Positions 1 to 64,000 of a DNA stretch of 64,000 bases are shown piece by piece. The notes beneath the pieces were generated by a model that did no database searches, was not told the origin of the DNA, and worked only from the letters and a program-made list of their open reading frames with translations. This stretch comes from Sphingobium sp. (lineage in GTDB: Bacteria; Pseudomonadota; Alphaproteobacteria; Sphingomonadales; Sphingomonadaceae): assembly GCA_009360885.1 (NCBI GenBank), contig SPEL01000003.1, forward strand, positions 310,001 through 374,000. The letters are read 5' to 3'. Each line of letters starts with the position of its first letter. The first letter of the stretch is position 1. The position numbers were made by a program, and so were the translations under genes.

Positions 1-1
1 T

Positions 2-97
2 GCCGTCATTCACAGCGGGACCGATCCCGACTTGGCTTTGGAAGCAGTAAAACCAGCAACCGATGCCATAATCGCAGCGGGAGGCGAATTGTTATGA
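2..97 (+). CDS. C-terminal end of an unidentified element gene
   Basis: An open frame enters from the left edge and ends at a TGA at 95-97, leaving 31 residues (ending AAGGELL). The stop overlaps the ATG of the next gene by four bases, as in most junctions of this cassette, which argues that it is a real gene. Too little is present to assign a family. Confidence 0.5.
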   Translation, partial: AVIHSGTDPDLALEAVKPATDAIIAAGGELL

Positions 98-357
98 CCC
101 CTCCCACCAACAAGCTACCAGACATGGCAGACCTCACCGCCCGCCTTGGCGAAGCGATGGAGCGCGCAGACAGGGCGGCGAAGGATGCCCGCCGCACGGC
201 AATGGCGGAAACCAATGCCATCAACGCCCTCAACGCTGCGCAAGATGCTTTTGACGCTGGCGTACGCAGTTGCCGCGAGAAGCCGCACGACCGCACCAAC
301 TGGGCGGGCCGCACCCGCGTAGTAATGATGGAGGCCAGTGATGCGCCATCGCACTGA
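94..357 (+). CDS. Small hypothetical protein, helical, prophage-like cassette
   Basis: Encodes 87 residues. The middle (about residues 10-50) is rich in Ala, Arg, Glu and Asp with no helix breakers and probably forms one long helix or a short coiled coil. No family is recognised. It starts at an ATG sharing four bases with the preceding stop, and its 3' end overlaps the next small gene by 17 bases, consistent with one polycistronic phage-type transcript. Confidence 0.55.
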   Translation: MTPPTNKLPDMADLTARLGEAMERADRAAKDARRTAMAETNAINALNAAQDAFDAGVRSCREKPHDRTNWAGRTRVVMMEASDAPSH

Positions 358-511
358 CACCATGGGCCGCCATTGGCAGGCTAAGGGCTGGGATAAGGCC
401 TATGGCACCATCCCCGCCATTTTCGCGGGGCTTGGCGCACTGGGCATGGGGCTGTGGTCCGCCGCCATGCTGGTCAACTGGCTACTACCGCTGCCGGGCG
501 GTGCAGCATGA
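341..511 (+). CDS. Small predicted membrane protein (56 aa)
   Basis: Reads from ATG at 341 to TGA at 509-511. The first 20 residues are basic and aromatic (two Trp, several Arg and Lys). Residues about 24-52 form one hydrophobic segment rich in Gly, Ala, Leu and Met with a central Trp, so a single membrane-spanning protein is likely. The GAGG at 331-334 sits seven bases before the ATG. The stop overlaps the next start by four bases. Possible roles such as a holin-like or host-interaction protein are guesses only. Confidence 0.5.
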   Translation: MRHRTDTMGRHWQAKGWDKAYGTIPAIFAGLGALGMGLWSAAMLVNWLLPLPGGAA

Positions 512-642
512 TGGACTATCGCGCCACCATCCGCCGCACACAGCCACAATCCACCCCGCGCGGGTGCGTCTGGGGGATCATCCTCACCGCGCCGATCTGG
601 ATTGTCATCGCACTGGGCCTCGCCCTCCGGCTGTTCCTTTAA
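508..642 (+). CDS. Small predicted single-pass membrane protein (44 aa)
   Basis: Starts at ATG 508, overlapping the previous stop as ATGA. The N-terminal 20 residues are polar and basic. Residues about 22-44 form a continuous hydrophobic stretch (WGIILTAPIWIVIALGLALR) ending almost at the C-terminus, which suggests an N-in tail-anchored or single-pass topology. No family recognised. It pairs with the preceding small membrane gene. Confidence 0.5.
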   Translation: MMDYRATIRRTQPQSTPRGCVWGIILTAPIWIVIALGLALRLFL

Positions 643-665
643 CCCAATTTTACGGAGGCATTACA

Positions 666-1844
666 ATGACCACCCCCGAAACGCCTGCCGTGGCGCAGGA
701 GGATAGAGAAGCTGCTAAAGGGCTTTGCGAGGCATTAGGCGCTGCCATGTTTGAAGGTAATGGCGCAGCCATTCGGGAATCTCACTTCGCCCGACACCGC
801 ATAGCCTCTGTCGAAGCCGCTACGGCTGATCTGACGAAACCATGGGCCGATTATCATGGCGACTTGCCGGATTATGACCACCCGTTGCGGTGCGTTTATG
901 AGGCTGGCATCCAATATGCGGTGCGGTTGCTTGCGAAAACGATGGAAGTCACTGACTATGACGCTTGCGACGGAACGGAGGAGTTCGACGGCGATCTAGG
1001 CGGCACGATGCTTAATATCGTCTTGGCTGCACTGCCCAACGATCCGCACGGCGACGATATCTATCCCGAACAGCTGCATGAGATCGTTGCCGCCACGGCT
1101 GAGAAGGATGCAGAGATCGCGCGGTTGAAGGGGCAGTTGCGAACTGAACGCCTTAATCCTTGCCGCCACACACAACCAGATTTCGCGGGCGACTATGACC
1201 GGCCAGACCTTAGCGCATGGCAAGCGGACCAAAAAGAATATTTCAACCCGACAATTCTTAGTATTGTAGCCGAGTATGCGGAGTGGCGCGACCGCCAAGT
1301 AGAAACCGAACGCGAGCAACTCCGCGCCAAGCTGGATGGTGTGGTCAAGTGCATTGAGGATGAGGCTGCGATGAATATAGCGCGGTCGGAAACATGCTCT
1401 GATGACATGGTGGATGAATTTTGCGACCGCGCTCAATATTTCAAAGAGGCGGCGGACCGTGCCCGCGACTTCCTCGCCAGCCTTCCCGCCGAACCTGTAA
1501 GCAATCCTTACAAGTTGCCAGATGCGCCCCAATACCTCATCCGCAAGGGTGCTTATTATTACCGGCCCAATGCGCAGGGATATACGGCCAACAAGGCAGA
1601 GGCGGGCCGCTACTCGCTCGAAGAGGCGATAACCCACTCACACCCCAATGGCCCCGATGGACCACGAGACGGGATTTCTTACGAACCTGTGCAAGAATTG
1701 CACGAGTTGGCCGACAGCAATTTGCAAAAAGCGCAAAGTGCCGGACCAACCGCACCGACTTGCCCCATGTGCGATGACACTGGCACGAAAGATTATGCGC
1801 ACTTCGCCATGGAACCCTGCACATGCAAGGGGCCGGTCATATGA
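666..1844 (+). CDS. Hypothetical protein of the prophage-like cassette (392 aa)
   Basis: Starts at ATG 666 behind a clear GGAGG-like site (ACGGAGGC at 652-659). The N-terminal part is acidic and helical. A segment around residues 145-165 (EKDAEIARLKGQLRTER) looks like a short coiled coil. Near the C-terminus is CPMCDDTG followed by CTC about 15 residues later, a small zinc-ribbon-like pattern. Alphaproteobacterial phages often carry long early hypothetical proteins of this mixed character, but I recognise no enzymatic domain. The stop overlaps the next start by four bases. Confidence 0.6.
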   Translation: MTTPETPAVAQEDREAAKGLCEALGAAMFEGNGAAIRESHFARHRIASVEAATADLTKPWADYHGDLPDYDHPLRCVYEAGIQYAVRLLAKTMEVTDYDACDGTEEFDGDLGGTMLNIVLAALPNDPHGDDIYPEQLHEIVAATAEKDAEIARLKGQLRTERLNPCRHTQPDFAGDYDRPDLSAWQADQKEYFNPTILSIVAEYAEWRDRQVETEREQLRAKLDGVVKCIEDEAAMNIARSETCSDDMVDEFCDRAQYFKEAADRARDFLASLPAEPVSNPYKLPDAPQYLIRKGAYYYRPNAQGYTANKAEAGRYSLEEAITHSHPNGPDGPRDGISYEPVQELHELADSNLQKAQSAGPTAPTCPMCDDTGTKDYAHFAMEPCTCKGPVI

Positions 1845-2296
1845 ACCGCCCCTGCCTTCATCATTCTTTCCGCGTCGAAATTCAGCGCCGCGCCATCGCA
1901 TGGGCGGGTATCGTTGCCGCGAAATCCGGCGATGACCGGCATCAAATGATGGCAAAGGCCATGGTCGATATCGGCCTGTGGCACCGCGTGGCGAACACGC
2001 TGGCCTATGGCTGGCAGATGCACCATCCATGGGGTGAACAGGCCACACGCATTTTCTTCCTGCCCGCCGCCATCGCCAACTCCGCGAACCATGATGATCT
2101 GTTCCATGATCGCATGACAGATGCGGACTGGCCCCGCGCACAGACCAGCGTGGATAATACATGGGATAAGGCCGCTGCCCATCACGCCGCCAATCCGGCG
2201 GACGAAAATCACCCCCGCCATATAGGCTGCATCCGTTTTTGGCTGGCTTACCATATGGCGCAATACTCCATATCCCAACAGCAGGAGGCCGCATGA
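1841..2296 (+). CDS. Hypothetical phage-type protein (151 aa)
   Basis: Begins at ATG 1841 inside the ATGA overlap with the previous gene and ends in an ATGA overlap with the ASCH gene. Rich in His, Trp and Ala, soluble, with no signal peptide or membrane segment. No motif that I can assign to a family. Evidence that it is expressed is limited to the coupled arrangement and a coding-like composition across the whole frame. Confidence 0.55.
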   Translation: MNRPCLHHSFRVEIQRRAIAWAGIVAAKSGDDRHQMMAKAMVDIGLWHRVANTLAYGWQMHHPWGEQATRIFFLPAAIANSANHDDLFHDRMTDADWPRAQTSVDNTWDKAAAHHAANPADENHPRHIGCIRFWLAYHMAQYSISQQQEAA

Positions 2297-2619
2297 CCAG
2301 CCGCACTCTCAATCTGCCCATCAAAGGGGAGTACTTCGACCAGATCAAATCTGGTGAAAAATTGGAAGAATTTCGGTTGCGGACGCATCATTGGTGCGCC
2401 CGGTTGAATAAGAAATATGACCATATCGTTTTAATGCGCGGCTACCCAAAAGGCGGTGGCGTGGAAGGTGAAACGCGCTTAACGCGCAAGTGGCTGGGCT
2501 ATATCGGCAAAACAATCACCCATCCTCATTTCGGGCCTGATCCGGTCAAGGTCTTTGCTATCGACGTGTCACAACCCGCGACACCTGCCCTCACAACTCA
2601 GGCGGGAGGCGACGAATGA
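2293..2619 (+). CDS. ASCH-domain protein (108 aa)
   Basis: The N-terminus LNLPIKGEYFDQIKSGEKLE followed by EFR is the typical opening of ASCH domains, a PUA-like RNA-binding fold common in phages. The family usually has the G-K-K/E-x-x-E-x-R pattern seen here at about residues 19-28. The length fits a single ASCH domain with a short disordered tail. ASCH proteins are proposed to bind RNA or modified nucleosides, and the role in this element is unknown. It is coupled at both ends by four-base overlaps. Confidence 0.65.
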   Translation: MTSRTLNLPIKGEYFDQIKSGEKLEEFRLRTHHWCARLNKKYDHIVLMRGYPKGGGVEGETRLTRKWLGYIGKTITHPHFGPDPVKVFAIDVSQPATPALTTQAGGDE

Positions 2620-2909
2620 CTACACCCTACCGCCCATCCAACGGAACTGAGGGCGAAATTTTCATGGCTCAGTGGTGCGACCGCTGCACCATCAACCTAA
2701 ATTATCGGGGCGACCCTGATAACGAGGAACCATGCCAAATCATGGGCGACACCATGATTTATAATGTGGATGACCCCCAATATCCTAAAGAATGGATACT
2801 CTCACCCGATAGCGGCCAACCGCGCTGCACCGCCTATCGTGACGTTTGGGAGAAGGGTGAACCCGTCGAACCACTTGACCCCAACGCAGTGATAAGGCCC
2901 CTTCTATGA
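2616..2909 (+). CDS. Hypothetical cysteine-containing phage-type protein (97 aa)
   Basis: Encodes 97 residues with CDRC near residue 21 and single cysteines at about residues 40 and 71. Together these could bind one metal ion. The sequence is acidic and rich in Pro, Asp and Tyr, without signal or membrane segments. No named family is recognised. ATGA overlaps with both neighbours place it in the same translational chain. Confidence 0.5.
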   Translation: MTTPYRPSNGTEGEIFMAQWCDRCTINLNYRGDPDNEEPCQIMGDTMIYNVDDPQYPKEWILSPDSGQPRCTAYRDVWEKGEPVEPLDPNAVIRPLL

Positions 2910-3142
2910 CCCGCCCGGCTCAAATCAGGCAGGCCGATGCAAAGCGGCTTTTGGCAGCAGCCAGACAATCCGGCTATGCTACCGCGACATTGGTGATTGA
3001 CCAGAACGGTGGGCCAATGAGATTAATCGCCTCAGATGCATCAGCGCCAGAGACCGAAACCGGCACCGGCAATCCATGGGACGAAGTGTTTACAGATGAC
3101 CAAGAAATCATGGCTACCCGCAGGCGTAACCGAATATCGTGA
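2906..3142 (+). CDS. Small hypothetical protein overlapping the integrase start
   Basis: Encodes 78 residues. It begins in an ATGA overlap and its last 47 bases overlap the integrase reading frame. The N-terminal half (about residues 1-45) resembles small phage proteins with one helix and a beta hairpin. The C-terminal tail is acidic and then basic. No family assigned. The long overlap suggests that integrase translation is coupled to this cassette. Confidence 0.5.
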   Translation: MTRPAQIRQADAKRLLAAARQSGYATATLVIDQNGGPMRLIASDASAPETETGTGNPWDEVFTDDQEIMATRRRNRIS

Positions 3143-4151
3143 CAGGCACGGCAAGGCCCGCTATCGGTTCCGCAAGACGGGCTATACCCCCCATCATTTC
3201 GTCGCACAGCCCGGTACAGAGGAATTTAGGCAGGAATACGCCCTAGCCCTTACCGGACGCATAGAAAGCGTCTCTGGCCCCACGCCCGCGCCAAAGGGCA
3301 GCATCCATGAACTATGCATCCGCTATTATAACACCCCCACATGGAAAGGCACGGCGGACAGCACAAAGACTACCTATCGTTCTATCATCGAACGGTTCCG
3401 GGCTAAACATGGCAATAAACCTGTTGCCGCCGTCACCACGGCCCATCTTGACGCCATCTTGGCGGGCATGGCCGAAACACCAGCCGCCGCCAATAATCTG
3501 CGAAAAGTGCTGAAACGCTTATTCCGTCTGGCCGTAAAGGCCGGAATGCGCAGCGATAACCCCGCCACCGAAACTGATAAGTTCAAGGGTGGCGCTGGCT
3601 TCCACACATGGACAGAGGAGGAGATAGAGCAATACCGCGCACATCATCCCTATGGCACCACAGCCCGGCTTGCGCTGGAGCTGCTGCTCAATACAGCGGC
3701 ACGGCGCTGCAACGTGGCCCGGCTGAAACGCACCGATATGCAAAACGGCAAATTTCACATTCAGCATGTGAAGGATAATGACCCAACCATCGTGCCGGTG
3801 TTTGATGAAACCCGTCGGGCGATTGAGAGCCTGCCAGTGGTCTCGCTGGAATATTTCATTACCACCCAATTTGGCAAACCATTCACCGCGCCCGGTTTTG
3901 GTAACAAAATGCGCGAATGGTGCGATGATGCTGGCCTGCCGCACTGCTCAGCCCATGGGCTGCGCAAAGCCACCAGCCGCCGTCTAGCCGAATCAGGATC
4001 GACCGATGCGCAAGGCAGATCATTCACGGGGCAGAAGAAAAATCAGACGTTCGCTTATTACGCCGCAAAGGCTAATAGAGAACGATTAGCTGAGGACGCC
4101 TTGGCGAACCTAGAAAGCCGCAAATTGGCGAACCGCAAGAAAAGCACCTAA
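3096..4151 (+). CDS. Tyrosine-type site-specific integrase (351 aa)
   Basis: Catalyses integration and excision of the element. An N-terminal arm-binding and core-binding part (residues about 1-165) precedes the catalytic domain. The signature residues are visible: Arg in AARRCN (about residue 203), the H-x-x-R box in AHGLRKAT (about 286) and the nucleophile Tyr in QTFAYYAAKANRERLA near residue 325. The start at ATG 3096 gives the usual N-terminus for this family, and an in-frame upstream ATG at 3036 would add 20 unlikely residues. The gene ends 23 bases from the tRNA-Tyr 3' end, which marks the attachment site. Confidence 0.9.
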   Translation: MTKKSWLPAGVTEYRDRHGKARYRFRKTGYTPHHFVAQPGTEEFRQEYALALTGRIESVSGPTPAPKGSIHELCIRYYNTPTWKGTADSTKTTYRSIIERFRAKHGNKPVAAVTTAHLDAILAGMAETPAAANNLRKVLKRLFRLAVKAGMRSDNPATETDKFKGGAGFHTWTEEEIEQYRAHHPYGTTARLALELLLNTAARRCNVARLKRTDMQNGKFHIQHVKDNDPTIVPVFDETRRAIESLPVVSLEYFITTQFGKPFTAPGFGNKMREWCDDAGLPHCSAHGLRKATSRRLAESGSTDAQGRSFTGQKKNQTFAYYAAKANRERLAEDALANLESRKLANRKKST

Positions 4152-4174
4152 TTCCAATCCCTTAGCATAAAGGA

Positions 4175-4260
4175 TGGTGGACAGGGCTGGATTCGAACCA
4201 GCGTACGGAAACCCGGGCAGATTTACAGTCTGCTGCCTTTAACCACTCGGCCACCTGTCC
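4175..4260 (-). tRNA. tRNA-Tyr (GTA anticodon)
   Basis: The minus strand gives a seven-base acceptor stem GGACAGG/CCTGTCC followed by A and an encoded CCA. It has an anticodon arm CAGACTGTAAATCTG with anticodon GTA (bases 4224-4226 in reverse complement), a long class-II variable arm, and the TTCGAATCC T-loop. The 3' end faces the integrase gene, so the tRNA is the likely integration target. Its 3' part appears to be kept intact by the element. Confidence 0.95.
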
Positions 4261-4357
4261 AGTGCCTTCCGATTGAGTCTGTCTCTTCAACCGGTGGAGG
4301 GGGCTATTGGCGAATGCGGGCTTGCCTGTCAATGCTTCTTCGTGAAAAGAGGCAAAT

Positions 4358-5113
4358 ATGAAAAGAGGACATCGCACTGGTAAGCCCAAAGGTGGCTACA
4401 CCCGCCTATATGGCAGACACGCCGTTATCGCCGCGCTGGAGAACCCCAACAGGGATGTTCGAAAGCTGTGGGGGATACGGGAAACGTTGAATATGCTGGA
4501 CCTTCCGGCCGATTTGCCCATCGTTTATGCTGATGGTGCAGACCTTGGCCGGATGGTGCCATCAGACGCCCCACATCAGGGTCTGGTAGCAGAAGTAGAC
4601 CCCCTGCCCGATATTTGGCTGGGTGACGTTTTAGAGGAAGGCGCGGAGGATGACCCGGCCCATGCACGTCCGATTCTCGTGCTGGATCAGGTAACGGACC
4701 CCCATAATGTCGGGGCGATTCTCCGTTCTGCTGCAGCTTTCGATGCATTAGCTATCGTGACTCAGGATCGTCATGCCCCACCCGAATCAGGTGTGCTGGC
4801 CCGCGCGGCGAGTGGCGCGCTGGAAACGGTGCCTTGGGTTCGAGTGGTAAACCTCGCTCGTGCGCTCGATGAAATCGCCGAGGCCGGTTACTGGCGCATT
4901 GGTCTGGATGGAGAAGCGGGCGAAACACTGGGCCAGGCCCTTCACGGCGCGGGCAAGGTTGCGCTCGTTCTGGGCGCAGAAGGCGATGGCCTTCGTCAGA
5001 ACAGCATCGCGCATTGCGACATCATCGCCAAATTACCGATTAGTTCGCGTATGGAGAGCCTTAACGTTTCCAATGCGGCTGCCATCGCCCTTTATGCGGC
5101 GACCAATCGCTGA
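4358..5113 (+). CDS. rlmB: 23S rRNA 2'-O-methyltransferase RlmB-like (SpoU/TrmH family)
   Basis: Transfers a methyl group from S-adenosylmethionine to a ribose 2'-OH, in E. coli RlmB at G2251 of 23S rRNA. Residues about 16-85 match the small N-terminal substrate-binding domain. The SPOUT core shows all three family motifs: LDQVTDPHNVGAILRSA (about 109-125), LVLGAEGDGL (about 202) and ISSRMESLNVSNAAAI (about 225-241). The 251-residue length is normal. It starts at ATG 4358 downstream of a GAGG-like site and runs into a lipoprotein gene 34 bases later. The RlmB subtype is inferred from overall form, and another SpoU target is possible. Confidence 0.85.
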   Translation: MKRGHRTGKPKGGYTRLYGRHAVIAALENPNRDVRKLWGIRETLNMLDLPADLPIVYADGADLGRMVPSDAPHQGLVAEVDPLPDIWLGDVLEEGAEDDPAHARPILVLDQVTDPHNVGAILRSAAAFDALAIVTQDRHAPPESGVLARAASGALETVPWVRVVNLARALDEIAEAGYWRIGLDGEAGETLGQALHGAGKVALVLGAEGDGLRQNSIAHCDIIAKLPISSRMESLNVSNAAAIALYAATNR

Positions 5114-5147
5114 TTATCGCTTTCACCCAGAACAGCGGGAAATATTT

Positions 5148-5948
5148 ATGAATCCAACGACCGCATTGTATGCGAAGACAGGAAGCGTGCTGCTGGCCCT
5201 TATGGGGCTGGCCGCCTGTATGATGAGCCCCGGCAAATTCACATCCTCACTCGATATTCGGGCAGACCGAACCTTCACCTTTGCCTATCAGGGTGAGGTG
5301 ATCGTCACCGATCTTGATGATATGCCATCCTCATCCGGCGATTCCGACTCTGATGAAGAAACCACAGGGGATGAAGCCGTAGAAGACAGCACCGCCAGCG
5401 TGCAAACCGCGCTATATCAGCAGGTCGCGATGACGGATGAGCCCGGCGAAGCCGTAGATGCCGCTGCCGCAACTGATGAAAACGCCCCGGACAGCGAAGA
5501 AAAAATCGTCAAGATGCAGGGTATTGCCGAAGCCCTGATGAAAGAGGAAGGCTATCGCTCCGTCCGCTATGTCGGCAAAAATAAGTTTGAGATTGATTAC
5601 CGCATCACCGGTAAACTCGATCATGGGTTTATTTTCCCATTCAACCCGGATGCTCAGGCGATCTTCCCCTTTGTCGCTATCGAAATGCGCAAAGATGGCC
5701 GGGTAAAGATATCGGCCCCCGGTTTTGCTGAAAATAGCGATTCCAAAAGCGCAGCAATGGGGGGCAGCGGCAAAAGCTCAGCCGAACGCAGCGGTATCTT
5801 CACGCTGACCACCAACGCCGAAATCATCAGCCAGAATCAGGAAGATGGCGCAACCACTGTGCCGCAGGGCAAACAGATTCAGTGGAAAATCACCCCCACC
5901 ACTGACACTGCACCAATGGCAGTGCTGAAATTCGCGACCGGGAAATAA
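5148..5948 (+). CDS. Predicted lipoprotein of unknown function (266 aa)
   Basis: The N-terminus has a hydrophobic signal and a lipobox LAAC (Cys at residue 24), so it should be lipid-anchored, probably in the outer membrane. After a beta-rich start, residues about 58-120 are very acidic and rich in Ser, Asp, Glu and Thr and probably disordered. The remainder looks like a compact beta-rich domain. The ATG at 5148 follows GGGAAATA-like bases. It is 34 bases downstream of rlmB and ends at a shared terminator. I recognise no named family. Confidence 0.7.
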   Translation: MNPTTALYAKTGSVLLALMGLAACMMSPGKFTSSLDIRADRTFTFAYQGEVIVTDLDDMPSSSGDSDSDEETTGDEAVEDSTASVQTALYQQVAMTDEPGEAVDAAAATDENAPDSEEKIVKMQGIAEALMKEEGYRSVRYVGKNKFEIDYRITGKLDHGFIFPFNPDAQAIFPFVAIEMRKDGRVKISAPGFAENSDSKSAAMGGSGKSSAERSGIFTLTTNAEIISQNQEDGATTVPQGKQIQWKITPTTDTAPMAVLKFATGK

Positions 5949-5965
5949 CGGCATTCCCCGAATAT

Positions 5966-6005
5966 AAAAAAACAGGCGCTTCCCAAACGGGAGCACCTGT
6001 TTTTT
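5966..6005. terminator. Bidirectional intrinsic terminator
   Basis: An A-rich run, the stem AACAGGcGCTtCCC/GGGAGCaCCTGTT and a T-run follow one another between two convergent genes. The symmetric A and T tracts allow termination of both the lipoprotein transcript (plus) and the ctrA transcript (minus). Confidence 0.8.
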
Positions 6006-6026
6006 AGGCCTGCGATCATTTTATAA

Positions 6027-6734
6027 TCAGGCGACCCGAACCACATCATCCATATCGGCATCGGGATCACGCAGCACATAGCCACGGCCCCAGACGGTTT
6101 CGATGTAATTCTCACCTTCACAAGCCAGCGCCAGCTTCTTGCGCAGCTTGCAGATGAATACGTCGATGATCTTCAGTTCCGGCTCATCCATCCCGCCATA
6201 GAGATGGTTGAGGAACATTTCTTTGGTCAGCGTCACGCCCTTACGCAGAGACAGCAGTTCCAGCATCGCATATTCTTTACCCGTCAGGTGAACGCGATTG
6301 CCATCGACTTCCACCGTCTTTGCATCCAGATTAACCGACAGCTTACCGGTGCGAATAACGGATTGGCTATGCCCCTTTGACCGACGCACAACTGCATGAA
6401 TACGGGCAATCAGTTCCTCACGATGGAATGGCTTGGTGACATAATCATCCGCGCCAAAACCAAAGGAACGAACCTTGCTGTCCATTTCAGAAATGCCAGA
6501 GAGGATCAGAACCGGTGTCTGCACCCGTGCAGCGCGCAATTTCTTCAGCACGTCATATCCGTGCATGTCAGGAAGGTTAAGATCCAGACAAATAATATCA
6601 TAGTCGTAGAGCTTACCAAGGTCGAGGCCTTCTTCGCCCAGATCCGTCGTATAGACGTTAAACCCCTCGGTCGTCAGCATCAGCTCAATAGCCTTTGCCG
6701 TTGTCGGCTCATCCTCGATCAGCAGAACGCGCAT
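6027..6734 (-). CDS. ctrA: Cell-cycle response regulator CtrA
   Basis: OmpR-family DNA-binding response regulator that controls cell-cycle, flagellar and division genes in alphaproteobacteria. The receiver domain (about residues 1-120) has the acidic pair in LIEDEP, phospho-acceptor Asp51 in CLDLNLPDM and Lys101 in YVTKPF. The winged-helix domain (about 130-228) carries the near-invariant CtrA stretch [18 protein letters not shown] chose the ATG at 6734 ([10 protein letters not shown]) because known CtrA proteins start there. An ATG eight codons upstream is in frame. The 220-base region before it is rich in GANTC and TTAA sites. Confidence 0.95.
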
Positions 6735-6955
6735 AAAAACCCCTTCACTCATGCCCACACATGACTTGACAAAAGCATCTGCCTTATCTGCGTTAAGAAC
6801 GACAGTTGCCCCACCTCATTAACTGAAACAATGGTGAATGCAAAAGGTTAATTTTTCTATAACCAGCCTGAATCCACGAGTCGCATTCATTTTGAATCTG
6901 TTTTCAGAGGGTTAATAGGCGGTAATTTCTCCAAAAAGAATCGGTTAACAGCACC
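6735..6955 (-). promoter_or_regulatory. ctrA control region with four GANTC sites and TTAA half-sites
   Basis: GANTC sites, the CcrM methylation target, lie at 6870-6874, 6878-6882, 6894-6898 and 6938-6942. TTAA, the CtrA half-site, occurs at 6793, 6819, 6848, 6912 and 6945. The one at 6848 is followed seven bases later by ATAA, an imperfect TTAA-N7-TTAA box. In Caulobacter the ctrA P1 promoter is controlled by GANTC methylation and CtrA feedback, so the same logic is plausible here. Transcript starts are not visible from sequence. Confidence 0.6.
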
Positions 6956-7984
6956 TTAGCGGGCCATCGCCGGGCGAAGTTTCTCCCCCAGAAACAGGAA
7001 GCGCATCCATGGTGAGCGCATCGCAATTTCATAAAATAACAGCGACGCAACAAGGCTCAGGAGCAGTAAAACCGGCTTGCTGAAATAAGGCGCGGCGTAA
7101 TGAATGACCGGCACATGGCAATACATGATGACCAGCGAGCGACGCCCTAACCCGACGAGCAATGATTGCGCGGGCATCCACCCTACCACCAGTCGCATCA
7201 CCCCACATAAGGCCAGCGACATCGCTACCGCCAGCAATAACGAGAGGCCCGGCATACCATAATTGCCGCTTTTCATGTCAATCGGCACAATTTTCCAATA
7301 GCCCAGCGCCCAGAGAGCAAATACCATAATGCTCACCGCCATCGCCAGCAGCATTAACCGGCTATCGCGCCCCGCGCCCAACGCCCGCCAGACCATCCCC
7401 AGCCACAGCAGCACCAGCGCCACCGGCACCGTCAGCAACCCCAGAGGCGAGAAGTCCGTCTCCGCCCCCAACCACATACCAACGCCAAGCGATACCCCCA
7501 TGGCCAGCACCCAGCGCCAGTCCACCGGATTGGGCCAGCGGGCCAAGAGCGCATTTTGCAGTATCCGCGCCACCATCAGGCACGGAACGAACCAGAAAAT
7601 CGTAAACGGCCCCTTAAGCAAGGAACCACCGAGCAGCATCGCCTCTGCAGCCCCCTGCCATGTCCGAAACATCGGCAAATGGCCGCGGCTATGCTCTATC
7701 CATTGATCCAGCGCGGTAATCAGCAGCAGAAAACAGATGTAGGGAATAACCATCGACCATATCTGCGCGCGCAGGAACAGGCCCATAGGCCGTGGACGCG
7801 CCACATAGCCCGCCAGCAGGAAAAAGAGCGGCATATGAAAGACATAAATGGCATCACGCACATCGCCCCGCGTCCACACATGGGCAATAGCAACCAGCAC
7901 TATTCCCGCACCTTTGGCGGCGTCCACCCATATTAACCGCCCGGCAGTAGCCCCCTTATCCGCGCCTTCCTGTGCAACCATCAC
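6956..7984 (-). CDS. Membrane acyltransferase, acyltransferase-3 family (342 aa)
   Basis: An integral membrane protein that would transfer acyl groups to sugars of surface polysaccharides or similar acceptors. The N-terminal pattern WVDAAKGAGIVLVAIAHVW, followed by FHMPLFFLLAGYV about 20 residues later, is typical of the family, which also includes OpgC-like and fucose-O-acetylase-like proteins. About ten hydrophobic segments follow. The conserved His in AIAHVW is the presumed catalytic residue. The substrate is unknown. It stands alone, 3' end toward the ctrA control region, and diverges from the pseudouridine synthase gene. Confidence 0.8.
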   Translation of the reverse strand: MMVAQEGADKGATAGRLIWVDAAKGAGIVLVAIAHVWTRGDVRDAIYVFHMPLFFLLAGYVARPRPMGLFLRAQIWSMVIPYICFLLLITALDQWIEHSRGHLPMFRTWQGAAEAMLLGGSLLKGPFTIFWFVPCLMVARILQNALLARWPNPVDWRWVLAMGVSLGVGMWLGAETDFSPLGLLTVPVALVLLWLGMVWRALGAGRDSRLMLLAMAVSIMVFALWALGYWKIVPIDMKSGNYGMPGLSLLLAVAMSLALCGVMRLVVGWMPAQSLLVGLGRRSLVIMYCHVPVIHYAAPYFSKPVLLLLSLVASLLFYEIAMRSPWMRFLFLGEKLRPAMAR

Positions 7985-8104
7985 TTGCCCCTTTCGCGTA
8001 TCCGCCTATAGCAACAGGAAATGACGTCAATATGCGCAGCCGGATCACTCTAATTTCGCCCGGCCCGCTTTGTGTATGAGTAACCGCCTGTGTCCGTTTC
8101 AACC

Positions 8105-8815
8105 ATGTCGCCCCTCGCCCAGCGCATCCTCTTCATGGATGGAGAAGCGATTATCCTTGATAAGCCATCGGGCCTGCCGGTGGACCCGCCGCGGGATGGA
8201 TCGCTCAGTCTGGAAAATCATCTGGCATCGCTGACTTTCGGATTTCAGCGCTGGCCGCTCGCGGTGCATCGGCTAGACCGCGACACCAGCGGCTGCTTGC
8301 TGCTGGCCCGTAACCCCAAGGCGCATAAGCGCTTCACCGCTGCGTTTGAGGCTGGCGATGTCGCCAAAACATACCTCGCCGCCGTTGCCGGCGCACCTGA
8401 AACAGACGAGGGCGAGATCAACCTGCCGCTCGCCAAGATCAGCAGCCCCGAAAAAGGGTGGCGGATGATCGGTAGTGAGAAAAAGGGTAAGGCGGCCCTC
8501 ACTCGCTGGCGGCTGATTAAGACGATAGAAGGGCCGGAGGGGCCAATTTCATTGATCGCCTGCTTCCCCACCACAGGGCGCACCCACCAAATTCGCGTCC
8601 ATCTGGCGGATGGGCTGGGCCTCGGCATTATTGGCGACCCGGTTTATGGCGCACCCGCCATTGACGCGAAGGCACCGATGCTGCTTCACGCTTTGTCTCT
8701 GTCGATACCGCGTGGTGCCAAGCCGCCGGCAGAGGCAACCGCCCCCCTGCCCGACCGGTTCATTGACGCTGGCTTTACCCAAAAGATGCTGGACGATGCC
8801 GGAATTTGCCCCTGA
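8105..8815 (+). CDS. RluA-family RNA pseudouridine synthase (236 aa)
   Basis: Isomerises uridine to pseudouridine in rRNA or tRNA. The catalytic Asp lies in HRLDRDTSG (about residue 56), and ILDKPSGLPV near residue 16 and the TGRTHQIRVHL box near residue 157 are standard RluA-family motifs. There is no N-terminal S4 domain, so it resembles the short RluA/TruC-like branch. I chose ATG 8105 rather than the in-frame GTG at 8090 because the family begins near this point. The gene overlaps arfB by 20 bases. The exact target RNA cannot be deduced. Confidence 0.85.
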   Translation: MSPLAQRILFMDGEAIILDKPSGLPVDPPRDGSLSLENHLASLTFGFQRWPLAVHRLDRDTSGCLLLARNPKAHKRFTAAFEAGDVAKTYLAAVAGAPETDEGEINLPLAKISSPEKGWRMIGSEKKGKAALTRWRLIKTIEGPEGPISLIACFPTTGRTHQIRVHLADGLGLGIIGDPVYGAPAIDAKAPMLLHALSLSIPRGAKPPAEATAPLPDRFIDAGFTQKMLDDAGICP

Positions 8816-9215
8816 CAGCTATGTGATACCCGCAGATGCGCTGGAGGAACGCTTTGTTACCGCCAGTGGCCCCGGCGGGCAGAATGTCAACAAAGTGGCA
8901 ACCGCCGTCCAATTGCGGGTGAGCCTCTATAAGCTGGGCCTGCCCCTTGCGGCCTATCAAAAACTGAAAATGCTCGCGGGGTCACGCCTCACCAATGACG
9001 GCGCAGTGGTCATCATCGCTCAGCGCTTTCGCACACAAGAGGCCAACCGCGAGGATGCTCGCGCGCGGTTCATCGAAATGCTGGCACAGGCGCACCATCG
9101 GGACGCGCGACGCATTAAAACCAAACCATCCAAGGCCGCAAAGGCGCGGCGAGTAGACAGCAAAAAGGCCCGTAGCGCGGTAAAGGCCGGGCGCGGCAAA
9201 TATCGCGCGGAATAG
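8796..9215 (+). CDS. arfB: Alternative ribosome-rescue peptidyl-tRNA hydrolase ArfB
   Basis: Releases peptides from ribosomes stalled at mRNA ends. The catalytic GGQ sits in ASGPGGQNVNKVAT (about residues 20-33), as in ArfB/YaeJ and ICT1. The C-terminal tail is long and very basic, rich in Lys, Arg and Ala (about residues 100-139), as required to probe the empty mRNA channel. The length of 139 residues is right for the family. It starts inside the preceding pseudouridine synthase gene (20-base overlap), indicating co-transcription of two translation-related functions. Confidence 0.9.
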   Translation: MPEFAPDSYVIPADALEERFVTASGPGGQNVNKVATAVQLRVSLYKLGLPLAAYQKLKMLAGSRLTNDGAVVIIAQRFRTQEANREDARARFIEMLAQAHHRDARRIKTKPSKAAKARRVDSKKARSAVKAGRGKYRAE

Positions 9216-9288
9216 ACAGTGGAAGGCAGCTTAGGCGGCAGGACATGGTCCCCCTCATCCGCTACCAGCCTGCCCCTGCCAGCCCAAC

Positions 9289-9429
9289 AAACCGGTTCCC
9301 ACTTTTGCTGTTATTATTTATGCGTTAGTCGCAATCCCGGACGCAAAACCGGTACCCACTTTTGCTGGAATTATTTATGCGTTAGACGCAATCCCGAACG
9401 CAAAACCGGTTCCCACTTTTGCTGGAATT
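9289..9429. repeat. 57-bp tandem repeat, about 2.5 copies
   Basis: The segment AAACCGGTTCCCACTTTTGC recurs at 9289, 9346 (one change) and 9403, giving an exact 57-base period with few mismatches. On the minus strand the core reads GCAAAAGTGGGAACCGG. The same core occurs in the palindromic element at 36077-36120. It lies downstream of both arfB and the haemoglobin gene (convergent). It looks like a dispersed intergenic element rather than coding DNA, although 57 is divisible by three and one frame stays open. Confidence 0.85.
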
Positions 9430-9433
9430 GCTT

Positions 9434-9817
9434 TTATTCATTCACCATCGACATGGCCATATCCATCAGCCGGTGCGTCATCGCAACTGCCAGCTTCTCA
9501 TCCACATCAGGCTGGTCCGATATCGCGCGCGCCATCGCCTCGCTCCACTGCCGCGCAACCTCTGGCGTGATTGGCAAAGGGCGATGCAGTGACATCATGC
9601 AAATTTTGCGGTCAAACCATGTTTTCGGCCCACCCAGCCACGCTGAGAGAAACTCCGTCAGCCCAGCCCTGACACCGGAGAGATCATCCTCATGGAGCGC
9701 CCGCAACTCGCCATAGGTCTCTTCCTCATCCATCAGTCGATAGAAACGATCAACAATCGCCCGCACTACGGCATCCCCGCCCAGCATTTCATAGGGGGTG
9801 ACGGAATTTAAATCCAT
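9434..9817 (-). CDS. Truncated haemoglobin, group II-like (127 aa)
   Basis: A small haem protein of the 2-on-2 globin family, binding O2 or NO in the cytoplasm. Typical features are VDRFYRLMDEE near the B helix, then WLGGPKTWFDR and LHRPLPITPE, where the His is the probable proximal haem ligand and PITPE opens the next helix. Length and pattern match group II (trHbO). I chose ATG 9817 (MDLNSVTPYEMLGG), since the in-frame upstream ATG at 9856 adds a non-conserved tail. It stands alone between the repeat and polA. Oxygen-related regulation is possible but no FNR box is seen. Confidence 0.85.
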   Translation of the reverse strand: MDLNSVTPYEMLGGDAVVRAIVDRFYRLMDEEETYGELRALHEDDLSGVRAGLTEFLSAWLGGPKTWFDRKICMMSLHRPLPITPEVARQWSEAMARAISDQPDVDEKLAVAMTHRLMDMAMSMVNE

Positions 9818-9901
9818 GAAGGCACCTTTTTGACCAGAGGACGAGCGAAGCGCCACCCTCTATTGCAGATGCCGCCCGCCCTATCCTTGATGCGCGTCAA
9901 A

Positions 9902-12748
9902 TTAGTGGGCAGCCCCCCAATCGGGACCAGTTCCTACCTCGACCACCAAGGGCACGGATATATCGACAAGCGGCGCGGCGGCATTTTCCATCACATCGCG
10001 AATGATTGCGCTAGCGGCTTCGACCTGCCTCTCTGGCAGTTCGAACACCAGTTCGTCATGCACCTGTAGCAGCATTTTAACATCCGTCAGACCTGCCGCC
10101 TCCAGCGCAGGCCCCATGCGCACCATGGCACGTTTGATGATGTCTGCGCTCGTCCCCTGTATCGGCGCGTTAATCGCGGCACGCTCCGCCCCCTGCCGTT
10201 CATGCATGACCTTTGCATTGATACGCGGGAACCATGTCTTGCGCCCGAACAGGGTTTCGGTAAACCCATTGGCGCGCACTTTCTCCAATGTTTCGTTGAT
10301 ATAAGCGGCGATACCTGGGAAACGGTCATAATAGCGGCTTATCATATCCTGCGCTTCATCCGCCGATATTTCGAGGCGTCCCGCCAGCCCCCAACGGGAA
10401 ATGCCATAGAGGATCGAAAAGTTGATCGTCTTGGCCCGCGCACGGGTATCTCGGTTGACCTCCCCGAATAATTCCTGCGCGGTAGCAGCATGAATATCCT
10501 CACCGCGTGCAAAGGCATCCTTCAGCGCAGGCACATTGGCCATATGCGCGGCGAGACGCAGCTCAATCTGGCTATAATCCGCAGAAAGCAACACATTACC
10601 CGGCTCCGCGATGAAGGCCGCGCGGATTTGCCGCCCCGCTTCGCTACGGATGGGAATATTCTGGAGGTTCGGGTCAGTAGAGGACAAACGCCCCGTCTGC
10701 GCCCCCGATAAGGAATAGCTGGTATGCACCCGCCCCGTCACCGGGCTGATCTGCGCCTGCAACGCATCGGTATAGGTGGATTTGAGCTTCGCCAGTTGCC
10801 GCCAGTCGAGCAACTTTCCGGCGATTTCCACACCCTCAGCCTTTAATTTCTCCAGCACCGTCACATCGGTGGAATAAGCACCAGTTTTGCCCTTTTTTCC
10901 GCCCTTTAGGCCCATTTTATCAAATAAAATCTCACCAAGCTGCTTCGGGCTGGAAATCAGAAATTCCTGCCCGGCAAGCCCGTGGATTTCCGTTTCAAGA
11001 GCGGCCAGCCCCTGCGTAAATTCACCTGAAAGGCGGGAGAGATAGTCCCGGTCAACCTTAATGCCTTTGCGCTCCATACCGGCGATGACGGGCACCAACG
11101 GGCGGTCCACCAGTTCATAGATGCGCGTGACCCGTTCCTGATACAGGCGGGGTTTCAAAATCTGCCAAAGGCGCAGCGTGACCTCAGCATCCTCGGCGGC
11201 ATAGGCCGTGGCTTTGTCCAGCGGTACCTCGGCAAAGCTGATCTGTTTTTTGCCCGTTCCCGCTACCTCCTTGAACGCGATGCATTGATGGCCCAGATGA
11301 GTTTTCGCGGCCTCATCCATGCCATGACCGCCAAGGCCCTTACCAGCCTCCAGATCAAAACTGAGGAGGATGCTGTCATCAAAAGGCGTGATGACGACAC
11401 CGCCCAGACCTTCTTTTTGGTAAGCAATATCAAGAACATTCATATCATATTTCAGATTATGTCCGAGCTTTAATACGCCCTCATCCTCTAACAATGGCTT
11501 TAGCTTCGCCAATGCCACAGCCGGGGTAAGTTGGTCGGGCCTTTCCGCGAACATATCACTGCCGATATGCCCCACGGGGATATAACAGGCGCGCCCCGGC
11601 GCGGTCGCAAGGCTGATGCCAACAAGGCGCGCACCAATGGCATCCAGCGCATCGGTTTCCGTGTCCACGGCAACAAGGCCATTGGCGGTCGCCTCCGCTA
11701 TCCATTGGTCCAGCGTCGCCTCATCCGTCACCATCGTATAAAGGCTATGGTCAATCGGTGCATATTGGGGTGCAGCAGGGGCAGAAGGCGCGGAAGCAGC
11801 AACCGACGACGAAACCGCGGGAGCCGATACCGAGGCGGAAGCGCCGCCTCCCTGCACCGGCGCACCATTGGCCGATGCAACGGCAGACAGGCGCGAGAGC
11901 AATGAATTAAAGCCCTGCTCCTCCAAAAACGCTCGCAAAGGCTCAGGCGGCACAGCCGTGAGTTCAAAATCCTCCAGCGCATCGGGCAAAGGCACCGCCT
12001 TATGCAGTTCCACCAGTTCCCGCGACAAACGCGCCAACCCTTCATTCTCGGCCAGCTTTTCACGCATTTTTGAGGGTTTCATGGAGGGCACAGCCGCAAA
12101 TACGCCGTCCAGATCGCCATATTCATTAATCAGCTTCGACGCGGTTTTGGGGCCAATGCCCGGCACGCCCGGCACATTATCCGCCGTATCGCCCATCAAC
12201 GCCAGCACATCCCCCAGCCTGTCGGGCATGACACCGAATTTCTGCATCACATACTCATCGGACCGGCGCTCATTCTTCATCGTGTCGAGCATATCGACAC
12301 CGGGCTGAATAAGCTGCGCAAGGTCTTTATCCGACGATACGATAGTGACTTTCCATCCTCGTTTTACCGCCTCCACCGTGTAACTGGCGATGATGTCATC
12401 GGCTTCAAAGCCTTCTTCCTCGATACATGGTAGAGAAAAGGCCCGCGTCGCATCGCGGATCATCGGAAATTGCGGGATGAGGTCTTCGGGTGGCGGCGGG
12501 CGGTTCGCCTTATATTCGGGGTAAAGTTCCTTGCGGAAGGTCTTGCTGGATTTATCGAGGATGACTGCCAGATGGGTCGGCCCATCGGCCGCATGCAGCT
12601 CCGCCGCCAGCTTCCACAGCATCGCTGTATAGCCATAAACCGCGCCCGCTGGCTGGCCATGGCGGTTCGTAAGCGGCGGCAACTGATGATAGGCACGGAA
12701 TATATAGCCGCTGCCGTCGATGAGATAGAGGTGATTCTGGCTGGTCAT
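9902..12748 (-). CDS. polA: DNA polymerase I
   Basis: A 948-residue repair and Okazaki-fragment polymerase. The N-terminal 5' nuclease domain (about 1-290) opens with LYLIDGSGYIFRAYH. A long Ala/Ser/Pro linker follows. The 3'-5' exonuclease domain keeps its metal ligands in DTETDALD, so proofreading is probably active. The polymerase domain (about 550-948) has motif A DYSQIELR, motif B RARAKTINFSILYG and motif C QVHDELVFE. The start at ATG 12748 matches the family, and a longer in-frame start at 12853 adds 35 residues with no family similarity. Monocistronic by position. Confidence 0.97.
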   Translation of the reverse strand: MTSQNHLYLIDGSGYIFRAYHQLPPLTNRHGQPAGAVYGYTAMLWKLAAELHAADGPTHLAVILDKSSKTFRKELYPEYKANRPPPPEDLIPQFPMIRDATRAFSLPCIEEEGFEADDIIASYTVEAVKRGWKVTIVSSDKDLAQLIQPGVDMLDTMKNERRSDEYVMQKFGVMPDRLGDVLALMGDTADNVPGVPGIGPKTASKLINEYGDLDGVFAAVPSMKPSKMREKLAENEGLARLSRELVELHKAVPLPDALEDFELTAVPPEPLRAFLEEQGFNSLLSRLSAVASANGAPVQGGGASASVSAPAVSSSVAASAPSAPAAPQYAPIDHSLYTMVTDEATLDQWIAEATANGLVAVDTETDALDAIGARLVGISLATAPGRACYIPVGHIGSDMFAERPDQLTPAVALAKLKPLLEDEGVLKLGHNLKYDMNVLDIAYQKEGLGGVVITPFDDSILLSFDLEAGKGLGGHGMDEAAKTHLGHQCIAFKEVAGTGKKQISFAEVPLDKATAYAAEDAEVTLRLWQILKPRLYQERVTRIYELVDRPLVPVIAGMERKGIKVDRDYLSRLSGEFTQGLAALETEIHGLAGQEFLISSPKQLGEILFDKMGLKGGKKGKTGAYSTDVTVLEKLKAEGVEIAGKLLDWRQLAKLKSTYTDALQAQISPVTGRVHTSYSLSGAQTGRLSSTDPNLQNIPIRSEAGRQIRAAFIAEPGNVLLSADYSQIELRLAAHMANVPALKDAFARGEDIHAATAQELFGEVNRDTRARAKTINFSILYGISRWGLAGRLEISADEAQDMISRYYDRFPGIAAYINETLEKVRANGFTETLFGRKTWFPRINAKVMHERQGAERAAINAPIQGTSADIIKRAMVRMGPALEAAGLTDVKMLLQVHDELVFELPERQVEAASAIIRDVMENAAAPLVDISVPLVVEVGTGPDWGAAH

Positions 12749-12911
12749 GCAGCCGGAATAGCCGAGGGCGCACCTGCTGCCAAATGATGAGGCGGATAGC
12801 GGCCTAAATAATGAAAAGGCAGGCTCCTTCCACCGAAGCCCGCCCCATTTCATTCATGCCCGGCTATTCCCGGTGCCAGATTTCCCAAATCCCTATTTCC
12901 CGGATACCAGA

Positions 12912-14090
12912 TTATTTCCGATGGCTGGCCGCGATGGCGCGGGACACACCCTGCATTAACTGCCAACGCTCTGGAATGGCGGCCGTTGTGCTGCCGATCA
13001 TCACGGCAACGGCATAGCTGGTTCCATCCGGTGCGGTCATGATGCCGACGTCATTATACCCTGTTGAACGGGGGGCGAGATCCTGCCCTGTGCCTGTTTT
13101 ATGGCCATAGCGCCAGCCTGCGGGAACACCACCTTTGATACGCTGCGGACCCGTTTTCGCGCCCTCCATCGTTGAAATAAGATAGGCCGTAGAGGAAGGA
13201 GAAAGCATTTCCCCACGCTTCAGCTTCGCCAGCGCAAGGGTGATGGAACTGGCCGCCGCGCCATCTGGTGGATTGGCCAAATAATCATCAAGTGCTTTTT
13301 CCCGCACCGATTTCGGCAAATTGGCCCGCGCCGTATAAAAATTGCGCCCGATCGACATGCTCTGGTTCCATGTAAGGCCCGCAGTCTTGCTCTGAAGCAA
13401 GCGCTCTCCCGGCCCGAAACGAATATCGGGGATAAATCGCCGCGCGAGGAAACCGCGCACAGCCTCCGGCCCGCCTACTTTGCGTAATATTGCATCATTG
13501 GCGGTATTGTCGCTTTGCTGCATCGCGCGGTTATACAGGTCCGACAGGGTCGTTGTATAGGTTCCGCCCTTCATCATCGCTGCGACAGGCTGATGAAACA
13601 AGGTTAGATCATTGCCGCTAATCGTGACAGGATCACTCATCGTCAACCGGTCACGATCAATCGCATCCAGCATAGTCATCGCCACCCACAGCTTCGACAC
13701 GCTTTGCTGCGGCATCAGGCGACCGCCATTATAGGAAACTTCCCAATCCGCATCGACGCGGCGGACCGATATGCCAGCCACACCGTTAAAATTCTGCCCT
13801 AATGCAGCAATGCTGCGCTGCAATTCTACCGGAGCAACAGCCCGGCTCGCCATAGGGGGACGAGGAGCAGGAACATAAGCTGACGCCGGTGGGCGGGTAA
13901 CAGGGGCCTGAGGCGCAGGATAATGGGCCTGACGCGGATTAACCGACGCATCGGCAACGCAACCGGACAGGAGGACCGATACGATAACCCCTTTGGTCCA
14001 GCCGATATTCCATCCGCGCCCCTGCGGCAACGCCCCACGTTTCAGGGTGATTTTACCTGCCTGCCCCCGACCTGACCAACTTTCCCTCAT
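12912..14090 (-). CDS. Class A beta-lactamase-like serine hydrolase, lipoprotein
   Basis: Periplasmic, probably lipid-anchored: lipobox LLSGC about 40 residues after ATG 14090, then a Pro/Ala-rich linker. The catalytic motifs of class A enzymes are present: SVSK (SxxK), SDN and KTG. A Glu exactly 36 residues after the Ser of SDN, in GERLLQ, corresponds to Glu166, but the usual Asn170 is Gln. Roughly 30-40 extra residues lie between this loop and the TGPQRIKGG region. It may hydrolyse beta-lactams or be a related DD-peptidase-like hydrolase. A GTG start at 14123 is also possible. Confidence 0.8.
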   Translation of the reverse strand: MRESWSGRGQAGKITLKRGALPQGRGWNIGWTKGVIVSVLLSGCVADASVNPRQAHYPAPQAPVTRPPASAYVPAPRPPMASRAVAPVELQRSIAALGQNFNGVAGISVRRVDADWEVSYNGGRLMPQQSVSKLWVAMTMLDAIDRDRLTMSDPVTISGNDLTLFHQPVAAMMKGGTYTTTLSDLYNRAMQQSDNTANDAILRKVGGPEAVRGFLARRFIPDIRFGPGERLLQSKTAGLTWNQSMSIGRNFYTARANLPKSVREKALDDYLANPPDGAAASSITLALAKLKRGEMLSPSSTAYLISTMEGAKTGPQRIKGGVPAGWRYGHKTGTGQDLAPRSTGYNDVGIMTAPDGTSYAVAVMIGSTTAAIPERWQLMQGVSRAIAASHRK

Positions 14091-14223
14091 AGTCCCTTTC
14101 GTCCCCGCTGGTTCAGCAACCACTCATACTGCTAAACTCATTAAAAGCTATTAATAGTAATGCCCTTAACAACTGCTGATAATGAAGCCCCATCGGCCAA
14201 TTATGCGACGAATGATTCAAATA

Positions 14224-14246
14224 TCAGGTTAACCCGCGAAACCTGA
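14224..14246. promoter_or_regulatory. Inverted repeat upstream of the alpha/beta hydrolase
   Basis: TCAGGTT at 14224-14230 and AACCTGA at 14240-14246 form a perfect seven-base inverted repeat with a nine-base spacer, 40 bases before the hydrolase start, in the divergent intergenic region shared with the beta-lactamase-like gene. The geometry suits a dimeric repressor operator. The regulator is unknown. Confidence 0.4.
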
Positions 14247-14285
14247 ACGATATTTTGAAAAAATGCCACCCATGAGGATGATATA

Positions 14286-15167
14286 GTGAGCATTCCCCCC
14301 GTTTCCATGATGACAGAAAGACGCAGACTGATTTTTGGCGCAGGCGCCGCGTTAATAGCTGCCATGACCGCCCTGCCTTCTACTCCAGCACAGGCCGCTC
14401 CCTTTCTCTCTCAACGCATGACCATGAAGCGGCGCGGCACCCTCGGCCCCGGCGGGCGGGACGTCATCCTGATTGCTGGCCTCGCCAGTGGCCCGGCCAT
14501 ATGGAATGACCTGCCTGCGTCCATGCCCGGACATAGGTTTCATCTGGTGCATATAGCTGGCTTTGCGGGGCTCCCAGTCGGAGGAAATGCGAGCGGGCCA
14601 TTACTCACTCCGCTTGTGAGCGAACTGGCCCGCTATATTGATACGCAGCCCCTGCGCGCGCCCGCTATTATCGGGCACAGCATGGGCGGCATGCTATCCA
14701 TGATGTTGGCTCTGCGCCCCACGCCCAAGATCAACCGGATAATAGTGGTGGATATGCTGCCTGAGGGCGCGGCTATGCTAGGCGGAACAGCAGGCGGCAT
14801 CGGCTTTCTGGCGGGACAACTTAATGGCTATCTCACCGGCACAAAGGCCGGACGACAGATGCTGGCCCAAATGGTGATGCAAACCCCCGGCGCGCAGGAT
14901 AGTGACCCTCAGGTCATCGCGCAGGCATTGACTGAACTAGGCCAGATCAACCTTCGCCCGCGGCTAGGCTCCATCACCTGCCCGATGCAGATTATCTATG
15001 CCCTCCCCAATGACAAGGAAATGGCCGCCGCCCAGCGCCAGCGTTATCAAAGCGCTTATGCCAATGCACGCAGCGCAGTGCTGACCCCCATAGGCCCCAG
15101 CGGCCATATGATTATGCAGGATCAGCCCGAAAAATTTAAAACCCTCGTTCAAAAATTTTTAAAATGA
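14286..15167 (+). CDS. Exported alpha/beta hydrolase (293 aa)
   Basis: Serine hydrolase fold: nucleophile elbow GHSMGG (about residues 134-139), preceded by the oxyanion region LIAGLASGPAIWND and followed by a late GHMIMQDQPEKF box with the catalytic His. The N-terminus TERRRLIFGAGAALIAA and the AQA site near residue 37 look like a twin-arginine signal, so export to the periplasm is likely. The GTG at 14286 has GAGGA eight bases upstream. ATG 14307 is an alternative start. Substrate unknown. Confidence 0.8.
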   Translation: MSIPPVSMMTERRRLIFGAGAALIAAMTALPSTPAQAAPFLSQRMTMKRRGTLGPGGRDVILIAGLASGPAIWNDLPASMPGHRFHLVHIAGFAGLPVGGNASGPLLTPLVSELARYIDTQPLRAPAIIGHSMGGMLSMMLALRPTPKINRIIVVDMLPEGAAMLGGTAGGIGFLAGQLNGYLTGTKAGRQMLAQMVMQTPGAQDSDPQVIAQALTELGQINLRPRLGSITCPMQIIYALPNDKEMAAAQRQRYQSAYANARSAVLTPIGPSGHMIMQDQPEKFKTLVQKFLK

Positions 15168-15182
15168 GAAAATCTCATATTA

Positions 15183-15224
15183 TTGATTCAGATCAACGCA
15201 GCAATAATTGAACAGGCATATACC
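15183..15224 (+). promoter_or_regulatory. Perfect FNR/Dnr-type box with class-II promoter spacing
   Basis: TTGATTCAGATCAA at 15183-15196 matches the FNR/FixK/Dnr consensus TTGAT-N4-ATCAA in all ten conserved bases. Its centre is at 15189.5. A -10-like TATACC occupies 15219-15224, which puts the box at -41.5 relative to a start near 15231, the standard class-II activator position. No protein gene follows on the plus strand. The transcript would be the small RNA candidate. The box also contains a GANTC (GATTC). Confidence 0.6.
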
Positions 15225-15230
15225 AACATC

Positions 15231-15339
15231 AGACAGACGAGAGAGACACCCTTTCTTTCTGTCGAAGGCGTTTCCCACGCCTTCTCCTCCTCGGCACTTC
15301 ACAGGGCGCGCCTGATTTCAGGTTGCGCCCTTTTTTTTT
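15231..15339 (+). ncRNA. Candidate trans-acting small RNA with anti-Shine-Dalgarno motif
   Basis: About 109 bases run from the predicted start to a T9 tract with no credible reading frame. A perfect eight-base stem GAAGGCGT/ACGCCTTC (15264-15271 and 15277-15284, five-base loop) is followed directly by CTCCTCCTC (15284-15292), able to pair with ribosome-binding sites, as in known alphaproteobacterial CUCCUC small RNAs. An intrinsic terminator ends it. The upstream FNR-type box suggests induction under low oxygen. The 5' end is inferred from promoter spacing only. Confidence 0.55.
15304..15339 (+). terminator. Strong intrinsic terminator
   Basis: GGGCGC (15304-15309) pairs with GCGCCC (15325-15330), with an inner CCTG/CAGG pairing, followed by nine T residues (15331-15339). 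It ends the small RNA candidate and possibly read-through from the alpha/beta hydrolase. Confidence 0.85.
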
Positions 15340-15356
15340 CATTCCACTAATCACTC

Positions 15357-16013
15357 TTAATTCATTTTTTGATTGCACTTCATCTTCAGCAGTAATGTAA
15401 ATGCAGAGGCACCAGAGAGCATTCCCCCGCCCGTCATGAGGACATTAGCCAGCAGCAGTCCGACCAAAAATACCGCCCAGCCCAACAGGCCAGCCAATAT
15501 TGCTAATCTCTGTTCGGTCCATTTTTCGACAGACTTCGCCCAATATGACCGCAATGCGAACAAAAAAACGACGATCGAGAGCATGACCGCCCCGAACAAA
15601 ACCACCTGATGAGGGAGAGAAACACCTCCCCTCTCGCTTTGCACCAGCCCAAAGGTAATCGGGCTAAGCCACAATGCCAGGCCAAGCAATATTCCAGCCA
15701 AAGCAGAGAGCGAGAGACACACCGCCGCCAGCCGCGACACCCCCATCAAAGGCCAGAAGCGCCCGAAGAGAAACCCCGCACCTCCCCCAACACAAAGAGC
15801 AACTGCGATTTCTGCCATATCGAGAAACTTATGCGTGGAAATAGTAAGGACAATGGCCAGCGCAAAAGCGGCTGCGCCCAACCAGAAACCAGCCTTACCC
15901 GCCTGAGGCTTTCCCCCAAGCAGGAAGAGTAAGACCAACAAGAACAGAAGGAGAGAGACTGACGCGCCAATAAGCAGGGGCAAAGGTATCAACAATGATG
16001 GCACCATCATCAC
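15357..16013 (-). CDS. Polytopic membrane protein (218 aa), weakly transhydrogenase-like
   Basis: Six or seven hydrophobic segments cover nearly the whole protein. The segment AEIAVALCVGGGAGFLFGRF with the following MGVSRLAAV recalls part of the membrane domain of NAD(P) transhydrogenase subunit beta, but the nucleotide-binding domain is absent and the match is only by eye. It overlaps the upstream small membrane gene by four bases (16010-16013), so the two should be translated together and may form one complex. Function unknown. Confidence 0.6.
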   Translation of the reverse strand: MMMVPSLLIPLPLLIGASVSLLLFLLVLLFLLGGKPQAGKAGFWLGAAAFALAIVLTISTHKFLDMAEIAVALCVGGGAGFLFGRFWPLMGVSRLAAVCLSLSALAGILLGLALWLSPITFGLVQSERGGVSLPHQVVLFGAVMLSIVVFLFALRSYWAKSVEKWTEQRLAILAGLLGWAVFLVGLLLANVLMTGGGMLSGASAFTLLLKMKCNQKMN

Positions 16014-16306
16014 TCTGCCTCATCGCGCCGTTCATCATGCCGCCGCTCATCAGGCAAACGAGCCAGCATAGTGAAAGCCGTGACCCCGGCAAAAAACGCG
16101 AAAGCAATCGCACCATAGCTGAGCCAGTTCAATATTCCTTCGCCGATTTCAGCCGCGACGATTATCGCCCCCACGACAACAATGGAAACCATCCCGATCA
16201 TTGCCATGATAATCGCCAAAAACCGCGTGGATTGGCTATGCCAGATATAAAAACAGGCAATGGAGCAGCCCAGCACCATCAATGGCAGGACAGAAATAAA
16301 ATACAT
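16010..16306 (-). CDS. Small polytopic membrane protein (98 aa)
   Basis: Three hydrophobic segments (about residues 1-20, 28-52 and 60-82) and a charged C-terminal tail rich in Arg, Asp and Glu. The stop overlaps the start of the following membrane protein as ATGA, indicating a two-gene unit. No family recognised. It lies downstream of the small oxidase subunit gene on the same strand, 75 bases apart, so a respiratory link is possible but not shown. Confidence 0.6.
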   Translation of the reverse strand: MYFISVLPLMVLGCSIACFYIWHSQSTRFLAIIMAMIGMVSIVVVGAIIVAAEIGEGILNWLSYGAIAFAFFAGVTAFTMLARLPDERRHDERRDEAE

Positions 16307-16381
16307 AATCTGTTATCTGTCCCGCTTAACTGGCCCATCCTCTCCCTTTTCACACGCAGAAAAAGGAAGAAAAACGCTTCA

Positions 16382-16504
16382 TCAACTAATCAGCAACACA
16401 ACCAATATGGCGATCAAAGCAACCGCAAGCGTCCCCCATTTCACGAACCAGATAAAGCCCCGATAGGTATGCTGTGCCATTTCCATATCATTTTGCGTTG
16501 CCAT
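16382..16504 (-). CDS. aa3-type cytochrome c oxidase subunit IV-like protein (40 aa)
   Basis: A 40-residue protein with a polar N-terminus (MATQNDMEMAQHTYRGF) and one C-terminal membrane helix starting at KWGTLAVALIAILVV. This is the characteristic layout of the tiny alphaproteobacterial aa3 oxidase subunit IV family. ATG 16504 follows a good GGAAGAGGG ribosome-binding site, and longer upstream frames lack similarity. It is far from other oxidase genes in this window. Confidence 0.75.
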   Translation of the reverse strand: MATQNDMEMAQHTYRGFIWFVKWGTLAVALIAILVVLLIS

Positions 16505-16671
16505 ATCCACCCTCTTCCTTTTCGTGCATCTCGCCGCTTTCCTTCGACGATTTTGACGCAGATTATGGCCTTTCATCGGCGGGGACAAGCCATAACGTAG
16601 ATATTTCCACAAGTTAACCCCCGCTTTACCTGATGCCATTAGGGTTGCCAGTCAGGACTCTGTAAGGATGA

Positions 16672-18111
16672 ATGATGGCGCGAGACGGCACTCCTTTATT
16701 GCTGCTTGTTGATGATGAACCAGCGCAGAAACGGCTTATCTCTGCCATTGCAGGACGCGCCGGGTGGCGTACTATATTTGCGCGCGATGCTCTTTCCGCC
16801 TCAGCCACCCTCAGCACTGCCGAAGGCACACACATTGACGCCATATTGATCGACAGATGGAATAAGCAGCACCCCCTGTCAGATATGATTGACATACTTC
16901 GCCAACGTCGCCCCACTCTGCCCATATTAATCATCACCCCGCATGACGATGTCAGCCATGCCGTGGAGGCGATGCGCGCAGGGGCCTGTGATTATCTCAC
17001 CAAGCCCATCGCGCCTGACCGCTTGATGGCCGCACTCGACAGCACATTGGATATGTCAGAGAGCAAATCGCGCGAATTGCGACCCTTGACTGAAAAAATG
17101 ACCGCCCCGCTGGCCTTTAACGAAATCGTCGGCAGCGCACCGCAATTTCTGGCCGCTTTGGCTATTGCGGCAAAGGCTGCCCGCGCCCGTGTACCGGTGT
17201 TGATTGAGGGCGAAAGCGGCGTTGGTAAGGAAGTCATCGCGCAGGCCATTCACGCAGCATCCCCACGATATCGCAACCGGATGGTGACGGTAAATTGCGG
17301 GGCAATACCGGCTAATTTGGTGGAATCCGTCCTGTTCGGCCATGAACGCGGCGCGTTTACCGGTGCCTTTGAACGGCAAATTGGTAAATGTGTCGATGCT
17401 GATATGGGGACCATTTTCCTCGACGAAATCAGTGAAATGCCACCAGAAGCACAGGTGAAATTACTGCGTGTCTTACAGGATGGCGAAGTTCAACCACTCG
17501 GCGCGCGTATTCCGATACGGGTCGATGTGCGGGTAATCGCCGCCAGCAACAAAGTGCTGGAGGAGGAAGTGCGCGAAGGCCGCTTCCGAGAAGATTTATA
17601 TTATCGCCTCAATGTCATGCATGTCAGCGTACCACCACTCCGCATCCGTAAAAGCGATATTCCAGCGCTCGCCCGTCATTTGCTTGATCGACTTACCGAA
17701 CAACCGGGGATGCGCAATCTGGGAATAACAACCGAAGCCCTTTCCTTGCTGATGCAGCATGACTGGCCAGGCAATGTTCGCCAGCTGCAGAACGTCCTGT
17801 TCCGCGCCGCAATATTATGCGAAGGCCCTGCATTAACCCCGCAGGATTTCCCGCAAATTGCCGCGCAGATCATCACTCGTGCTGAGGGACATCCCCGCTT
17901 AGCCAGCAACCAGCAGCGGGAGGGCACCAGCATTACTTTGTTTGAGAATAACGGCCATATCCGGTCTCTGGCCGATATAGAGGCAGATATTATTCGCCTT
18001 GCCATCGGACATTATCGGGGACGTATGACCGAAGTGGCACGACAACTGGGGATTGGTCGCTCCACTCTCTATCGAAAGCTGGCCGAACTGGGGATTGATA
18101 ACGCCGCCTGA
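16672..18111 (+). CDS. NtrC-type sigma-54-dependent response regulator (479 aa)
   Basis: Three domains: receiver (about 1-125; VDDE, Asp61 in ILIDRWN, Lys111 in LTKP), AAA+ activator (about 148-385; Walker A GESGVGKE at 180-187, GAFTGA loop at 227-232 that contacts sigma-54, Walker B GTIFLDE) and a Fis-type helix-turn-helix at the C-terminus (VARQLGIGRSTLYRKLAELG). The receiver lacks the usual Pro after the phospho-acceptor, so its phosphorylation may be atypical. No histidine kinase is adjacent, so the signal and targets are unknown. The gene converges with folP. Confidence 0.9.
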   Translation: MMARDGTPLLLLVDDEPAQKRLISAIAGRAGWRTIFARDALSASATLSTAEGTHIDAILIDRWNKQHPLSDMIDILRQRRPTLPILIITPHDDVSHAVEAMRAGACDYLTKPIAPDRLMAALDSTLDMSESKSRELRPLTEKMTAPLAFNEIVGSAPQFLAALAIAAKAARARVPVLIEGESGVGKEVIAQAIHAASPRYRNRMVTVNCGAIPANLVESVLFGHERGAFTGAFERQIGKCVDADMGTIFLDEISEMPPEAQVKLLRVLQDGEVQPLGARIPIRVDVRVIAASNKVLEEEVREGRFREDLYYRLNVMHVSVPPLRIRKSDIPALARHLLDRLTEQPGMRNLGITTEALSLLMQHDWPGNVRQLQNVLFRAAILCEGPALTPQDFPQIAAQIITRAEGHPRLASNQQREGTSITLFENNGHIRSLADIEADIIRLAIGHYRGRMTEVARQLGIGRSTLYRKLAELGIDNAA

Positions 18112-18129
18112 ACGAGAGCTATTATTCGC

Positions 18130-19251
18130 CTAACCACTTACCAATGCGGCATCCCGCAAACCGCGCCACACATGCATCATTTGCACGGTTTCCGGCACAT
18201 CATGAACGCGCACCATCTGCGCACCAGCCTCTATGCCGCGCTGCGCCAGCGCCAATGAACCGCCCAGCCGCTTGTCTGCTGCTGCCTCATTCGACAATGC
18301 GCCGATGACCCGCTTGCGGCTGACGCCAAGCAATAAAGGCAACCCCAGCCCCTGATAAAGCGCAAGCCGGTTCATAATCGCCAGATCACCCTGAAGCCCT
18401 TTACCAAAGCCAACGCCGGGGTCGATCATAATCTTGTCGCGGCTAATGCCCGCGGCCTCACAAGCGGCAACGCGTTCCTCCAGCCAGTCATACACATCGG
18501 TCACGACATCCTGATAAAAAGGATTATCGTGGGGGTTCTCACCCACCGATGAGGCATGCATCAACACCACAGGGCATCCCGCCTGCGCCACAATTTCCAT
18601 ACTGCGCGGGTCATGCAACAGGGCCGACACATCATTCACCAGATGCGCCCCAGCCCCCAGTGCAGCCTCCATGACGGCAGCCTTACGCGTGTCAATGGAA
18701 ATAGGGGTTCCGCTCGCCGCCAGACGTTCAATCACCGGGACAACCCGCGCGATTTCATCGCCTTCCCACACGGTATCAGCACCGGGACGAGTGGATTCCC
18801 CACCAACATCAACGATGGCCGCCCCCTGCTCCATCATGGTAAAGCCCTGATCCGCAGCCCGCGCCGGATCACCCGCATATTTCCCGCCATCAGAAAAGCT
18901 GTCCGGCGTCGCGTTCACTATGCCCATGACTTGCGGCACATCGAACCGGATAACCCTCTGCCCCAATGCTAGCGGCGGACGAATGGCGGAGATATTAGCG
19001 GCGATTTGGCGGGCGCGGTGCGCCAATGGCTCCGTCAGAGCGGAACACCAGCCATCAAAATCCGCAACGGAAATCCTGTCTCGTTGAAGGCTGTCCTGCG
19101 TTCGCGCGGTTATTTCATATCCCTGAAACCAGATCAGGCTATTGCCCATACGCGCCGTCTGCCCATCCAGCCCAACCGGGCTTTCCGCAAACCATATTGG
19201 CCGCAGGTAAAGCTTTGTGTCCGGTGTGAGCAAGGATGGGTCGATCATCAT
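18130..19251 (-). CDS. folP: Dihydropteroate synthase with N-terminal extension
   Basis: Condenses p-aminobenzoate with dihydropterin pyrophosphate in folate synthesis, the sulfonamide target. The TIM-barrel signatures are VMGIVNATPDSFSDGG, VDVGGESTRPGA and LLLGVSRKRVIG. At 373 residues it is about 100 longer than E. coli FolP. The extra N-terminal part (about 1-100) is of unknown function, though similar long forms occur in sphingomonads. I chose the double ATG at 19251/19248. It begins 16 bases after the ccrM stop, so it is probably co-transcribed with ccrM. Confidence 0.92.
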   Translation of the reverse strand: MMIDPSLLTPDTKLYLRPIWFAESPVGLDGQTARMGNSLIWFQGYEITARTQDSLQRDRISVADFDGWCSALTEPLAHRARQIAANISAIRPPLALGQRVIRFDVPQVMGIVNATPDSFSDGGKYAGDPARAADQGFTMMEQGAAIVDVGGESTRPGADTVWEGDEIARVVPVIERLAASGTPISIDTRKAAVMEAALGAGAHLVNDVSALLHDPRSMEIVAQAGCPVVLMHASSVGENPHDNPFYQDVVTDVYDWLEERVAACEAAGISRDKIMIDPGVGFGKGLQGDLAIMNRLALYQGLGLPLLLGVSRKRVIGALSNEAAADKRLGGSLALAQRGIEAGAQMVRVHDVPETVQMMHVWRGLRDAALVSG

Positions 19252-19267
19252 AAGCCTCGGTACGTCC

Positions 19268-20425
<1,158 letters not shown>

Positions 20426-20439
20426 TCAGGGCCCCTGAT

Positions 20440-20574
20440 GAGTCGCAAACGACTCGGCGTCAAGGGTGGTAATAAAGGTTAACAGACATCAGGAATCAGT
20501 AGCTTACACCACGAGTCGCACCATAAACACGATATATTGAGTCTCCATGCCCATAGGGGACTCAATATATCGTG
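20440..20574 (-). promoter_or_regulatory. ccrM control region: six GANTC sites and a 16-bp inverted repeat
   Basis: GANTC sites lie at 20440, 20451, 20493, 20513, 20539 and 20559. The last two are inside a perfect inverted repeat: CACGATATATTGAGTC (20528-20543) and its complement (20559-20574) around a 15-base centre. No T-run follows on either strand, so it is unlikely to be a terminator. It resembles a large operator or cruciform placed about 125 bases before ccrM and 47 bases after rnhB. Caulobacter ccrM also has GANTC sites in its leader. Confidence 0.65.
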
Positions 20575-20620
20575 CTGTTGCTTGAAAGACTCACCAACGG
20601 GCGGGCCGCAAAATTATTTT

Positions 20621-21217
20621 TCAAAGGAGGAGAAGCTGTGCCACCGGAGCGAAGCTACGCCGGTGCAGAGGTGTCGGCCCATATTCCTTCAGCGCCGCCA
20701 TATGCACCGCGCTGCCATAGCCCTTATTACTGGCCCAGCCATAATGCGGATAATCCAGTGCCGCCTGCGCCATGAAGCGGTCCCGTTCTTCCTTTGCCAA
20801 TATCGAGGCCGCCGATATGGCAGGATGGAGCGCATCCCCGCCCACAATTGCCTCTGCGCTGGCATAACGCCATTTGGGGAGGCGATTACCATCCACCACT
20901 ATATGCTCAGGCTCCACGCTCATGGCCTCCACCGCGCGGGTCATGGCAAGGAACGTCGCCTGCAATATGTTGATGGCGTCAATTTCCTCAACGCTTGCCA
21001 CACCAACGCCGAAATGCAGCGCACGAGCGCGAATTTCAATGTCCAGTACGGCACGGCGCTTGGCGCTCAGTTTCTTGCTATCGTTGAGGCCAACAATCGG
21101 GTCATCCGGGTTCAATATCACCGCTGCGGCCACCACAGGCCCGGCGAGTGGCCCGCGCCCAGCCTCATCCACGCCTGCGGTTACTATGGGATCTGCTGAC
21201 ACCAAAACCGGGTTCAC
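20621..21217 (-). CDS. rnhB: Ribonuclease HII
   Basis: Cleaves RNA in RNA-DNA hybrids, including single ribonucleotides. The N-terminal signature [15 protein letters not shown] carries the first catalytic acids. [13 protein letters not shown] and [10 protein letters not shown] follow in the normal order. I chose GTG 21217, which overlaps the thiD stop as GTGA and gives 198 residues, the same as E. coli RnhB. An ATG at 21280 would add 21 residues and overlap thiD by 67 bases. Last gene of the glmM cluster. Confidence 0.92.
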
Positions 21218-21972
21218 ACGCGAAAAGGCGTCAGCGGAAAGCCCATCGGCCCGCGCCCCTGCCCCAGCCCCGGTGCGCAAGACAAAGCCGCCCGCACATA
21301 ATCCCGCGCCTGCGCGACAGCATCCGGCAAGGACATCCCCCGTCCCAAACCTGTCGCAATGGCACTGGCCAATGTGCAGCCCGTGCCATGGTCGGCATTG
21401 GTGGTGATACGGCTGCCCTGCCAGATATGCTCTGTGCCATCGGCATCAATCAGCCGGTCGGTAATCACTTCCCCTTCGGCATGACCGCCTTTGATGAGAA
21501 GCCCACGAGCCTGCCCGCGCACAACCGCCTCACCGCCCAATGCCTCCAGCTCCGGCAAATTAGGTGTCACAAGGGTCGCGCGGCGGATAAGCCGCCCAAA
21601 AGCCGCAATCGTCGCATCATCGGCCAGCACGCTGCCACTGGTTGCTATCATCACCGGGTCAAACACCACCGGAACATCCGGCATGTCATCCAGCCGATCC
21701 GCGACCGCATGAACGATATCCGGCCCGCCAATCATCCCGATTTTAACGACATCAACGCCCAGATCAGCAATGACAGCATCCATCTGTGCCAGCACAAAAT
21801 CGACCGGCACGGGAAGAACACCCGTAACCCCCAATGTATTTTGCGCAGTCAGCGCGGCAATGGCGGTCATCGCAAAACCACCAAGGCCCGTCACCGCCTT
21901 TATGTCTGCCTGTATCCCCGCGCCACCGCCGCTATCCGACCCGGCGATAATCAGCACCCGTGCTATGCTCAT
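21214..21972 (-). CDS. thiD: Hydroxymethylpyrimidine/phosphomethylpyrimidine kinase
   Basis: Phosphorylates HMP and then HMP-P in thiamine synthesis. The ribokinase-like fold shows the N-terminal [16 protein letters not shown] and the C-terminal anion-hole motif [17 protein letters not shown] near residue 185 is also typical. ATG 21972 overlaps the DUF1272 stop by four bases, and the stop overlaps rnhB. No thiamine riboswitch is seen upstream. It sits inside the glmM cluster rather than with thiamine genes. Confidence 0.92.
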
Positions 21973-22193
21973 GCCTTGAACCGCAGCTCTGTTGACGCAG
22001 GATGATCCACCAGAGCCTTGCCTACACGGGCCGGACGATCCATCAGTTCGCCACCGCAATTGGGGCAGCTTTCGTCCAGTTCATCGGCGCACTGCGCGCA
22101 ATAGGTGCATTCAAAGGAGCAGATGAACGCCCCACCGATATCCGCTGGCAAATCCGCCCCGCAGCGTTCACAATCAGGCCTCATTTCCAGCAT
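21969..22193 (-). CDS. DUF1272 zinc-finger-like protein (74 aa)
   Basis: Two pairs of CxxC (CERC near residue 8 and CPNC near 47) and CSFECTYCAQC between them form the dense cysteine pattern of DUF1272, a small presumed zinc-binding family of unknown role. Its ATG at 22193 shares one base with the glmM stop (TAATG), and its stop overlaps thiD by four bases, so translation of the whole cluster is coupled. Confidence 0.8.
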   Translation of the reverse strand: MLEMRPDCERCGADLPADIGGAFICSFECTYCAQCADELDESCPNCGGELMDRPARVGKALVDHPASTELRFKA

Positions 22194-23536
22194 CAGTTCG
22201 TCGCCTTCTCTACCGCGTCGCAAATACGATCTACCACATCCCGCACCTGATCTTCGCTATCGGCCTCTGCCATCACGCGAATAACAGGCTCTGTCCCTGA
22301 CGGACGGATGACCAGACGACCACTTCCCTGCAATTCGGCCTCTGCCTGCGCAATGACCTTACGCACGGCATCATCCTCCAGCGGACGCCCACCGGAAAAG
22401 CGCACATTCTTGAGGAGCTGCGGCACCGGATCAAATTGATGGAGAAGCTGGCTTGCCGTTTTGCCGGACCGCACCAGAGCCGCCAGAACCTGTAGTGCCG
22501 CCACCGTGCCATCGCCCGTTGTGCCATAATCGGAAAGGATCATATGGCCGGATTGCTCACCGCCAACATTATACCCCCCCTCACGCATTTCTTCGAGGAC
22601 ATATCGATCCCCCACCTTGGTGCGGATGAGGTCAATGCCCAGCCCCTGCACAAAACGCTCCAGCCCCAGGTTCGACATAACGGTGGAGACTAGACCGCCG
22701 CCACGCAACCGCCCATCCTGTAACCAGCCTGCCGCGATCAGCGCCATGATCTGGTCGCCATCAACCACCTTGCCATATTCATCAACGATGATGAGGCGGT
22801 CCGCATCCCCATCCAGCGCTATGCCAATGTCCGCGCCAGACGAAACCACCGTTTCCTGAAGCAGCATCGGCGCAGTAGAGCCACAGCCCTCATTAATATT
22901 GGTGCCATTGGGGGAAACACCCACCGCGACAACCTGCGCCCCCAGTTCCCACAACGCACTGGGCGCAACCTGATAGGCCGCCCCATTGGCGCAATCGACC
23001 ACGATTTTCAGGCCATCCAACCGCAAATCCGCCGGAAAGCTGGATTTAACAGCATGAATATAGCGCCCGCGCGCATCTTCCACCCGGCGCGCACGGCCAA
23101 TATCCTGCGACTGGGCAAGGGCAATGTCCTGATCGATCAGCGCCTCAATCTTCAGCTCATCCTCATCCGACAGCTTATAGCCATCGGGACCGAAGAGCTT
23201 GATGCCATTATCATGATAGGGATTATGGCTGGCGGAAATCATCACGCCAAGGTCTGCCCGCATGGAATGGGCAAGCATGGCCACCGCAGGCGTTGGAATA
23301 GGGCCGAATTGCACCACATCCATGCCAACCGATGTAAAACCGGCAACCAGCGCATTTTCCACCATATAGCCTGAAAGGCGCGTATCCTTACCAATAACCA
23401 CCCGGTGCCGATGCTTGCCGCGCATGAAATGCGTGCCTGCAGCCATGCCGACTTTCATCGCCAGTTCGGCAGTCATCGGCCATTTATTGGTCCGCCCGCG
23501 AATGCCATCCGTGCCAAAATAGGTGCGATTACTCAC
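22193..23536 (-). CDS. glmM: Phosphoglucosamine mutase
   Basis: Converts glucosamine-6-phosphate to glucosamine-1-phosphate for peptidoglycan and lipopolysaccharide precursors. The phospho-serine lies in ISASHNP (about residue 103). The metal-binding loop is DGDADR near residue 243, and [12 protein letters not shown] near the C-terminus binds the phosphate. N-terminal [11 protein letters not shown] is diagnostic. 447 residues, normal length, with a GTG start at 23536. First gene of the overlapping set glmM-DUF1272-thiD-rnhB. Confidence 0.95.
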
Positions 23537-23623
23537 GCTTTTCCCTCAATGCTATTATCGCGCTGGCCCCCGCATAGCGCAAAGCCTGCGAGAGAGAAAG
23601 AAGCGCCTGAACGGAGCCATGAG

Positions 23624-23654
23624 AAAAGGCGGGAAGGACCATATCCCACCCGCC
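23624..23654 (-). terminator. Intrinsic terminator after the peptide transporter
   Basis: Read on the minus strand, GGCGGG pairs with CCCGCC around a 15-base loop and is followed by TTTTCTC. It lies 28 bases beyond the stop of the POT-family gene. Confidence 0.6.
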
Positions 23655-23681
23655 CTTCCCTTCATTCGATGGACGGACTGA

Positions 23682-25208
23682 TTAGTCGTCCTTCAACTGG
23701 TCAAGATGCATCAACTTCTTCACAAAGGGAGCGAGGATCAGCACAACAACACCTATGCCAATCGCATAATATCCCACCTGCTGATACACGCCGAGGGTGA
23801 TGAGCGATGCATCAGTCACGCCTTCGCTCTTCGCGCCGATATTAGCAGCGATCAGGCCCGCAATGAAATCGCCAGCAGCCGTTGCAAGGAACCACACACC
23901 CATCATCAGTCCCATCATGCGTGGCAATGCCAGCTTGGACATAGCCGAAAGCCCAACCGGCGACAGGCAAAGCTCACCCATTGTGTGGAAGAAATAGATG
24001 AGCAGCAGGAAGATGAGAGGCGTCGTATTATGAACGCCCGCCCACTGCGCACCCCAGACCAGCACGAGGAAACCAAGACCGACCTGCAACAGAGCCAGAC
24101 CGAATTTCGCCGGAATGGACGGCTCAAGCCCGCGTTTATTGAGGGCCACCCAGAGCGCCGCAAACATTGGAGCGAGCAGGATAATGTAGATGGAATTGAC
24201 CGACTGGAACACCGATGCCGGGACTTCCCAGCCCAATACAGTGCGGTCAACATGGCGATCGGTAAACAGGTTGAGCGAAGACCCCGCCTGTTCAAAGAGC
24301 GCCCAGAATAACGGATTAAGCGCCAACAGGAACAAGGCCGCCATCATCCTGTCACGGTCGATTTTTTCCAGCTTACCAAAAGCTTCCCACAGCAAATAGC
24401 CGACCATTACAGCGCCGCACGTCACCAGCAGCCAACCAACCGCATCATGATTTTGCAGCAACATAGCCACTACAATGACAGACAGGGTGGAAAGGATATA
24501 AATGCCCCACTCCCGCGATACCGGGCCGAGAAACGACGCCTTCAGTTTTGCAGGGTCAGTGGGTTCACCACGCCCCAGCAACAATGGCTTGCCCAGCACA
24601 AACACAATGACACCGGCGATCATACCAATGGCCGCTGCGCCAAAGCCCCATGACCAGCCAAGCGTTTCCCCCAATATACCGCAAATGATCGCGCCGAGCA
24701 TCGCGCCCACATTAATGCCCATATAGAAGATGGTATAGGCCGGGTCGCGCCGCACATCGTCACGCGGATAAAGCTGGCCTACAATCGCGGAAATATTGGC
24801 CTTCAAAAAGCCCGTACCAACGATGATGAAGGAGAGCGCCATCCAGAAGGCATTCATTGCGAACGCGTCCTGCCCGCCAGTGCCCTCAAAGCCCAGCAAT
24901 ATATGCCCCATGGCGATTAATATACCGCCGAACAACACCGCCTTACGCTGGCCCAGATAATGATCGGCCAGATAGCCACCAATGACCGGGGTGATATAAA
25001 CAAGGCTGGTATAAGCCCCATAGACCATGCCGGATTGCTGATCCGACATCAGGAAATGCTTGGTAAGATAGAGAACCAGCAAGGCCCTCATCCCATAATA
25101 GGAAAATCTTTCCCACATTTCTGCGAAGAACAGGACGAACAACCCCTTGGGGTGGCCAAGCAAAGTGCCTTTGCTATCCGCCGAAACCGGATCAGATGAA
25201 GCCGACAT
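23682..25208 (-). CDS. Proton-dependent oligopeptide transporter (POT/PTR family)
   Basis: An inner-membrane proton symporter for di- and tripeptides, 508 residues with 12-14 predicted helices. The family signatures are FAEMWERFSYYGMRALLVLYL at the N-terminus and FYMGINVGAMLGAIICGILG in the fifth helix, including the PTR2-type NxGA pattern. Another is FFHTMGELCLSPVGLS. The ExxER proton site (EMWER) is intact. It is divergent from a nitroreductase gene across 192 bases in which I see no clear operator. Confidence 0.9.
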   Translation of the reverse strand: MSASSDPVSADSKGTLLGHPKGLFVLFFAEMWERFSYYGMRALLVLYLTKHFLMSDQQSGMVYGAYTSLVYITPVIGGYLADHYLGQRKAVLFGGILIAMGHILLGFEGTGGQDAFAMNAFWMALSFIIVGTGFLKANISAIVGQLYPRDDVRRDPAYTIFYMGINVGAMLGAIICGILGETLGWSWGFGAAAIGMIAGVIVFVLGKPLLLGRGEPTDPAKLKASFLGPVSREWGIYILSTLSVIVVAMLLQNHDAVGWLLVTCGAVMVGYLLWEAFGKLEKIDRDRMMAALFLLALNPLFWALFEQAGSSLNLFTDRHVDRTVLGWEVPASVFQSVNSIYIILLAPMFAALWVALNKRGLEPSIPAKFGLALLQVGLGFLVLVWGAQWAGVHNTTPLIFLLLIYFFHTMGELCLSPVGLSAMSKLALPRMMGLMMGVWFLATAAGDFIAGLIAANIGAKSEGVTDASLITLGVYQQVGYYAIGIGVVVLILAPFVKKLMHLDQLKDD

Positions 25209-25400
25209 AAATACCCTTTAACTGGCGCGCAATTTTATGGCGCTCTGTCATCAATCGGCCATGCTTACCTAAAAAAGCCGCATGGGAAAACCGCAATTTC
25301 TGCTTTTTGTATACGAAATGATAGAACAGCCGCCTGAGATGAAAGCATAAGGACGCTTTCATCCTTGCTATTGATAAGCAATTAACCCAGAAAATGCTGT

Positions 25401-25985
25401 ATGTTTAATGATCTTTCTTCCCCGCTTAGCCTGCTGGAAACCCGTCGTTCTGGCAAGGCCCGTGAAATGACAACCCCCGGCCCGGATGCCCGGCAACTTC
25501 GTTCCATATTGGAAATTGCCACGCGGACCCCTGACCATGGTAAGCTCGCCCCATGGCGGTTCATCATCATCCCTGATGAACATCGAAAAACATTGGAAAA
25601 TGTTCTAAAACGGGCCTTTCTGGCGGATAAGCCAGAGGCAACCATCGCCGAAACCAATGCCATGTGCGGCTTCATCAGCGATGCGCCGACCCTCGTTGTG
25701 CTGCTCTCCAGCCCGAAGCGGGAAAGCACCATTCCGCTTTGGGAGCAGGAGCTTTCTGTCGGGGCCGCCGCGATGAACCTCCTTCATGCGGCCCATGCAC
25801 TGGGCTTTGTCGGTAGCTGGATCACCGCATGGCCCGCCTTCCATAATGAAGTGCGCAATGTGTTTGGGAATGAAAATCAGCGCATTGCCGGCTTCATGTT
25901 CATCGGCACCCCTAAGGGCGAATTACAGGAACGCCCTCGCCCGAAATATGAGGATGTCGTCTCCATCTGGCAGGGCGAGGCATAA
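25401..25985 (+). CDS. Nitroreductase-family FMN oxidoreductase (194 aa)
   Basis: YdjA-like small nitroreductase that uses flavin mononucleotide and NAD(P)H to reduce nitro or quinone compounds. The N-terminal LLETRRSGK followed by ATRTPDHGKLAPWRF holds the FMN phosphate-binding Arg and the DH loop. GFVGSWITAW near residue 138 and FMFIGTPKG near 165 complete the fold. Normal length. It converges with the TPR gene 15 bases away. The physiological substrate is unknown. Confidence 0.85.
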   Translation: MFNDLSSPLSLLETRRSGKAREMTTPGPDARQLRSILEIATRTPDHGKLAPWRFIIIPDEHRKTLENVLKRAFLADKPEATIAETNAMCGFISDAPTLVVLLSSPKRESTIPLWEQELSVGAAAMNLLHAAHALGFVGSWITAWPAFHNEVRNVFGNENQRIAGFMFIGTPKGELQERPRPKYEDVVSIWQGEA

Positions 25986-26000
25986 GGCCTCCCCCTCAGG

Positions 26001-28064
26001 TCAGAGGCTTTTCAGGGCCGCCTGCGCTTCCTCCCGATGCGGGAAAGCGGGCGCATCGGCCGCCGCCTTTAACAAAGGTCGCGCCTTATCCTTTGCCCCA
26101 TCAGCGACATAGGCCTGCCCCAGATGATATTGCACCAGAGCCTCTGCCGGGCGAAGGCCATGTGCTTTTTCAAGGAGGGTGATGGCCTGTTTCTTATCCC
26201 ACCCGGCGTTCAAAAGCGTCCAGCCGAAAATATCGCTGGCCACGGCGCTCATCGGCTCCAGACGATAGGCATGGGCTGCAAAGGGAAGCGCCTTTTCCGG
26301 CTGATCCAGCCCGACATAAGCCCGCGATATGTCCGCCATCAACAACACATCTTCATTGCCCAGACGATCGCGCAAGCCCGATAGCAACGACAAGGCGCGG
26401 TCATATTCCTGCCCGGCAAGGGCGAAGGCAGCCAGCAGCCTCTGCCCCTCTATATTCATGGGGTTTTGCGCGACAAACAGGCCAAGAGCGCGCCGTGCCG
26501 TGCCCTCATCCCCCGCCCTGCGCCAGGCATCGACCAGCCGCAGCGCAATATCCTCACGGAAGCGGATATTCGCGGCCTTTTCATAGGTAAGCGCCGCGTC
26601 GCGATATTTTCCTGCCGCCATCTGCGCATCGCCCAGCACCATGATAGCCGCAGGCGCACCAGGATTGGCCGCCGCCAGCCCTTTCGCCCGCGTTAAGGCC
26701 ACATCATCCCGGCCAGCGGACATTAGCGCCCGGATATAAAGCAGATTGGGCCGCGCCTGCGCCGGGGAAGCCCCTGCATCAGCCGCCCTCTGCCCAACAG
26801 TACCAGCGCCAAGATAGGCGTCTGATGGCCCCGCCGACAGCAAGGATGCGCGCTGCAACAGGCCGTCCGCCGCGTCGCGATTGCCCAATGCCTCATTGAT
26901 GCGCGTCGCCAGTGTCAGCGCATAATGGCTGGCGTCAGCGCGCTCAACCAACGGGAAAAGCGTTCGTTCTGCATCCGCATATTGGCCATCTTCATAAAGC
27001 GCCCGCGCCAGTAGCAGCCGCGCCCTGATATTAAGCGGCTGCATTTCCAGTAAGGGGCGAAATTGCTTAACCGCCAGCGCCGCATTGCGCGCCTGAAGGT
27101 GCAGCACCCCGCGAAGCTGCATGATGGAGGCCCAGCCATCCAATATGCCATTGGTCCGCCCCAGCAACGTCCGCGCCAATTCGTAATTGCCTGCCCGCGC
27201 CGCAAGGATCGCCTGTATCGCATAGGCCCGCTCATGCCCCGGTGCCAGCGCCAACACGCGTCGCGTCAGGACCAGAGCCTGCGACCCTCGGCTGAGATCA
27301 GCCAACGTCGCGGCATATTCTATCAGCGCAGGAATATAATCCGGGTTGATAGCCAGCGCATCATCAAACCAGCGCCGGGCGGCATCCGGCCCATATTGTT
27401 CCCGCACGATCAGCGCCCGCAACACTAATATATCCGCACTTTTCGGGGACAGGGCCTGCGCTTTGTCCGTCGCGCTGATCGCCGCGCCCATATTGCCGGT
27501 TCTAAGGTTGAAGCGCGCAATATCCGCCCAGACCACGCCATCCTCCGGCGCAAGTTTCAGGGCACGATCAAAAGCCTTTGCCGCTTCGTCATAACGCCCT
27601 AATGCCTGAAGAGCCTGCCCCTCCATCCGCGCAAGAAACAGCGCTTCCGCAGGGTTCGCATCATCGGCGCGTACCTGTATCAGCGCATCCTCATAACGCC
27701 CCTGAAGCAGCGCCGAATGGGCAAGCAAATGCCGCAATGGCCCCGGCTTCTCCCCCAATGCCTGCGCCCGTTCCAGCTCCCCCTGCGCACCGCGCCCATC
27801 GCCCAGCATCAGCAAAGCACGCGCCTGCACGCTGCGCGCTTCGGCAAGGTTAGGATCAGCCTTGATCGCGTTCATCAGTTCAACCCGCGCCGTTCGCGGA
27901 TCACCCCGGTTGATAGCAGCCAGACCGCGCGCCACCGCAGCACGCGCATCCTCCCGCGCTGACGCCATCAGCGGCGGAACGGAAACAGGCAGCGCAAAGG
28001 ACGCCACCGCCACAGCCGCACATATACCAGATATAAAAAGAGATTTGCGTTTATCAGCCATCAT
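26001..28064 (-). CDS. Exported TPR-repeat protein (687 aa)
   Basis: An N-terminal hydrophobic segment (about residues 9-34) is followed by continuous tetratricopeptide repeats to the C-terminus. Examples include RYDEAAKAFDRALKLAPEDGVVWADIARF and GKYRDAALTYEKAANI (each shown in part). Such solenoids assemble protein complexes, here in the periplasm. The next gene upstream is an exopolysaccharide sugar transferase on the same strand, which recalls the TPR partner (PrsT type) of polysaccharide or PEP-CTERM loci. That link is an inference. Confidence 0.8.
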   Translation of the reverse strand: MMADKRKSLFISGICAAVAVASFALPVSVPPLMASAREDARAAVARGLAAINRGDPRTARVELMNAIKADPNLAEARSVQARALLMLGDGRGAQGELERAQALGEKPGPLRHLLAHSALLQGRYEDALIQVRADDANPAEALFLARMEGQALQALGRYDEAAKAFDRALKLAPEDGVVWADIARFNLRTGNMGAAISATDKAQALSPKSADILVLRALIVREQYGPDAARRWFDDALAINPDYIPALIEYAATLADLSRGSQALVLTRRVLALAPGHERAYAIQAILAARAGNYELARTLLGRTNGILDGWASIMQLRGVLHLQARNAALAVKQFRPLLEMQPLNIRARLLLARALYEDGQYADAERTLFPLVERADASHYALTLATRINEALGNRDAADGLLQRASLLSAGPSDAYLGAGTVGQRAADAGASPAQARPNLLYIRALMSAGRDDVALTRAKGLAAANPGAPAAIMVLGDAQMAAGKYRDAALTYEKAANIRFREDIALRLVDAWRRAGDEGTARRALGLFVAQNPMNIEGQRLLAAFALAGQEYDRALSLLSGLRDRLGNEDVLLMADISRAYVGLDQPEKALPFAAHAYRLEPMSAVASDIFGWTLLNAGWDKKQAITLLEKAHGLRPAEALVQYHLGQAYVADGAKDKARPLLKAAADAPAFPHREEAQAALKSL

Positions 28065-28114
28065 ATCTCAGCAGGCCATAACGGGACGACAGGCGCTTGT
28101 CTGCCCCCATATAC

Positions 28115-29503
28115 TTACCGCGCCCCTTCGGGCCATAATACCACCCGCACCGTTTGCAGCAGGATCAGCGCATCGAGAAAAGGAGTATAGTTTTTCGCGT
28201 AATACAGGTCATATTCCAGCTTGTTACGCGCATCTTCTAACGAGGCACCATAAGGATAATTAATCTGCGCCCAGCCGGTGATGCCGGGCTTTACCATATG
28301 CCGTTCAGCATAATAGCGCAGTTCTTTTTCCAGATCCTCGACAAATTCGCGTCGTTCCGGTCGGGGGCCAACAAAGCTCATCTGCCCTTTCAGCACCACC
28401 CATGTCTGGGGCAGCTCATCAATGCGTAATTTCCTGAGCCATGTGCCAAGGCGGGTAATACGCGGGTCATTTTCTGCCGCCCACACAGCCTTGCCGCCAA
28501 CTTCCGCATCCTGCCGCATGGTGCGGAGTTTGATGATCCAGAATTCCTCACCAAAGAGGCCCACACGTTTTTGTCGGTAAAAGGCAGGCCCCTTGCTATC
28601 CAGCTTCACCAATATCGCCGCCAGCGCGATAAGCGGGCCGGTCAGCACCAATAAAAGCAGGCTGGCAACCACATCAAACAGGCGTTTTGCCATGCCGGAC
28701 AGCCGCCTTCCGGCAGAAAAACCATCAGAGAAAATCAGCCAGCTTGGGTTCACGCTATCCAGATCAACCCGGCCTGTTTCCCGTTCCAGAAAGGTCGAAA
28801 AATCATTCACATCAACGCCAGTGGTCTTGATACGCAGCAAATCCCCCATGGGTATCGCATTGCGGCGTTCCTCCAGCGCCAAAACGACCTCGCTCGCGCC
28901 CAAGCGCACCACATAATCAGAGAGGTTGTGAATGGCGCTGCGGTTGATCGCTTCCTCTATCACATGCTCCCCTTCGCGCATGCCGATATAGCCCACAACC
29001 ATGAAACTGGCCCCCGGCCTGCGTTCCAGCCTACGGATACGATCAGCCCGGTTCCCCGCACCCAGCACCATGATACGGCGGCGAAACACCTCCCCGCCAA
29101 ACATCGAACCGAGCAGCAGGCGCACCAGCGCCAACCCGGTAATAGCGAACATCATCGCGTACAACGCGTGGGACCGCCACAGGGTTAGGGACGGCACCAC
29201 AAAATAAAGAATCGCCATGAAAATGAAGCTAAGCGACGCCGCAACAGCCAAACGGGCCAGCGCATAGCGACGCGATTGCAGCGCCTCATTTCCATAAGCG
29301 CCGACAGAAATCATCGCCAGTTGGAAAGCGAAAGCAAAGCTGAGGAGCGGCCATATGCGGTTCATCACATGATCGACATCCATGCCAATTTCATGTGCGC
29401 GCATCACCCATGCACCTTCGGCGGAAACAAACAGAATAATGAAATCCAGCAGCCCCAGAAACAGGACCGCATGGGGAACATAATGTTTGAATACGCGAAT
29501 CAT
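28115..29503 (-). CDS. Exopolysaccharide sugar transferase (undecaprenyl-phosphate type)
   Basis: An initiating glycosyl-1-phosphate transferase that loads the first sugar on the lipid carrier. Four to five N-terminal helices, a Rossmann-like CoA-binding region (about 140-240, VLGAGNRADRIRRLE), another helix near 275 and the conserved catalytic C-terminus: KLDSKGPAFYRQKRVG, IIKLRTM, LPQTWVVLKGQMSFVGPRPE and KPGITGWAQIN. 462 residues. It resembles the EpsB-2/PEP-CTERM-associated branch of the family. It is 50 bases upstream of the TPR gene and probably in one operon. Confidence 0.88.
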   Translation of the reverse strand: MIRVFKHYVPHAVLFLGLLDFIILFVSAEGAWVMRAHEIGMDVDHVMNRIWPLLSFAFAFQLAMISVGAYGNEALQSRRYALARLAVAASLSFIFMAILYFVVPSLTLWRSHALYAMMFAITGLALVRLLLGSMFGGEVFRRRIMVLGAGNRADRIRRLERRPGASFMVVGYIGMREGEHVIEEAINRSAIHNLSDYVVRLGASEVVLALEERRNAIPMGDLLRIKTTGVDVNDFSTFLERETGRVDLDSVNPSWLIFSDGFSAGRRLSGMAKRLFDVVASLLLLVLTGPLIALAAILVKLDSKGPAFYRQKRVGLFGEEFWIIKLRTMRQDAEVGGKAVWAAENDPRITRLGTWLRKLRIDELPQTWVVLKGQMSFVGPRPERREFVEDLEKELRYYAERHMVKPGITGWAQINYPYGASLEDARNKLEYDLYYAKNYTPFLDALILLQTVRVVLWPEGAR

Positions 29504-29654
29504 CTCTCACGCCTGTCCCGCAGAAGTACCATAAAACCACCGACAACGCGTCAGTCACTCCGACGCCATAGACCTATCGGGTTAAATCCCGAAGATTTGG
29601 TTGAGAAGATCGGAATATTTTACGCTTCTGAACGAAAAGGCAAAAAAATGCCAT

Positions 29655-29689
29655 GAAAAAGGCGTGACCATCTGTTGATGAACCACGCC
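29655..29689 (-). terminator. Intrinsic terminator after the TonB receptor
   Basis: On the minus strand GGCGTG pairs with CACGCC around a 17-base loop and is followed by five T residues. It lies 39 bases past the receptor stop. The rest of 29504-29654 shows nothing recognisable. Confidence 0.7.
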
Positions 29690-29727
29690 ATTTTCCTGCC
29701 ACGGGCAGCATTTATTAGCACATTACA

Positions 29728-32535
29728 TTAGAATGTCCGGCGTACGGAAATCGCAATACTGCGCCCAATCGGGTCCAGATAGCCCGGTTGATAGGCATAA
29801 GGGGTATTTCCTGCCTCATCCCGCACCTTTTGCCTGCTGCCGAAAACATTATCCACTTTCAGCGTCACACGGGTGCCCTTTGCCCAGTCCTGCCCCGGGA
29901 AACGATTGGCGAGATTAGCAAATAACCGCAAATTCATGGTGTAAAGCGATGAGAAATCAAGGTCACCCGTGGCAGAACCAACCTCACCAACCATTTTCGA
30001 TGCACTGCGCCATGATCCGTTAAGGCGGAAACCAATGCCATTATCAGTGATGCCGGTGCTGAACTGCACCATATGCCGCGGCTGACCGCCACCGCTAGTG
30101 CCTGCGGATTCGCCATTCAGCAGATCAACCACCGGGCCGCCTTCAGCCAGCACCAGTTGGTTCTTCAAATAATAAGTGTGATAAAGCGAGAATTGCAGAT
30201 TCACGCCATTGCCGCCGGGGGTGAAATTACGGGGTGGGCCGCTAAAGCCCCCCGGCCCTCCCGGACCACCAGCAAAACCGCCCTGCCCAGCCGGGCCACC
30301 GGCAAAACCACCCGGAGGAGGCCCCATGCCATCAGGCGGCGGCCCAAAGCCTCCGGGCGGGGGCGAAGACTCCCCCTCTGGCCGACGATCGCCATCAACA
30401 ACGACATCTCCACCGGCCTGTCCTTGTGTAGCCTGCCCTTGCGCCCCCTGTGCCTGCATCCTCTGGCGGTCGCCACTACCCGCGCCCGCAGGAACATCTG
30501 AAGCAAAGCGATTACCCGCCGCCGCACTGCCCGGGACACCCGCCCCCGCTGGTCGCGCAGGACGGGTCGGCTGACGCAGCACTTTGCTAAAATTCACACC
30601 CCAGCGAATTTGCTCCTGCTCCTGCCGTGCGAAGTTTAGAGGACGGCTATCCACCCGGATCAACCTGCCGCTGTCATCCCGTTCAAACCGATCAGGAAAG
30701 GCATCCTGCAATGCAGATGTAATGGCGGGCAAAGTGCCAATTGCGTCATCGGTACGGCTGTTAATATAGTTGATGTTCAAATTCAGCCGGTCTAGCGGCT
30801 TTATCGTCGCGCCAAGGCGGAAAACATGGCGACTATCGGCCTTAAGAGCCGAATTACCGCCGCTGATGCGGGTAATATTCACCGTTTCACCGCGCACATT
30901 ATCATAGTAACGGACGTTTTCCTCCGTCACCATGGGGCCATTCAGTTGCGACAGGCCCGGTGCATTACGGTCCTCACTGGCCGAAACGAGAAAACTCAGC
31001 CAGTCTTTGGGCGCCCAATTAAGACCATATCCATAAGTAGCAAGCGTACCATAGCCCGATTGCGCCGTTGCCGACGCATTGAAATTCAATGTCAGAGAAC
31101 CAAGCGCCCCTAAAAAGCCCTCTTTCCGACTAGCGATGGGAATGTCAAAACTGATCTGACCACTGCCCTCAGTCCGGTTCATATTGGTAGACCGAGTTGT
31201 CAGCCCATTCCGTGTCACCTCTGAATCCAGCGCGCTAAACGCCCCGCCCAAACGTATGCTGGTGCGTACATCACCTGCTGGCAGCTTGAAGAGCTTACCA
31301 TTGGCGAGGATACTGGCATTGCCATTATCCGATTTCGCTACGCTCTTGTCCCGCAGCACATCGCCCAGCAAAGTCGGGGTCAGCACGCCATAAGGATTCA
31401 CCAGCGGATCACCCGCTGTAATGGCCGATTGCAGCCCCGACACATCATAGCCCCGGTCCGTTCCCGTTCGGCTATCGCCATGGCTAACATTAGCGATCAG
31501 CGAAAGCTGCCATGCCTTTGACAGATTCGCATTGACCGAGAGCCCTCCCTGAACCTGCGTATTTTCACTATTCTGGGTCAGCACATGATCGGACAAGTAA
31601 CGATCAATCACGTCTGCCGCTGACGATTGTGAATATGGGTTATCAACCGGCACCATGATACGAGAAGAGGCAAAACCATTCAGCCTGTCGCTGATATCAT
31701 GGGTAATTCCACCATTCACCGTAGCCGTTATGATGCTGCTAAGCGGGCGGGAATAAGTGGCATTCAGTGCATATTTCCGCGTTTTGGGCCGCAGGGTGCG
31801 ATACAAGGTTTCATCCGGCAACGTACCCGTGGGGTCAGTTGCTCCGGTAACATCTGCGACAATGCCGCGTTCATTTTCCAGCAGCGACGCCTGCCCTTCG
31901 GCAATCGCCGCAATGTTAAGCCGGTTATTATTCTGTATCCGGGTATAGATGAATTTGCCCTCGGCATTTTCGCCCTGCCCCTGCGTGGCCATGCCCCCTT
32001 CAAGGTCCGCGACCATGGAGCTGAACCGGCGGCGCAAAATGATATTCACCACCTTTTGCTGCGTGCCATAGCCATATTTGAGGGCCACTTCCTCTGGCAA
32101 AATATCGAGCCGTAAAATGGATTCTGTCGGCAGGTCCTTGACCTCATTCACGCCCGATACGCGTTTCCCATTGACGAGGATGACCGGACCGCTGGCACTA
32201 TCGCGGCCCATGCCGCTTTGTGTTTGTTCGGTGATTTCAGAAAGAAGCTCGCTTACCGAACTGACCCCATAAGAAGCGATGTCGGCAGGACGCAACTGGT
32301 TCTCCGGCGGAATATCACCGATAACCGCGCCCGGCATCGCCTGCCCGGTTACAACGATATCGGCGACTTCTTCGTCATGCACGTCTTCCACGACCGCAGA
32401 TTCAGCCGCCCCCTGCCCCGAAGCCACAGTTTCCTGAGCCTGCGCAGCACCCCCGGCAAAAGCCATAACCGCGAATAAAGAAGCCGAGCGGAGTAGCCCG
32501 AATTGATCCCTCCGATAGCGAGAAACACCCACCAC
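29728..32535 (-). CDS. TonB-dependent outer-membrane receptor with Gly/Pro-rich loop
   Basis: A 935-residue receptor: signal peptide (cleavage near AAQAQE), a TonB-box-like ADIVVTG (about 58-64), a plug with VILVNGKRVSG and RLDILPEEVALKYGYG, and a long beta barrel ending in the aromatic SVRRTF. Between about residues 665 and 780 there is a low-complexity insertion rich in Gly, Pro, Gln and Ala (for example PPPGGFGPPPDGMGPPPGG), presumably an extracellular loop. The ligand is unknown. The start codon is GTG at 32535. Phased direct repeats lie 237-280 bases upstream. Confidence 0.85.
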   Translation of the reverse strand: MVGVSRYRRDQFGLLRSASLFAVMAFAGGAAQAQETVASGQGAAESAVVEDVHDEEVADIVVTGQAMPGAVIGDIPPENQLRPADIASYGVSSVSELLSEITEQTQSGMGRDSASGPVILVNGKRVSGVNEVKDLPTESILRLDILPEEVALKYGYGTQQKVVNIILRRRFSSMVADLEGGMATQGQGENAEGKFIYTRIQNNNRLNIAAIAEGQASLLENERGIVADVTGATDPTGTLPDETLYRTLRPKTRKYALNATYSRPLSSIITATVNGGITHDISDRLNGFASSRIMVPVDNPYSQSSAADVIDRYLSDHVLTQNSENTQVQGGLSVNANLSKAWQLSLIANVSHGDSRTGTDRGYDVSGLQSAITAGDPLVNPYGVLTPTLLGDVLRDKSVAKSDNGNASILANGKLFKLPAGDVRTSIRLGGAFSALDSEVTRNGLTTRSTNMNRTEGSGQISFDIPIASRKEGFLGALGSLTLNFNASATAQSGYGTLATYGYGLNWAPKDWLSFLVSASEDRNAPGLSQLNGPMVTEENVRYYDNVRGETVNITRISGGNSALKADSRHVFRLGATIKPLDRLNLNINYINSRTDDAIGTLPAITSALQDAFPDRFERDDSGRLIRVDSRPLNFARQEQEQIRWGVNFSKVLRQPTRPARPAGAGVPGSAAAGNRFASDVPAGAGSGDRQRMQAQGAQGQATQGQAGGDVVVDGDRRPEGESSPPPGGFGPPPDGMGPPPGGFAGGPAGQGGFAGGPGGPGGFSGPPRNFTPGGNGVNLQFSLYHTYYLKNQLVLAEGGPVVDLLNGESAGTSGGGQPRHMVQFSTGITDNGIGFRLNGSWRSASKMVGEVGSATGDLDFSSLYTMNLRLFANLANRFPGQDWAKGTRVTLKVDNVFGSRQKVRDEAGNTPYAYQPGYLDPIGRSIAISVRRTF

Positions 32536-32771
32536 GCAATACCCACCCTTTCATGAGCGCTTTCCGGGCAAACACGACCATCTGCCGTCAGGAAATCGCT
32601 GTAAAACAAATTTTAGCGCAGTTCAGTCGATGCAAAATGATCGAAAACCGCCCTAATCAAAAACTGCCCTTAACAACCGGCACTATTTCATTCCGCCAGC
32701 CGACCATGACGCTACATAGGCGCTTTTGCTGCAGTGCGACTGAATTCGGGCTGAATAAACGGCGCCATAGC

Positions 32772-32811
32772 GTAAAGACTGCGTAAAGATGATGTAAAGA
32801 AAATGAAAAGA
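32772..32811. promoter_or_regulatory. Four 11-bp-phased GTAAAGA repeats
   Basis: GTAAAGA occurs at 32772, 32783 and 32794, and GAAAAGA at 32805, each exactly 11 bases after the last. Seven conserved bases every 11 bases is the usual layout of sites for OmpR/PhoB-type regulators binding as tandem dimers. The run lies in the 308-base gap between the ScfR-like gene and the TonB receptor. I see no other feature in that gap apart from AT-rich stretches. Confidence 0.55.
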
Positions 32812-32843
32812 CGGTCATAAAATACACGAAAACAGCCCGCAGC

Positions 32844-34238
32844 TTACTCTTTGGCGAAATCAAAAGGCGATAGCCCCCTCTCCCGATCATTGAGCCGCAG
32901 AGGCCTTCCGCGCGGCGGGGCGCTGCGCTGCGCACAGGAAGGGCGCGTACAGGCCCCGCAGCCAAGCCCAACCAGTTGCGCATCACCCCGGTCAAGGTCC
33001 AGCCCCCGTGCATATAGCAGGCTGCGCGCATAATCCGCCCGCACCCCCAGCGCGATAGCGAACATGGCCTTACCGCCCTGCAACGCAGCAGCCTGCCCCA
33101 TGGCGGTGCGGTTCAGGGTGAACCAACGCTCCCCATCCTCTAACTCCACCAGTTGCGGCATAATTTCGCCGGGCCGGTCAAAAGCGGCATGAACCGCCCA
33201 TAGCGGACAGCGCCCATCTTGTTCCACCAACGGTGCGGCGGATGCCCCCACATAACGCTTGGAGGATTGCCCCGCCCGGTCAATGCGGATCATGAAAAAG
33301 GGTATTCCCCTTGCGCCCACGCGCTGCAAGGTGGTGAGGCGGTGCGCAACCTGCTCAAACCCCGCACCAAAACGGCGCTGGAGCAGCATCAGATCATAGC
33401 CGCTGGCCTCACAGGCCCGCAGAAAGCGCGCATAAGGCATCATGACAGCGGCGGCGAAATAGGCCGTTAAGTGCCGCCGGAATAGTCGCTGCGCATGACG
33501 ATCGGTAAAGGCGGCGCCCGCAACCAGCGCATCAATCTCATCCTTCGCCTCCATATCGGCTATCTGCCAGGCGGCATGAAAAGTGCGGGAGGAACCATCC
33601 AGCATTTCCGACAATTGCAATTGCCGCGCATGAAGGTCCAGCCGCCGGACATGGTCAGGCATCACATCGGAGGGTAATATGCGAATGGCCAGTTGATGCC
33701 GTTGCCGCAATCGCTCCGCCAACGCACCGTATAGATCCCCACTACCGAGGCGAAGCTCATCAGCCAGAGCTTCTGCCTGCGCATCCAGATCAGGGAAATG
33801 GTTACGCCACCGCTCTATTTCCCGCCGGACAAAGGCCACGGTCAGGCTCTCCGCGCTCTCCGCCGGACCATGGCCGCCCTCAATCATCCGGTCAAAGGCG
33901 CGGGCAAAGGCCTCCACCCCGCCCGGAGCGGCTGCGAGCCATTCCTCTATCTCTGCCCGGTCGATGGAGATGTCAGCGAATAAAGGATCGCCCAGACGCC
34001 GCCTCAGCCCCTCCATACCGCCACCGGGCGCATCCCCGCCCAGTTGGCGCGGATCAAAATCGAACCGCTCCGCCAGACGGAGCATCAGCGCAGCGGAAAG
34101 CGGACGCTGGTTTTTCTCGATGAGGTTCAGATAGCTGGGCGAAACATCCAGCGCATCCGCCAATGCCACCTGCGTCAGCCCTGATGAGCGCCGTAAGCGC
34201 CGGACCGCATGACCCGCCAATATTTTCCTGTCCGCCAT
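32844..34238 (-). CDS. ScfR/RamB-like transcriptional regulator of short-chain fatty-acid metabolism
   Basis: 464 residues. An N-terminal XRE helix-turn-helix (about 8-65, RSSGLTQVALADALDVSPSYLNLIEKN in part) is followed by an ImmA/IrrE-like central region and a C-terminal domain with Cys residues (GLGCGACTRPSCAQR), possibly a metal site. This layout matches the ScfR/RamB family, which controls the glyoxylate shunt and acetate or propionate use, probably sensing an acyl-CoA. It is divergent from aceA across 212 bases containing an AT-rich palindrome, which strongly suggests that it regulates aceA. Confidence 0.85.
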   Translation of the reverse strand: MADRKILAGHAVRRLRRSSGLTQVALADALDVSPSYLNLIEKNQRPLSAALMLRLAERFDFDPRQLGGDAPGGGMEGLRRRLGDPLFADISIDRAEIEEWLAAAPGGVEAFARAFDRMIEGGHGPAESAESLTVAFVRREIERWRNHFPDLDAQAEALADELRLGSGDLYGALAERLRQRHQLAIRILPSDVMPDHVRRLDLHARQLQLSEMLDGSSRTFHAAWQIADMEAKDEIDALVAGAAFTDRHAQRLFRRHLTAYFAAAVMMPYARFLRACEASGYDLMLLQRRFGAGFEQVAHRLTTLQRVGARGIPFFMIRIDRAGQSSKRYVGASAAPLVEQDGRCPLWAVHAAFDRPGEIMPQLVELEDGERWFTLNRTAMGQAAALQGGKAMFAIALGVRADYARSLLYARGLDLDRGDAQLVGLGCGACTRPSCAQRSAPPRGRPLRLNDRERGLSPFDFAKE

Positions 34239-34279
34239 AGTGAAGAGCCGTTCTCGATTATCTATTTCATTATCCGAAT

Positions 34280-34306
34280 TGTAAATTAATTTACATATTT
34301 ACAAAT
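34280..34306. promoter_or_regulatory. Candidate ScfR/RamB operator in front of aceA
   Basis: TGTAAATTAATTTACA (34280-34295) is a perfect 16-base palindrome, and TTTACAAA (34298-34305) repeats the half-site next to it. RamB-type regulators bind TTTGCAAA-like sites, so this is a good operator candidate for the divergent regulator and aceA. A TTGACA (34343-34348) further toward aceA could be a -35 element, but its -10 partner is weak. Confidence 0.55.
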
Positions 34307-34450
34307 TAAAATATGCTTTATCCGACTTTATTGCCAGTTTTTTTGACAAAATCTGTCGCATAATTTTTATCGGCGCGGCATCACACTCTCAGGAGATCAG
34401 GAACGATCAGGCTTTCATCCAAAAGCCAGATTTATCCGGAGGAGAGCGCG

Positions 34451-36043
34451 ATGTCTTATCAGGAACAGATTAATCAGAGCGGCCACATCATACAAAGCCA
34501 CAAAGGCACATGGGATGGCATCAGCCCTGAATCAGTCGCCCGTATGCAGCTTCAGAACCGGTTCAAGACCGGGCTGGATATTGCGAAATATACCGCGAAG
34601 ATCATGCGTGCCGACATGGCCGCTTATGATGCTGACCCGGCCAACTATACCCAATCTTTGGGATGCTGGCATGGCTTCATCGGCCAACAAAAGCTGATTT
34701 CCATTAAGAAGCATTTCGGCAGCACAAAGGGGCGTTATCTTTATCTGTCGGGCTGGATGGTCGCAGCATTGCGCAGCGAATTTGGCCCGCTGCCAGACCA
34801 GTCCATGCATGAAAAGACCAGCGTTCCCGCGCTGATTGAGGAACTTTACACCTTCCTGAAGCAGGCCGATGCCCGCGAACTGGGTATGATGTTCCGCTCG
34901 CTGGACGATGCCCGTGATGCTGGCAATGATGTAGAGGAGCAGCGGCTGCTTAACGCCATCGACAATTATGAAAGCCATGTCGTGCCGATCATCGCGGATA
35001 TTGACGCCGGCTTTGGCAATGCAGAGGCCACCTATTTGCTGGCGAAGAAGATGATTGAGGCTGGCGCCTGTGCGCTCCAGATCGAAAATCAGGTCAGCGA
35101 TGAAAAGCAATGCGGCCATCAGGATGGCAAGGTCACTGTGCCGCATGAGGATTTTTTGGCGAAAATCCGCGCCTGTCGCTATGCCTACATGGAATTGGGC
35201 GTTGAGGATGGCATTATCGTCGCCCGCACGGATTCGCTTGGCGCTGGCCTCACCAAACAAATAGCCTTCACCAGCCAACCCGGTGATCTGGGCGATCAGT
35301 ATAATGCGTTTCTCGATTGCGAGGAAGTAGACGGCGCAGGCAGCCCCGGCGACGTTCTCATCAATCGCGATGGAAAGTTGATGCGGCCCAAACGTCTGCC
35401 GAGCAACCTCTATCAGTTCCGCAGTGGAACCGGGGCGGATCGCTGCGTACTGGACTGCATCACGTCGCTGCACCATGGCGCGGACCTTTTGTGGATCGAA
35501 ACCGAAAAGCCGCATATCGAGCAAATCGCGTCGATGGTGGACCGGATCCGTGAGGCCGTGCCAAACGCCAAGCTGGTCTATAATAATTCGCCCAGCTTCA
35601 ACTGGACGCTGAATTTCCGCCAGCAGGTTTATGATCGCTGGTTTGAGGAAGGCAAGGATGTGTCCGCTTATGACCGGGCGAAGCTGATGAGTGTGGATTA
35701 TGACACCACCCCGCTGGCGGCAGAGGCCGATGAACGCATCCGCACATTCCAGCGCGATGCAGCGGCGCGAGCGGGCATTTTCCATCACCTCATCACCCTG
35801 CCGACCTATCATACCGCGGCGCTGTCTACCGATACTCTGGCGAAGGAATATTTCGGGGAAGCCGGGATGCTGGGGTATGTTCTGGGCGTGCAGCGGCAGG
35901 AAATCCGTCAGGGTATCGCCTGCGTCAAACATCAGAATATGGCCGGTTCCGACATGGGCGATGACCATAAGGAATATTTCGCTGGTGACGCCGCATTAAA
36001 GGCAGGCGGCAAAGACAATACGATGAATCAATTTGCAGCCTAA
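34451..36043 (+). CDS. aceA: Isocitrate lyase, long form
   Basis: Splits isocitrate into succinate and glyoxylate, the first step of the glyoxylate shunt, allowing growth on acetate and fatty acids. 530 residues, like the long Pseudomonas-type enzyme rather than the 434-residue E. coli one. The catalytic Cys221 is in EKQCGH, where the classic motif is KKCGH. Metal-binding acids are in ADIDAGFGN. The ribosome-binding site GGAGGAGA stands seven bases before ATG 34451. It lies divergent from the ScfR-like regulator and is followed by a small gene and glcB. Confidence 0.95.
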   Translation: MSYQEQINQSGHIIQSHKGTWDGISPESVARMQLQNRFKTGLDIAKYTAKIMRADMAAYDADPANYTQSLGCWHGFIGQQKLISIKKHFGSTKGRYLYLSGWMVAALRSEFGPLPDQSMHEKTSVPALIEELYTFLKQADARELGMMFRSLDDARDAGNDVEEQRLLNAIDNYESHVVPIIADIDAGFGNAEATYLLAKKMIEAGACALQIENQVSDEKQCGHQDGKVTVPHEDFLAKIRACRYAYMELGVEDGIIVARTDSLGAGLTKQIAFTSQPGDLGDQYNAFLDCEEVDGAGSPGDVLINRDGKLMRPKRLPSNLYQFRSGTGADRCVLDCITSLHHGADLLWIETEKPHIEQIASMVDRIREAVPNAKLVYNNSPSFNWTLNFRQQVYDRWFEEGKDVSAYDRAKLMSVDYDTTPLAAEADERIRTFQRDAAARAGIFHHLITLPTYHTAALSTDTLAKEYFGEAGMLGYVLGVQRQEIRQGIACVKHQNMAGSDMGDDHKEYFAGDAALKAGGKDNTMNQFAA

Positions 36044-36076
36044 AGGCTGCGGGGGAATCAGTTTGCGGCCTGACAA

Positions 36077-36120
36077 GCAATTTCAGGAAAAGTGGAAACC
36101 GATTTTCCGCCCGAAATTGC
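36077..36120. repeat. Dispersed palindromic intergenic element
   Basis: GCAATTTC (36077-36084) and GAAATTGC (36113-36120) bound the element, with GGAAAA/TTTTCC pairing inside. The core AAAAGTGGAAACCGATTTT matches the core of the 57-bp tandem repeats at 9289-9429 apart from two bases. It lies just after aceA and may stabilise or attenuate the transcript. The rest of 36044-36273 has no recognised feature. Confidence 0.7.
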
Positions 36121-36273
36121 GCCGAACAAAAGCTAAGCTGCGGAGGAACCTAACCCACAGCCAGAAATGCAGTTCAGGGGAATAAAAGCAGAGAGAAGTT
36201 CTAGGAAAAAGAGTGACAATCCGGGGCGGGTCCATTCCCCTGCCCGCCCCACCGGACAAGAAAGGACAGGATA

Positions 36274-36435
36274 ATGAGCAATTTAACCGAACCAACACGG
36301 TCCCGCGCGGTCTTTTCGACCGAGGATTTTGACCTGATGAAGGAAGCCGTCGCGGACTATGTCAAAAAAATTCAGGATGACCCGCGCTCATCCAAATTTG
36401 TGAATCTCTATCACCGTCTGGGGCGCCTGCACTAG
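36274..36435 (+). CDS. Small conserved-looking protein between aceA and glcB (53 aa)
   Basis: Reads MSNLTEPTRSRAVFSTEDFD at the start and ends NLYHRLGRLH. The ATG at 36274 follows AAAGGACAGG, a usable ribosome-binding site. The middle (DLMKEAVADYVKKIQDD) is amphipathic and probably helical. The protein is acidic with a basic end. The position inside the glyoxylate cluster suggests a link to AceA or GlcB, but no function is known to me. Its TAG stop falls inside the left arm of the next repeat element. Confidence 0.65.
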   Translation: MSNLTEPTRSRAVFSTEDFDLMKEAVADYVKKIQDDPRSSKFVNLYHRLGRLH

Positions 36436-36537
36436 AGCAGTTTCCGATCAATCTGGATCGGGAAAACCGCTCTCAGTTTTGGTTTGGCACGTTTTCCGAG
36501 TCATCAGATGATACCACCTGATTAGAAAACGCTCTAA
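36433..36537. repeat. AGAGCGTTTTC-type dispersed repeat
   Basis: The element opens with AGAGC at 36434 and its first hairpin closes with GCTCT at 36473. Inner pairs GATC/GATC and GTTTcC/GGgAAAAC fit that hairpin. A second half runs to AAAACGCTCTA (36527-36537), complementary to the opening. Similar GAGCGTTTTCC repeats are scattered through sphingomonad and rhizobial genomes. It sits between the 53-residue gene and glcB. The bases 36538-36669 hold only the glcB leader. Confidence 0.7.
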
Positions 36538-36669
36538 ACGCCCTCACCGACGGAACCGAGCTTTCCTGGGGAGGAAAGTCGTGCCCCGTCATTGCCTGTA
36601 TGGGCTTTGGCGGGGCACATTCATTATAAGTGATGCTGACCCAGATCAGCACAAAAAGGAGCAGGAAGC

Positions 36670-38805
36670 ATGACCATCAAGTGCGATAGCAACAGGGCAG
36701 AACGCGCCGGGCTTTTGGTCGATGCGCAGCTCGCCACCTTTATTGAGGATGCGGCCTTGCCCGGCACCGGCATCGCACCGGATGTTTTCTGGGCAGGCGC
36801 AGCGGATATTCTCACTCGTTTCGCACCAGTAAACGCAAATTTACTCGCGAAACGCGATACGCTTCAAACGCAGATCGACGCATGGCATAGTGACCGTGCC
36901 GGAACACCCATAGACAGCGCGGATTATCAGGCATTTTTGCGCGCCATCGGCTATCTCGTTCCCGAACCCGCGCCCTTCACCATCACCAGCCAGAATATTG
37001 ACGCCGAACTCGCCAATATGGCCGGACCGCAGCTTGTGGTGCCGATATTGAACGCGCGTTTCCTGCTCAACGCCGCCAATGCGCGCTGGGGCAGCCTATA
37101 TGACGCGCTCTATGGCACAGACGCCATCTCCGGCGCCCCTACTGGCACCAGCTATGATGCTGAGCGCGGGCAACGCGTCATCGCATGGGGGCGGGATTTC
37201 CTCGATAATGCCGTGCCGCTGATTGACGGAAGCTGGGCAAATTGGTCAGGCGGCATTCCCGAACTCGCGGACCCCACGCAGCTTGCTGGCCATGCGGGAG
37301 AGAACATCTTGCTGCGCCACCATGGCCTTCATATCGAGCTGGTGATTGACCCTGCCCACCCCATTGGCAAAGACGATAAGGCGCATCTGGCCGACATAGT
37401 GCTGGAATCTGCCCTCACCACCATTTGCGACCTTGAGGATAGCATTGCGGCGGTGGATGCGCAGGATAAAACCCTCGCCTATCGCAACTGGTTGGGGCTG
37501 ATGAAGGGCGACCTCACCGACACATTTGAGAAAAATGGCAAGACCATCACCCGCCGTCTGAGCGGCGACCGCACCTATACCGCACCCGATGGCACGGCCT
37601 TTACTGTGCCGGGGCGGTCACTGCTGTTCGTCCGCAATGTCGGCCATTTGATGACTACGCCCGCTATCCTGCTGCCCGATGGCAGTGAAGCGCCCGAAGG
37701 CATCATGGATGGCATTATCACCAGCCTCATTGCCCTGCACGACCTCAACCGTCAGGGCCAGTTCACCAACAGCCGCGCCGGCAGCATCTATATCGTCAAA
37801 CCCAAAATGCATGGGCCGGAGGAATGCGCCTTCGCCAACAGCCTGTTCGACGCGATAGAGGATGTGCTGGGCCTTGCCCGTCATACGATTAAAATCGGCG
37901 TGATGGATGAAGAACGCCGCACATCGGCCAATCTCGCCGCCTGCATAGAGGCGGTGAAGGGCCGCATCATGTTCATCAACACCGGTTTTCTCGATCGCAC
38001 TGGCGACGAAATGCACACATCCATGCGCGCCGGGCCGATGATCCGTAAGGGTGACATGAAGGCTGCGGACTGGATCGCGGCCTATGAGGATCGTAATGTG
38101 CAAATCGGCCTTGCCTGCGGCCTCTCTGGTCAGGCGCAAATTGGCAAGGGAATGTGGGCCGCGCCGGACCGCATGGCCGATATGCTCGCGCAGAAAATCG
38201 GCCATCCCAACAGCGGCGCGAATACCGCGTGGGTTCCTTCACCCACCGCCGCGACGCTGCACGCCACCCATTATCACAGGGTCGATGTTTTCGCCCGGCA
38301 AGAGGAGCGCCGCGCCGAGGAAATAGCATCGCTCAATCGGCTGCTCACTATCCCAATTGCACAGCACCCCAACTGGTCGGCAGCGGAGAAACAGGCCGAA
38401 CTGGACAACAATGCGCAGGGCATATTGGGCTATGTCGTGCGCTGGGTCGATCAGGGCATTGGCTGTTCCAAGGTGCCGGATATCAATGACATCGGCCTGA
38501 TGGAGGACCGCGCCACGCTCCGCATCAGTTCACAGCATATGGCCAACTGGCTGCTCCATGGCATTGTTACGGCGCAGGAAATTGACGGCGCCTTTGCCCG
38601 CATGGCCCAAAAGGTGGACGCGCAGAATGCTGCCGACCCGCTCTATCATCCGCTCACCCCGGATAGTCTGGCGTTTCAGGCCGCACGCGCTTTGGTATTT
38701 GAAGGGATAACCCAGCCCAATGGCTATACAGAGCCGCTGCTCCATCGTTACCGCGCACAGGTAAAGGCACGGTCACAGCAGCCTGTTTCGGTTGAAATGG
38801 CCTGA
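36670..38805 (+). CDS. glcB: Malate synthase G
   Basis: Condenses glyoxylate with acetyl-CoA to malate, the second step of the glyoxylate shunt. 711 residues, near the 723 of the E. coli enzyme. [18 protein letters not shown] carries a metal-binding acid. The catalytic-site region [18 protein letters not shown] and [17 protein letters not shown] match GlcB, as does the helical C-terminal plug. AAAAAGGAGCAGG lies just before ATG 36670. It follows aceA and the 53-residue gene on the same strand, with repeats in between, so it may have its own promoter. Confidence 0.95.
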
Positions 38806-38827
38806 TCCGGGCAATCTCTCCCAGGGG

Positions 38828-38860
38828 AAGGGGTGCAGAGGTAAACCTGCGCCCCTTTTC
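38828..38860 (+). terminator. Intrinsic terminator after glcB
   Basis: GGGGTGCAGAGGT pairs with ACCTGCGCCCC with one mismatch around a two-to-four base loop, followed by TTTTC, 22 bases past the glcB stop. Confidence 0.85.
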
Positions 38861-38869
38861 CTATGCTTA

Positions 38870-39676
38870 TTATCGCAAATAAACCGCCTCAAACCGCGCA
38901 AGCGGAGCTATGCGCGCCTTATTCAGCGTCATATGATCGCCATTAATCGAGTAATTATCGGCCAGTTCCAATACTTCATGAAATTGCTGCTCGACATCCA
39001 TCCCTTTGGAGCAGGCCATCATAGTTGATGCTATCTTGCTGAAGCGAATGCGCTGCATCTTTTCATCCAGCGTATAACTACCCATGAAATTGTTGCATCC
39101 GCCAAAGCCAGTGACGCGGTTGTCCCCTGCCTTGAGGATAAGGTGCGGCTCACGGTCCAGCTTTGCGACCGGCTGACCGCGCAATTCCACCAGCTTCCAA
39201 TATTTCTCGGTGATGGGTGATGTCACGGCCTCATCCACTTTCTTCAGCACATAACGACTGGCGAGCGCACCCGTGATGGGCGTGCCACCCGGCGCAAGGC
39301 GAAATAGCCGATTTTCTCCGACACGATATTGCGCGCGCTCCTGACCAGAAAGCGTGATGATACCGCCAGTATCATCCCAGCTAAAACGCCCTTTTTCATG
39401 GACAGGCGCACCACCTTTACCCAGATAACGCGAAGATGCAGAATAACCACCATCGACCTGCAAAGTGACAATGGTTTCAACGCCTTCGCAATCTGCACAG
39501 GGAAGCACACCCAGATAACTTCCTGCCCAATCCACATTATTACGGCTATTATCTTCCGGATATTGCGAAGCAAAAGATGGCGCATTCTTATCCGTTCCAG
39601 ATGCGGGAACCGTCGCACAGCCTGAAAGAGTCAATAAGAATGAAACTGCCGTCAGCGATATTATATTCTTTTTCAT
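38870..39676 (-). CDS. Lipoprotein with NlpE-like and META (HslJ-like) domains (268 aa)
   Basis: The signal peptide ends in the lipobox LSGC (Cys at residue 20). Residues about 48-150 resemble the NlpE N-terminal barrel, with the diagnostic GVLPCADCEG. Residues about 160-265 form a META domain with VTGFGGCNNFMGSYTLD. This pairing is common in outer-membrane lipoproteins of Gram-negative bacteria. NlpE reports copper and surface stress in E. coli, but no such role is shown here. It is convergent with glcB and stands alone. Confidence 0.8.
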   Translation of the reverse strand: MKKNIISLTAVSFLLTLSGCATVPASGTDKNAPSFASQYPEDNSRNNVDWAGSYLGVLPCADCEGVETIVTLQVDGGYSASSRYLGKGGAPVHEKGRFSWDDTGGIITLSGQERAQYRVGENRLFRLAPGGTPITGALASRYVLKKVDEAVTSPITEKYWKLVELRGQPVAKLDREPHLILKAGDNRVTGFGGCNNFMGSYTLDEKMQRIRFSKIASTMMACSKGMDVEQQFHEVLELADNYSINGDHMTLNKARIAPLARFEAVYLR

Positions 39677-39802
39677 GACTTATCCTTCCCCATCATCGCG
39701 CTCATTCTAATTATAATTAATTGCCAGCTCATGAACGTGCATTTATTTTAACATGATGAATATAAGTAAAGAAAACATATCACCGCCCGGCATCATATAA
39801 AA

Positions 39803-39836
39803 ATAAAAAGGGGGAAGAGAATAATCCCCTTCCCCC
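39803..39836 (-). terminator. Intrinsic terminator of the glutamate synthase operon
   Basis: On the minus strand GGGGGAAG pairs with CTTCCCCC around an 11-base loop and is followed by TTTTTATTTTT. It lies 48 bases past the gltB stop. Confidence 0.85.
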
Positions 39837-39883
39837 TCCATTTGCGGACATCATCCGACAAGCGAATGAAATATCGATAAATC

Positions 39884-44451
<4,568 letters not shown>

Positions 44452-44455
<4 letters not shown>

Positions 44456-45294
44456 TCCGTTCCTTCCCCAGCGGCAGCGTCCACAACGCCTACCGCATCA
44501 TCCGCCCCTTCATCGTCATGGCCACTATCGTCATGACCGGAGGCACGATCCTGTAAGTCTTTTTCCTTCACGCCCAATATTTTGGCGAGACGGGTTCGAT
44601 CCTGTTTTGAAAGATCACTTATTTTGCGGGCAGCAGGCAGCGCCGCCGTCGCTCTTTCTGCCTTGGCAACCATATCCGGCATTTGCTTCATCATATCCGG
44701 CATCAACGCCTGCATCTCGCTGATGATTTCCTTATCCATGAAGATCATCATGGATTCCGCCGCATAAGCAGACCCTGTCGGCGTATTGAAAAACGCCTTC
44801 AACTCACCAAGCTGAGTAATGCTGAATTTGCGCGCATAGGCACGGGTCAGCGCATCACGAACACGCGGTTCATAGCCATTCATCAGCTCCGCCATCGCGC
44901 CCATCATCGCGTCCATACCGCTGCGGGTGCGCTGACGAAAATAGGGATCAACAATGGCCATTGCTTCTTCCAGCGATGCCTTGTCCATTTGCGAAACCTG
45001 ATCCATCGGCAGCCCCGACATACGGGCGATATCGGCAACTGGCATGGCCATGGCGCTACCCAGCATCGCGTCCATCATGCCGGACATACTCTCACCCATC
45101 ATTTTACGATAGGTGCCTTCCGGAAAGATTTTGTCCACCACCGGGCGCGCCGCCGCGACCTGAGCCACAGAAGCCCCATTATCTGCCGTAGCAGAAGCCG
45201 CAACCATCAACGAAGAAGCCGAAGCCGAAGCCGAAGCCGCCAGCGAAAATCCGGCGACAGCAATGATGAATGCAAAACTTTGTTTTACCATCAC
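44452..45294 (-). CDS. Exported DUF2059-type protein, second of two (280 aa)
   Basis: A signal peptide covers about residues 1-27 and contains an Ala-Ser repeat encoded by four GAAGCC units (45215-45238, complementary strand). The body is helical and very rich in Met. It holds the DUF2059-like core RDALTRAYARKFSITQLGELKAFFNTPTGSAY (quoted in part). The C-terminus has an acidic His/Asp stretch (GHDDSGHDDE) that could bind metal. Start and stop overlap the neighbours by four bases each. Function unknown. Confidence 0.7.
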
Positions 45295-45974
45295 TTCTTC
45301 TTTCCGTTCTGCTGCTCATCCTGAAAACGAGTCATCACGGTCATCATGGCTTCCATACCAACTTTCTGACCAACCTGCTCGCCCCATGCGCTCATGCTTT
45401 TTTCAATATTCGGGGCAACCATCCGCCATTTTTCACCCACACCACTGCCAAAAAATGCCGTTAACTGCTGCAATTCCTGTACGGTGAACTGTTTGGCATA
45501 TTCTTTACCAGCCGCCGCGCGAAATTCAGGGTAACGCGCCCGCAGCCCTGCAAGAAATTCATCCGCCAGCACCGCGCTAAAGCGATCTCGCCCGCCCTCA
45601 ACCTTGTTGAAAAACTCAGCGCCCTTGGGATCACGGCTCATATTGGCGACGACATTTTCAGCGAACAGCGATTTGAGGTTAGCAAACATGCTATCCAACG
45701 TGCGTTCCATATCCAGCATGGCGACCAGCGCATTGGCCGCCTCCAGCCGGTTGGCCGGGCTGTCCTCAATAGCAGGCGGAACGAGCTCCTCCTGCTGGAC
45801 CGGAGCCTCAGCATCCGCAGCAGCCTGCGCTGCCGCTTGTGCCTCTGCCTTCGCCGCTTTCCGGCTCTGCCTTTGTTGTGCATAGGCGCTGTCTGGCGCA
45901 GCTATCACAGGGGCGACCGCCATCAAAGCCAGCACAGACCATGTCAAACGCTTTGAAACGAAAGACAGTCTCAT
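45291..45974 (-). CDS. Exported DUF2059 protein, first of two (227 aa)
   Basis: Signal peptide with cleavage probably at AYAQQ near residue 33, a Lys/Ala/Gln-rich linker, then a helical DUF2059 domain: KEYAKQFTVQELQQLTAFFGSGVGEKW (in part). The ATG at 45974 overlaps the gltD stop as ATGA, and an upstream in-frame start at 46067 would run inside gltD. The paralogue follows immediately. DUF2059 proteins are periplasmic and uncharacterised. Their place between gltD and gltB is unusual. Confidence 0.8.
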   Translation of the reverse strand: MRLSFVSKRLTWSVLALMAVAPVIAAPDSAYAQQRQSRKAAKAEAQAAAQAAADAEAPVQQEELVPPAIEDSPANRLEAANALVAMLDMERTLDSMFANLKSLFAENVVANMSRDPKGAEFFNKVEGGRDRFSAVLADEFLAGLRARYPEFRAAAGKEYAKQFTVQELQQLTAFFGSGVGEKWRMVAPNIEKSMSAWGEQVGQKVGMEAMMTVMTRFQDEQQNGKKK

Positions 45975-47422
45975 GCCAGTTCCTTTTCCTTCACCGTGGC
46001 AGCGGCTTTCGCCTTGAGGTAGCGATGCATATGGCCGGTTACATCGCGGCCATCCCTGATGCCCCAAACGACCAGAGACGCCCCGCGCACAATATCCCCT
46101 GCGGCGAAAACACCATCGAGCGAGGTCATCATCGTGCGGTGGTCAACCCGCACAGTCCCCCAGCGGGTGACGGAAAGCTCATCCGCATCAAACAGCTTAG
46201 GAAGGTCCTCCGGTTCAAAGCCCAATGCCTTGATGACAAGGTCGGCTTCCATCGCAAATTCGCTTTCCGGGTCCGGTTCAGGCGAACGACGGCCAGAAGC
46301 ATCCGGGCGGCCAAGGCGCATATGAATGGCCTTTACGCCAGTGACGCTTTCTTCGCCTTCATAAGCGACCGGCGCGGAGAGCCAGACAAATTCGACGCCT
46401 TCTTCCTCGGCATTCTGCACTTCACGCTGGGAACCCGGCATATTATCACGGTCGCGGCGATAGAGACACTTCACCGATTTCGCGCCCTGACGAATGGCCG
46501 TACGGACGCAATCCATCGCGGTATCACCACCGCCAATAACGACGACATGCTTGCCCTTCGCCATCAGGCTGCCATCCTCATGCTCTGGCACAACATCGCC
46601 AAAACTCGCCTTGTTGGACGCGATCAGATAATCGAGCGCCTTTACCACGCCGCCAAGGGTGGAACCGGGCATTTTCACATCACGAGCCTTATAAACACCC
46701 GTCGCAATCAGCACCGCATCATGCTTTTTACGCAAATCCTCCAGCGTGGCATCACGGCCCACCGAAAAACTCTCATGAAAAACAATGCCGCCATCCTTCA
46801 GACGCTGAACGCGGCGCATCACCACTTCTTTTTCCAGCTTGAAACCGGGGATGCCATAGGTCAGCAAGCCGCCGGCGCGGTCATGACGATCATAAACATG
46901 CACTTCATGGCCTGCGACGCGCAGATATTCCGCCGCCGTCAGCCCCGCCGGGCCAGCACCGATGACCGCCACAGACTGGCCCGTTGCCTTACCGGGTACG
47001 AGAGCCTCTACCCAGCCTTCCTTCCATGCGGTGTCCGTGATGAATTTTTCAACGCTGCCGATAGTAACGGAACCATGCCCGGAAAATTCAATGACGCAAT
47101 TGCCTTCACACAGGCGATCCTGCGGACAGATACGACCACAGATTTCTGGCATGGTCGATGTGCTATTGGATAGTTCATAGGCTTCACGCAGACGCCCTTC
47201 GGCAGTCAGCTTCAGCCAATCCGGTATATGATTATGCAACGGACAATGGGTGGAGCAATAAGGCACACCACATTGCGAACAGCGCGAAGCTTGCTCTTCC
47301 GCCTTTTCCAGCAGGAAGCTGCGGTTAATCTCATGGAAATCGTCCGCACGGTCCTGAGCTGTACGCTTAGCAGGATAATCCTGCGCCTGTCCGACGAATT
47401 TCAACATTGGGCTATCACCCAT
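45971..47422 (-). CDS. gltD: Glutamate synthase small subunit
   Basis: 483 residues. Passes electrons from NADPH through FAD and iron-sulfur clusters to GltB. The N-terminal cysteine motifs CSQCGVPYCSTHCPLHNHIP and CGRICPQDRLCEGNC bind two [4Fe-4S] clusters. VIGAGPAGLTAAEYLR is the FAD site and VIGGGDTAMDC the NADPH site. AGGAGG stands seven to eight bases before ATG 47422. It is the first gene of the operon that ends with gltB, the reverse of the usual gltB-gltD order. Confidence 0.95.
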   Translation of the reverse strand: MGDSPMLKFVGQAQDYPAKRTAQDRADDFHEINRSFLLEKAEEQASRCSQCGVPYCSTHCPLHNHIPDWLKLTAEGRLREAYELSNSTSTMPEICGRICPQDRLCEGNCVIEFSGHGSVTIGSVEKFITDTAWKEGWVEALVPGKATGQSVAVIGAGPAGLTAAEYLRVAGHEVHVYDRHDRAGGLLTYGIPGFKLEKEVVMRRVQRLKDGGIVFHESFSVGRDATLEDLRKKHDAVLIATGVYKARDVKMPGSTLGGVVKALDYLIASNKASFGDVVPEHEDGSLMAKGKHVVVIGGGDTAMDCVRTAIRQGAKSVKCLYRRDRDNMPGSQREVQNAEEEGVEFVWLSAPVAYEGEESVTGVKAIHMRLGRPDASGRRSPEPDPESEFAMEADLVIKALGFEPEDLPKLFDADELSVTRWGTVRVDHRTMMTSLDGVFAAGDIVRGASLVVWGIRDGRDVTGHMHRYLKAKAAATVKEKELA

Positions 47423-47485
47423 AACCGTTCCTCCTGTGCCACATATTCGCTCTGGCTGAAGCGCCTTTACGCCGTTTTCATAGGA

Positions 47486-47509
47486 GAGTCACGAGAAAAT
47501 TGCATTATA
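47486..47509 (-). promoter_or_regulatory. Candidate promoter of the gltD operon
   Basis: On the minus strand a perfect TATAAT (47504-47509) lies about 80 bases before gltD, behind an AT-rich tract with an A9 run but without a good -35. A GANTC site (47486-47490) is just downstream of the -10. The remainder of 47423-47766 is AT-rich and contains the neighbouring gene's terminator. No sigma-54 box was found. Confidence 0.35.
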
Positions 47510-47691
47510 GGTCAGTATATATAACCTTTTTTTTTGATTATTAATTCCATTTCCTGTAAATTTGCGAATTATTCTCAATAATTAGATACGATTCGGACCT
47601 ATTTCAATTTAAATACCCAGCACAAGTCATTATGAGCACGCAACAATGCTCCGCGATGACGCCCTCAACCGATGCCCTAAAACGGACACAG

Positions 47692-47721
47692 AAAAAGCCG
47701 GGGAAGACATTCCTCCCCGGC
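47692..47721 (-). terminator. Intrinsic terminator after the NDUFA9-like gene
   Basis: On the minus strand GCCGGGGA pairs with TCCCCGGC around a short loop and is followed by TTTTT. It lies 46 bases past the stop. Confidence 0.85.
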
Positions 47722-47766
47722 ATCACTACGCAATTTAATCGCTATTTTCGGCGTCGATACGGGCAA

Positions 47767-48672
47767 TTAGTCGCTAAAGCGCCCATGTTTGCGATAGGAA
47801 ATCAGCCAGCTTTCCGCGACAGCGCCCAATGGCGTCGGCTCAATGCCAAATTCTGCAAAACCCTTCGCCCCCTGCTGCACAACATTATCGCTCCGCAACA
47901 TCTTCCACTGGTCACGTGTAATGGGCGTCAACGGCAACGCAGCGAGAATGGAACCACCCAGATTGCAAACCGGCAAAAGCGTATCTTTTCGCCCGCTGGC
48001 CTGCGCCACATAGCGGTTGATTTCCATCATGCTCAGCACCTGCGGCCCGCCAAGTTCATAAACCTGACCAGAATGGGCCGCCGCATGCTCTACCGCATCA
48101 GATATAGCGCGCGCCACATCCACGACATAGACCGGCTGAAACTTTGCCTCTGGCGCCAGCACCGGCAACACAGGCATTAATCGCGCCATAGAGGCAAAAC
48201 GATTGGTAAATTGATCGTCCGGGCCAAATATTACCGACGGACGGATGATCGTCGCCGCAGGAAAGGCAGCGCGCACAGCATCTTCCCCTTGCCCTTTGGA
48301 CCGGCCATAAGCAGACGGGCTACCAGAATCGGCACCAAGTGCCGAAATCTGCACCAACGCACGTACACCGGCCTGCGCCGCTGCCTGAGCAACTGTGGCA
48401 GCACCCTGATGATTAGTAGCGTCCAGCTTGCCATCCAGTACGGAAACGAGATTAACCACTGCATCCGCCCCGGCAACAGCGCGTGCAATGCTGGCAGCAT
48501 CCCGTACATCAGCATGCATAAGCTGCGTCTGACCAAGGCCACCAAGCGGCTTCACCCGCAATGCAATGCCGGGATTCCGCTGCGCAATACGCACCCTCAT
48601 ACCCCGCGCCAGCAATTCCTGCGCGACATACCGCCCAACGAAACCACCACCACCCAATAATGTTACCAGCAT
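47767..48672 (-). CDS. NAD(P)-binding epimerase-like protein, complex I NDUFA9 type (301 aa)
   Basis: Atypical short-chain dehydrogenase of the extended class. The Rossmann motif GGGGFVGRYVAQELL (about residues 6-20) binds NAD(P), and YGRSKGQGE holds the Tyr-x-x-x-Lys-like pair near residue 126. Bacterial members with this N-terminus are related to the mitochondrial complex I subunit NDUFA9, and a role in quinone or lipid metabolism has been proposed for such proteins. I chose ATG 48672, preceded by GGGAAAGA, rather than 48702. Confidence 0.8.
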   Translation of the reverse strand: MLVTLLGGGGFVGRYVAQELLARGMRVRIAQRNPGIALRVKPLGGLGQTQLMHADVRDAASIARAVAGADAVVNLVSVLDGKLDATNHQGAATVAQAAAQAGVRALVQISALGADSGSPSAYGRSKGQGEDAVRAAFPAATIIRPSVIFGPDDQFTNRFASMARLMPVLPVLAPEAKFQPVYVVDVARAISDAVEHAAAHSGQVYELGGPQVLSMMEINRYVAQASGRKDTLLPVCNLGGSILAALPLTPITRDQWKMLRSDNVVQQGAKGFAEFGIEPTPLGAVAESWLISYRKHGRFSD

Positions 48673-48875
48673 GATGTTCTTTCCCGTTCTCAATTGCTTC
48701 ATCTGAATATTGGCGCATAGTTAGCGAGAGCTACCGCGCCTTCATGGGGTTCCATGCACCAGTGCGCGCGCCGAAACAATGCCTCTTTATGCCATCTTTG
48801 GCTGCGCCGCAAAAAATGTGAAATAGTTTGTTGACAGCATCGGAGTCGGCGACTATCTGCACCCACCTACCCCGT

Positions 48876-48962
48876 GCCCAGATGGCGGAATTGGTAGACG
48901 CACCAGCTTCAGGTGCTGGCGATCGCAAGGTCGTGGAGGTTCGAGTCCTCTTCTGGGCACCA
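48876..48962 (+). tRNA. tRNA-Leu (CAG anticodon)
   Basis: Acceptor stem GCCCAGA/TCTGGGC plus A and an encoded CCA. The anticodon arm CCAGC-TTCAGGT-GCTGG gives anticodon CAG (48910-48912). It has a long variable arm typical of leucine tRNAs and the T-loop GTTCGAGTCC. A GCCCAGATGGCGGAATTGGT start is standard for tRNA-Leu. The 3' half is overlapped in antisense by the serine recombinase gene, so this is the probable integration site of the conjugative element. Confidence 0.95.
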
Positions 48963-50612
48963 TTTCGGTCCAAAACCGCGAGTCCCTAGCACCGCCGCCT
49001 CTACGCCAGAGGCAGCGGTGAGGGTTCGGAGCAATTCCGTCCGGCTACCTCGGATGCAAACTTCCGTTTTACTGATGACATCGACCCGCTGGGCAACAGC
49101 CCTGATGTGATTGCGAGCATAAGCACCATCACCGTTCCGTAACTTCCGGCGCATCGCCAGTGCGAACACGCGTAGACTCTCCGCGGTGATTTCCGGACTG
49201 ATCTGCTCGATATGCGCGACCGCCCTCTCCGCATCGCCTCGCGCCTGATCGCGAATAGCCGTCAGTTCTGTAATCCGGCTCTTGAGTGACGGATCACCCA
49301 TATCAACCAATCCATTCTCGATCGCTTCATAAAGCCGGGCAAGCTTCGTGTCCGCCTCCGTTGCCCGACGCTCCAGTTCCGCGACATGCAAGCGGCGCTG
49401 CGTCACCCATTCCTCCCGTCGATCGATAAGCTTGCCCATCATCACCTCAAGCCGCACGGGATCAAGCAGCCGCTTCTCCAGATGCTCAACCACGGCGGTG
49501 TTGAGCCGGTCCATCGGGATGGTGATGCCAGGACACCCCGTCTTGCCCTTCACAGCCCTGGTGGCGCAGGTGTAATAACGATATTCCCTGCCACTCCGAC
49601 TGGTGCCGGTCCTTAGCGTCATCGCACCGCCACACGAGGCGCAAAAGCAGATGCCCGTCAGCAGCGTCGACCCGCCCACCGCGCGCGGCGGCATCATCTT
49701 CGGACTGCGCGCCTTCAAGGACCGCTGCACAGCCTCGAACTCTGCGATTGAGATAATCGAAGGCACCTCCATGATCGCATGCTCTGCTTCGGGCTTGGGC
49801 CTGCCCTTTTTGGCATCATAGCGGTTGAAACGGTGCTGACCGATATAGGTGGTGCGGGTGAGCACCTGATGCACCGTGCCCTTGCCCCAACGCCCGCCAT
49901 AGCGGGTACGGATGTTGTTCTCGTTGAGCCATGTCGTAATCGCCATGACACCCATCGGCCCCGATCCATCGACGCCCACCAGCGCCAGACGGAACATGCG
50001 GCGCACGACATCGGCATAAAGCGGATCGACCTCCAGCTTCTTCTTGATCTTCGTGCCCCGCTGTTCGGCCGCAACCACGCGATAACCAATGGGCGGCCGC
50101 GCACCGTTCCAGAAACCCTGACGCGCATTCTCGTTCATCGCCCGCAGCGTATGCTTGGCGGTTTCCTTCGACTGATATTCGTCGAACAGCGTCATGATCT
50201 TGCGCATCATCTCGCTCATCGGATCATTGCCGAGGATTTGCGTGATGGAAACGATGCGCACATCGTTCTTCGCCAGCTTGCGAAGATAGAATTCGAACTG
50301 GAACTGGTCGCGGAAAAAGCGCGAGAAGCTGTGGACCACGATCACATCAAAGGCCGGAGGCTTTGCGAGCCCGGCGTCGATCATCTCCTGAAAGGCGGGA
50401 CGGCGGTCATCGGTGCCAGAAACGCCCGGCTCGACGAAGACCTCCGCCACATCCCAACCACGCGCGAGGCAGAAGCCTTCAAGCTGACGGCGCTGATCGG
50501 GAATGGAGAGATCATGCTCCGCCTGATTGGGCGTCGACACGCGCAGATAGAGCGCAGCGCGGGCTGTCGCCGCGAGTGGCTCCTCTTCCGGCATGGGAAT
50601 GGCGCTGGTCAT
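48909..50612 (-). CDS. Large serine recombinase, integrase of the element (567 aa)
   Basis: N-terminal resolvase domain with catalytic Ser in LYLRVSTPNQ (about residue 27) and SRFFRDQFQFEF, a recombinase domain (about 170-290), a zinc ribbon (CFCASCGG, and CATRAVKGKTGCPG about 25 residues later) and a coiled-coil region rich in Glu and Arg (about 400-470). The last about 17 codons (WCPEEDSNLHDLAIAST) are the reverse complement of the tRNA-Leu 3' half, so the coding frame crosses the element boundary. The ATG at 50612 gives a normal N-terminus. Confidence 0.92.
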   Translation of the reverse strand: MTSAIPMPEEEPLAATARAALYLRVSTPNQAEHDLSIPDQRRQLEGFCLARGWDVAEVFVEPGVSGTDDRRPAFQEMIDAGLAKPPAFDVIVVHSFSRFFRDQFQFEFYLRKLAKNDVRIVSITQILGNDPMSEMMRKIMTLFDEYQSKETAKHTLRAMNENARQGFWNGARPPIGYRVVAAEQRGTKIKKKLEVDPLYADVVRRMFRLALVGVDGSGPMGVMAITTWLNENNIRTRYGGRWGKGTVHQVLTRTTYIGQHRFNRYDAKKGRPKPEAEHAIMEVPSIISIAEFEAVQRSLKARSPKMMPPRAVGGSTLLTGICFCASCGGAMTLRTGTSRSGREYRYYTCATRAVKGKTGCPGITIPMDRLNTAVVEHLEKRLLDPVRLEVMMGKLIDRREEWVTQRRLHVAELERRATEADTKLARLYEAIENGLVDMGDPSLKSRITELTAIRDQARGDAERAVAHIEQISPEITAESLRVFALAMRRKLRNGDGAYARNHIRAVAQRVDVISKTEVCIRGSRTELLRTLTAASGVEAAVLGTRGFGPKWCPEEDSNLHDLAIAST

Positions 50613-50630
50613 CGCGTTGTGCTCCTCAAT

Positions 50631-50870
50631 TCAGGGCAAGGGACCGAACAGCGCGTCCAGTTCCTTGCGGAAATGGCCTTCGATGACACGGAGCTCGGCG
50701 TCGGTAACAGGAAGCTGCTCTCCCCAGTCATCGGTAACGCATATCGGCGTATCGGGATGCCGCCGCGGCGCCCTCCTGCGCTCCGGCAAAAGAGTGACAT
50801 AGTCCCGCAGGTCAAAGCCCCCGGCCCAGTCGCGCGGAGCACGGCGACGACGTTTGCGTGGTAATGCCAT
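50631..50870 (-). CDS. Small basic protein upstream of the recombinase (79 aa)
   Basis: The N-terminus is very basic (PRKRRRRAPRDW) and the C-terminal half acidic and helical (VTDAELRVIEGHFRKELDAL). It ends 18 bases before the recombinase start on the same strand, so both should be on one transcript. No family recognised. A role as directionality or accessory factor is only suggested by position. ATG 50870 was chosen because an upstream start at 50900 adds nothing conserved-looking. Confidence 0.55.
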   Translation of the reverse strand: MALPRKRRRRAPRDWAGGFDLRDYVTLLPERRRAPRRHPDTPICVTDDWGEQLPVTDAELRVIEGHFRKELDALFGPLP

Positions 50871-50995
50871 ATCGCCCTGTTGCCCCGCACACCTCCGCAA
50901 TGCAAAGGGCGAAGCATGGCGTAGTAGAGATACGTGCGCACGGCGGTCCGTTGCGGGCTACCATGGTCGATCCTGCCCGCCTGCGCCATCGTTCC

Positions 50996-51289
50996 TCAAT
51001 CCTCCGAATCGAAACCGCGTCCCTCGCGGCAGTGCCAGAGGCGCAGGATGAAGATGGTCGCCGACGCTATCTCGTAGCGCAATTCATAGTCGCCCACGAT
51101 GATCCTGCGAACCTCGCGCGGTTCATAGGCTTCCAGCTTCTCGCCAATCCTGGGATAGTCGATCAGCCGGTCGGGCGCATGGGCAAGTTGGCGGATGACA
51201 CGCGCAGCCGCCTCCGGCGCAACCGGACCCAGATGGTCATGCAGACGCACAAGATCCGAGGATGCCCTGCCGGTCCACTGGATTTTCAT
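50996..51289 (-). CDS. ParE/RelE-type toxin (97 aa)
   Basis: The RelE/ParE fold is suggested by the start IQWTGRASSDLVRLHDHL, the Arg-containing EVRRIIVGDYELRYEI strand and the end IFILRLWHCREGR with the conserved basic residues. The ATG at 51289 overlaps the antitoxin stop by four bases. Such toxins poison gyrase or cleave mRNA, and on conjugative elements they stabilise inheritance. Which of the two targets applies is not clear. Confidence 0.82.
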   Translation of the reverse strand: MKIQWTGRASSDLVRLHDHLGPVAPEAAARVIRQLAHAPDRLIDYPRIGEKLEAYEPREVRRIIVGDYELRYEIASATIFILRLWHCREGRGFDSED

Positions 51290-51555
51290 GGGACGGGCGG
51301 CGGCAGGGGCGTGTCGGTTCCAAGACTGTCGGCCCATGCCTGAACCGCCCGATGGTCGATCACGCGTCCCGCATCGACATCGGCCAGCGCGTCAAGCGTC
51401 ATCCGGTGGCGTTCCTCCTCCAGATCGACCCATGCGGCAAGCGCCTGTTTCATCACCCAGCCGCGCGAGCGTTCGAGCCGTGCCGCCATCGCGTCCACCT
51501 TGTCGGCAAGGCCGAGCGGCACATGCGCTGTCAGCACTTTCGTTTCTGTCGCCAT
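51286..51555 (-). CDS. Ribbon-helix-helix antitoxin, ParD/CopG-like (89 aa)
   Basis: The N-terminal TKVLTAHVPLGLADKVDAMA is a typical ribbon-helix-helix DNA-binding start, followed by RSRGWVMKQALAAWVDLEEE, the second helix. The C-terminal half would wrap the toxin. GGAGG precedes the ATG at 51555 by about nine bases. It is the first gene of the pair and probably represses its own promoter. Confidence 0.8.
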   Translation of the reverse strand: MATETKVLTAHVPLGLADKVDAMAARLERSRGWVMKQALAAWVDLEEERHRMTLDALADVDAGRVIDHRAVQAWADSLGTDTPLPPPVP

Positions 51556-51653
51556 GGAGAGGCCTCCGGATAATTCGTATCAAATCGGAATGATTGAAAG
51601 TTAATCGAAAACACACAGAAAGGCAACGAGGAAGCGAGCAAACTCGCTATCTT

Positions 51654-51866
51654 TCTTCCCGCACCCCAAACGGTGCGGACGAGCTAAGGGCTTTGCCCTC
51701 GCGCCGCTCAAGGGAAGATAAACCGTCCGGGGCGGTATCCCCAACCTTCCGCGCTTCGCTTGTGCAGGCCGGGTGAGCCCCCTCCGCCCCGACCGCCCTT
51801 GCCCGTTACACCCCAGTCTCGGCGACGGCCAGAAGGTCAGGTGCGGCATACCGCTGCGCTGACCTT
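51654..51866 (+). other. Structured leader region upstream of the methyltransferase
   Basis: In the 331-base gap 51556-51886 several inverted repeats nest: TCTTCCC (51654) with GGGAAGA (51712), CCGCACC/GGTGCGG (51659-51678), AGGGC/GCCCT (51687-51699), and the strong hairpin AAGGTCAG/CTGACCTT (51833-51866) with inner GCGG/CCGC, just before the methyltransferase start. No reading frame looks real here. It could be a structured mRNA leader or a set of protein-binding sites. Confidence 0.45.
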
Positions 51867-51886
51867 CAGGTTAAAGGATTTGAGAC

Positions 51887-52555
51887 ATGACAGGCAATGC
51901 AAAGGCTCCCCGCAATGTAATTTTCAACGCGGATTGCATCGACGTGATGCGGAGTTTCGACCGGGGATCGGTGGACTTCATTCTGACCGACCCGCCTTAT
52001 ATCACCCATTATCGCAGCCGGGACGGTCGCACCGTCGCCAATGATGATAACGCCCGCTGGCTTGCACCCGCGTTCAACCAGATGCACCGGATTTTGAAGG
52101 ATGGCGGTTTTTGCATCAGCTTCTATGGCTGGAACAAGATTGACCTTTTCGCGCAGGCGTGGCGTGCGGCCGGTTTCCGTATCGTCGGGCACGTCGTGTT
52201 CAGGAAAAGCTATGCGTCATCGACGCGCTTTCTCCGTTATGAGCATGAGCAAGCCTATTTGCTGGCCAAGGGCGAACCTGCCATGCCCCCGCATCCCATC
52301 TCCGATGTGATCGACTTCCCCTATACCGGTAACAAATTGCACCCGACACAGAAGCCGGTTGAGGCGCTCGCTCCCCTGATCGAAGCGTTCACACGACCCG
52401 GCGACCTTGTGCTGGACCCATTTTGCGGGTCCGGTTCCACGCTGGACGCAGCGCAACGGCTTGGGCGCGACTGGACAGGCATCGAACTGAACAACGGCCA
52501 TTACCACACCGCGAGCAGACGGTTGGCCCCTCGAAGTGGCAGGGCAGTAGCCTGA
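51887..52555 (+). CDS. Orphan DNA methyltransferase, DPPY type (222 aa)
   Basis: Beta-class N6-adenine or N4-cytosine methyltransferase: TDPPYITHY near residue 34 is the catalytic motif and VLDPFCGSGSTLDAA near residue 175 binds AdoMet. It lacks the extra C-terminal domain of CcrM and there is no restriction enzyme nearby. Such solitary enzymes are common on conjugative elements, where they may protect against host restriction. Recognition site unknown. Strongly folded DNA precedes the start. Confidence 0.88.
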   Translation: MTGNAKAPRNVIFNADCIDVMRSFDRGSVDFILTDPPYITHYRSRDGRTVANDDNARWLAPAFNQMHRILKDGGFCISFYGWNKIDLFAQAWRAAGFRIVGHVVFRKSYASSTRFLRYEHEQAYLLAKGEPAMPPHPISDVIDFPYTGNKLHPTQKPVEALAPLIEAFTRPGDLVLDPFCGSGSTLDAAQRLGRDWTGIELNNGHYHTASRRLAPRSGRAVA

Positions 52556-52625
52556 ACCCCTCCCTATTCCCTCCATATGCGCCCGTCCATGCGGCGGGCG
52601 CTCCCCAAACAAGGATTTATACATC

Positions 52626-52931
52626 ATGCGATGGATCATCACGACTGACTATATGGGCGGATGCCTTGGGCTTGGTGAAAATGCTGAGGGCGTCCCTGCC
52701 AGGGCAGAACCCGAACAGGCTTATGACCTGCCAATGGAATTTCGGCTCTATGACTCTCTTGGTTTCCTCTGTTTCGAGGGCCGTTGCGGCAATATAGACG
52801 TGGATTGGTGGCATGGTTTCGAGCCGCTGATGTTCACATGGAACACCCATGCACGCTGTCGCCGGATGAGCTATCGCCGCGCGGGCAGTCAGGAGAACTG
52901 GCAACGATTTACACCTTATCCAGCCTCCTGA
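52626..52931 (+). CDS. Hypothetical protein of the element (101 aa)
   Basis: A soluble protein rich in aromatic residues (several Trp, Tyr and Phe) with scattered Cys. No signal peptide, membrane segment or known motif. It starts 70 bases after the methyltransferase on the same strand and is followed by a strong hairpin, so the two may form one transcript. I do not recognise the family. Confidence 0.6.
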   Translation: MRWIITTDYMGGCLGLGENAEGVPARAEPEQAYDLPMEFRLYDSLGFLCFEGRCGNIDVDWWHGFEPLMFTWNTHARCRRMSYRRAGSQENWQRFTPYPAS

Positions 52932-52945
52932 AATTCCAGATATGG

Positions 52946-53022
52946 GGCCGCTGGCCATAGTATCAGGCCAGCGGCCCGCTTACGCGGGCCTAGAAAGCGC
53001 ACTCGCCGGGCATATGCCCGGC
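52946..53022. repeat. Cluster of three inverted repeats
   Basis: GGCCGCTGGCC/GGCCAGCGGCC is a perfect 11-base stem with a nine-base loop (52946-52976), CCCGC/GCGGG follows (52975-52988), and GCCGGGCATATGCCCGGC (53005-53022) is a perfect 18-base palindrome. None has a T-run. They open a 370-base gap without genes (52932-53301). The rest of the gap is AT-rich and presumably contains the promoter of the RovC-like genes. Confidence 0.6.
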
Positions 53023-53301
53023 TCGCTATCAAGGCACGAAAACAGAAGTAGTGATGCTTTGCCCTTCGAGTTTCGACCACCACAATATAATATGCCGATT
53101 TGCCATATCTTTGTGTATGGAGCGCATAACGTCTTTAGCAGCACACCGTCGAAAACTCTTCATACCATATTGATCTGGCACATATTGCGCTGCGTTTCAT
53201 GCATCATGGAAGGACACATGCGCGCTATTCAGCCAGTCCTGCTTCTGTAACTTTCAAAGCCCCTCAATGTTCTGGTGAAGAATGACACAGGGAGCAACGC
53301 C

Positions 53302-53508
53302 ATGCCATCGTCAGATCAGCCTTTGCGCAGCAAGAACGATTCCAGCCATTTCGGCAGACCCGAAATTGCAGCCGAATTTTTACGCCGCAATCAGCGTTTC
53401 CGTAACGATCAGGCCAGCCTTGCCCGGCGTGTTACGGCAGGCGAGATAAGTGCCGAAGACGCGCATGCCGAACTTGCGCGGCGATGGGGGATATCCTTTC
53501 GCCCATAG
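53302..53508 (+). CDS. Small transcriptional-regulator-like domain protein (68 aa)
   Basis: Matches by eye the short domain that normally stands in front of RovC/DUF2285 proteins: AAEFLRRNQRFRNDQASLA followed by AELARRWGISFRP. GGGAGC precedes ATG 53302. Its reading frame stops at the point where related longer proteins continue, and the next frame, one base ahead, goes on with the expected sequence. It may be a natural split gene or a frameshift. Confidence 0.6.
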   Translation: MPSSDQPLRSKNDSSHFGRPEIAAEFLRRNQRFRNDQASLARRVTAGEISAEDAHAELARRWGISFRP

Positions 53509-54079
53509 AGATTTTACCGGCAATGGCCCGCTTTTCTGGCAACCTGACCGCATTCCCGTCGCTATTCTTCTGGATACCGCACCGCCGGGTTTCAGATCCG
53601 CCAACTTGTCGGATATCTCCGCATTGGGAACGCCGCGCGCAGACGCCAACACGCCCAACGGCCGCCATCTTGTCATCGCTGACCCGAACGGCGAGCATCG
53701 GCTCTGGGTTTATGCTTCAGCCCATGGCCGGTCCATCGCAGCGATAATTCCCTTTGACGCCGATTTTGACACAAGAATTACCAGCCTGCTGCGCTTCCAT
53801 CGGCATCTTCTCGGTCATCCATCGGGATCGCTACCGCGAGGATGGGCACTGACACCCTATCGCCGCGACCGGCTGCTAAGGATGATCCGTGCATTCGATC
53901 TCAAACAGGCAGGCGCCAGCTACCGCGCCATCGCGATTGCGCTGGACAGCGACGAGGCCGCCGTTCTCAGTGCAACGGAATGGAAACTATCCTCGACACG
54001 CTCATGGACAATCCGCCTTGTCCGCGCTGCACGCATGATGGTCAATGGCGGCTATCGAAAGCTGCTTACCTTCCGATAG
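53465..54079 (+). CDS. RovC-like DNA-binding protein (DUF2285), 204 aa
   Basis: NGPLFWQPDRIPVAILLDTA opens the domain, and the C-terminal half TPYRRDRLLRMIRAFDLKQAGASYRAIA (in part) contains the helix-turn-helix of the DUF2285/RovC family, probably a regulator of transfer or replication. The first ATG in frame is 53465, and a GTG at 53450 is possible. Overlaps the preceding frame by 44 bases. It probably belongs with the preceding small domain as one functional unit. Confidence 0.65.
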   Translation: MPNLRGDGGYPFAHRDFTGNGPLFWQPDRIPVAILLDTAPPGFRSANLSDISALGTPRADANTPNGRHLVIADPNGEHRLWVYASAHGRSIAAIIPFDADFDTRITSLLRFHRHLLGHPSGSLPRGWALTPYRRDRLLRMIRAFDLKQAGASYRAIAIALDSDEAAVLSATEWKLSSTRSWTIRLVRAARMMVNGGYRKLLTFR

Positions 54080-54193
54080 TCCGCAGGGGTAGTCATTTAT
54101 CCCCCGGAATAAAGACGATATTCGACATCCACCCCGAAGTATGCGCTTCGCTAGATTTGCCTCCTGACGCCATTACACCCGCAGGAGCTGCCC

Positions 54194-54460
54194 TTGCCCC
54201 TTCCCGACATCACCCTCCCACCACGCTTTCTTCGCACACCCGAAGCGGCGCGCTTTCTCGGCCTGTCAGGCCGAACGCTGGAGAAACATCGTTATTTCGG
54301 AACCGGCCCGGCCTATCGTCGACTTGGCGGCCGCGTCGTCTACAGTCTTGACGACCTGCGCGCCTGGGCAGACCTCGGCACCAGATATTCCACCTCCGAC
54401 CCCGGCCAGGACGATCTCATGCCCCGGCGGGATGCGGCTATCGCGCAGAACCGCCGATGA
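54194..54460 (+). CDS. AlpA/MerR-like helix-turn-helix protein (88 aa)
   Basis: The sequence RFLRTPEAARFLGLSGRTLEKHR, then RLGGRVVYSLDDLRAWAD, is the usual winged-helix excisionase or AlpA-type domain. It starts with ATG 54194 downstream of GCAGGAGCTG. The stop overlaps repA by four bases. On such elements this protein typically controls excision or the replication genes. Here co-translation with repA favours the latter. Confidence 0.8.
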   Translation: MPLPDITLPPRFLRTPEAARFLGLSGRTLEKHRYFGTGPAYRRLGGRVVYSLDDLRAWADLGTRYSTSDPGQDDLMPRRDAAIAQNRR

Positions 54461-55338
54461 AACCGCAACCTTCATCTAGCTCCGGGAATCGCACCCAGCT
54501 CACACTATTCCCCTCGCTTGGGTCTGGCATCGCGCCGCGCGATGCCCAGGACCTGATGGCCTGGCCCTTCTTCAGCCTCGCCAAACGCCGGCGCGTCACC
54601 CCCATCGACTTCCGGATGGGCGCGACATGGATTTCGGTCGAGGCCGTGCCGGACCATGGCATGGCGACGATCTGGGATGCCGATGTGCTGATCTGGGCGG
54701 CCAGCCAGATCGTCGCTGCGCGCGACGCAGGGCTGCCGACCTCGCGACTGATGGCAACCACACCGCATGAAATCCTGACCTTCATCGGGCGAGGAACCGG
54801 CAAGGATCATTATGATCGCCTGCGCGCCGCGCTCGACCGTCTGCAATCGACGACTGTTGCGACATCCATCCGCCAGCAGCACCAGCGCCGCCGCCATCGC
54901 TTCTCGTGGATCAACGAATGGCGGGAGTTGGTCGACACCAACGGGCGCCCGCTTGGGTTGGAATTAATCCTGCCGGACTGGTTTTATGCTGGCGTGGTCG
55001 ATCGCACATTCGTCCTCACCATCGACCGCGCTTATTTTTCACTCACTGGTGGGCTGGAGCGCTGGCTCTACCGGATCGTACGCAAACATGGTGGTCAGCA
55101 GGAGGGTGGCTGGAGCTTCGACTTTCCCCATCTTTACCTTAAATCCGGCGCGCTCTCGCCATTGAAACAGTTCGCATTCGAATTGCGCGCTATTGTGCAG
55201 CGACAGTCCCTGCCGGGCTATGTGCTGGCAATCGAGCACGCATTCGGCCGTGAACGGCTGGCCTTCACGCCCGCGCCTGTCGATCCGTTCGAGAAAGCAG
55301 TGCGGCGCATCGGCCTGACTGTGGATAACCTGCGATGA
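54457..55338 (+). CDS. repA: Replication initiator protein RepA-like (293 aa)
   Basis: Residues about 40-280 match the RepA family found on alphaproteobacterial plasmids and Tn4371-like elements: LMAWPFFSLAKRRR, GKDHYDRLRAALDRLQSTTV, and the second winged helix with LERWLYRIVRKHGG and FAFELRAIV. It would bind iterons and recruit the host replisome. The coding end contains a perfect DnaA box and iteron-like repeats follow directly, as expected for an initiator next to its origin. Coupled to the HTH gene by ATGA. Confidence 0.85.
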   Translation: MKPQPSSSSGNRTQLTLFPSLGSGIAPRDAQDLMAWPFFSLAKRRRVTPIDFRMGATWISVEAVPDHGMATIWDADVLIWAASQIVAARDAGLPTSRLMATTPHEILTFIGRGTGKDHYDRLRAALDRLQSTTVATSIRQQHQRRRHRFSWINEWRELVDTNGRPLGLELILPDWFYAGVVDRTFVLTIDRAYFSLTGGLERWLYRIVRKHGGQQEGGWSFDFPHLYLKSGALSPLKQFAFELRAIVQRQSLPGYVLAIEHAFGRERLAFTPAPVDPFEKAVRRIGLTVDNLR

Positions 55339-55516
55339 CACACGGCCTATTGAAAACCGGCGCACACGGCCGATTAAAAACCGCTGACTCGGCCTATAAA
55401 AAACCCAAATGCTACACAAGCATCTGGAATTACTCGCAAAATCAGCCTCCTTCTAACTATGCTAACAATAAAGAATACTTCGTATTCTTTCTAACGCAGC
55501 GGCGCGCTGTGGATAA
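55320..55516. other. Putative replication origin (oriV) of the element
   Basis: Two perfect DnaA boxes TGTGGATAA (55320-55328, 55508-55516) bracket three direct repeats of GGCC-AT-rich-AAAACC spaced 24 and 23 bases apart (GGCC at 55344, 55368, 55391). An AT-rich stretch and the perfect inverted repeat AAAGAATAC/GTATTCTTT (55470-55490) follow. All lie directly downstream of repA in a gap without other genes (55339-55695). An open frame beginning at 55335 crosses the repeats but does not look coding. Confidence 0.6.
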
Positions 55517-55695
55517 CTCGCAAAACGCAGCCAAGCATGAACCAACAAGATCGCCGTACCTACTTCGCTATAGCTCACCATCTCTTTCCCATAGCCACCC
55601 ATTCTGGCGTCCTGTTGTAGCGGGATCCTGCGCGCCGAAGCCGCACTCGACGCGGTGCTCGGGCGCGGTCCCCATCACATTCACGGAGACAAGTC

Positions 55696-56283
55696 ATGAG
55701 CGACCCTTCGCATCTCTCCCGCATTAATTCCGACGGATTTTCCCTAGAATTGCTTCGCAAGACCGCAGCTTCACGGTCGCGCGAACGATCCGCGCCTGTC
55801 GCCGCGCAGGCGATGCCCCGTTCAGGTCTGACGGAAGTGGAACTGTTCTGGGTCGAAAAGAAACTGGAACACTGGATACGCTTCGGCAGGATCGCACAGG
55901 AGCGTATCGTCACACGCCGCACACGAATCATGGGTTTCCGGCAAGACGCAATCTTCGCGTTCGTCCGCTGGTCAGCCAATGACTATGGCACGGTCAGCTC
56001 GCACATCAATATCATGCGTGCCGTCGCGCCAGGTGAGGCATACACGACATTACCCTTTGTCCGGCCCGGTGGCGACATCCTGCTGCATATCGAAGGTTGG
56101 CCGAAGGTCGAACAGGTGCTGCGCGCGATTGATGCGGTGGAAGCAGCCAATGTCGATCCCTGTGACGCCGCGCCCGATCACTGGCGGCATGTCCACAACC
56201 GCATTGCCGCCGGTCAGCCGCCGCGGCCCTACACGATGGAGCGGCATCGCGCGTGGCTCCGGCGCCGGGAGATCGAAGGATGA
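55696..56283 (+). CDS. DUF2840 protein (195 aa)
   Basis: A conserved gene of this class of conjugative elements, always close to traF. The core TEVELFWVEKKLEHWIRFGR and DAIFAFVRWSANDYGTV is typical of DUF2840. The N-terminal 45 residues are less conserved. GGAGACAAG stands before ATG 55696. The stop overlaps traF. No biochemical role is known to me. The position suggests an accessory part in mobilisation. Confidence 0.8.
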   Translation: MSDPSHLSRINSDGFSLELLRKTAASRSRERSAPVAAQAMPRSGLTEVELFWVEKKLEHWIRFGRIAQERIVTRRTRIMGFRQDAIFAFVRWSANDYGTVSSHINIMRAVAPGEAYTTLPFVRPGGDILLHIEGWPKVEQVLRAIDAVEAANVDPCDAAPDHWRHVHNRIAAGQPPRPYTMERHRAWLRRREIEG

Positions 56284-56837
56284 GCCGTTTCGGTTATGTC
56301 ATCGTGACGGTTCTGGTGGCCGAACTGTTCGCCGGGCTGTTCGCACTCGTCGCGTGGCTGCAGCCACAGCCGCGTCTGATCTGGAACGCCAGCGCCAGTG
56401 TGCCGGTCGGGCTATACAGGATCAACGACGTAGACAATCCGCCGGTCGGCACATTGGTCGTAGTTACGCCGCCCGATCGGTTGGCGCACTGGCTGTCCAA
56501 GCGTGGTTATCTGCCCGATGGCGTGCCGCTCCTGAAGTATGTCGCAGCGAAGACCGGACAACAGGTTTGCCGCACTGGCAATGCCCTCAGCATCGACGGC
56601 CGTCCGGTCGCCACAGCACGGTCGCATGACAGCCAGGGTCGGGCCCTGCCATCATGGCAAGGATGCCGAAAGCTAGCCTCGGGCGAAATATTTCTGCTCA
56701 ATCCGTCCGTCGCCGACAGCGTGGACGGCCGATATTTCGGAGTGTTTCCTGCGTCCGCGCTACTCGGCCGCGCGATCCCGATACTGACCCGCGAGACGGC
56801 GCAGGCTCCTCTCCAATGGCGGGGCATCGGATCATGA
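56280..56837 (+). CDS. traF: TraF-like S26 signal peptidase
   Basis: An inner-membrane serine protease that matures the pilin TrbC in IncP-type systems. One N-terminal membrane helix (about residues 4-27) precedes the catalytic Ser in NASASVPVGLYRI. The catalytic Lys is in VPLLKYVAA. GEIFLLNP, DGRYFG and FPASALLGRA follow as in the family. 185 residues. The ATG at 56280 overlaps the DUF2840 stop and the TGA overlaps the transglycosylase start. Confidence 0.88.
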   Translation: MSRFGYVIVTVLVAELFAGLFALVAWLQPQPRLIWNASASVPVGLYRINDVDNPPVGTLVVVTPPDRLAHWLSKRGYLPDGVPLLKYVAAKTGQQVCRTGNALSIDGRPVATARSHDSQGRALPSWQGCRKLASGEIFLLNPSVADSVDGRYFGVFPASALLGRAIPILTRETAQAPLQWRGIGS

Positions 56838-57505
56838 AGCGCCGGGTCTTCATCCTCGCACTGGCGTTCTCCATGCAACAGGCCTGCGCCCCGGTCGCGG
56901 TCGCGCGGCAAGCGGATGCACTGCGCTCCGCCCACCCTTACGCACCTTATGTCACCGATGCCGCACGGCGGTTCGATATTCCGGAAGCCTGGATCTGGGC
57001 AGTGATGCGCGTCGAGAGCAACGGTGATGTCCGCGCTATCTCGTCAGCCGGAGCAATGGGACTGATGCAGATCATGCCCGCTACATGGGCCAGCCTGCGT
57101 GCGCGGCATCGCCTTGGCCACGATCCCTATGATCCGCGAGACAACATCATGGCGGGTGCGGCCTATCTGCGCGCAATGTGGGACCGCTACGGCAATGTCG
57201 CCGCGATGCTGGCGGCTTACAATGCAGGGCCGGGCCGCATGGATGATTATATGTCGCGGGGTCGTTCATTGCCCGCCGAGACGCATGCTTATCTGGCAAA
57301 GCTGGCACCGATTATCGGTGGAGCATCCGATCCTCAGCTCAGGGCACCAGCACCGCCCGATCCTTTTGCCTGGCACCGCGCGGCATTGTTTACGGCACGG
57401 GCCGGCGACAGTCCGACCGCAATGGAAACGACGCCGGTTCGCACAGACGCCGGGCGACCAGCAAACAATCTGTTCGTCCCACTTTCACGTCAGAGGCAGC
57501 CATGA
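56834..57505 (+). CDS. Lytic transglycosylase, SLT family (223 aa)
   Basis: A periplasmic muramidase that opens peptidoglycan for the transfer channel. Signal peptide about 1-26 (FILALAFSMQQACAPVAVA). The catalytic Glu is in VMRVESNG (about residue 58), followed by GAMGLMQIMPATW, DPRDNIMAGAAYL and AAYNAGPG, the standard SLT motifs. The C-terminal 60 residues are Pro/Ala-rich and probably disordered. ATGA overlaps at both ends. Confidence 0.9.
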   Translation: MKRRVFILALAFSMQQACAPVAVARQADALRSAHPYAPYVTDAARRFDIPEAWIWAVMRVESNGDVRAISSAGAMGLMQIMPATWASLRARHRLGHDPYDPRDNIMAGAAYLRAMWDRYGNVAAMLAAYNAGPGRMDDYMSRGRSLPAETHAYLAKLAPIIGGASDPQLRAPAPPDPFAWHRAALFTARAGDSPTAMETTPVRTDAGRPANNLFVPLSRQRQP

Positions 57506-57828
57506 AGATCACCAGGGGTAATATTTCCGCTGTCAGATCACCCATCATCCGACAGCCAGCGGAAAGCCGATGCGCGATATTCGTGCGGTGTTCCGGATTG
57601 ATGCAGGAAGAACAGAAAATCACTGGAAAGGCAGAAAATAGCAGAAAGAAAGGACGGCAAGATAAAACAGGCGATGTGCGGAGCCCTTTCGCCACGGTCG
57701 AAGCCTTGTTTCTCAAGCCTTTGCGGCGTTCCGCCGTGATGTGCGGGCCAAATCCCGCACTGTGGATCTTCCACGAATTTCCGCTGTTTGCGCAGCTTTG
57801 CCGCACATCGCGGAGCTATCGATCATGA
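57502..57828 (+). CDS. Doubtful reading frame between transglycosylase and relaxase (108 aa)
   Basis: It starts and ends in four-base ATGA overlaps with its neighbours, as a real gene would. However, the predicted protein has an odd basic composition, no family resemblance, and much of the DNA is less GC-rich than the surroundings. In related elements a DUF736 gene often occupies this slot, and this frame is not DUF736. It may be a replaced gene, a decayed remnant or largely the transfer origin. Confidence 0.3.
   Translation: MKITRGNISAVRSPIIRQPAESRCAIFVRCSGLMQEEQKITGKAENSRKKGRQDKTGDVRSPFATVEALFLKPLRRSAVMCGPNPALWIFHEFPLFAQLCRTSRSYRS
57741..57760. other. Candidate transfer-origin inverted repeat
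   Basis: GTGCGGG (57741-57747) and CCCGCAC (57754-57760) form a perfect seven-base hairpin with a six-base loop, preceded by GGCG/CGCC (57724-57734), 65 bases before the relaxase gene. Relaxases usually nick beside such repeats near their own gene. The nick site is not identified. Confidence 0.3.
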
Positions 57829-59558
57829 TCTGCGACGACGATTTCCGTATCCGGCCCGGCCGCATACGCTCGCGAGGAAACCAGCGGACCCGGCCTGCCA
57901 TCAACCAGGTGCTTGCAGCAACGCAGCGTGCGGGAGGCATCGGTACGGGGGGACGTGCCCGATCCTCGGGACCGGGCTTCTCAACCTTCGGGCGTGGCAG
58001 GGTAGCAAGCATCCGCTCCACCCATCGCCTCGGCAGCCGCGCACGCAATGTCGTTATCAAGACACGCGTGGTCCGGCATGGCGGCCGCTCGTCACTCGCC
58101 GCGCATCTCAATTATCTACAGCGTGAAGGCGTTACCCGCGACGGCGAGCGGGGCGTACTGTTCGGGCCGGAGGGAGACAATCTCGACCGCAATGCGTTCG
58201 CCTCCGCTTGCGAGGACGACAGGCATCATTTCCGCTTCATCGTTTCGCCCGAGAATGCAGCCGGGATGCGCGATCTCAAGGGCTTCACCCGTGATCTCAT
58301 GGCGCGGATGGAGCAGGATCTTGGCACCCGTCTCGACTGGCGGGCGGTTGAACACTGGAACACCGATAATCCCCATATCCATGTCATTGTCCGGGGGCGG
58401 GCCGATGATGGCCGAGATCTTGTCATCGCCCGTGATTATATCCGCGAGGGAATGCGGGCGACGGCACGTGAGATCGTCACGCAGGAACTCGGGCTTCGCA
58501 CTGATCTCGATATCCGGCAATCGCTGGAACGGCAGATTGAGGCTGAACGCTGGACCGACATCGACCGCACGCTTGCCCAGGAGCGCGATCACAACGGCAT
58601 CATCGACACAGCGCCCGAACGGGGCGCTCCTCCCGGCCCGGACCATAGCTTGCGGATCGGTCGCCTGCGCAAGCTGGAGGGGCTGGGTCTCGCCAGCGAG
58701 ATCGCGCCGGGTCAATGGACGATGCGTGGTGATGCCGAGACGACGCTGCGCGAGTTACAGACACGCGGCGACATCATCAAACGCATGCATCAGGCAATGA
58801 CGGAACGCGGCATTAACCGGGGAGTTGGCAGCTACGTGCTGGACCCCGATCCCGGCAAACCGGTGATCGGGAGGCTGATCGACCGGGGCTTACATGACGA
58901 ACTCAATGGTAGCGCATATGCCATCGTCGACGGCATCGACGGACGCACACATCATATCCGATTTCCCGACATCGAAGCGACCGGCGATTGCAGGCCGGGC
59001 TCCATCGTCGAACTGCGCTATTTCGAGGACCGGAAGGGTCAGCAGCGAATGGCGCTCGCAGTACGCTCGGACATGGATATTGCCGAACAGATTACTGCGC
59101 CGGGGGCGACCTGGCTCGACCGCCGCAATCTGTCAGCCGATGGGTGTAACCTTGGTGGAGGGTTTGGGGCTGAGGTACGGGATGCCATGGAAGCGCGCGC
59201 GAAGTATCTCGCTGACGAGGGATTGGCACGAAGACAGGGCCAGCGCATCATTTTTGCGCGGGGGCTGCTTGACACGCTCAAACAGCGCGAACTGGATGCC
59301 ACAGCCGCAAAGCTGTCCGCCGAGATCGGGCTACCGCATACGCCATCGCAGACGGGCGACTATATCATGGGCACCGTGCGCCAGCGCCTCACACTGGCAT
59401 CGGGCCGCTATGCGATGATCGACAATACGCTCGGCTTCCAGCTCGTCCCATGGTCGCCGTCGCTCGACAGGCAGATGGGCAAGCACATTTCCGGCATCAT
59501 GCGCGGTGATGGCGGTGTGGACTGGTCGTTCGGACGTGGTCGTGGGCTGGGATTGTGA
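57825..59558 (+). CDS. Relaxase with DUF3363 domain (577 aa)
   Basis: Nicks the transfer origin and pilots the strand into the recipient. The N-terminal relaxase domain (about 55-210) has VVRHGGRSSLAAHLNYLQR and the metal-binding HxH in NPHIHVIVRG (about residue 180). A long C-terminal DUF3363 part follows from about residue 240. The N-terminus is basic. ATG 57825 lies after CGGAG. The downstream gap to traG is 76 bases. A candidate inverted repeat lies just upstream. Confidence 0.9.
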   Translation: MICDDDFRIRPGRIRSRGNQRTRPAINQVLAATQRAGGIGTGGRARSSGPGFSTFGRGRVASIRSTHRLGSRARNVVIKTRVVRHGGRSSLAAHLNYLQREGVTRDGERGVLFGPEGDNLDRNAFASACEDDRHHFRFIVSPENAAGMRDLKGFTRDLMARMEQDLGTRLDWRAVEHWNTDNPHIHVIVRGRADDGRDLVIARDYIREGMRATAREIVTQELGLRTDLDIRQSLERQIEAERWTDIDRTLAQERDHNGIIDTAPERGAPPGPDHSLRIGRLRKLEGLGLASEIAPGQWTMRGDAETTLRELQTRGDIIKRMHQAMTERGINRGVGSYVLDPDPGKPVIGRLIDRGLHDELNGSAYAIVDGIDGRTHHIRFPDIEATGDCRPGSIVELRYFEDRKGQQRMALAVRSDMDIAEQITAPGATWLDRRNLSADGCNLGGGFGAEVRDAMEARAKYLADEGLARRQGQRIIFARGLLDTLKQRELDATAAKLSAEIGLPHTPSQTGDYIMGTVRQRLTLASGRYAMIDNTLGFQLVPWSPSLDRQMGKHISGIMRGDGGVDWSFGRGRGLGL

Positions 59559-59634
59559 ACCTTCGTGCAGATGCCTCCCAAGCGGCGGGCAATGATTATG
59601 CGCCTTCTTTTCCTCTCCTTCTCATGGAGTATTG

Positions 59635-61692
59635 ATGATGTCCGCAACCAAAATACTCTGGGGCCAGATCATCACGGTCTTCCTGATCGTGCTGATAGCG
59701 ATCTGGAGTGCGACGCAATGGACAGCCTCGTCGTTGGCCTATCAGCCCGAGCTTGGGCCACCCTGGTTCATGGTCGGCGACTGGCCGATCTATCCGCCGC
59801 CAGCCTTCTTCTGGTGGTGGTTCTCGTTTGATGCCTATGCACCTGATATCTTCCAGACCGGTTCCTATATCGCCGTTTCCGGCGGCTTCCTGTCGATCGC
59901 GGTGGCCATCGCCATGTCAGTCTGGCGCGCGCGGGAGCTGAAGAACGCCGAAACCTTTGGTTCCGCACGCTGGGCCAGCGAAAAGGAAATTCGCAAAGCC
60001 GGGTTGCTCGGTAATGATGGAGTAGTGCTGGGCCAGTTTGAACGTGCTTATCTACGCCATGATGGACCGGAGCACGTGCTCTGCTATGCGCCAACCCGCA
60101 GCGGCAAGGGCGTCGGCCTTGTCGTGCCTTCGCTCCTGACATGGCCTGGCTCGGCCATCGTTCACGACATCAAGGGCGAGAACTGGACGCTGACTGCAGG
60201 TTTTCGTGCGGGACATGGCCGGGTGTTGCTGTTCGATCCTACCAACATACTATCGGCCGCCTATAATCCTTTGCTGGAAGTGCGGCGCGGGCAGTGGGAA
60301 GTGCGCGACGTGCAGAACGTGGCCGATGTGCTGGTTGATCCCGAAGGTTCGCTCGAACGGCGCAACCATTGGGAAAAGACTAGCCACGCGCTGCTGGTCG
60401 GTGCAATCCTCCATGTGCTCTATGCTGAACCCGACAAGACACTGGCCGGCGTGGCCGCGTTCCTGTCAGATCCCGCGCGGCCGATCGAGTCAACCCTCGA
60501 TCGGATGATGGCGACTCCGCATCTGGGCGAAGCGGGCGTGCATCCCGTGATCGCGTCCGCCGCGCGCGAGCTCCTCAACAAAAGCGAGAATGAAAGGTCG
60601 GGTGTCCTGTCCACCGCTATGTCCTTCTTAGGTTTGTATCGCGATCCGGTAGTGGCGCAGGTGACGCGCTGCTGCCAGTGGCGCATCGCTGACCTTGTCA
60701 GTGGCACCCAGCCGGTTACGCTCTATCTGGTGGTTCCGCCTTCCGACATTTCGCGGACCAGGCCGCTTATTCGTCTTATGCTCAACCAGATCGGGCGACG
60801 ACTGACCGAGGAACTGAACCCGACCGGTCAGCGGCATCGCATGTTACTGATGCTCGACGAGTTCCCGGCGCTGGGAAGGCTTGACTTCTTCGAAAGTGCA
60901 TTGGCGTTCATGGCTGGCTACGGGATTAAGGGATTCCTGATCGCGCAGAGCCTCAACCAGATTGAGAAAGCCTATGGGCGGGACAATGCTATCCTCGACA
61001 ACTGCCATGTTCGGGTGAGTTTCGCGACTAACAATGAGCAGACGGGAGAACGTGTATCGAAGGCTCTCGGCACCAAAACCGAGATGCGGGCGATGAAGAA
61101 CTATGCCGGACACCGGCTTTCGCCATGGCTAGGACATCTGATGGTGTCGCGCTCCGAAACAGCCCGCCAGCTTCTCACGCAGGGCGAGGTCATGCAGCTT
61201 CCGCCCGACGAAGAAATCGTCATGGTATCGGGCGTCAATCCGATACGCGCGAAGAAGGCAACTTATTATACCGACCCCCGCCTGGCCAGACGGATCATGG
61301 TACCGCCCGATCCGGCTGACTGGATCGATCGGGAAGTCCGCCCCGACGACTGGCGCGACTTACCATCCATTGCCCCCGACGACGCGATGATGCGGACCTT
61401 CGCACGCAAGCGGGAAGAAGCGAAAGGAAGCGGACAACCGGAATGCGAGGAGGAGGGGAAAAAGTCTGACACAACCGACGAAAGCAAAACAGCCACCGAT
61501 ATCCGTCAGGAACCCGAGCAGGAACGGCATCTCGATATTGCGCCCAAACCCCTGCCCGCGCCGGTCAACGAGTTCGATCCTGACGAACCGGAACCCGATG
61601 CGGACGCAATCCGCAACCGGGCAATCCTCCGGGACCAAATAATAAATGCGCGTCGGGCTTCTATGGATCGCGATGACGGGATCGAGCTATGA
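59635..61692 (+). CDS. traG: Type IV coupling protein TraG/VirD4
   Basis: An ATPase that links the relaxosome to the secretion channel, 685 residues. Two N-terminal membrane segments (about 9-29 and 75-100) anchor it. Walker A is in CYAPTRSGKGVGLVVP (about residue 155) and Walker B in LLMLDEFPALG (about 404). The C-terminal 90 residues are acidic, Glu/Lys-rich and probably disordered. Two in-frame ATGs (59635, 59638) follow the GGAG at 59626. The stop overlaps the copG-like start by four bases. Confidence 0.92.
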   Translation: MMSATKILWGQIITVFLIVLIAIWSATQWTASSLAYQPELGPPWFMVGDWPIYPPPAFFWWWFSFDAYAPDIFQTGSYIAVSGGFLSIAVAIAMSVWRARELKNAETFGSARWASEKEIRKAGLLGNDGVVLGQFERAYLRHDGPEHVLCYAPTRSGKGVGLVVPSLLTWPGSAIVHDIKGENWTLTAGFRAGHGRVLLFDPTNILSAAYNPLLEVRRGQWEVRDVQNVADVLVDPEGSLERRNHWEKTSHALLVGAILHVLYAEPDKTLAGVAAFLSDPARPIESTLDRMMATPHLGEAGVHPVIASAARELLNKSENERSGVLSTAMSFLGLYRDPVVAQVTRCCQWRIADLVSGTQPVTLYLVVPPSDISRTRPLIRLMLNQIGRRLTEELNPTGQRHRMLLMLDEFPALGRLDFFESALAFMAGYGIKGFLIAQSLNQIEKAYGRDNAILDNCHVRVSFATNNEQTGERVSKALGTKTEMRAMKNYAGHRLSPWLGHLMVSRSETARQLLTQGEVMQLPPDEEIVMVSGVNPIRAKKATYYTDPRLARRIMVPPDPADWIDREVRPDDWRDLPSIAPDDAMMRTFARKREEAKGSGQPECEEEGKKSDTTDESKTATDIRQEPEQERHLDIAPKPLPAPVNEFDPDEPEPDADAIRNRAILRDQIINARRASMDRDDGIEL

Positions 61693-62105
61693 GCAAGGAC
61701 AGGCTGTCGGTCTATCTCGACCGGGACATCATGCAGGCGCTGGCCTCCTATGCTGATCGGCGCGGGCAATCCCGCTCGCTGGTCGCGGAAGCGGCCATCG
61801 CATCCTTTCTTTCTCCCGATGGCGACGAACGGCGCGAAGCGGCGATGGCGAAGCGCATTGACCGGCTGGACCGCAAGATGGCGCGGATCGAACGTGATGT
61901 TGGCATCAGCGTCGAGATGATCGCACAGTTCGTGCGCTTCTGGCTGACATCGACTCCGCCACCGCCCGAGACGGAACGCGCGGCGCTGCGCCGTCTGGGG
62001 AATGACCGTTACGATGCATTTATCGAAGCGCTGGGCCGCAGGCTCGCTAACGGGCCAAAGATTAGAGAGGAAATTCGTGAAGATGTAACACCCCTATCCG
62101 AATAG
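61689..62105 (+). CDS. CopG-family ribbon-helix-helix protein (138 aa)
   Basis: RLSVYLDRDIMQALASYADRRGQSRSLVAEAAI (in part) is a ribbon-helix-helix domain at residues about 5-40. A helical middle with KRIDRLDRKMARIERDVG and a C-terminal region follow. It is the regulator usually found between traG and trbB in this class of element, presumably controlling the trb operon. ATGA overlap with traG. Confidence 0.85.
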   Translation: MSKDRLSVYLDRDIMQALASYADRRGQSRSLVAEAAIASFLSPDGDERREAAMAKRIDRLDRKMARIERDVGISVEMIAQFVRFWLTSTPPPPETERAALRRLGNDRYDAFIEALGRRLANGPKIREEIREDVTPLSE

Positions 62106-62199
62106 GTGGTGAATATGGCTGGCGTTTATTCTTCCACAGTCAGGTCCCATTCTGACCTAAAGTCTGGACGAACAAAGACTATCCCGTCAAATTAACCGG

Positions 62200-63027
62200 A
62201 TGGCGGTGATTCCTCTCTGTGTCCCCTTCGAGAGAAAGGACGAAGCGCGTCAGGCAGGTGCACGATGGGACGCCACGCAGCGTGTCTGGACCTGCCAGAC
62301 CGCCCTCCTTTCAACAGACGCCTATGCGCGATTGCGTCGGTTCGTACCGCGCATGTATCGTCCGGATTTGCAACCTCCCTATATCCGGCCCTGGATGGTT
62401 CCTCAGACAGTATGGGGCAAAAATCTCCGGGCTCTTTTGCTCAAGAAAGAGTGGGATGTCATTCGCAAAGCAGCCTATGCGGCAAGCGGTAATCGCTGCC
62501 GTGTCTGTGGCGGGCGCGGCCCGCAATGGCCTGTCGAAGCGGATGAGGCTTGGGAGTATAATGATGAAACCCGGACGCAGACGCTAAAAGGCGTGATCGC
62601 GTTGTGCCCGGATTGTCATCATATTCGCCATTGGGGCAAGACGATGGTCGACGGGCATGAAGAGCAAGCCTTCATCCTTTTGATGCACATTAACCGTTGG
62701 ACCCGGACGCAGGCGGAGGATGCCGTCGCATTCGCGTTCGACCAGTGGGAGCGTCGCTCGCGCCATGAATGGGAAAGCGACTATAGTTGGGTGACGCGGG
62801 TTCATGGATTCCGCCCCGATGGAGATGGTGAACGACGGGCGAAAGCTGTCAATCGGGAACTGGTCAACAAGGCAGCCGCTCGCACCGGGCTGTTCGAACA
62901 AGAAACAGCAATGGGGCACATCCCTGACGAGCAGCCGACCAAACCAAAACCCGAACCGACGATTCGGATGCGCTCGCTGACACAATCCTCAATCATGGGC
63001 TATCTTCGGAAACTCACGGGCAGATAA
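62200..63027 (+). CDS. DUF5710-HNH nuclease-like fusion protein (275 aa)
   Basis: Residues about 4-35 (IPLCVPFERKDEARQAGARW, then DATQRVWTC) match DUF5710, a small domain found in TraC-type primases and other conjugative DNA-processing proteins. Residues about 97-150 hold CRVCGG and, after a spacer, CPDCHHIRHWGK, a zinc-bound HNH-like centre. The tail is basic. It lies between copG and trbB, where related elements usually have nothing. It could be an anti-host nuclease, a recombination helper or cargo. Confidence 0.7.
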   Translation: MAVIPLCVPFERKDEARQAGARWDATQRVWTCQTALLSTDAYARLRRFVPRMYRPDLQPPYIRPWMVPQTVWGKNLRALLLKKEWDVIRKAAYAASGNRCRVCGGRGPQWPVEADEAWEYNDETRTQTLKGVIALCPDCHHIRHWGKTMVDGHEEQAFILLMHINRWTRTQAEDAVAFAFDQWERRSRHEWESDYSWVTRVHGFRPDGDGERRAKAVNRELVNKAAARTGLFEQETAMGHIPDEQPTKPKPEPTIRMRSLTQSSIMGYLRKLTGR

Positions 63028-63157
63028 TTCCGCCCTCCGTATGTATCTGCCGCCTCTTATACTACGCCATCACTGAACTGTTGCACGAAGCCACTTTCTG
63101 TCTCTCTTGATGTTCCCCTGATGCCATGCGGATGGTCGCATGGTCCGTTTCAGGGGC

Positions 63158-64000
63158 ATGATATTGACCGTTCACCCGATCCGTTCCGAGGCAATTTCAC
63201 GCGGCGCGCGCATGCTGCGCACGGCGCTGGGGCCGTCGATCGCAACTTGGCTCGACGATGCTGCGGTCATCGAGGTGATACTCAATCCTGATGGCCGATT
63301 ATGGGTCGATCGGCTCGGCGAAGGCATCAGCGATACAGGGTTAACGCTGACTGCAGAGGATGGGGAACGCATCATCCGCCTCGTCGCCCATCATGTCGGA
63401 GTCGAAGTCCATGCAAGCAGCCCCCGTGTCTCGGCGGAGCTGCCTGAAGGGGGCGAACGTTTCGAAGGCCTGCTGCCTCCCGTGGTCGCAGCGCCAGCCT
63501 TCGCGATCCGTAAACCCGCTGTCGCGCTGTTTACGCTGGACGACTATGTGGCCTCCGGGATCATGTCATCCGTGGAGGCCGAGGCACTTCGACACGGTGT
63601 CAGGACCCGCGCCAACATCCTTGTCGCTGGCGGCACAGGCACAGGCAAGACCACGCTGGTGAACGCGCTTCTGGCAGAGGTCGCCAAGACGAACGACCGT
63701 ATCGTGCTGATCGAAGACACGCGCGAGTTGCAATGCGCCGCGCCTAACCTCGTCGCGATGCGTACAAAGGAAGGCGTCGTCACCATGTCCGATCTGGTGC
63801 GCTGCGCGCTGCGCCTGCGACCGGATCGCATCCCGATTGGCGAGGTGCGCGGACCTGAGGCGCTGGATCTGCTCAAAGCATGGGGCACCGGTCATCCCGG
63901 AGGTGTCGGCACAATCCATGCTGGCAGCGCGCTTGGCGCGCTGCGGCGGATGGAACAACTCATCCAGGAGGTAGTGGTGACGGTACCGCGAGCACTGCTG
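63158..64000 (+). CDS. trbB: Conjugative transfer ATPase TrbB, 3' end cut by the window
   Basis: A VirB11-like hexameric ATPase of the mating channel. From ATG 63158 ([20 protein letters not shown]) 281 codons are present to the window edge. The N-terminal domain is followed by Walker [10 protein letters not shown] (about residue 161), the Asp box [10 protein letters not shown] and the His box [15 protein letters not shown]. The family is about 320-330 residues, so some 40 residues are missing. GGGG precedes the start. It presumably heads the trb operon. Confidence 0.92.

Follow-up and report, generated by a model that had tools for sequence, protein, structure and literature searches.

We sought to determine what is controlled by a perfect FNR-type box that lies just past an alpha/beta hydrolase gene in Sphingobium sp., within a stretch of 64,000 nucleotides (contig SPEL01000003.1, positions 310,001 to 374,000; hereafter the window) in which the next gene runs in the opposite direction. 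We consider it likely that the box belongs to an independent gene encoding a trans-acting small RNA (sRNA) of the alphaproteobacterial anti-Shine-Dalgarno type, which an oxygen sensor of the FnrL/FnrN type would activate and which would block ribosome-binding sites at low oxygen. The locus comprises the following features, in window coordinates:

14286..15167, plus strand: alpha/beta hydrolase gene, upstream and co-directional (Pfam PF12697, E 9.6e-13)
15183..15196, plus strand: FNR box TTGATTCAGATCAA, TTGAT-TCAG-ATCAA, a perfect palindrome (sequence inspection)
15219..15224, plus strand: -10 element TATACC (sequence inspection; matching position kept in relatives)
15231..15339, plus strand: predicted small RNA of approximately 109 nt (start predicted; fold z -6.5)
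15232..15263, plus strand: 5' stem-loop, long type only (predicted fold; missing in 40 short-type RNAs)
15264..15284, plus strand: second hairpin of 8 bp, GAAGGCGT-TTCCC-ACGCCTTC (predicted fold)
15284..15292, plus strand: CTCCTCCTC, anti-Shine-Dalgarno-like and mostly unpaired (fold probabilities; motif kept in relatives)
15303..15339, plus strand: intrinsic terminator with T9 tail, stem at 15303-15331 (predicted fold; T-runs in relatives)
15357..16013, minus strand: downstream gene, convergent (PNTB similarity under the Pfam cut-off)

Predicted promoter, candidate regulator and predicted RNA

The box is centred at 15189.5, which is -41.5 relative to the predicted start at 15231, and both the box and this predicted spacing agree with the Fnr consensus of Sphingopyxis granuli, TTGAc/t-N4-g/aTCAA positioned at or near -41.5 (PMC7713065). 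Under a first-order Markov model fitted to the window, 0.07 strict boxes (TTGAT-N4-ATCAA) are expected per 64 kb vs. 1 observed, and 0.185 relaxed boxes (TTGAY-N4-RTCAA) vs. 2 observed; with one mismatch tolerated, the window holds 5 boxes vs. 1.96 expected. As evidence, these chance figures are far outweighed by conservation across genomes, with the box kept after the hydrolase gene in the genus and the promoter conserved along with it; on these grounds we rejected a chance palindrome.

For the promoter itself, we compared 48 distinct sequences in a gapless alignment anchored on the box, so that the invariance of the box is there by construction. Although the -10 element was not a selection criterion, position -11 is A in 98% and position -12 is T in 69% of these promoters; -1 is a pyrimidine in 92%, and a partial A-G-C edge at -34 to -32 stands above background, with no other -35 element in the 48 aligned promoters. 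Read from the sequence, these are the features of an FNR-activated promoter of class II with a predicted start.

It may be asked whether an FNR-type oxygen sensor is the protein that reads the box. Box position 5 is C rather than T in 83% of the promoters compared, and in Sphingopyxis granuli FnrN and FixK are both reported to act as Fnr, with similar recognition helices (PMC7713065), so that a real promoter could instead be read by another Crp/Fnr regulator, such as FixK or a Dnr/NnrR nitric-oxide sensor, in response to a signal other than oxygen. We regard this as unlikely in view of the window's own genome, which is approximately 80% complete and in which a single protein (L242) exceeds the Pfam cut-off for HTH_Crp_2; two weaker matches look by eye like AsnC- and GntR-type proteins. 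The L242 protein is FnrL-like (best NCBIfam match FnrL at 213 bits, with a model cut-off of 300), carries the helix ETVSRR and has cysteines at positions 4, 7, 15, 103 and 167. Those at 4, 7, 15 and 103 we take to be candidate iron-sulphur cluster cysteines.

The RNA predicted to start at this FNR-type promoter (15231-15339) folds at -49 kcal/mol vs. -26 in shuffles (z -6.5, with 0 of 200 shuffles as good), and its three predicted stems are the 5' stem, the 8-bp hairpin and the terminator, with an open stretch, CUCCUCCUC, ahead of the last. It contains no ATG or GTG start codon and a single TTG, at 15323 inside the terminator. An earlier, sequence-only reading of the locus had described the perfect box, the TATACC at the -41.5 spacing and a terminated RNA of approximately 109 nt with a hairpin and T9, all of which we see in the sequence and its fold; the 5' stem at 15232-15263 and a kinship with the suhB/alpha-r8 RNAs go beyond it. 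A further candidate role, as leader of the gene at 15357..16013, was ruled out because that gene is convergent.

Joint conservation of box and RNA in Sphingobium

Of the 94 genomes of the genus, 83 have a match to the hydrolase gene (E 1e-30), and the ten named records that encode it belong to Sphingobium (8), Novosphingobium (1) and a Sphingomonadales MAG (1). We read approximately 400 bases 3' of the gene in all 83 genomes, dropping a second hydrolase match with the same scores in G077. In 52 genomes the gene is followed within about 50 nt by an exact TTGAY-N4-RTCAA box, and in 49 of these the box precedes an RNA that has a hairpin, a CUCC stretch and a terminator; nine of these RNAs, including that of the window, are of a long type with the additional 5' stem, and 40 are of a short type. 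The exact box is absent from the remaining 31 genomes, and the RNA is absent from 30 of these as well, with no match at E 0.1 on the hydrolase strand to our short-type model, R2. The exception, G014, keeps the RNA (63.8 bits with R2) behind a box with two mismatches. Among the strains that carry the locus is S. jiangsuense DSM 26189 (L038). Co-occurrence of box and RNA is very strong by Fisher's test, with a probability that is not to be taken at face value as the genomes share descent.

The sequence-only reading had proposed to look for box, stem and CTCCTC together in relatives, and had named their loss beside retained flanking genes as evidence against it. Joint retention in 49 of the 83 hydrolase genomes backs the FNR-type class II promoter, the sRNA architecture and the anti-Shine-Dalgarno-like motif that it proposed. 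Loss beside a retained gene does occur, in 30 of the 83, yet box and RNA are lost together there, which leaves the RNA with a degenerate box in G014 and three genomes in which the box stands before a protein-coding frame. More than a third of the hydrolase genomes lack the RNA, and it is dispensable, given the 31 genomes that lack the exact box and the 30 of these that also lack the RNA. Since about fifty related species retain the box and the RNA together, we regard the RNA as a probable genuine regulator at low oxygen.

The same genomes bear on whether the RNA is merely the 3' untranslated region or terminator of the hydrolase mRNA, with the box a leftover or a chance palindrome. It does lie directly past the hydrolase gene and in the same direction, but thirty hydrolase genes occur without it, the -10 element is kept at the class II distance, and G069, in which no hydrolase match was found, keeps box and RNA elsewhere (L264), flanked by a beta-lactamase-like gene on one side and a flavoprotein gene on the other. 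We judge this explanation very improbable, and rejected a hydrolase 3' untranslated region as the sole account of the RNA on the grounds of the hydrolase genes without RNA and the G069 RNA without a hydrolase match. The flavoprotein gene at L264 has FAD_binding_2 and Succ_DH_flav_C domains and is perhaps nadB.

We find it scarcely credible that the box controls a short reading frame or the gene downstream, although a protein-coding frame rather than the RNA does follow it in 3 of the 52 exact-box genomes; the window RNA lacks ATG and GTG, and the downstream gene is convergent. In one of the three, G043 (L167), the FNR box is followed by a membrane-protein-like frame of 57 codons and then by CTCCTCC and a terminator, which R2 matches on the same strand at 22.6 bits. 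This arrangement is possibly a 3'-untranslated-region precursor or a descendant of the sRNA. Further weak R2 matches lie on the opposite strand (L177, L179) or further away (L171).

Within the 49 RNAs of the genus, CTCC is present at least 28 nt ahead of the 3' end in every case, its most open copy has a mean unpaired probability of at least 0.8 in 48, and the exact CTCCTC occurs in 39. Compensatory changes were found at 10 of 28 pairs in the long type (7 of 9 RNAs aligned) and at 5 of 16 pairs in the short type (22 of 40 RNAs aligned); the second hairpin contributes one such change, from C-G to U-A, among the seven long-type RNAs, and the 5' stem is present in the eight other long-type RNAs with a different sequence in each. 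The T-run lies 112-126 or 150-176 nt from the start of the box in most relatives. We also observed that, in the region corresponding to 15263-15302 of the window, CTCCTCCTCGGCACTT is invariant in eight of the nine long-type RNAs and the loop TCTTCCC occurs in seven of the nine; this invariance hints at a second seed or at one specific target.

We also scanned the genus with model R1, which was built from three sequences and does not include the promoter. Among 32 of its 33 genus matches (G051, C1 249966 left out), an exact box lies upstream solely of hairpin-CUCC-terminator RNAs, and in one subset 18 of 23 matches have neither an exact box nor such an RNA. R1 recovered the RNA in place in 48 of 49 short regions, the miss being L257 (G021), and in 45 of 46 when its three source sequences were set aside; these test regions represent 48 of the 49 RNAs plus G014, with L209 (E 0.15) excluded and four antisense terminator matches uncounted. 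A plain pattern, CTCCTC 35-65 nt past the box, occurs at 45 places (48 rows minus 3 repeats) in 39 of 94 genomes vs. 1 for the reversed pattern, and a control with the spacing displaced to 135-165 gave 15 places in 14 of 94 genomes vs. 2 reversed. We folded 30 of the CTCCTC-pattern loci; a T5 run is present in 21 and absent from nine, and because most of these nine are not sRNAs the count of 45 is an upper bound.

Related RNAs in the family and in other bacteria

Across 298 family genomes, R1 matched at E 0.1 in 71; the 29 loci inspected among the matches listed (window excluded) are mostly bare terminators or suhB copies, and none has an exact box within 160 bases upstream. R2 matched in 22 of the 298, with an exact box at 2 of 21 loci inspected (L264, L267). 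With a single-gap pattern we obtained 25 matches, spread over 23 of the 298 genomes, vs. 3 reversed. Per genome this is a lower rate than the displaced spacing gave in the genus, and the members that we folded are L112 and L118, both of the genus. Since the R1 and single-gap family scans gave little, we find close sequence relatives in the genus alone and the architecture more widely.

This wider architecture was captured by a family pattern that combines the box, CTCYYC and a T6 run in two spacing ranges, which matched in 10 of 278 family genomes vs. 0 of 278 for reversed patterns. Eight of these lie outside Sphingobium, in five genera, and show by eye and in predicted folds a box, one or more hairpins, CTCYCC and a terminator, with CTCYYC and T6 having been selected for; the hairpin of L285 is weak. 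R2 finds seven of the eight in the expected place at E <0.05, and L283 weakly. FNR-box RNAs lie directly past the end of a moaE or moaE-like gene in three genera (L283, L288, L290), identified by Pfam for L288 and by similarity for L290 and for the L283 fragment; this makes a second conserved location for such RNAs. Two others (L284, L285) adjoin a convergent radical-SAM, hemN-like gene, with Pfam Radical_SAM in both genes and HemN_C, under the cut-off, in L284 only.

We see about an even chance that anti-Shine-Dalgarno sRNAs have repeatedly come under FNR control in sphingomonads, at separate loci, namely past the hydrolase gene in Sphingobium, past moaE in three genera, in a further genus both near the HemN-like gene and elsewhere, and ahead of a suhB-type copy in another. 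Such RNAs would have arisen several times over, perhaps out of 3' regions (compare the small frame with its CTCCTCC and terminator in G043), and would give the oxygen regulon a general arm of translational repression that mimics the 16S tail.

In predicted folds, the window RNA resembles the suhB/MmgR/alpha-r8 family (RF00519) in having a hairpin, an open CU-rich core and an intrinsic terminator in the same order. RF00519 scores it at 27.6 bits, in the right place and on the right strand, vs. a gathering score of 41, and among 20 FNR-box RNA loci gives 11 matches in place (E up to 5), with a best of 35.9 bits and none over 41; with all scanned loci under the gathering score, plain membership was ruled out. 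R2 in turn matches four of five suhB copies (L008, L009, L010 and L030, not L020) at 19-32 bits. The core of suhB is UUUCCUCCCU (PMC12559287), whereas that of the window RNA is CUCCUCCUC, containing UUCUCCUCCUCGG, and relatives vary. Unlike suhB, the window RNA is not adjacent to an FGase gene, and an exact FNR box was found within 250 bases upstream at none of 30 suhB loci (the best match in each of 30 genomes). The window RNA would work like the alpha-r8 group, wired to FNR instead, and may descend from it.

For this group, Hfq-assisted pairing is described for Caulobacter SisA, in 5' untranslated regions (PMC12559287), and for SuhB of Sphingopyxis granuli, with the target thnR (PMC6563040). 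Instead of pairing with ribosome-binding sites, an RNA of this kind might act as a competitor of the suhB-type sRNAs, for either Hfq or targets, or might itself be bound by a sponge. Such a role would fit the RF00519 matches in all 94 genus genomes (3-12 per genome at E 0.01, at least one over the cut-off in each; some may be FNR-box RNAs), the sponging of four alpha-r8 sRNAs, SisA-D, by CrfA in Caulobacter (PMC12559287), and a target pairing test, given below, with no excess over shuffled seeds. We nevertheless find it quite improbable, since an RNA that is CU-rich like suhB cannot pair with the CU-rich core of suhB, and CrfA is a G/A-rich partner (PMC12559287).

Upstream of 30 suhB-type sRNAs (L008-L037), we noticed by eye recurrent TTGCAA-like half-sites, often palindromic, followed by TTCGCACTTGCA-like sequence. 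These half-sites may be PhaR/AniA sites. MmgR of Sinorhizobium is repressed by AniA (PMC7143759). One of the eight RNAs outside Sphingobium (L289, 1501-1652) is of the suhB type and is preceded by a TTGCAA palindrome as well as by an exact FNR box, so that carbon and oxygen signals may, judging by these motifs, meet at one promoter.

FnrS (E. coli), AniS (Neisseria) and PhrS (Pseudomonas) are sRNAs induced by FNR or ANR, and the window RNA is like them in being a short sRNA with an FNR-type promoter. Rfam includes a model of the E. coli FnrS family; a cmscan of 15100-15420 with E up to 1 lists RF00519 only, with no match to that family. PcrZ of Rhodobacter sphaeroides is an alphaproteobacterial sRNA whose induction at low oxygen depends on PrrA and FnrL, with a PrrA site in its promoter and FnrL control that is possibly indirect (PMC8139620), whereas the conserved element here is an FNR box at -41.5. 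Among Rhizobiales, the CCUCCUCCC sRNAs SmelA075 and SmelA099, as well as AbcR, have an anti-Shine-Dalgarno motif thought to be active at ribosome-binding sites (PMC3927594, PMC7143759). In SmelA075 and SmelA099 this motif lies in hairpin loops, unlike the open linker of the window RNA, and the passages on these RNAs and AbcR in the same two papers mention no FNR box.

The sequence-only reading had taken such an RNA to be undescribed in sphingomonads, which calls for a caveat: a review cites an sRNA FnrS of Sphingopyxis granuli TFA (Pacheco Dominguez and others, Biosaia 2021) as targeting fnr (PMC13414033), so that a sphingomonad sRNA linked to FNR is not in itself new. FnrS of Sphingopyxis granuli may or may not be of the same family as the window RNA, which would, if so, be another member of that kind. 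The main text of the Sphingopyxis Fnr paper contains neither "sRNA" nor "small RNA" (PMC7713065).

Proposed mechanism and candidate targets

For a trans-acting sRNA under FnrL control, we envisage that a drop in oxygen would let the iron-sulphur form of FnrL bind the box at -41.5 and activate RNA polymerase at a class II promoter in which no -35 element is conserved. The transcript would then end at its own terminator, with Hfq probably binding the U tail, and its open CUCC-rich stretch would mimic the 3' end of 16S rRNA, pairing with the ribosome-binding sites of chosen mRNAs and lowering their translation. FNR would thereby acquire a repressing arm; if this is true, an oxygen regulator represses translation directly through a mimic of the ribosome tail. 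The roughly fifty natural promoters, which keep the box and the -10 element while nearly all of the sequence between them varies, would additionally help to define the alphaproteobacterial class II FNR promoter.

At 43 crudely chosen translation starts, the pairing energy of the open stretch was -11.8 vs. -11.9 (sd 0.95) for shuffled seeds, and mid-gene sites were slightly poorer at -10.1. Whereas the promoter, architecture and motif of the sequence-only reading stand, its proposal that the RNA represses many mRNAs gains nothing from this crude test, in which real and shuffled seeds are equal. One start in this set, at 34451, belongs to an isocitrate-lyase-family gene (PF00463) whose ribosome site GGAGGAG matches the CUCCUCC of the sRNA; it is the second best pairing site of the 43, in a set without enrichment as a whole.

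Finally, the second relaxed FNR box of the window, TTGACGCGCATCAA, lies on the minus strand at 9887-9900, with no further relaxed boxes present. It is located directly past polA and approximately 70 bases ahead of a truncated-haemoglobin gene (Pfam Bac_globin) that starts near 9817 on the minus strand, and that gene is a likely FNR target.
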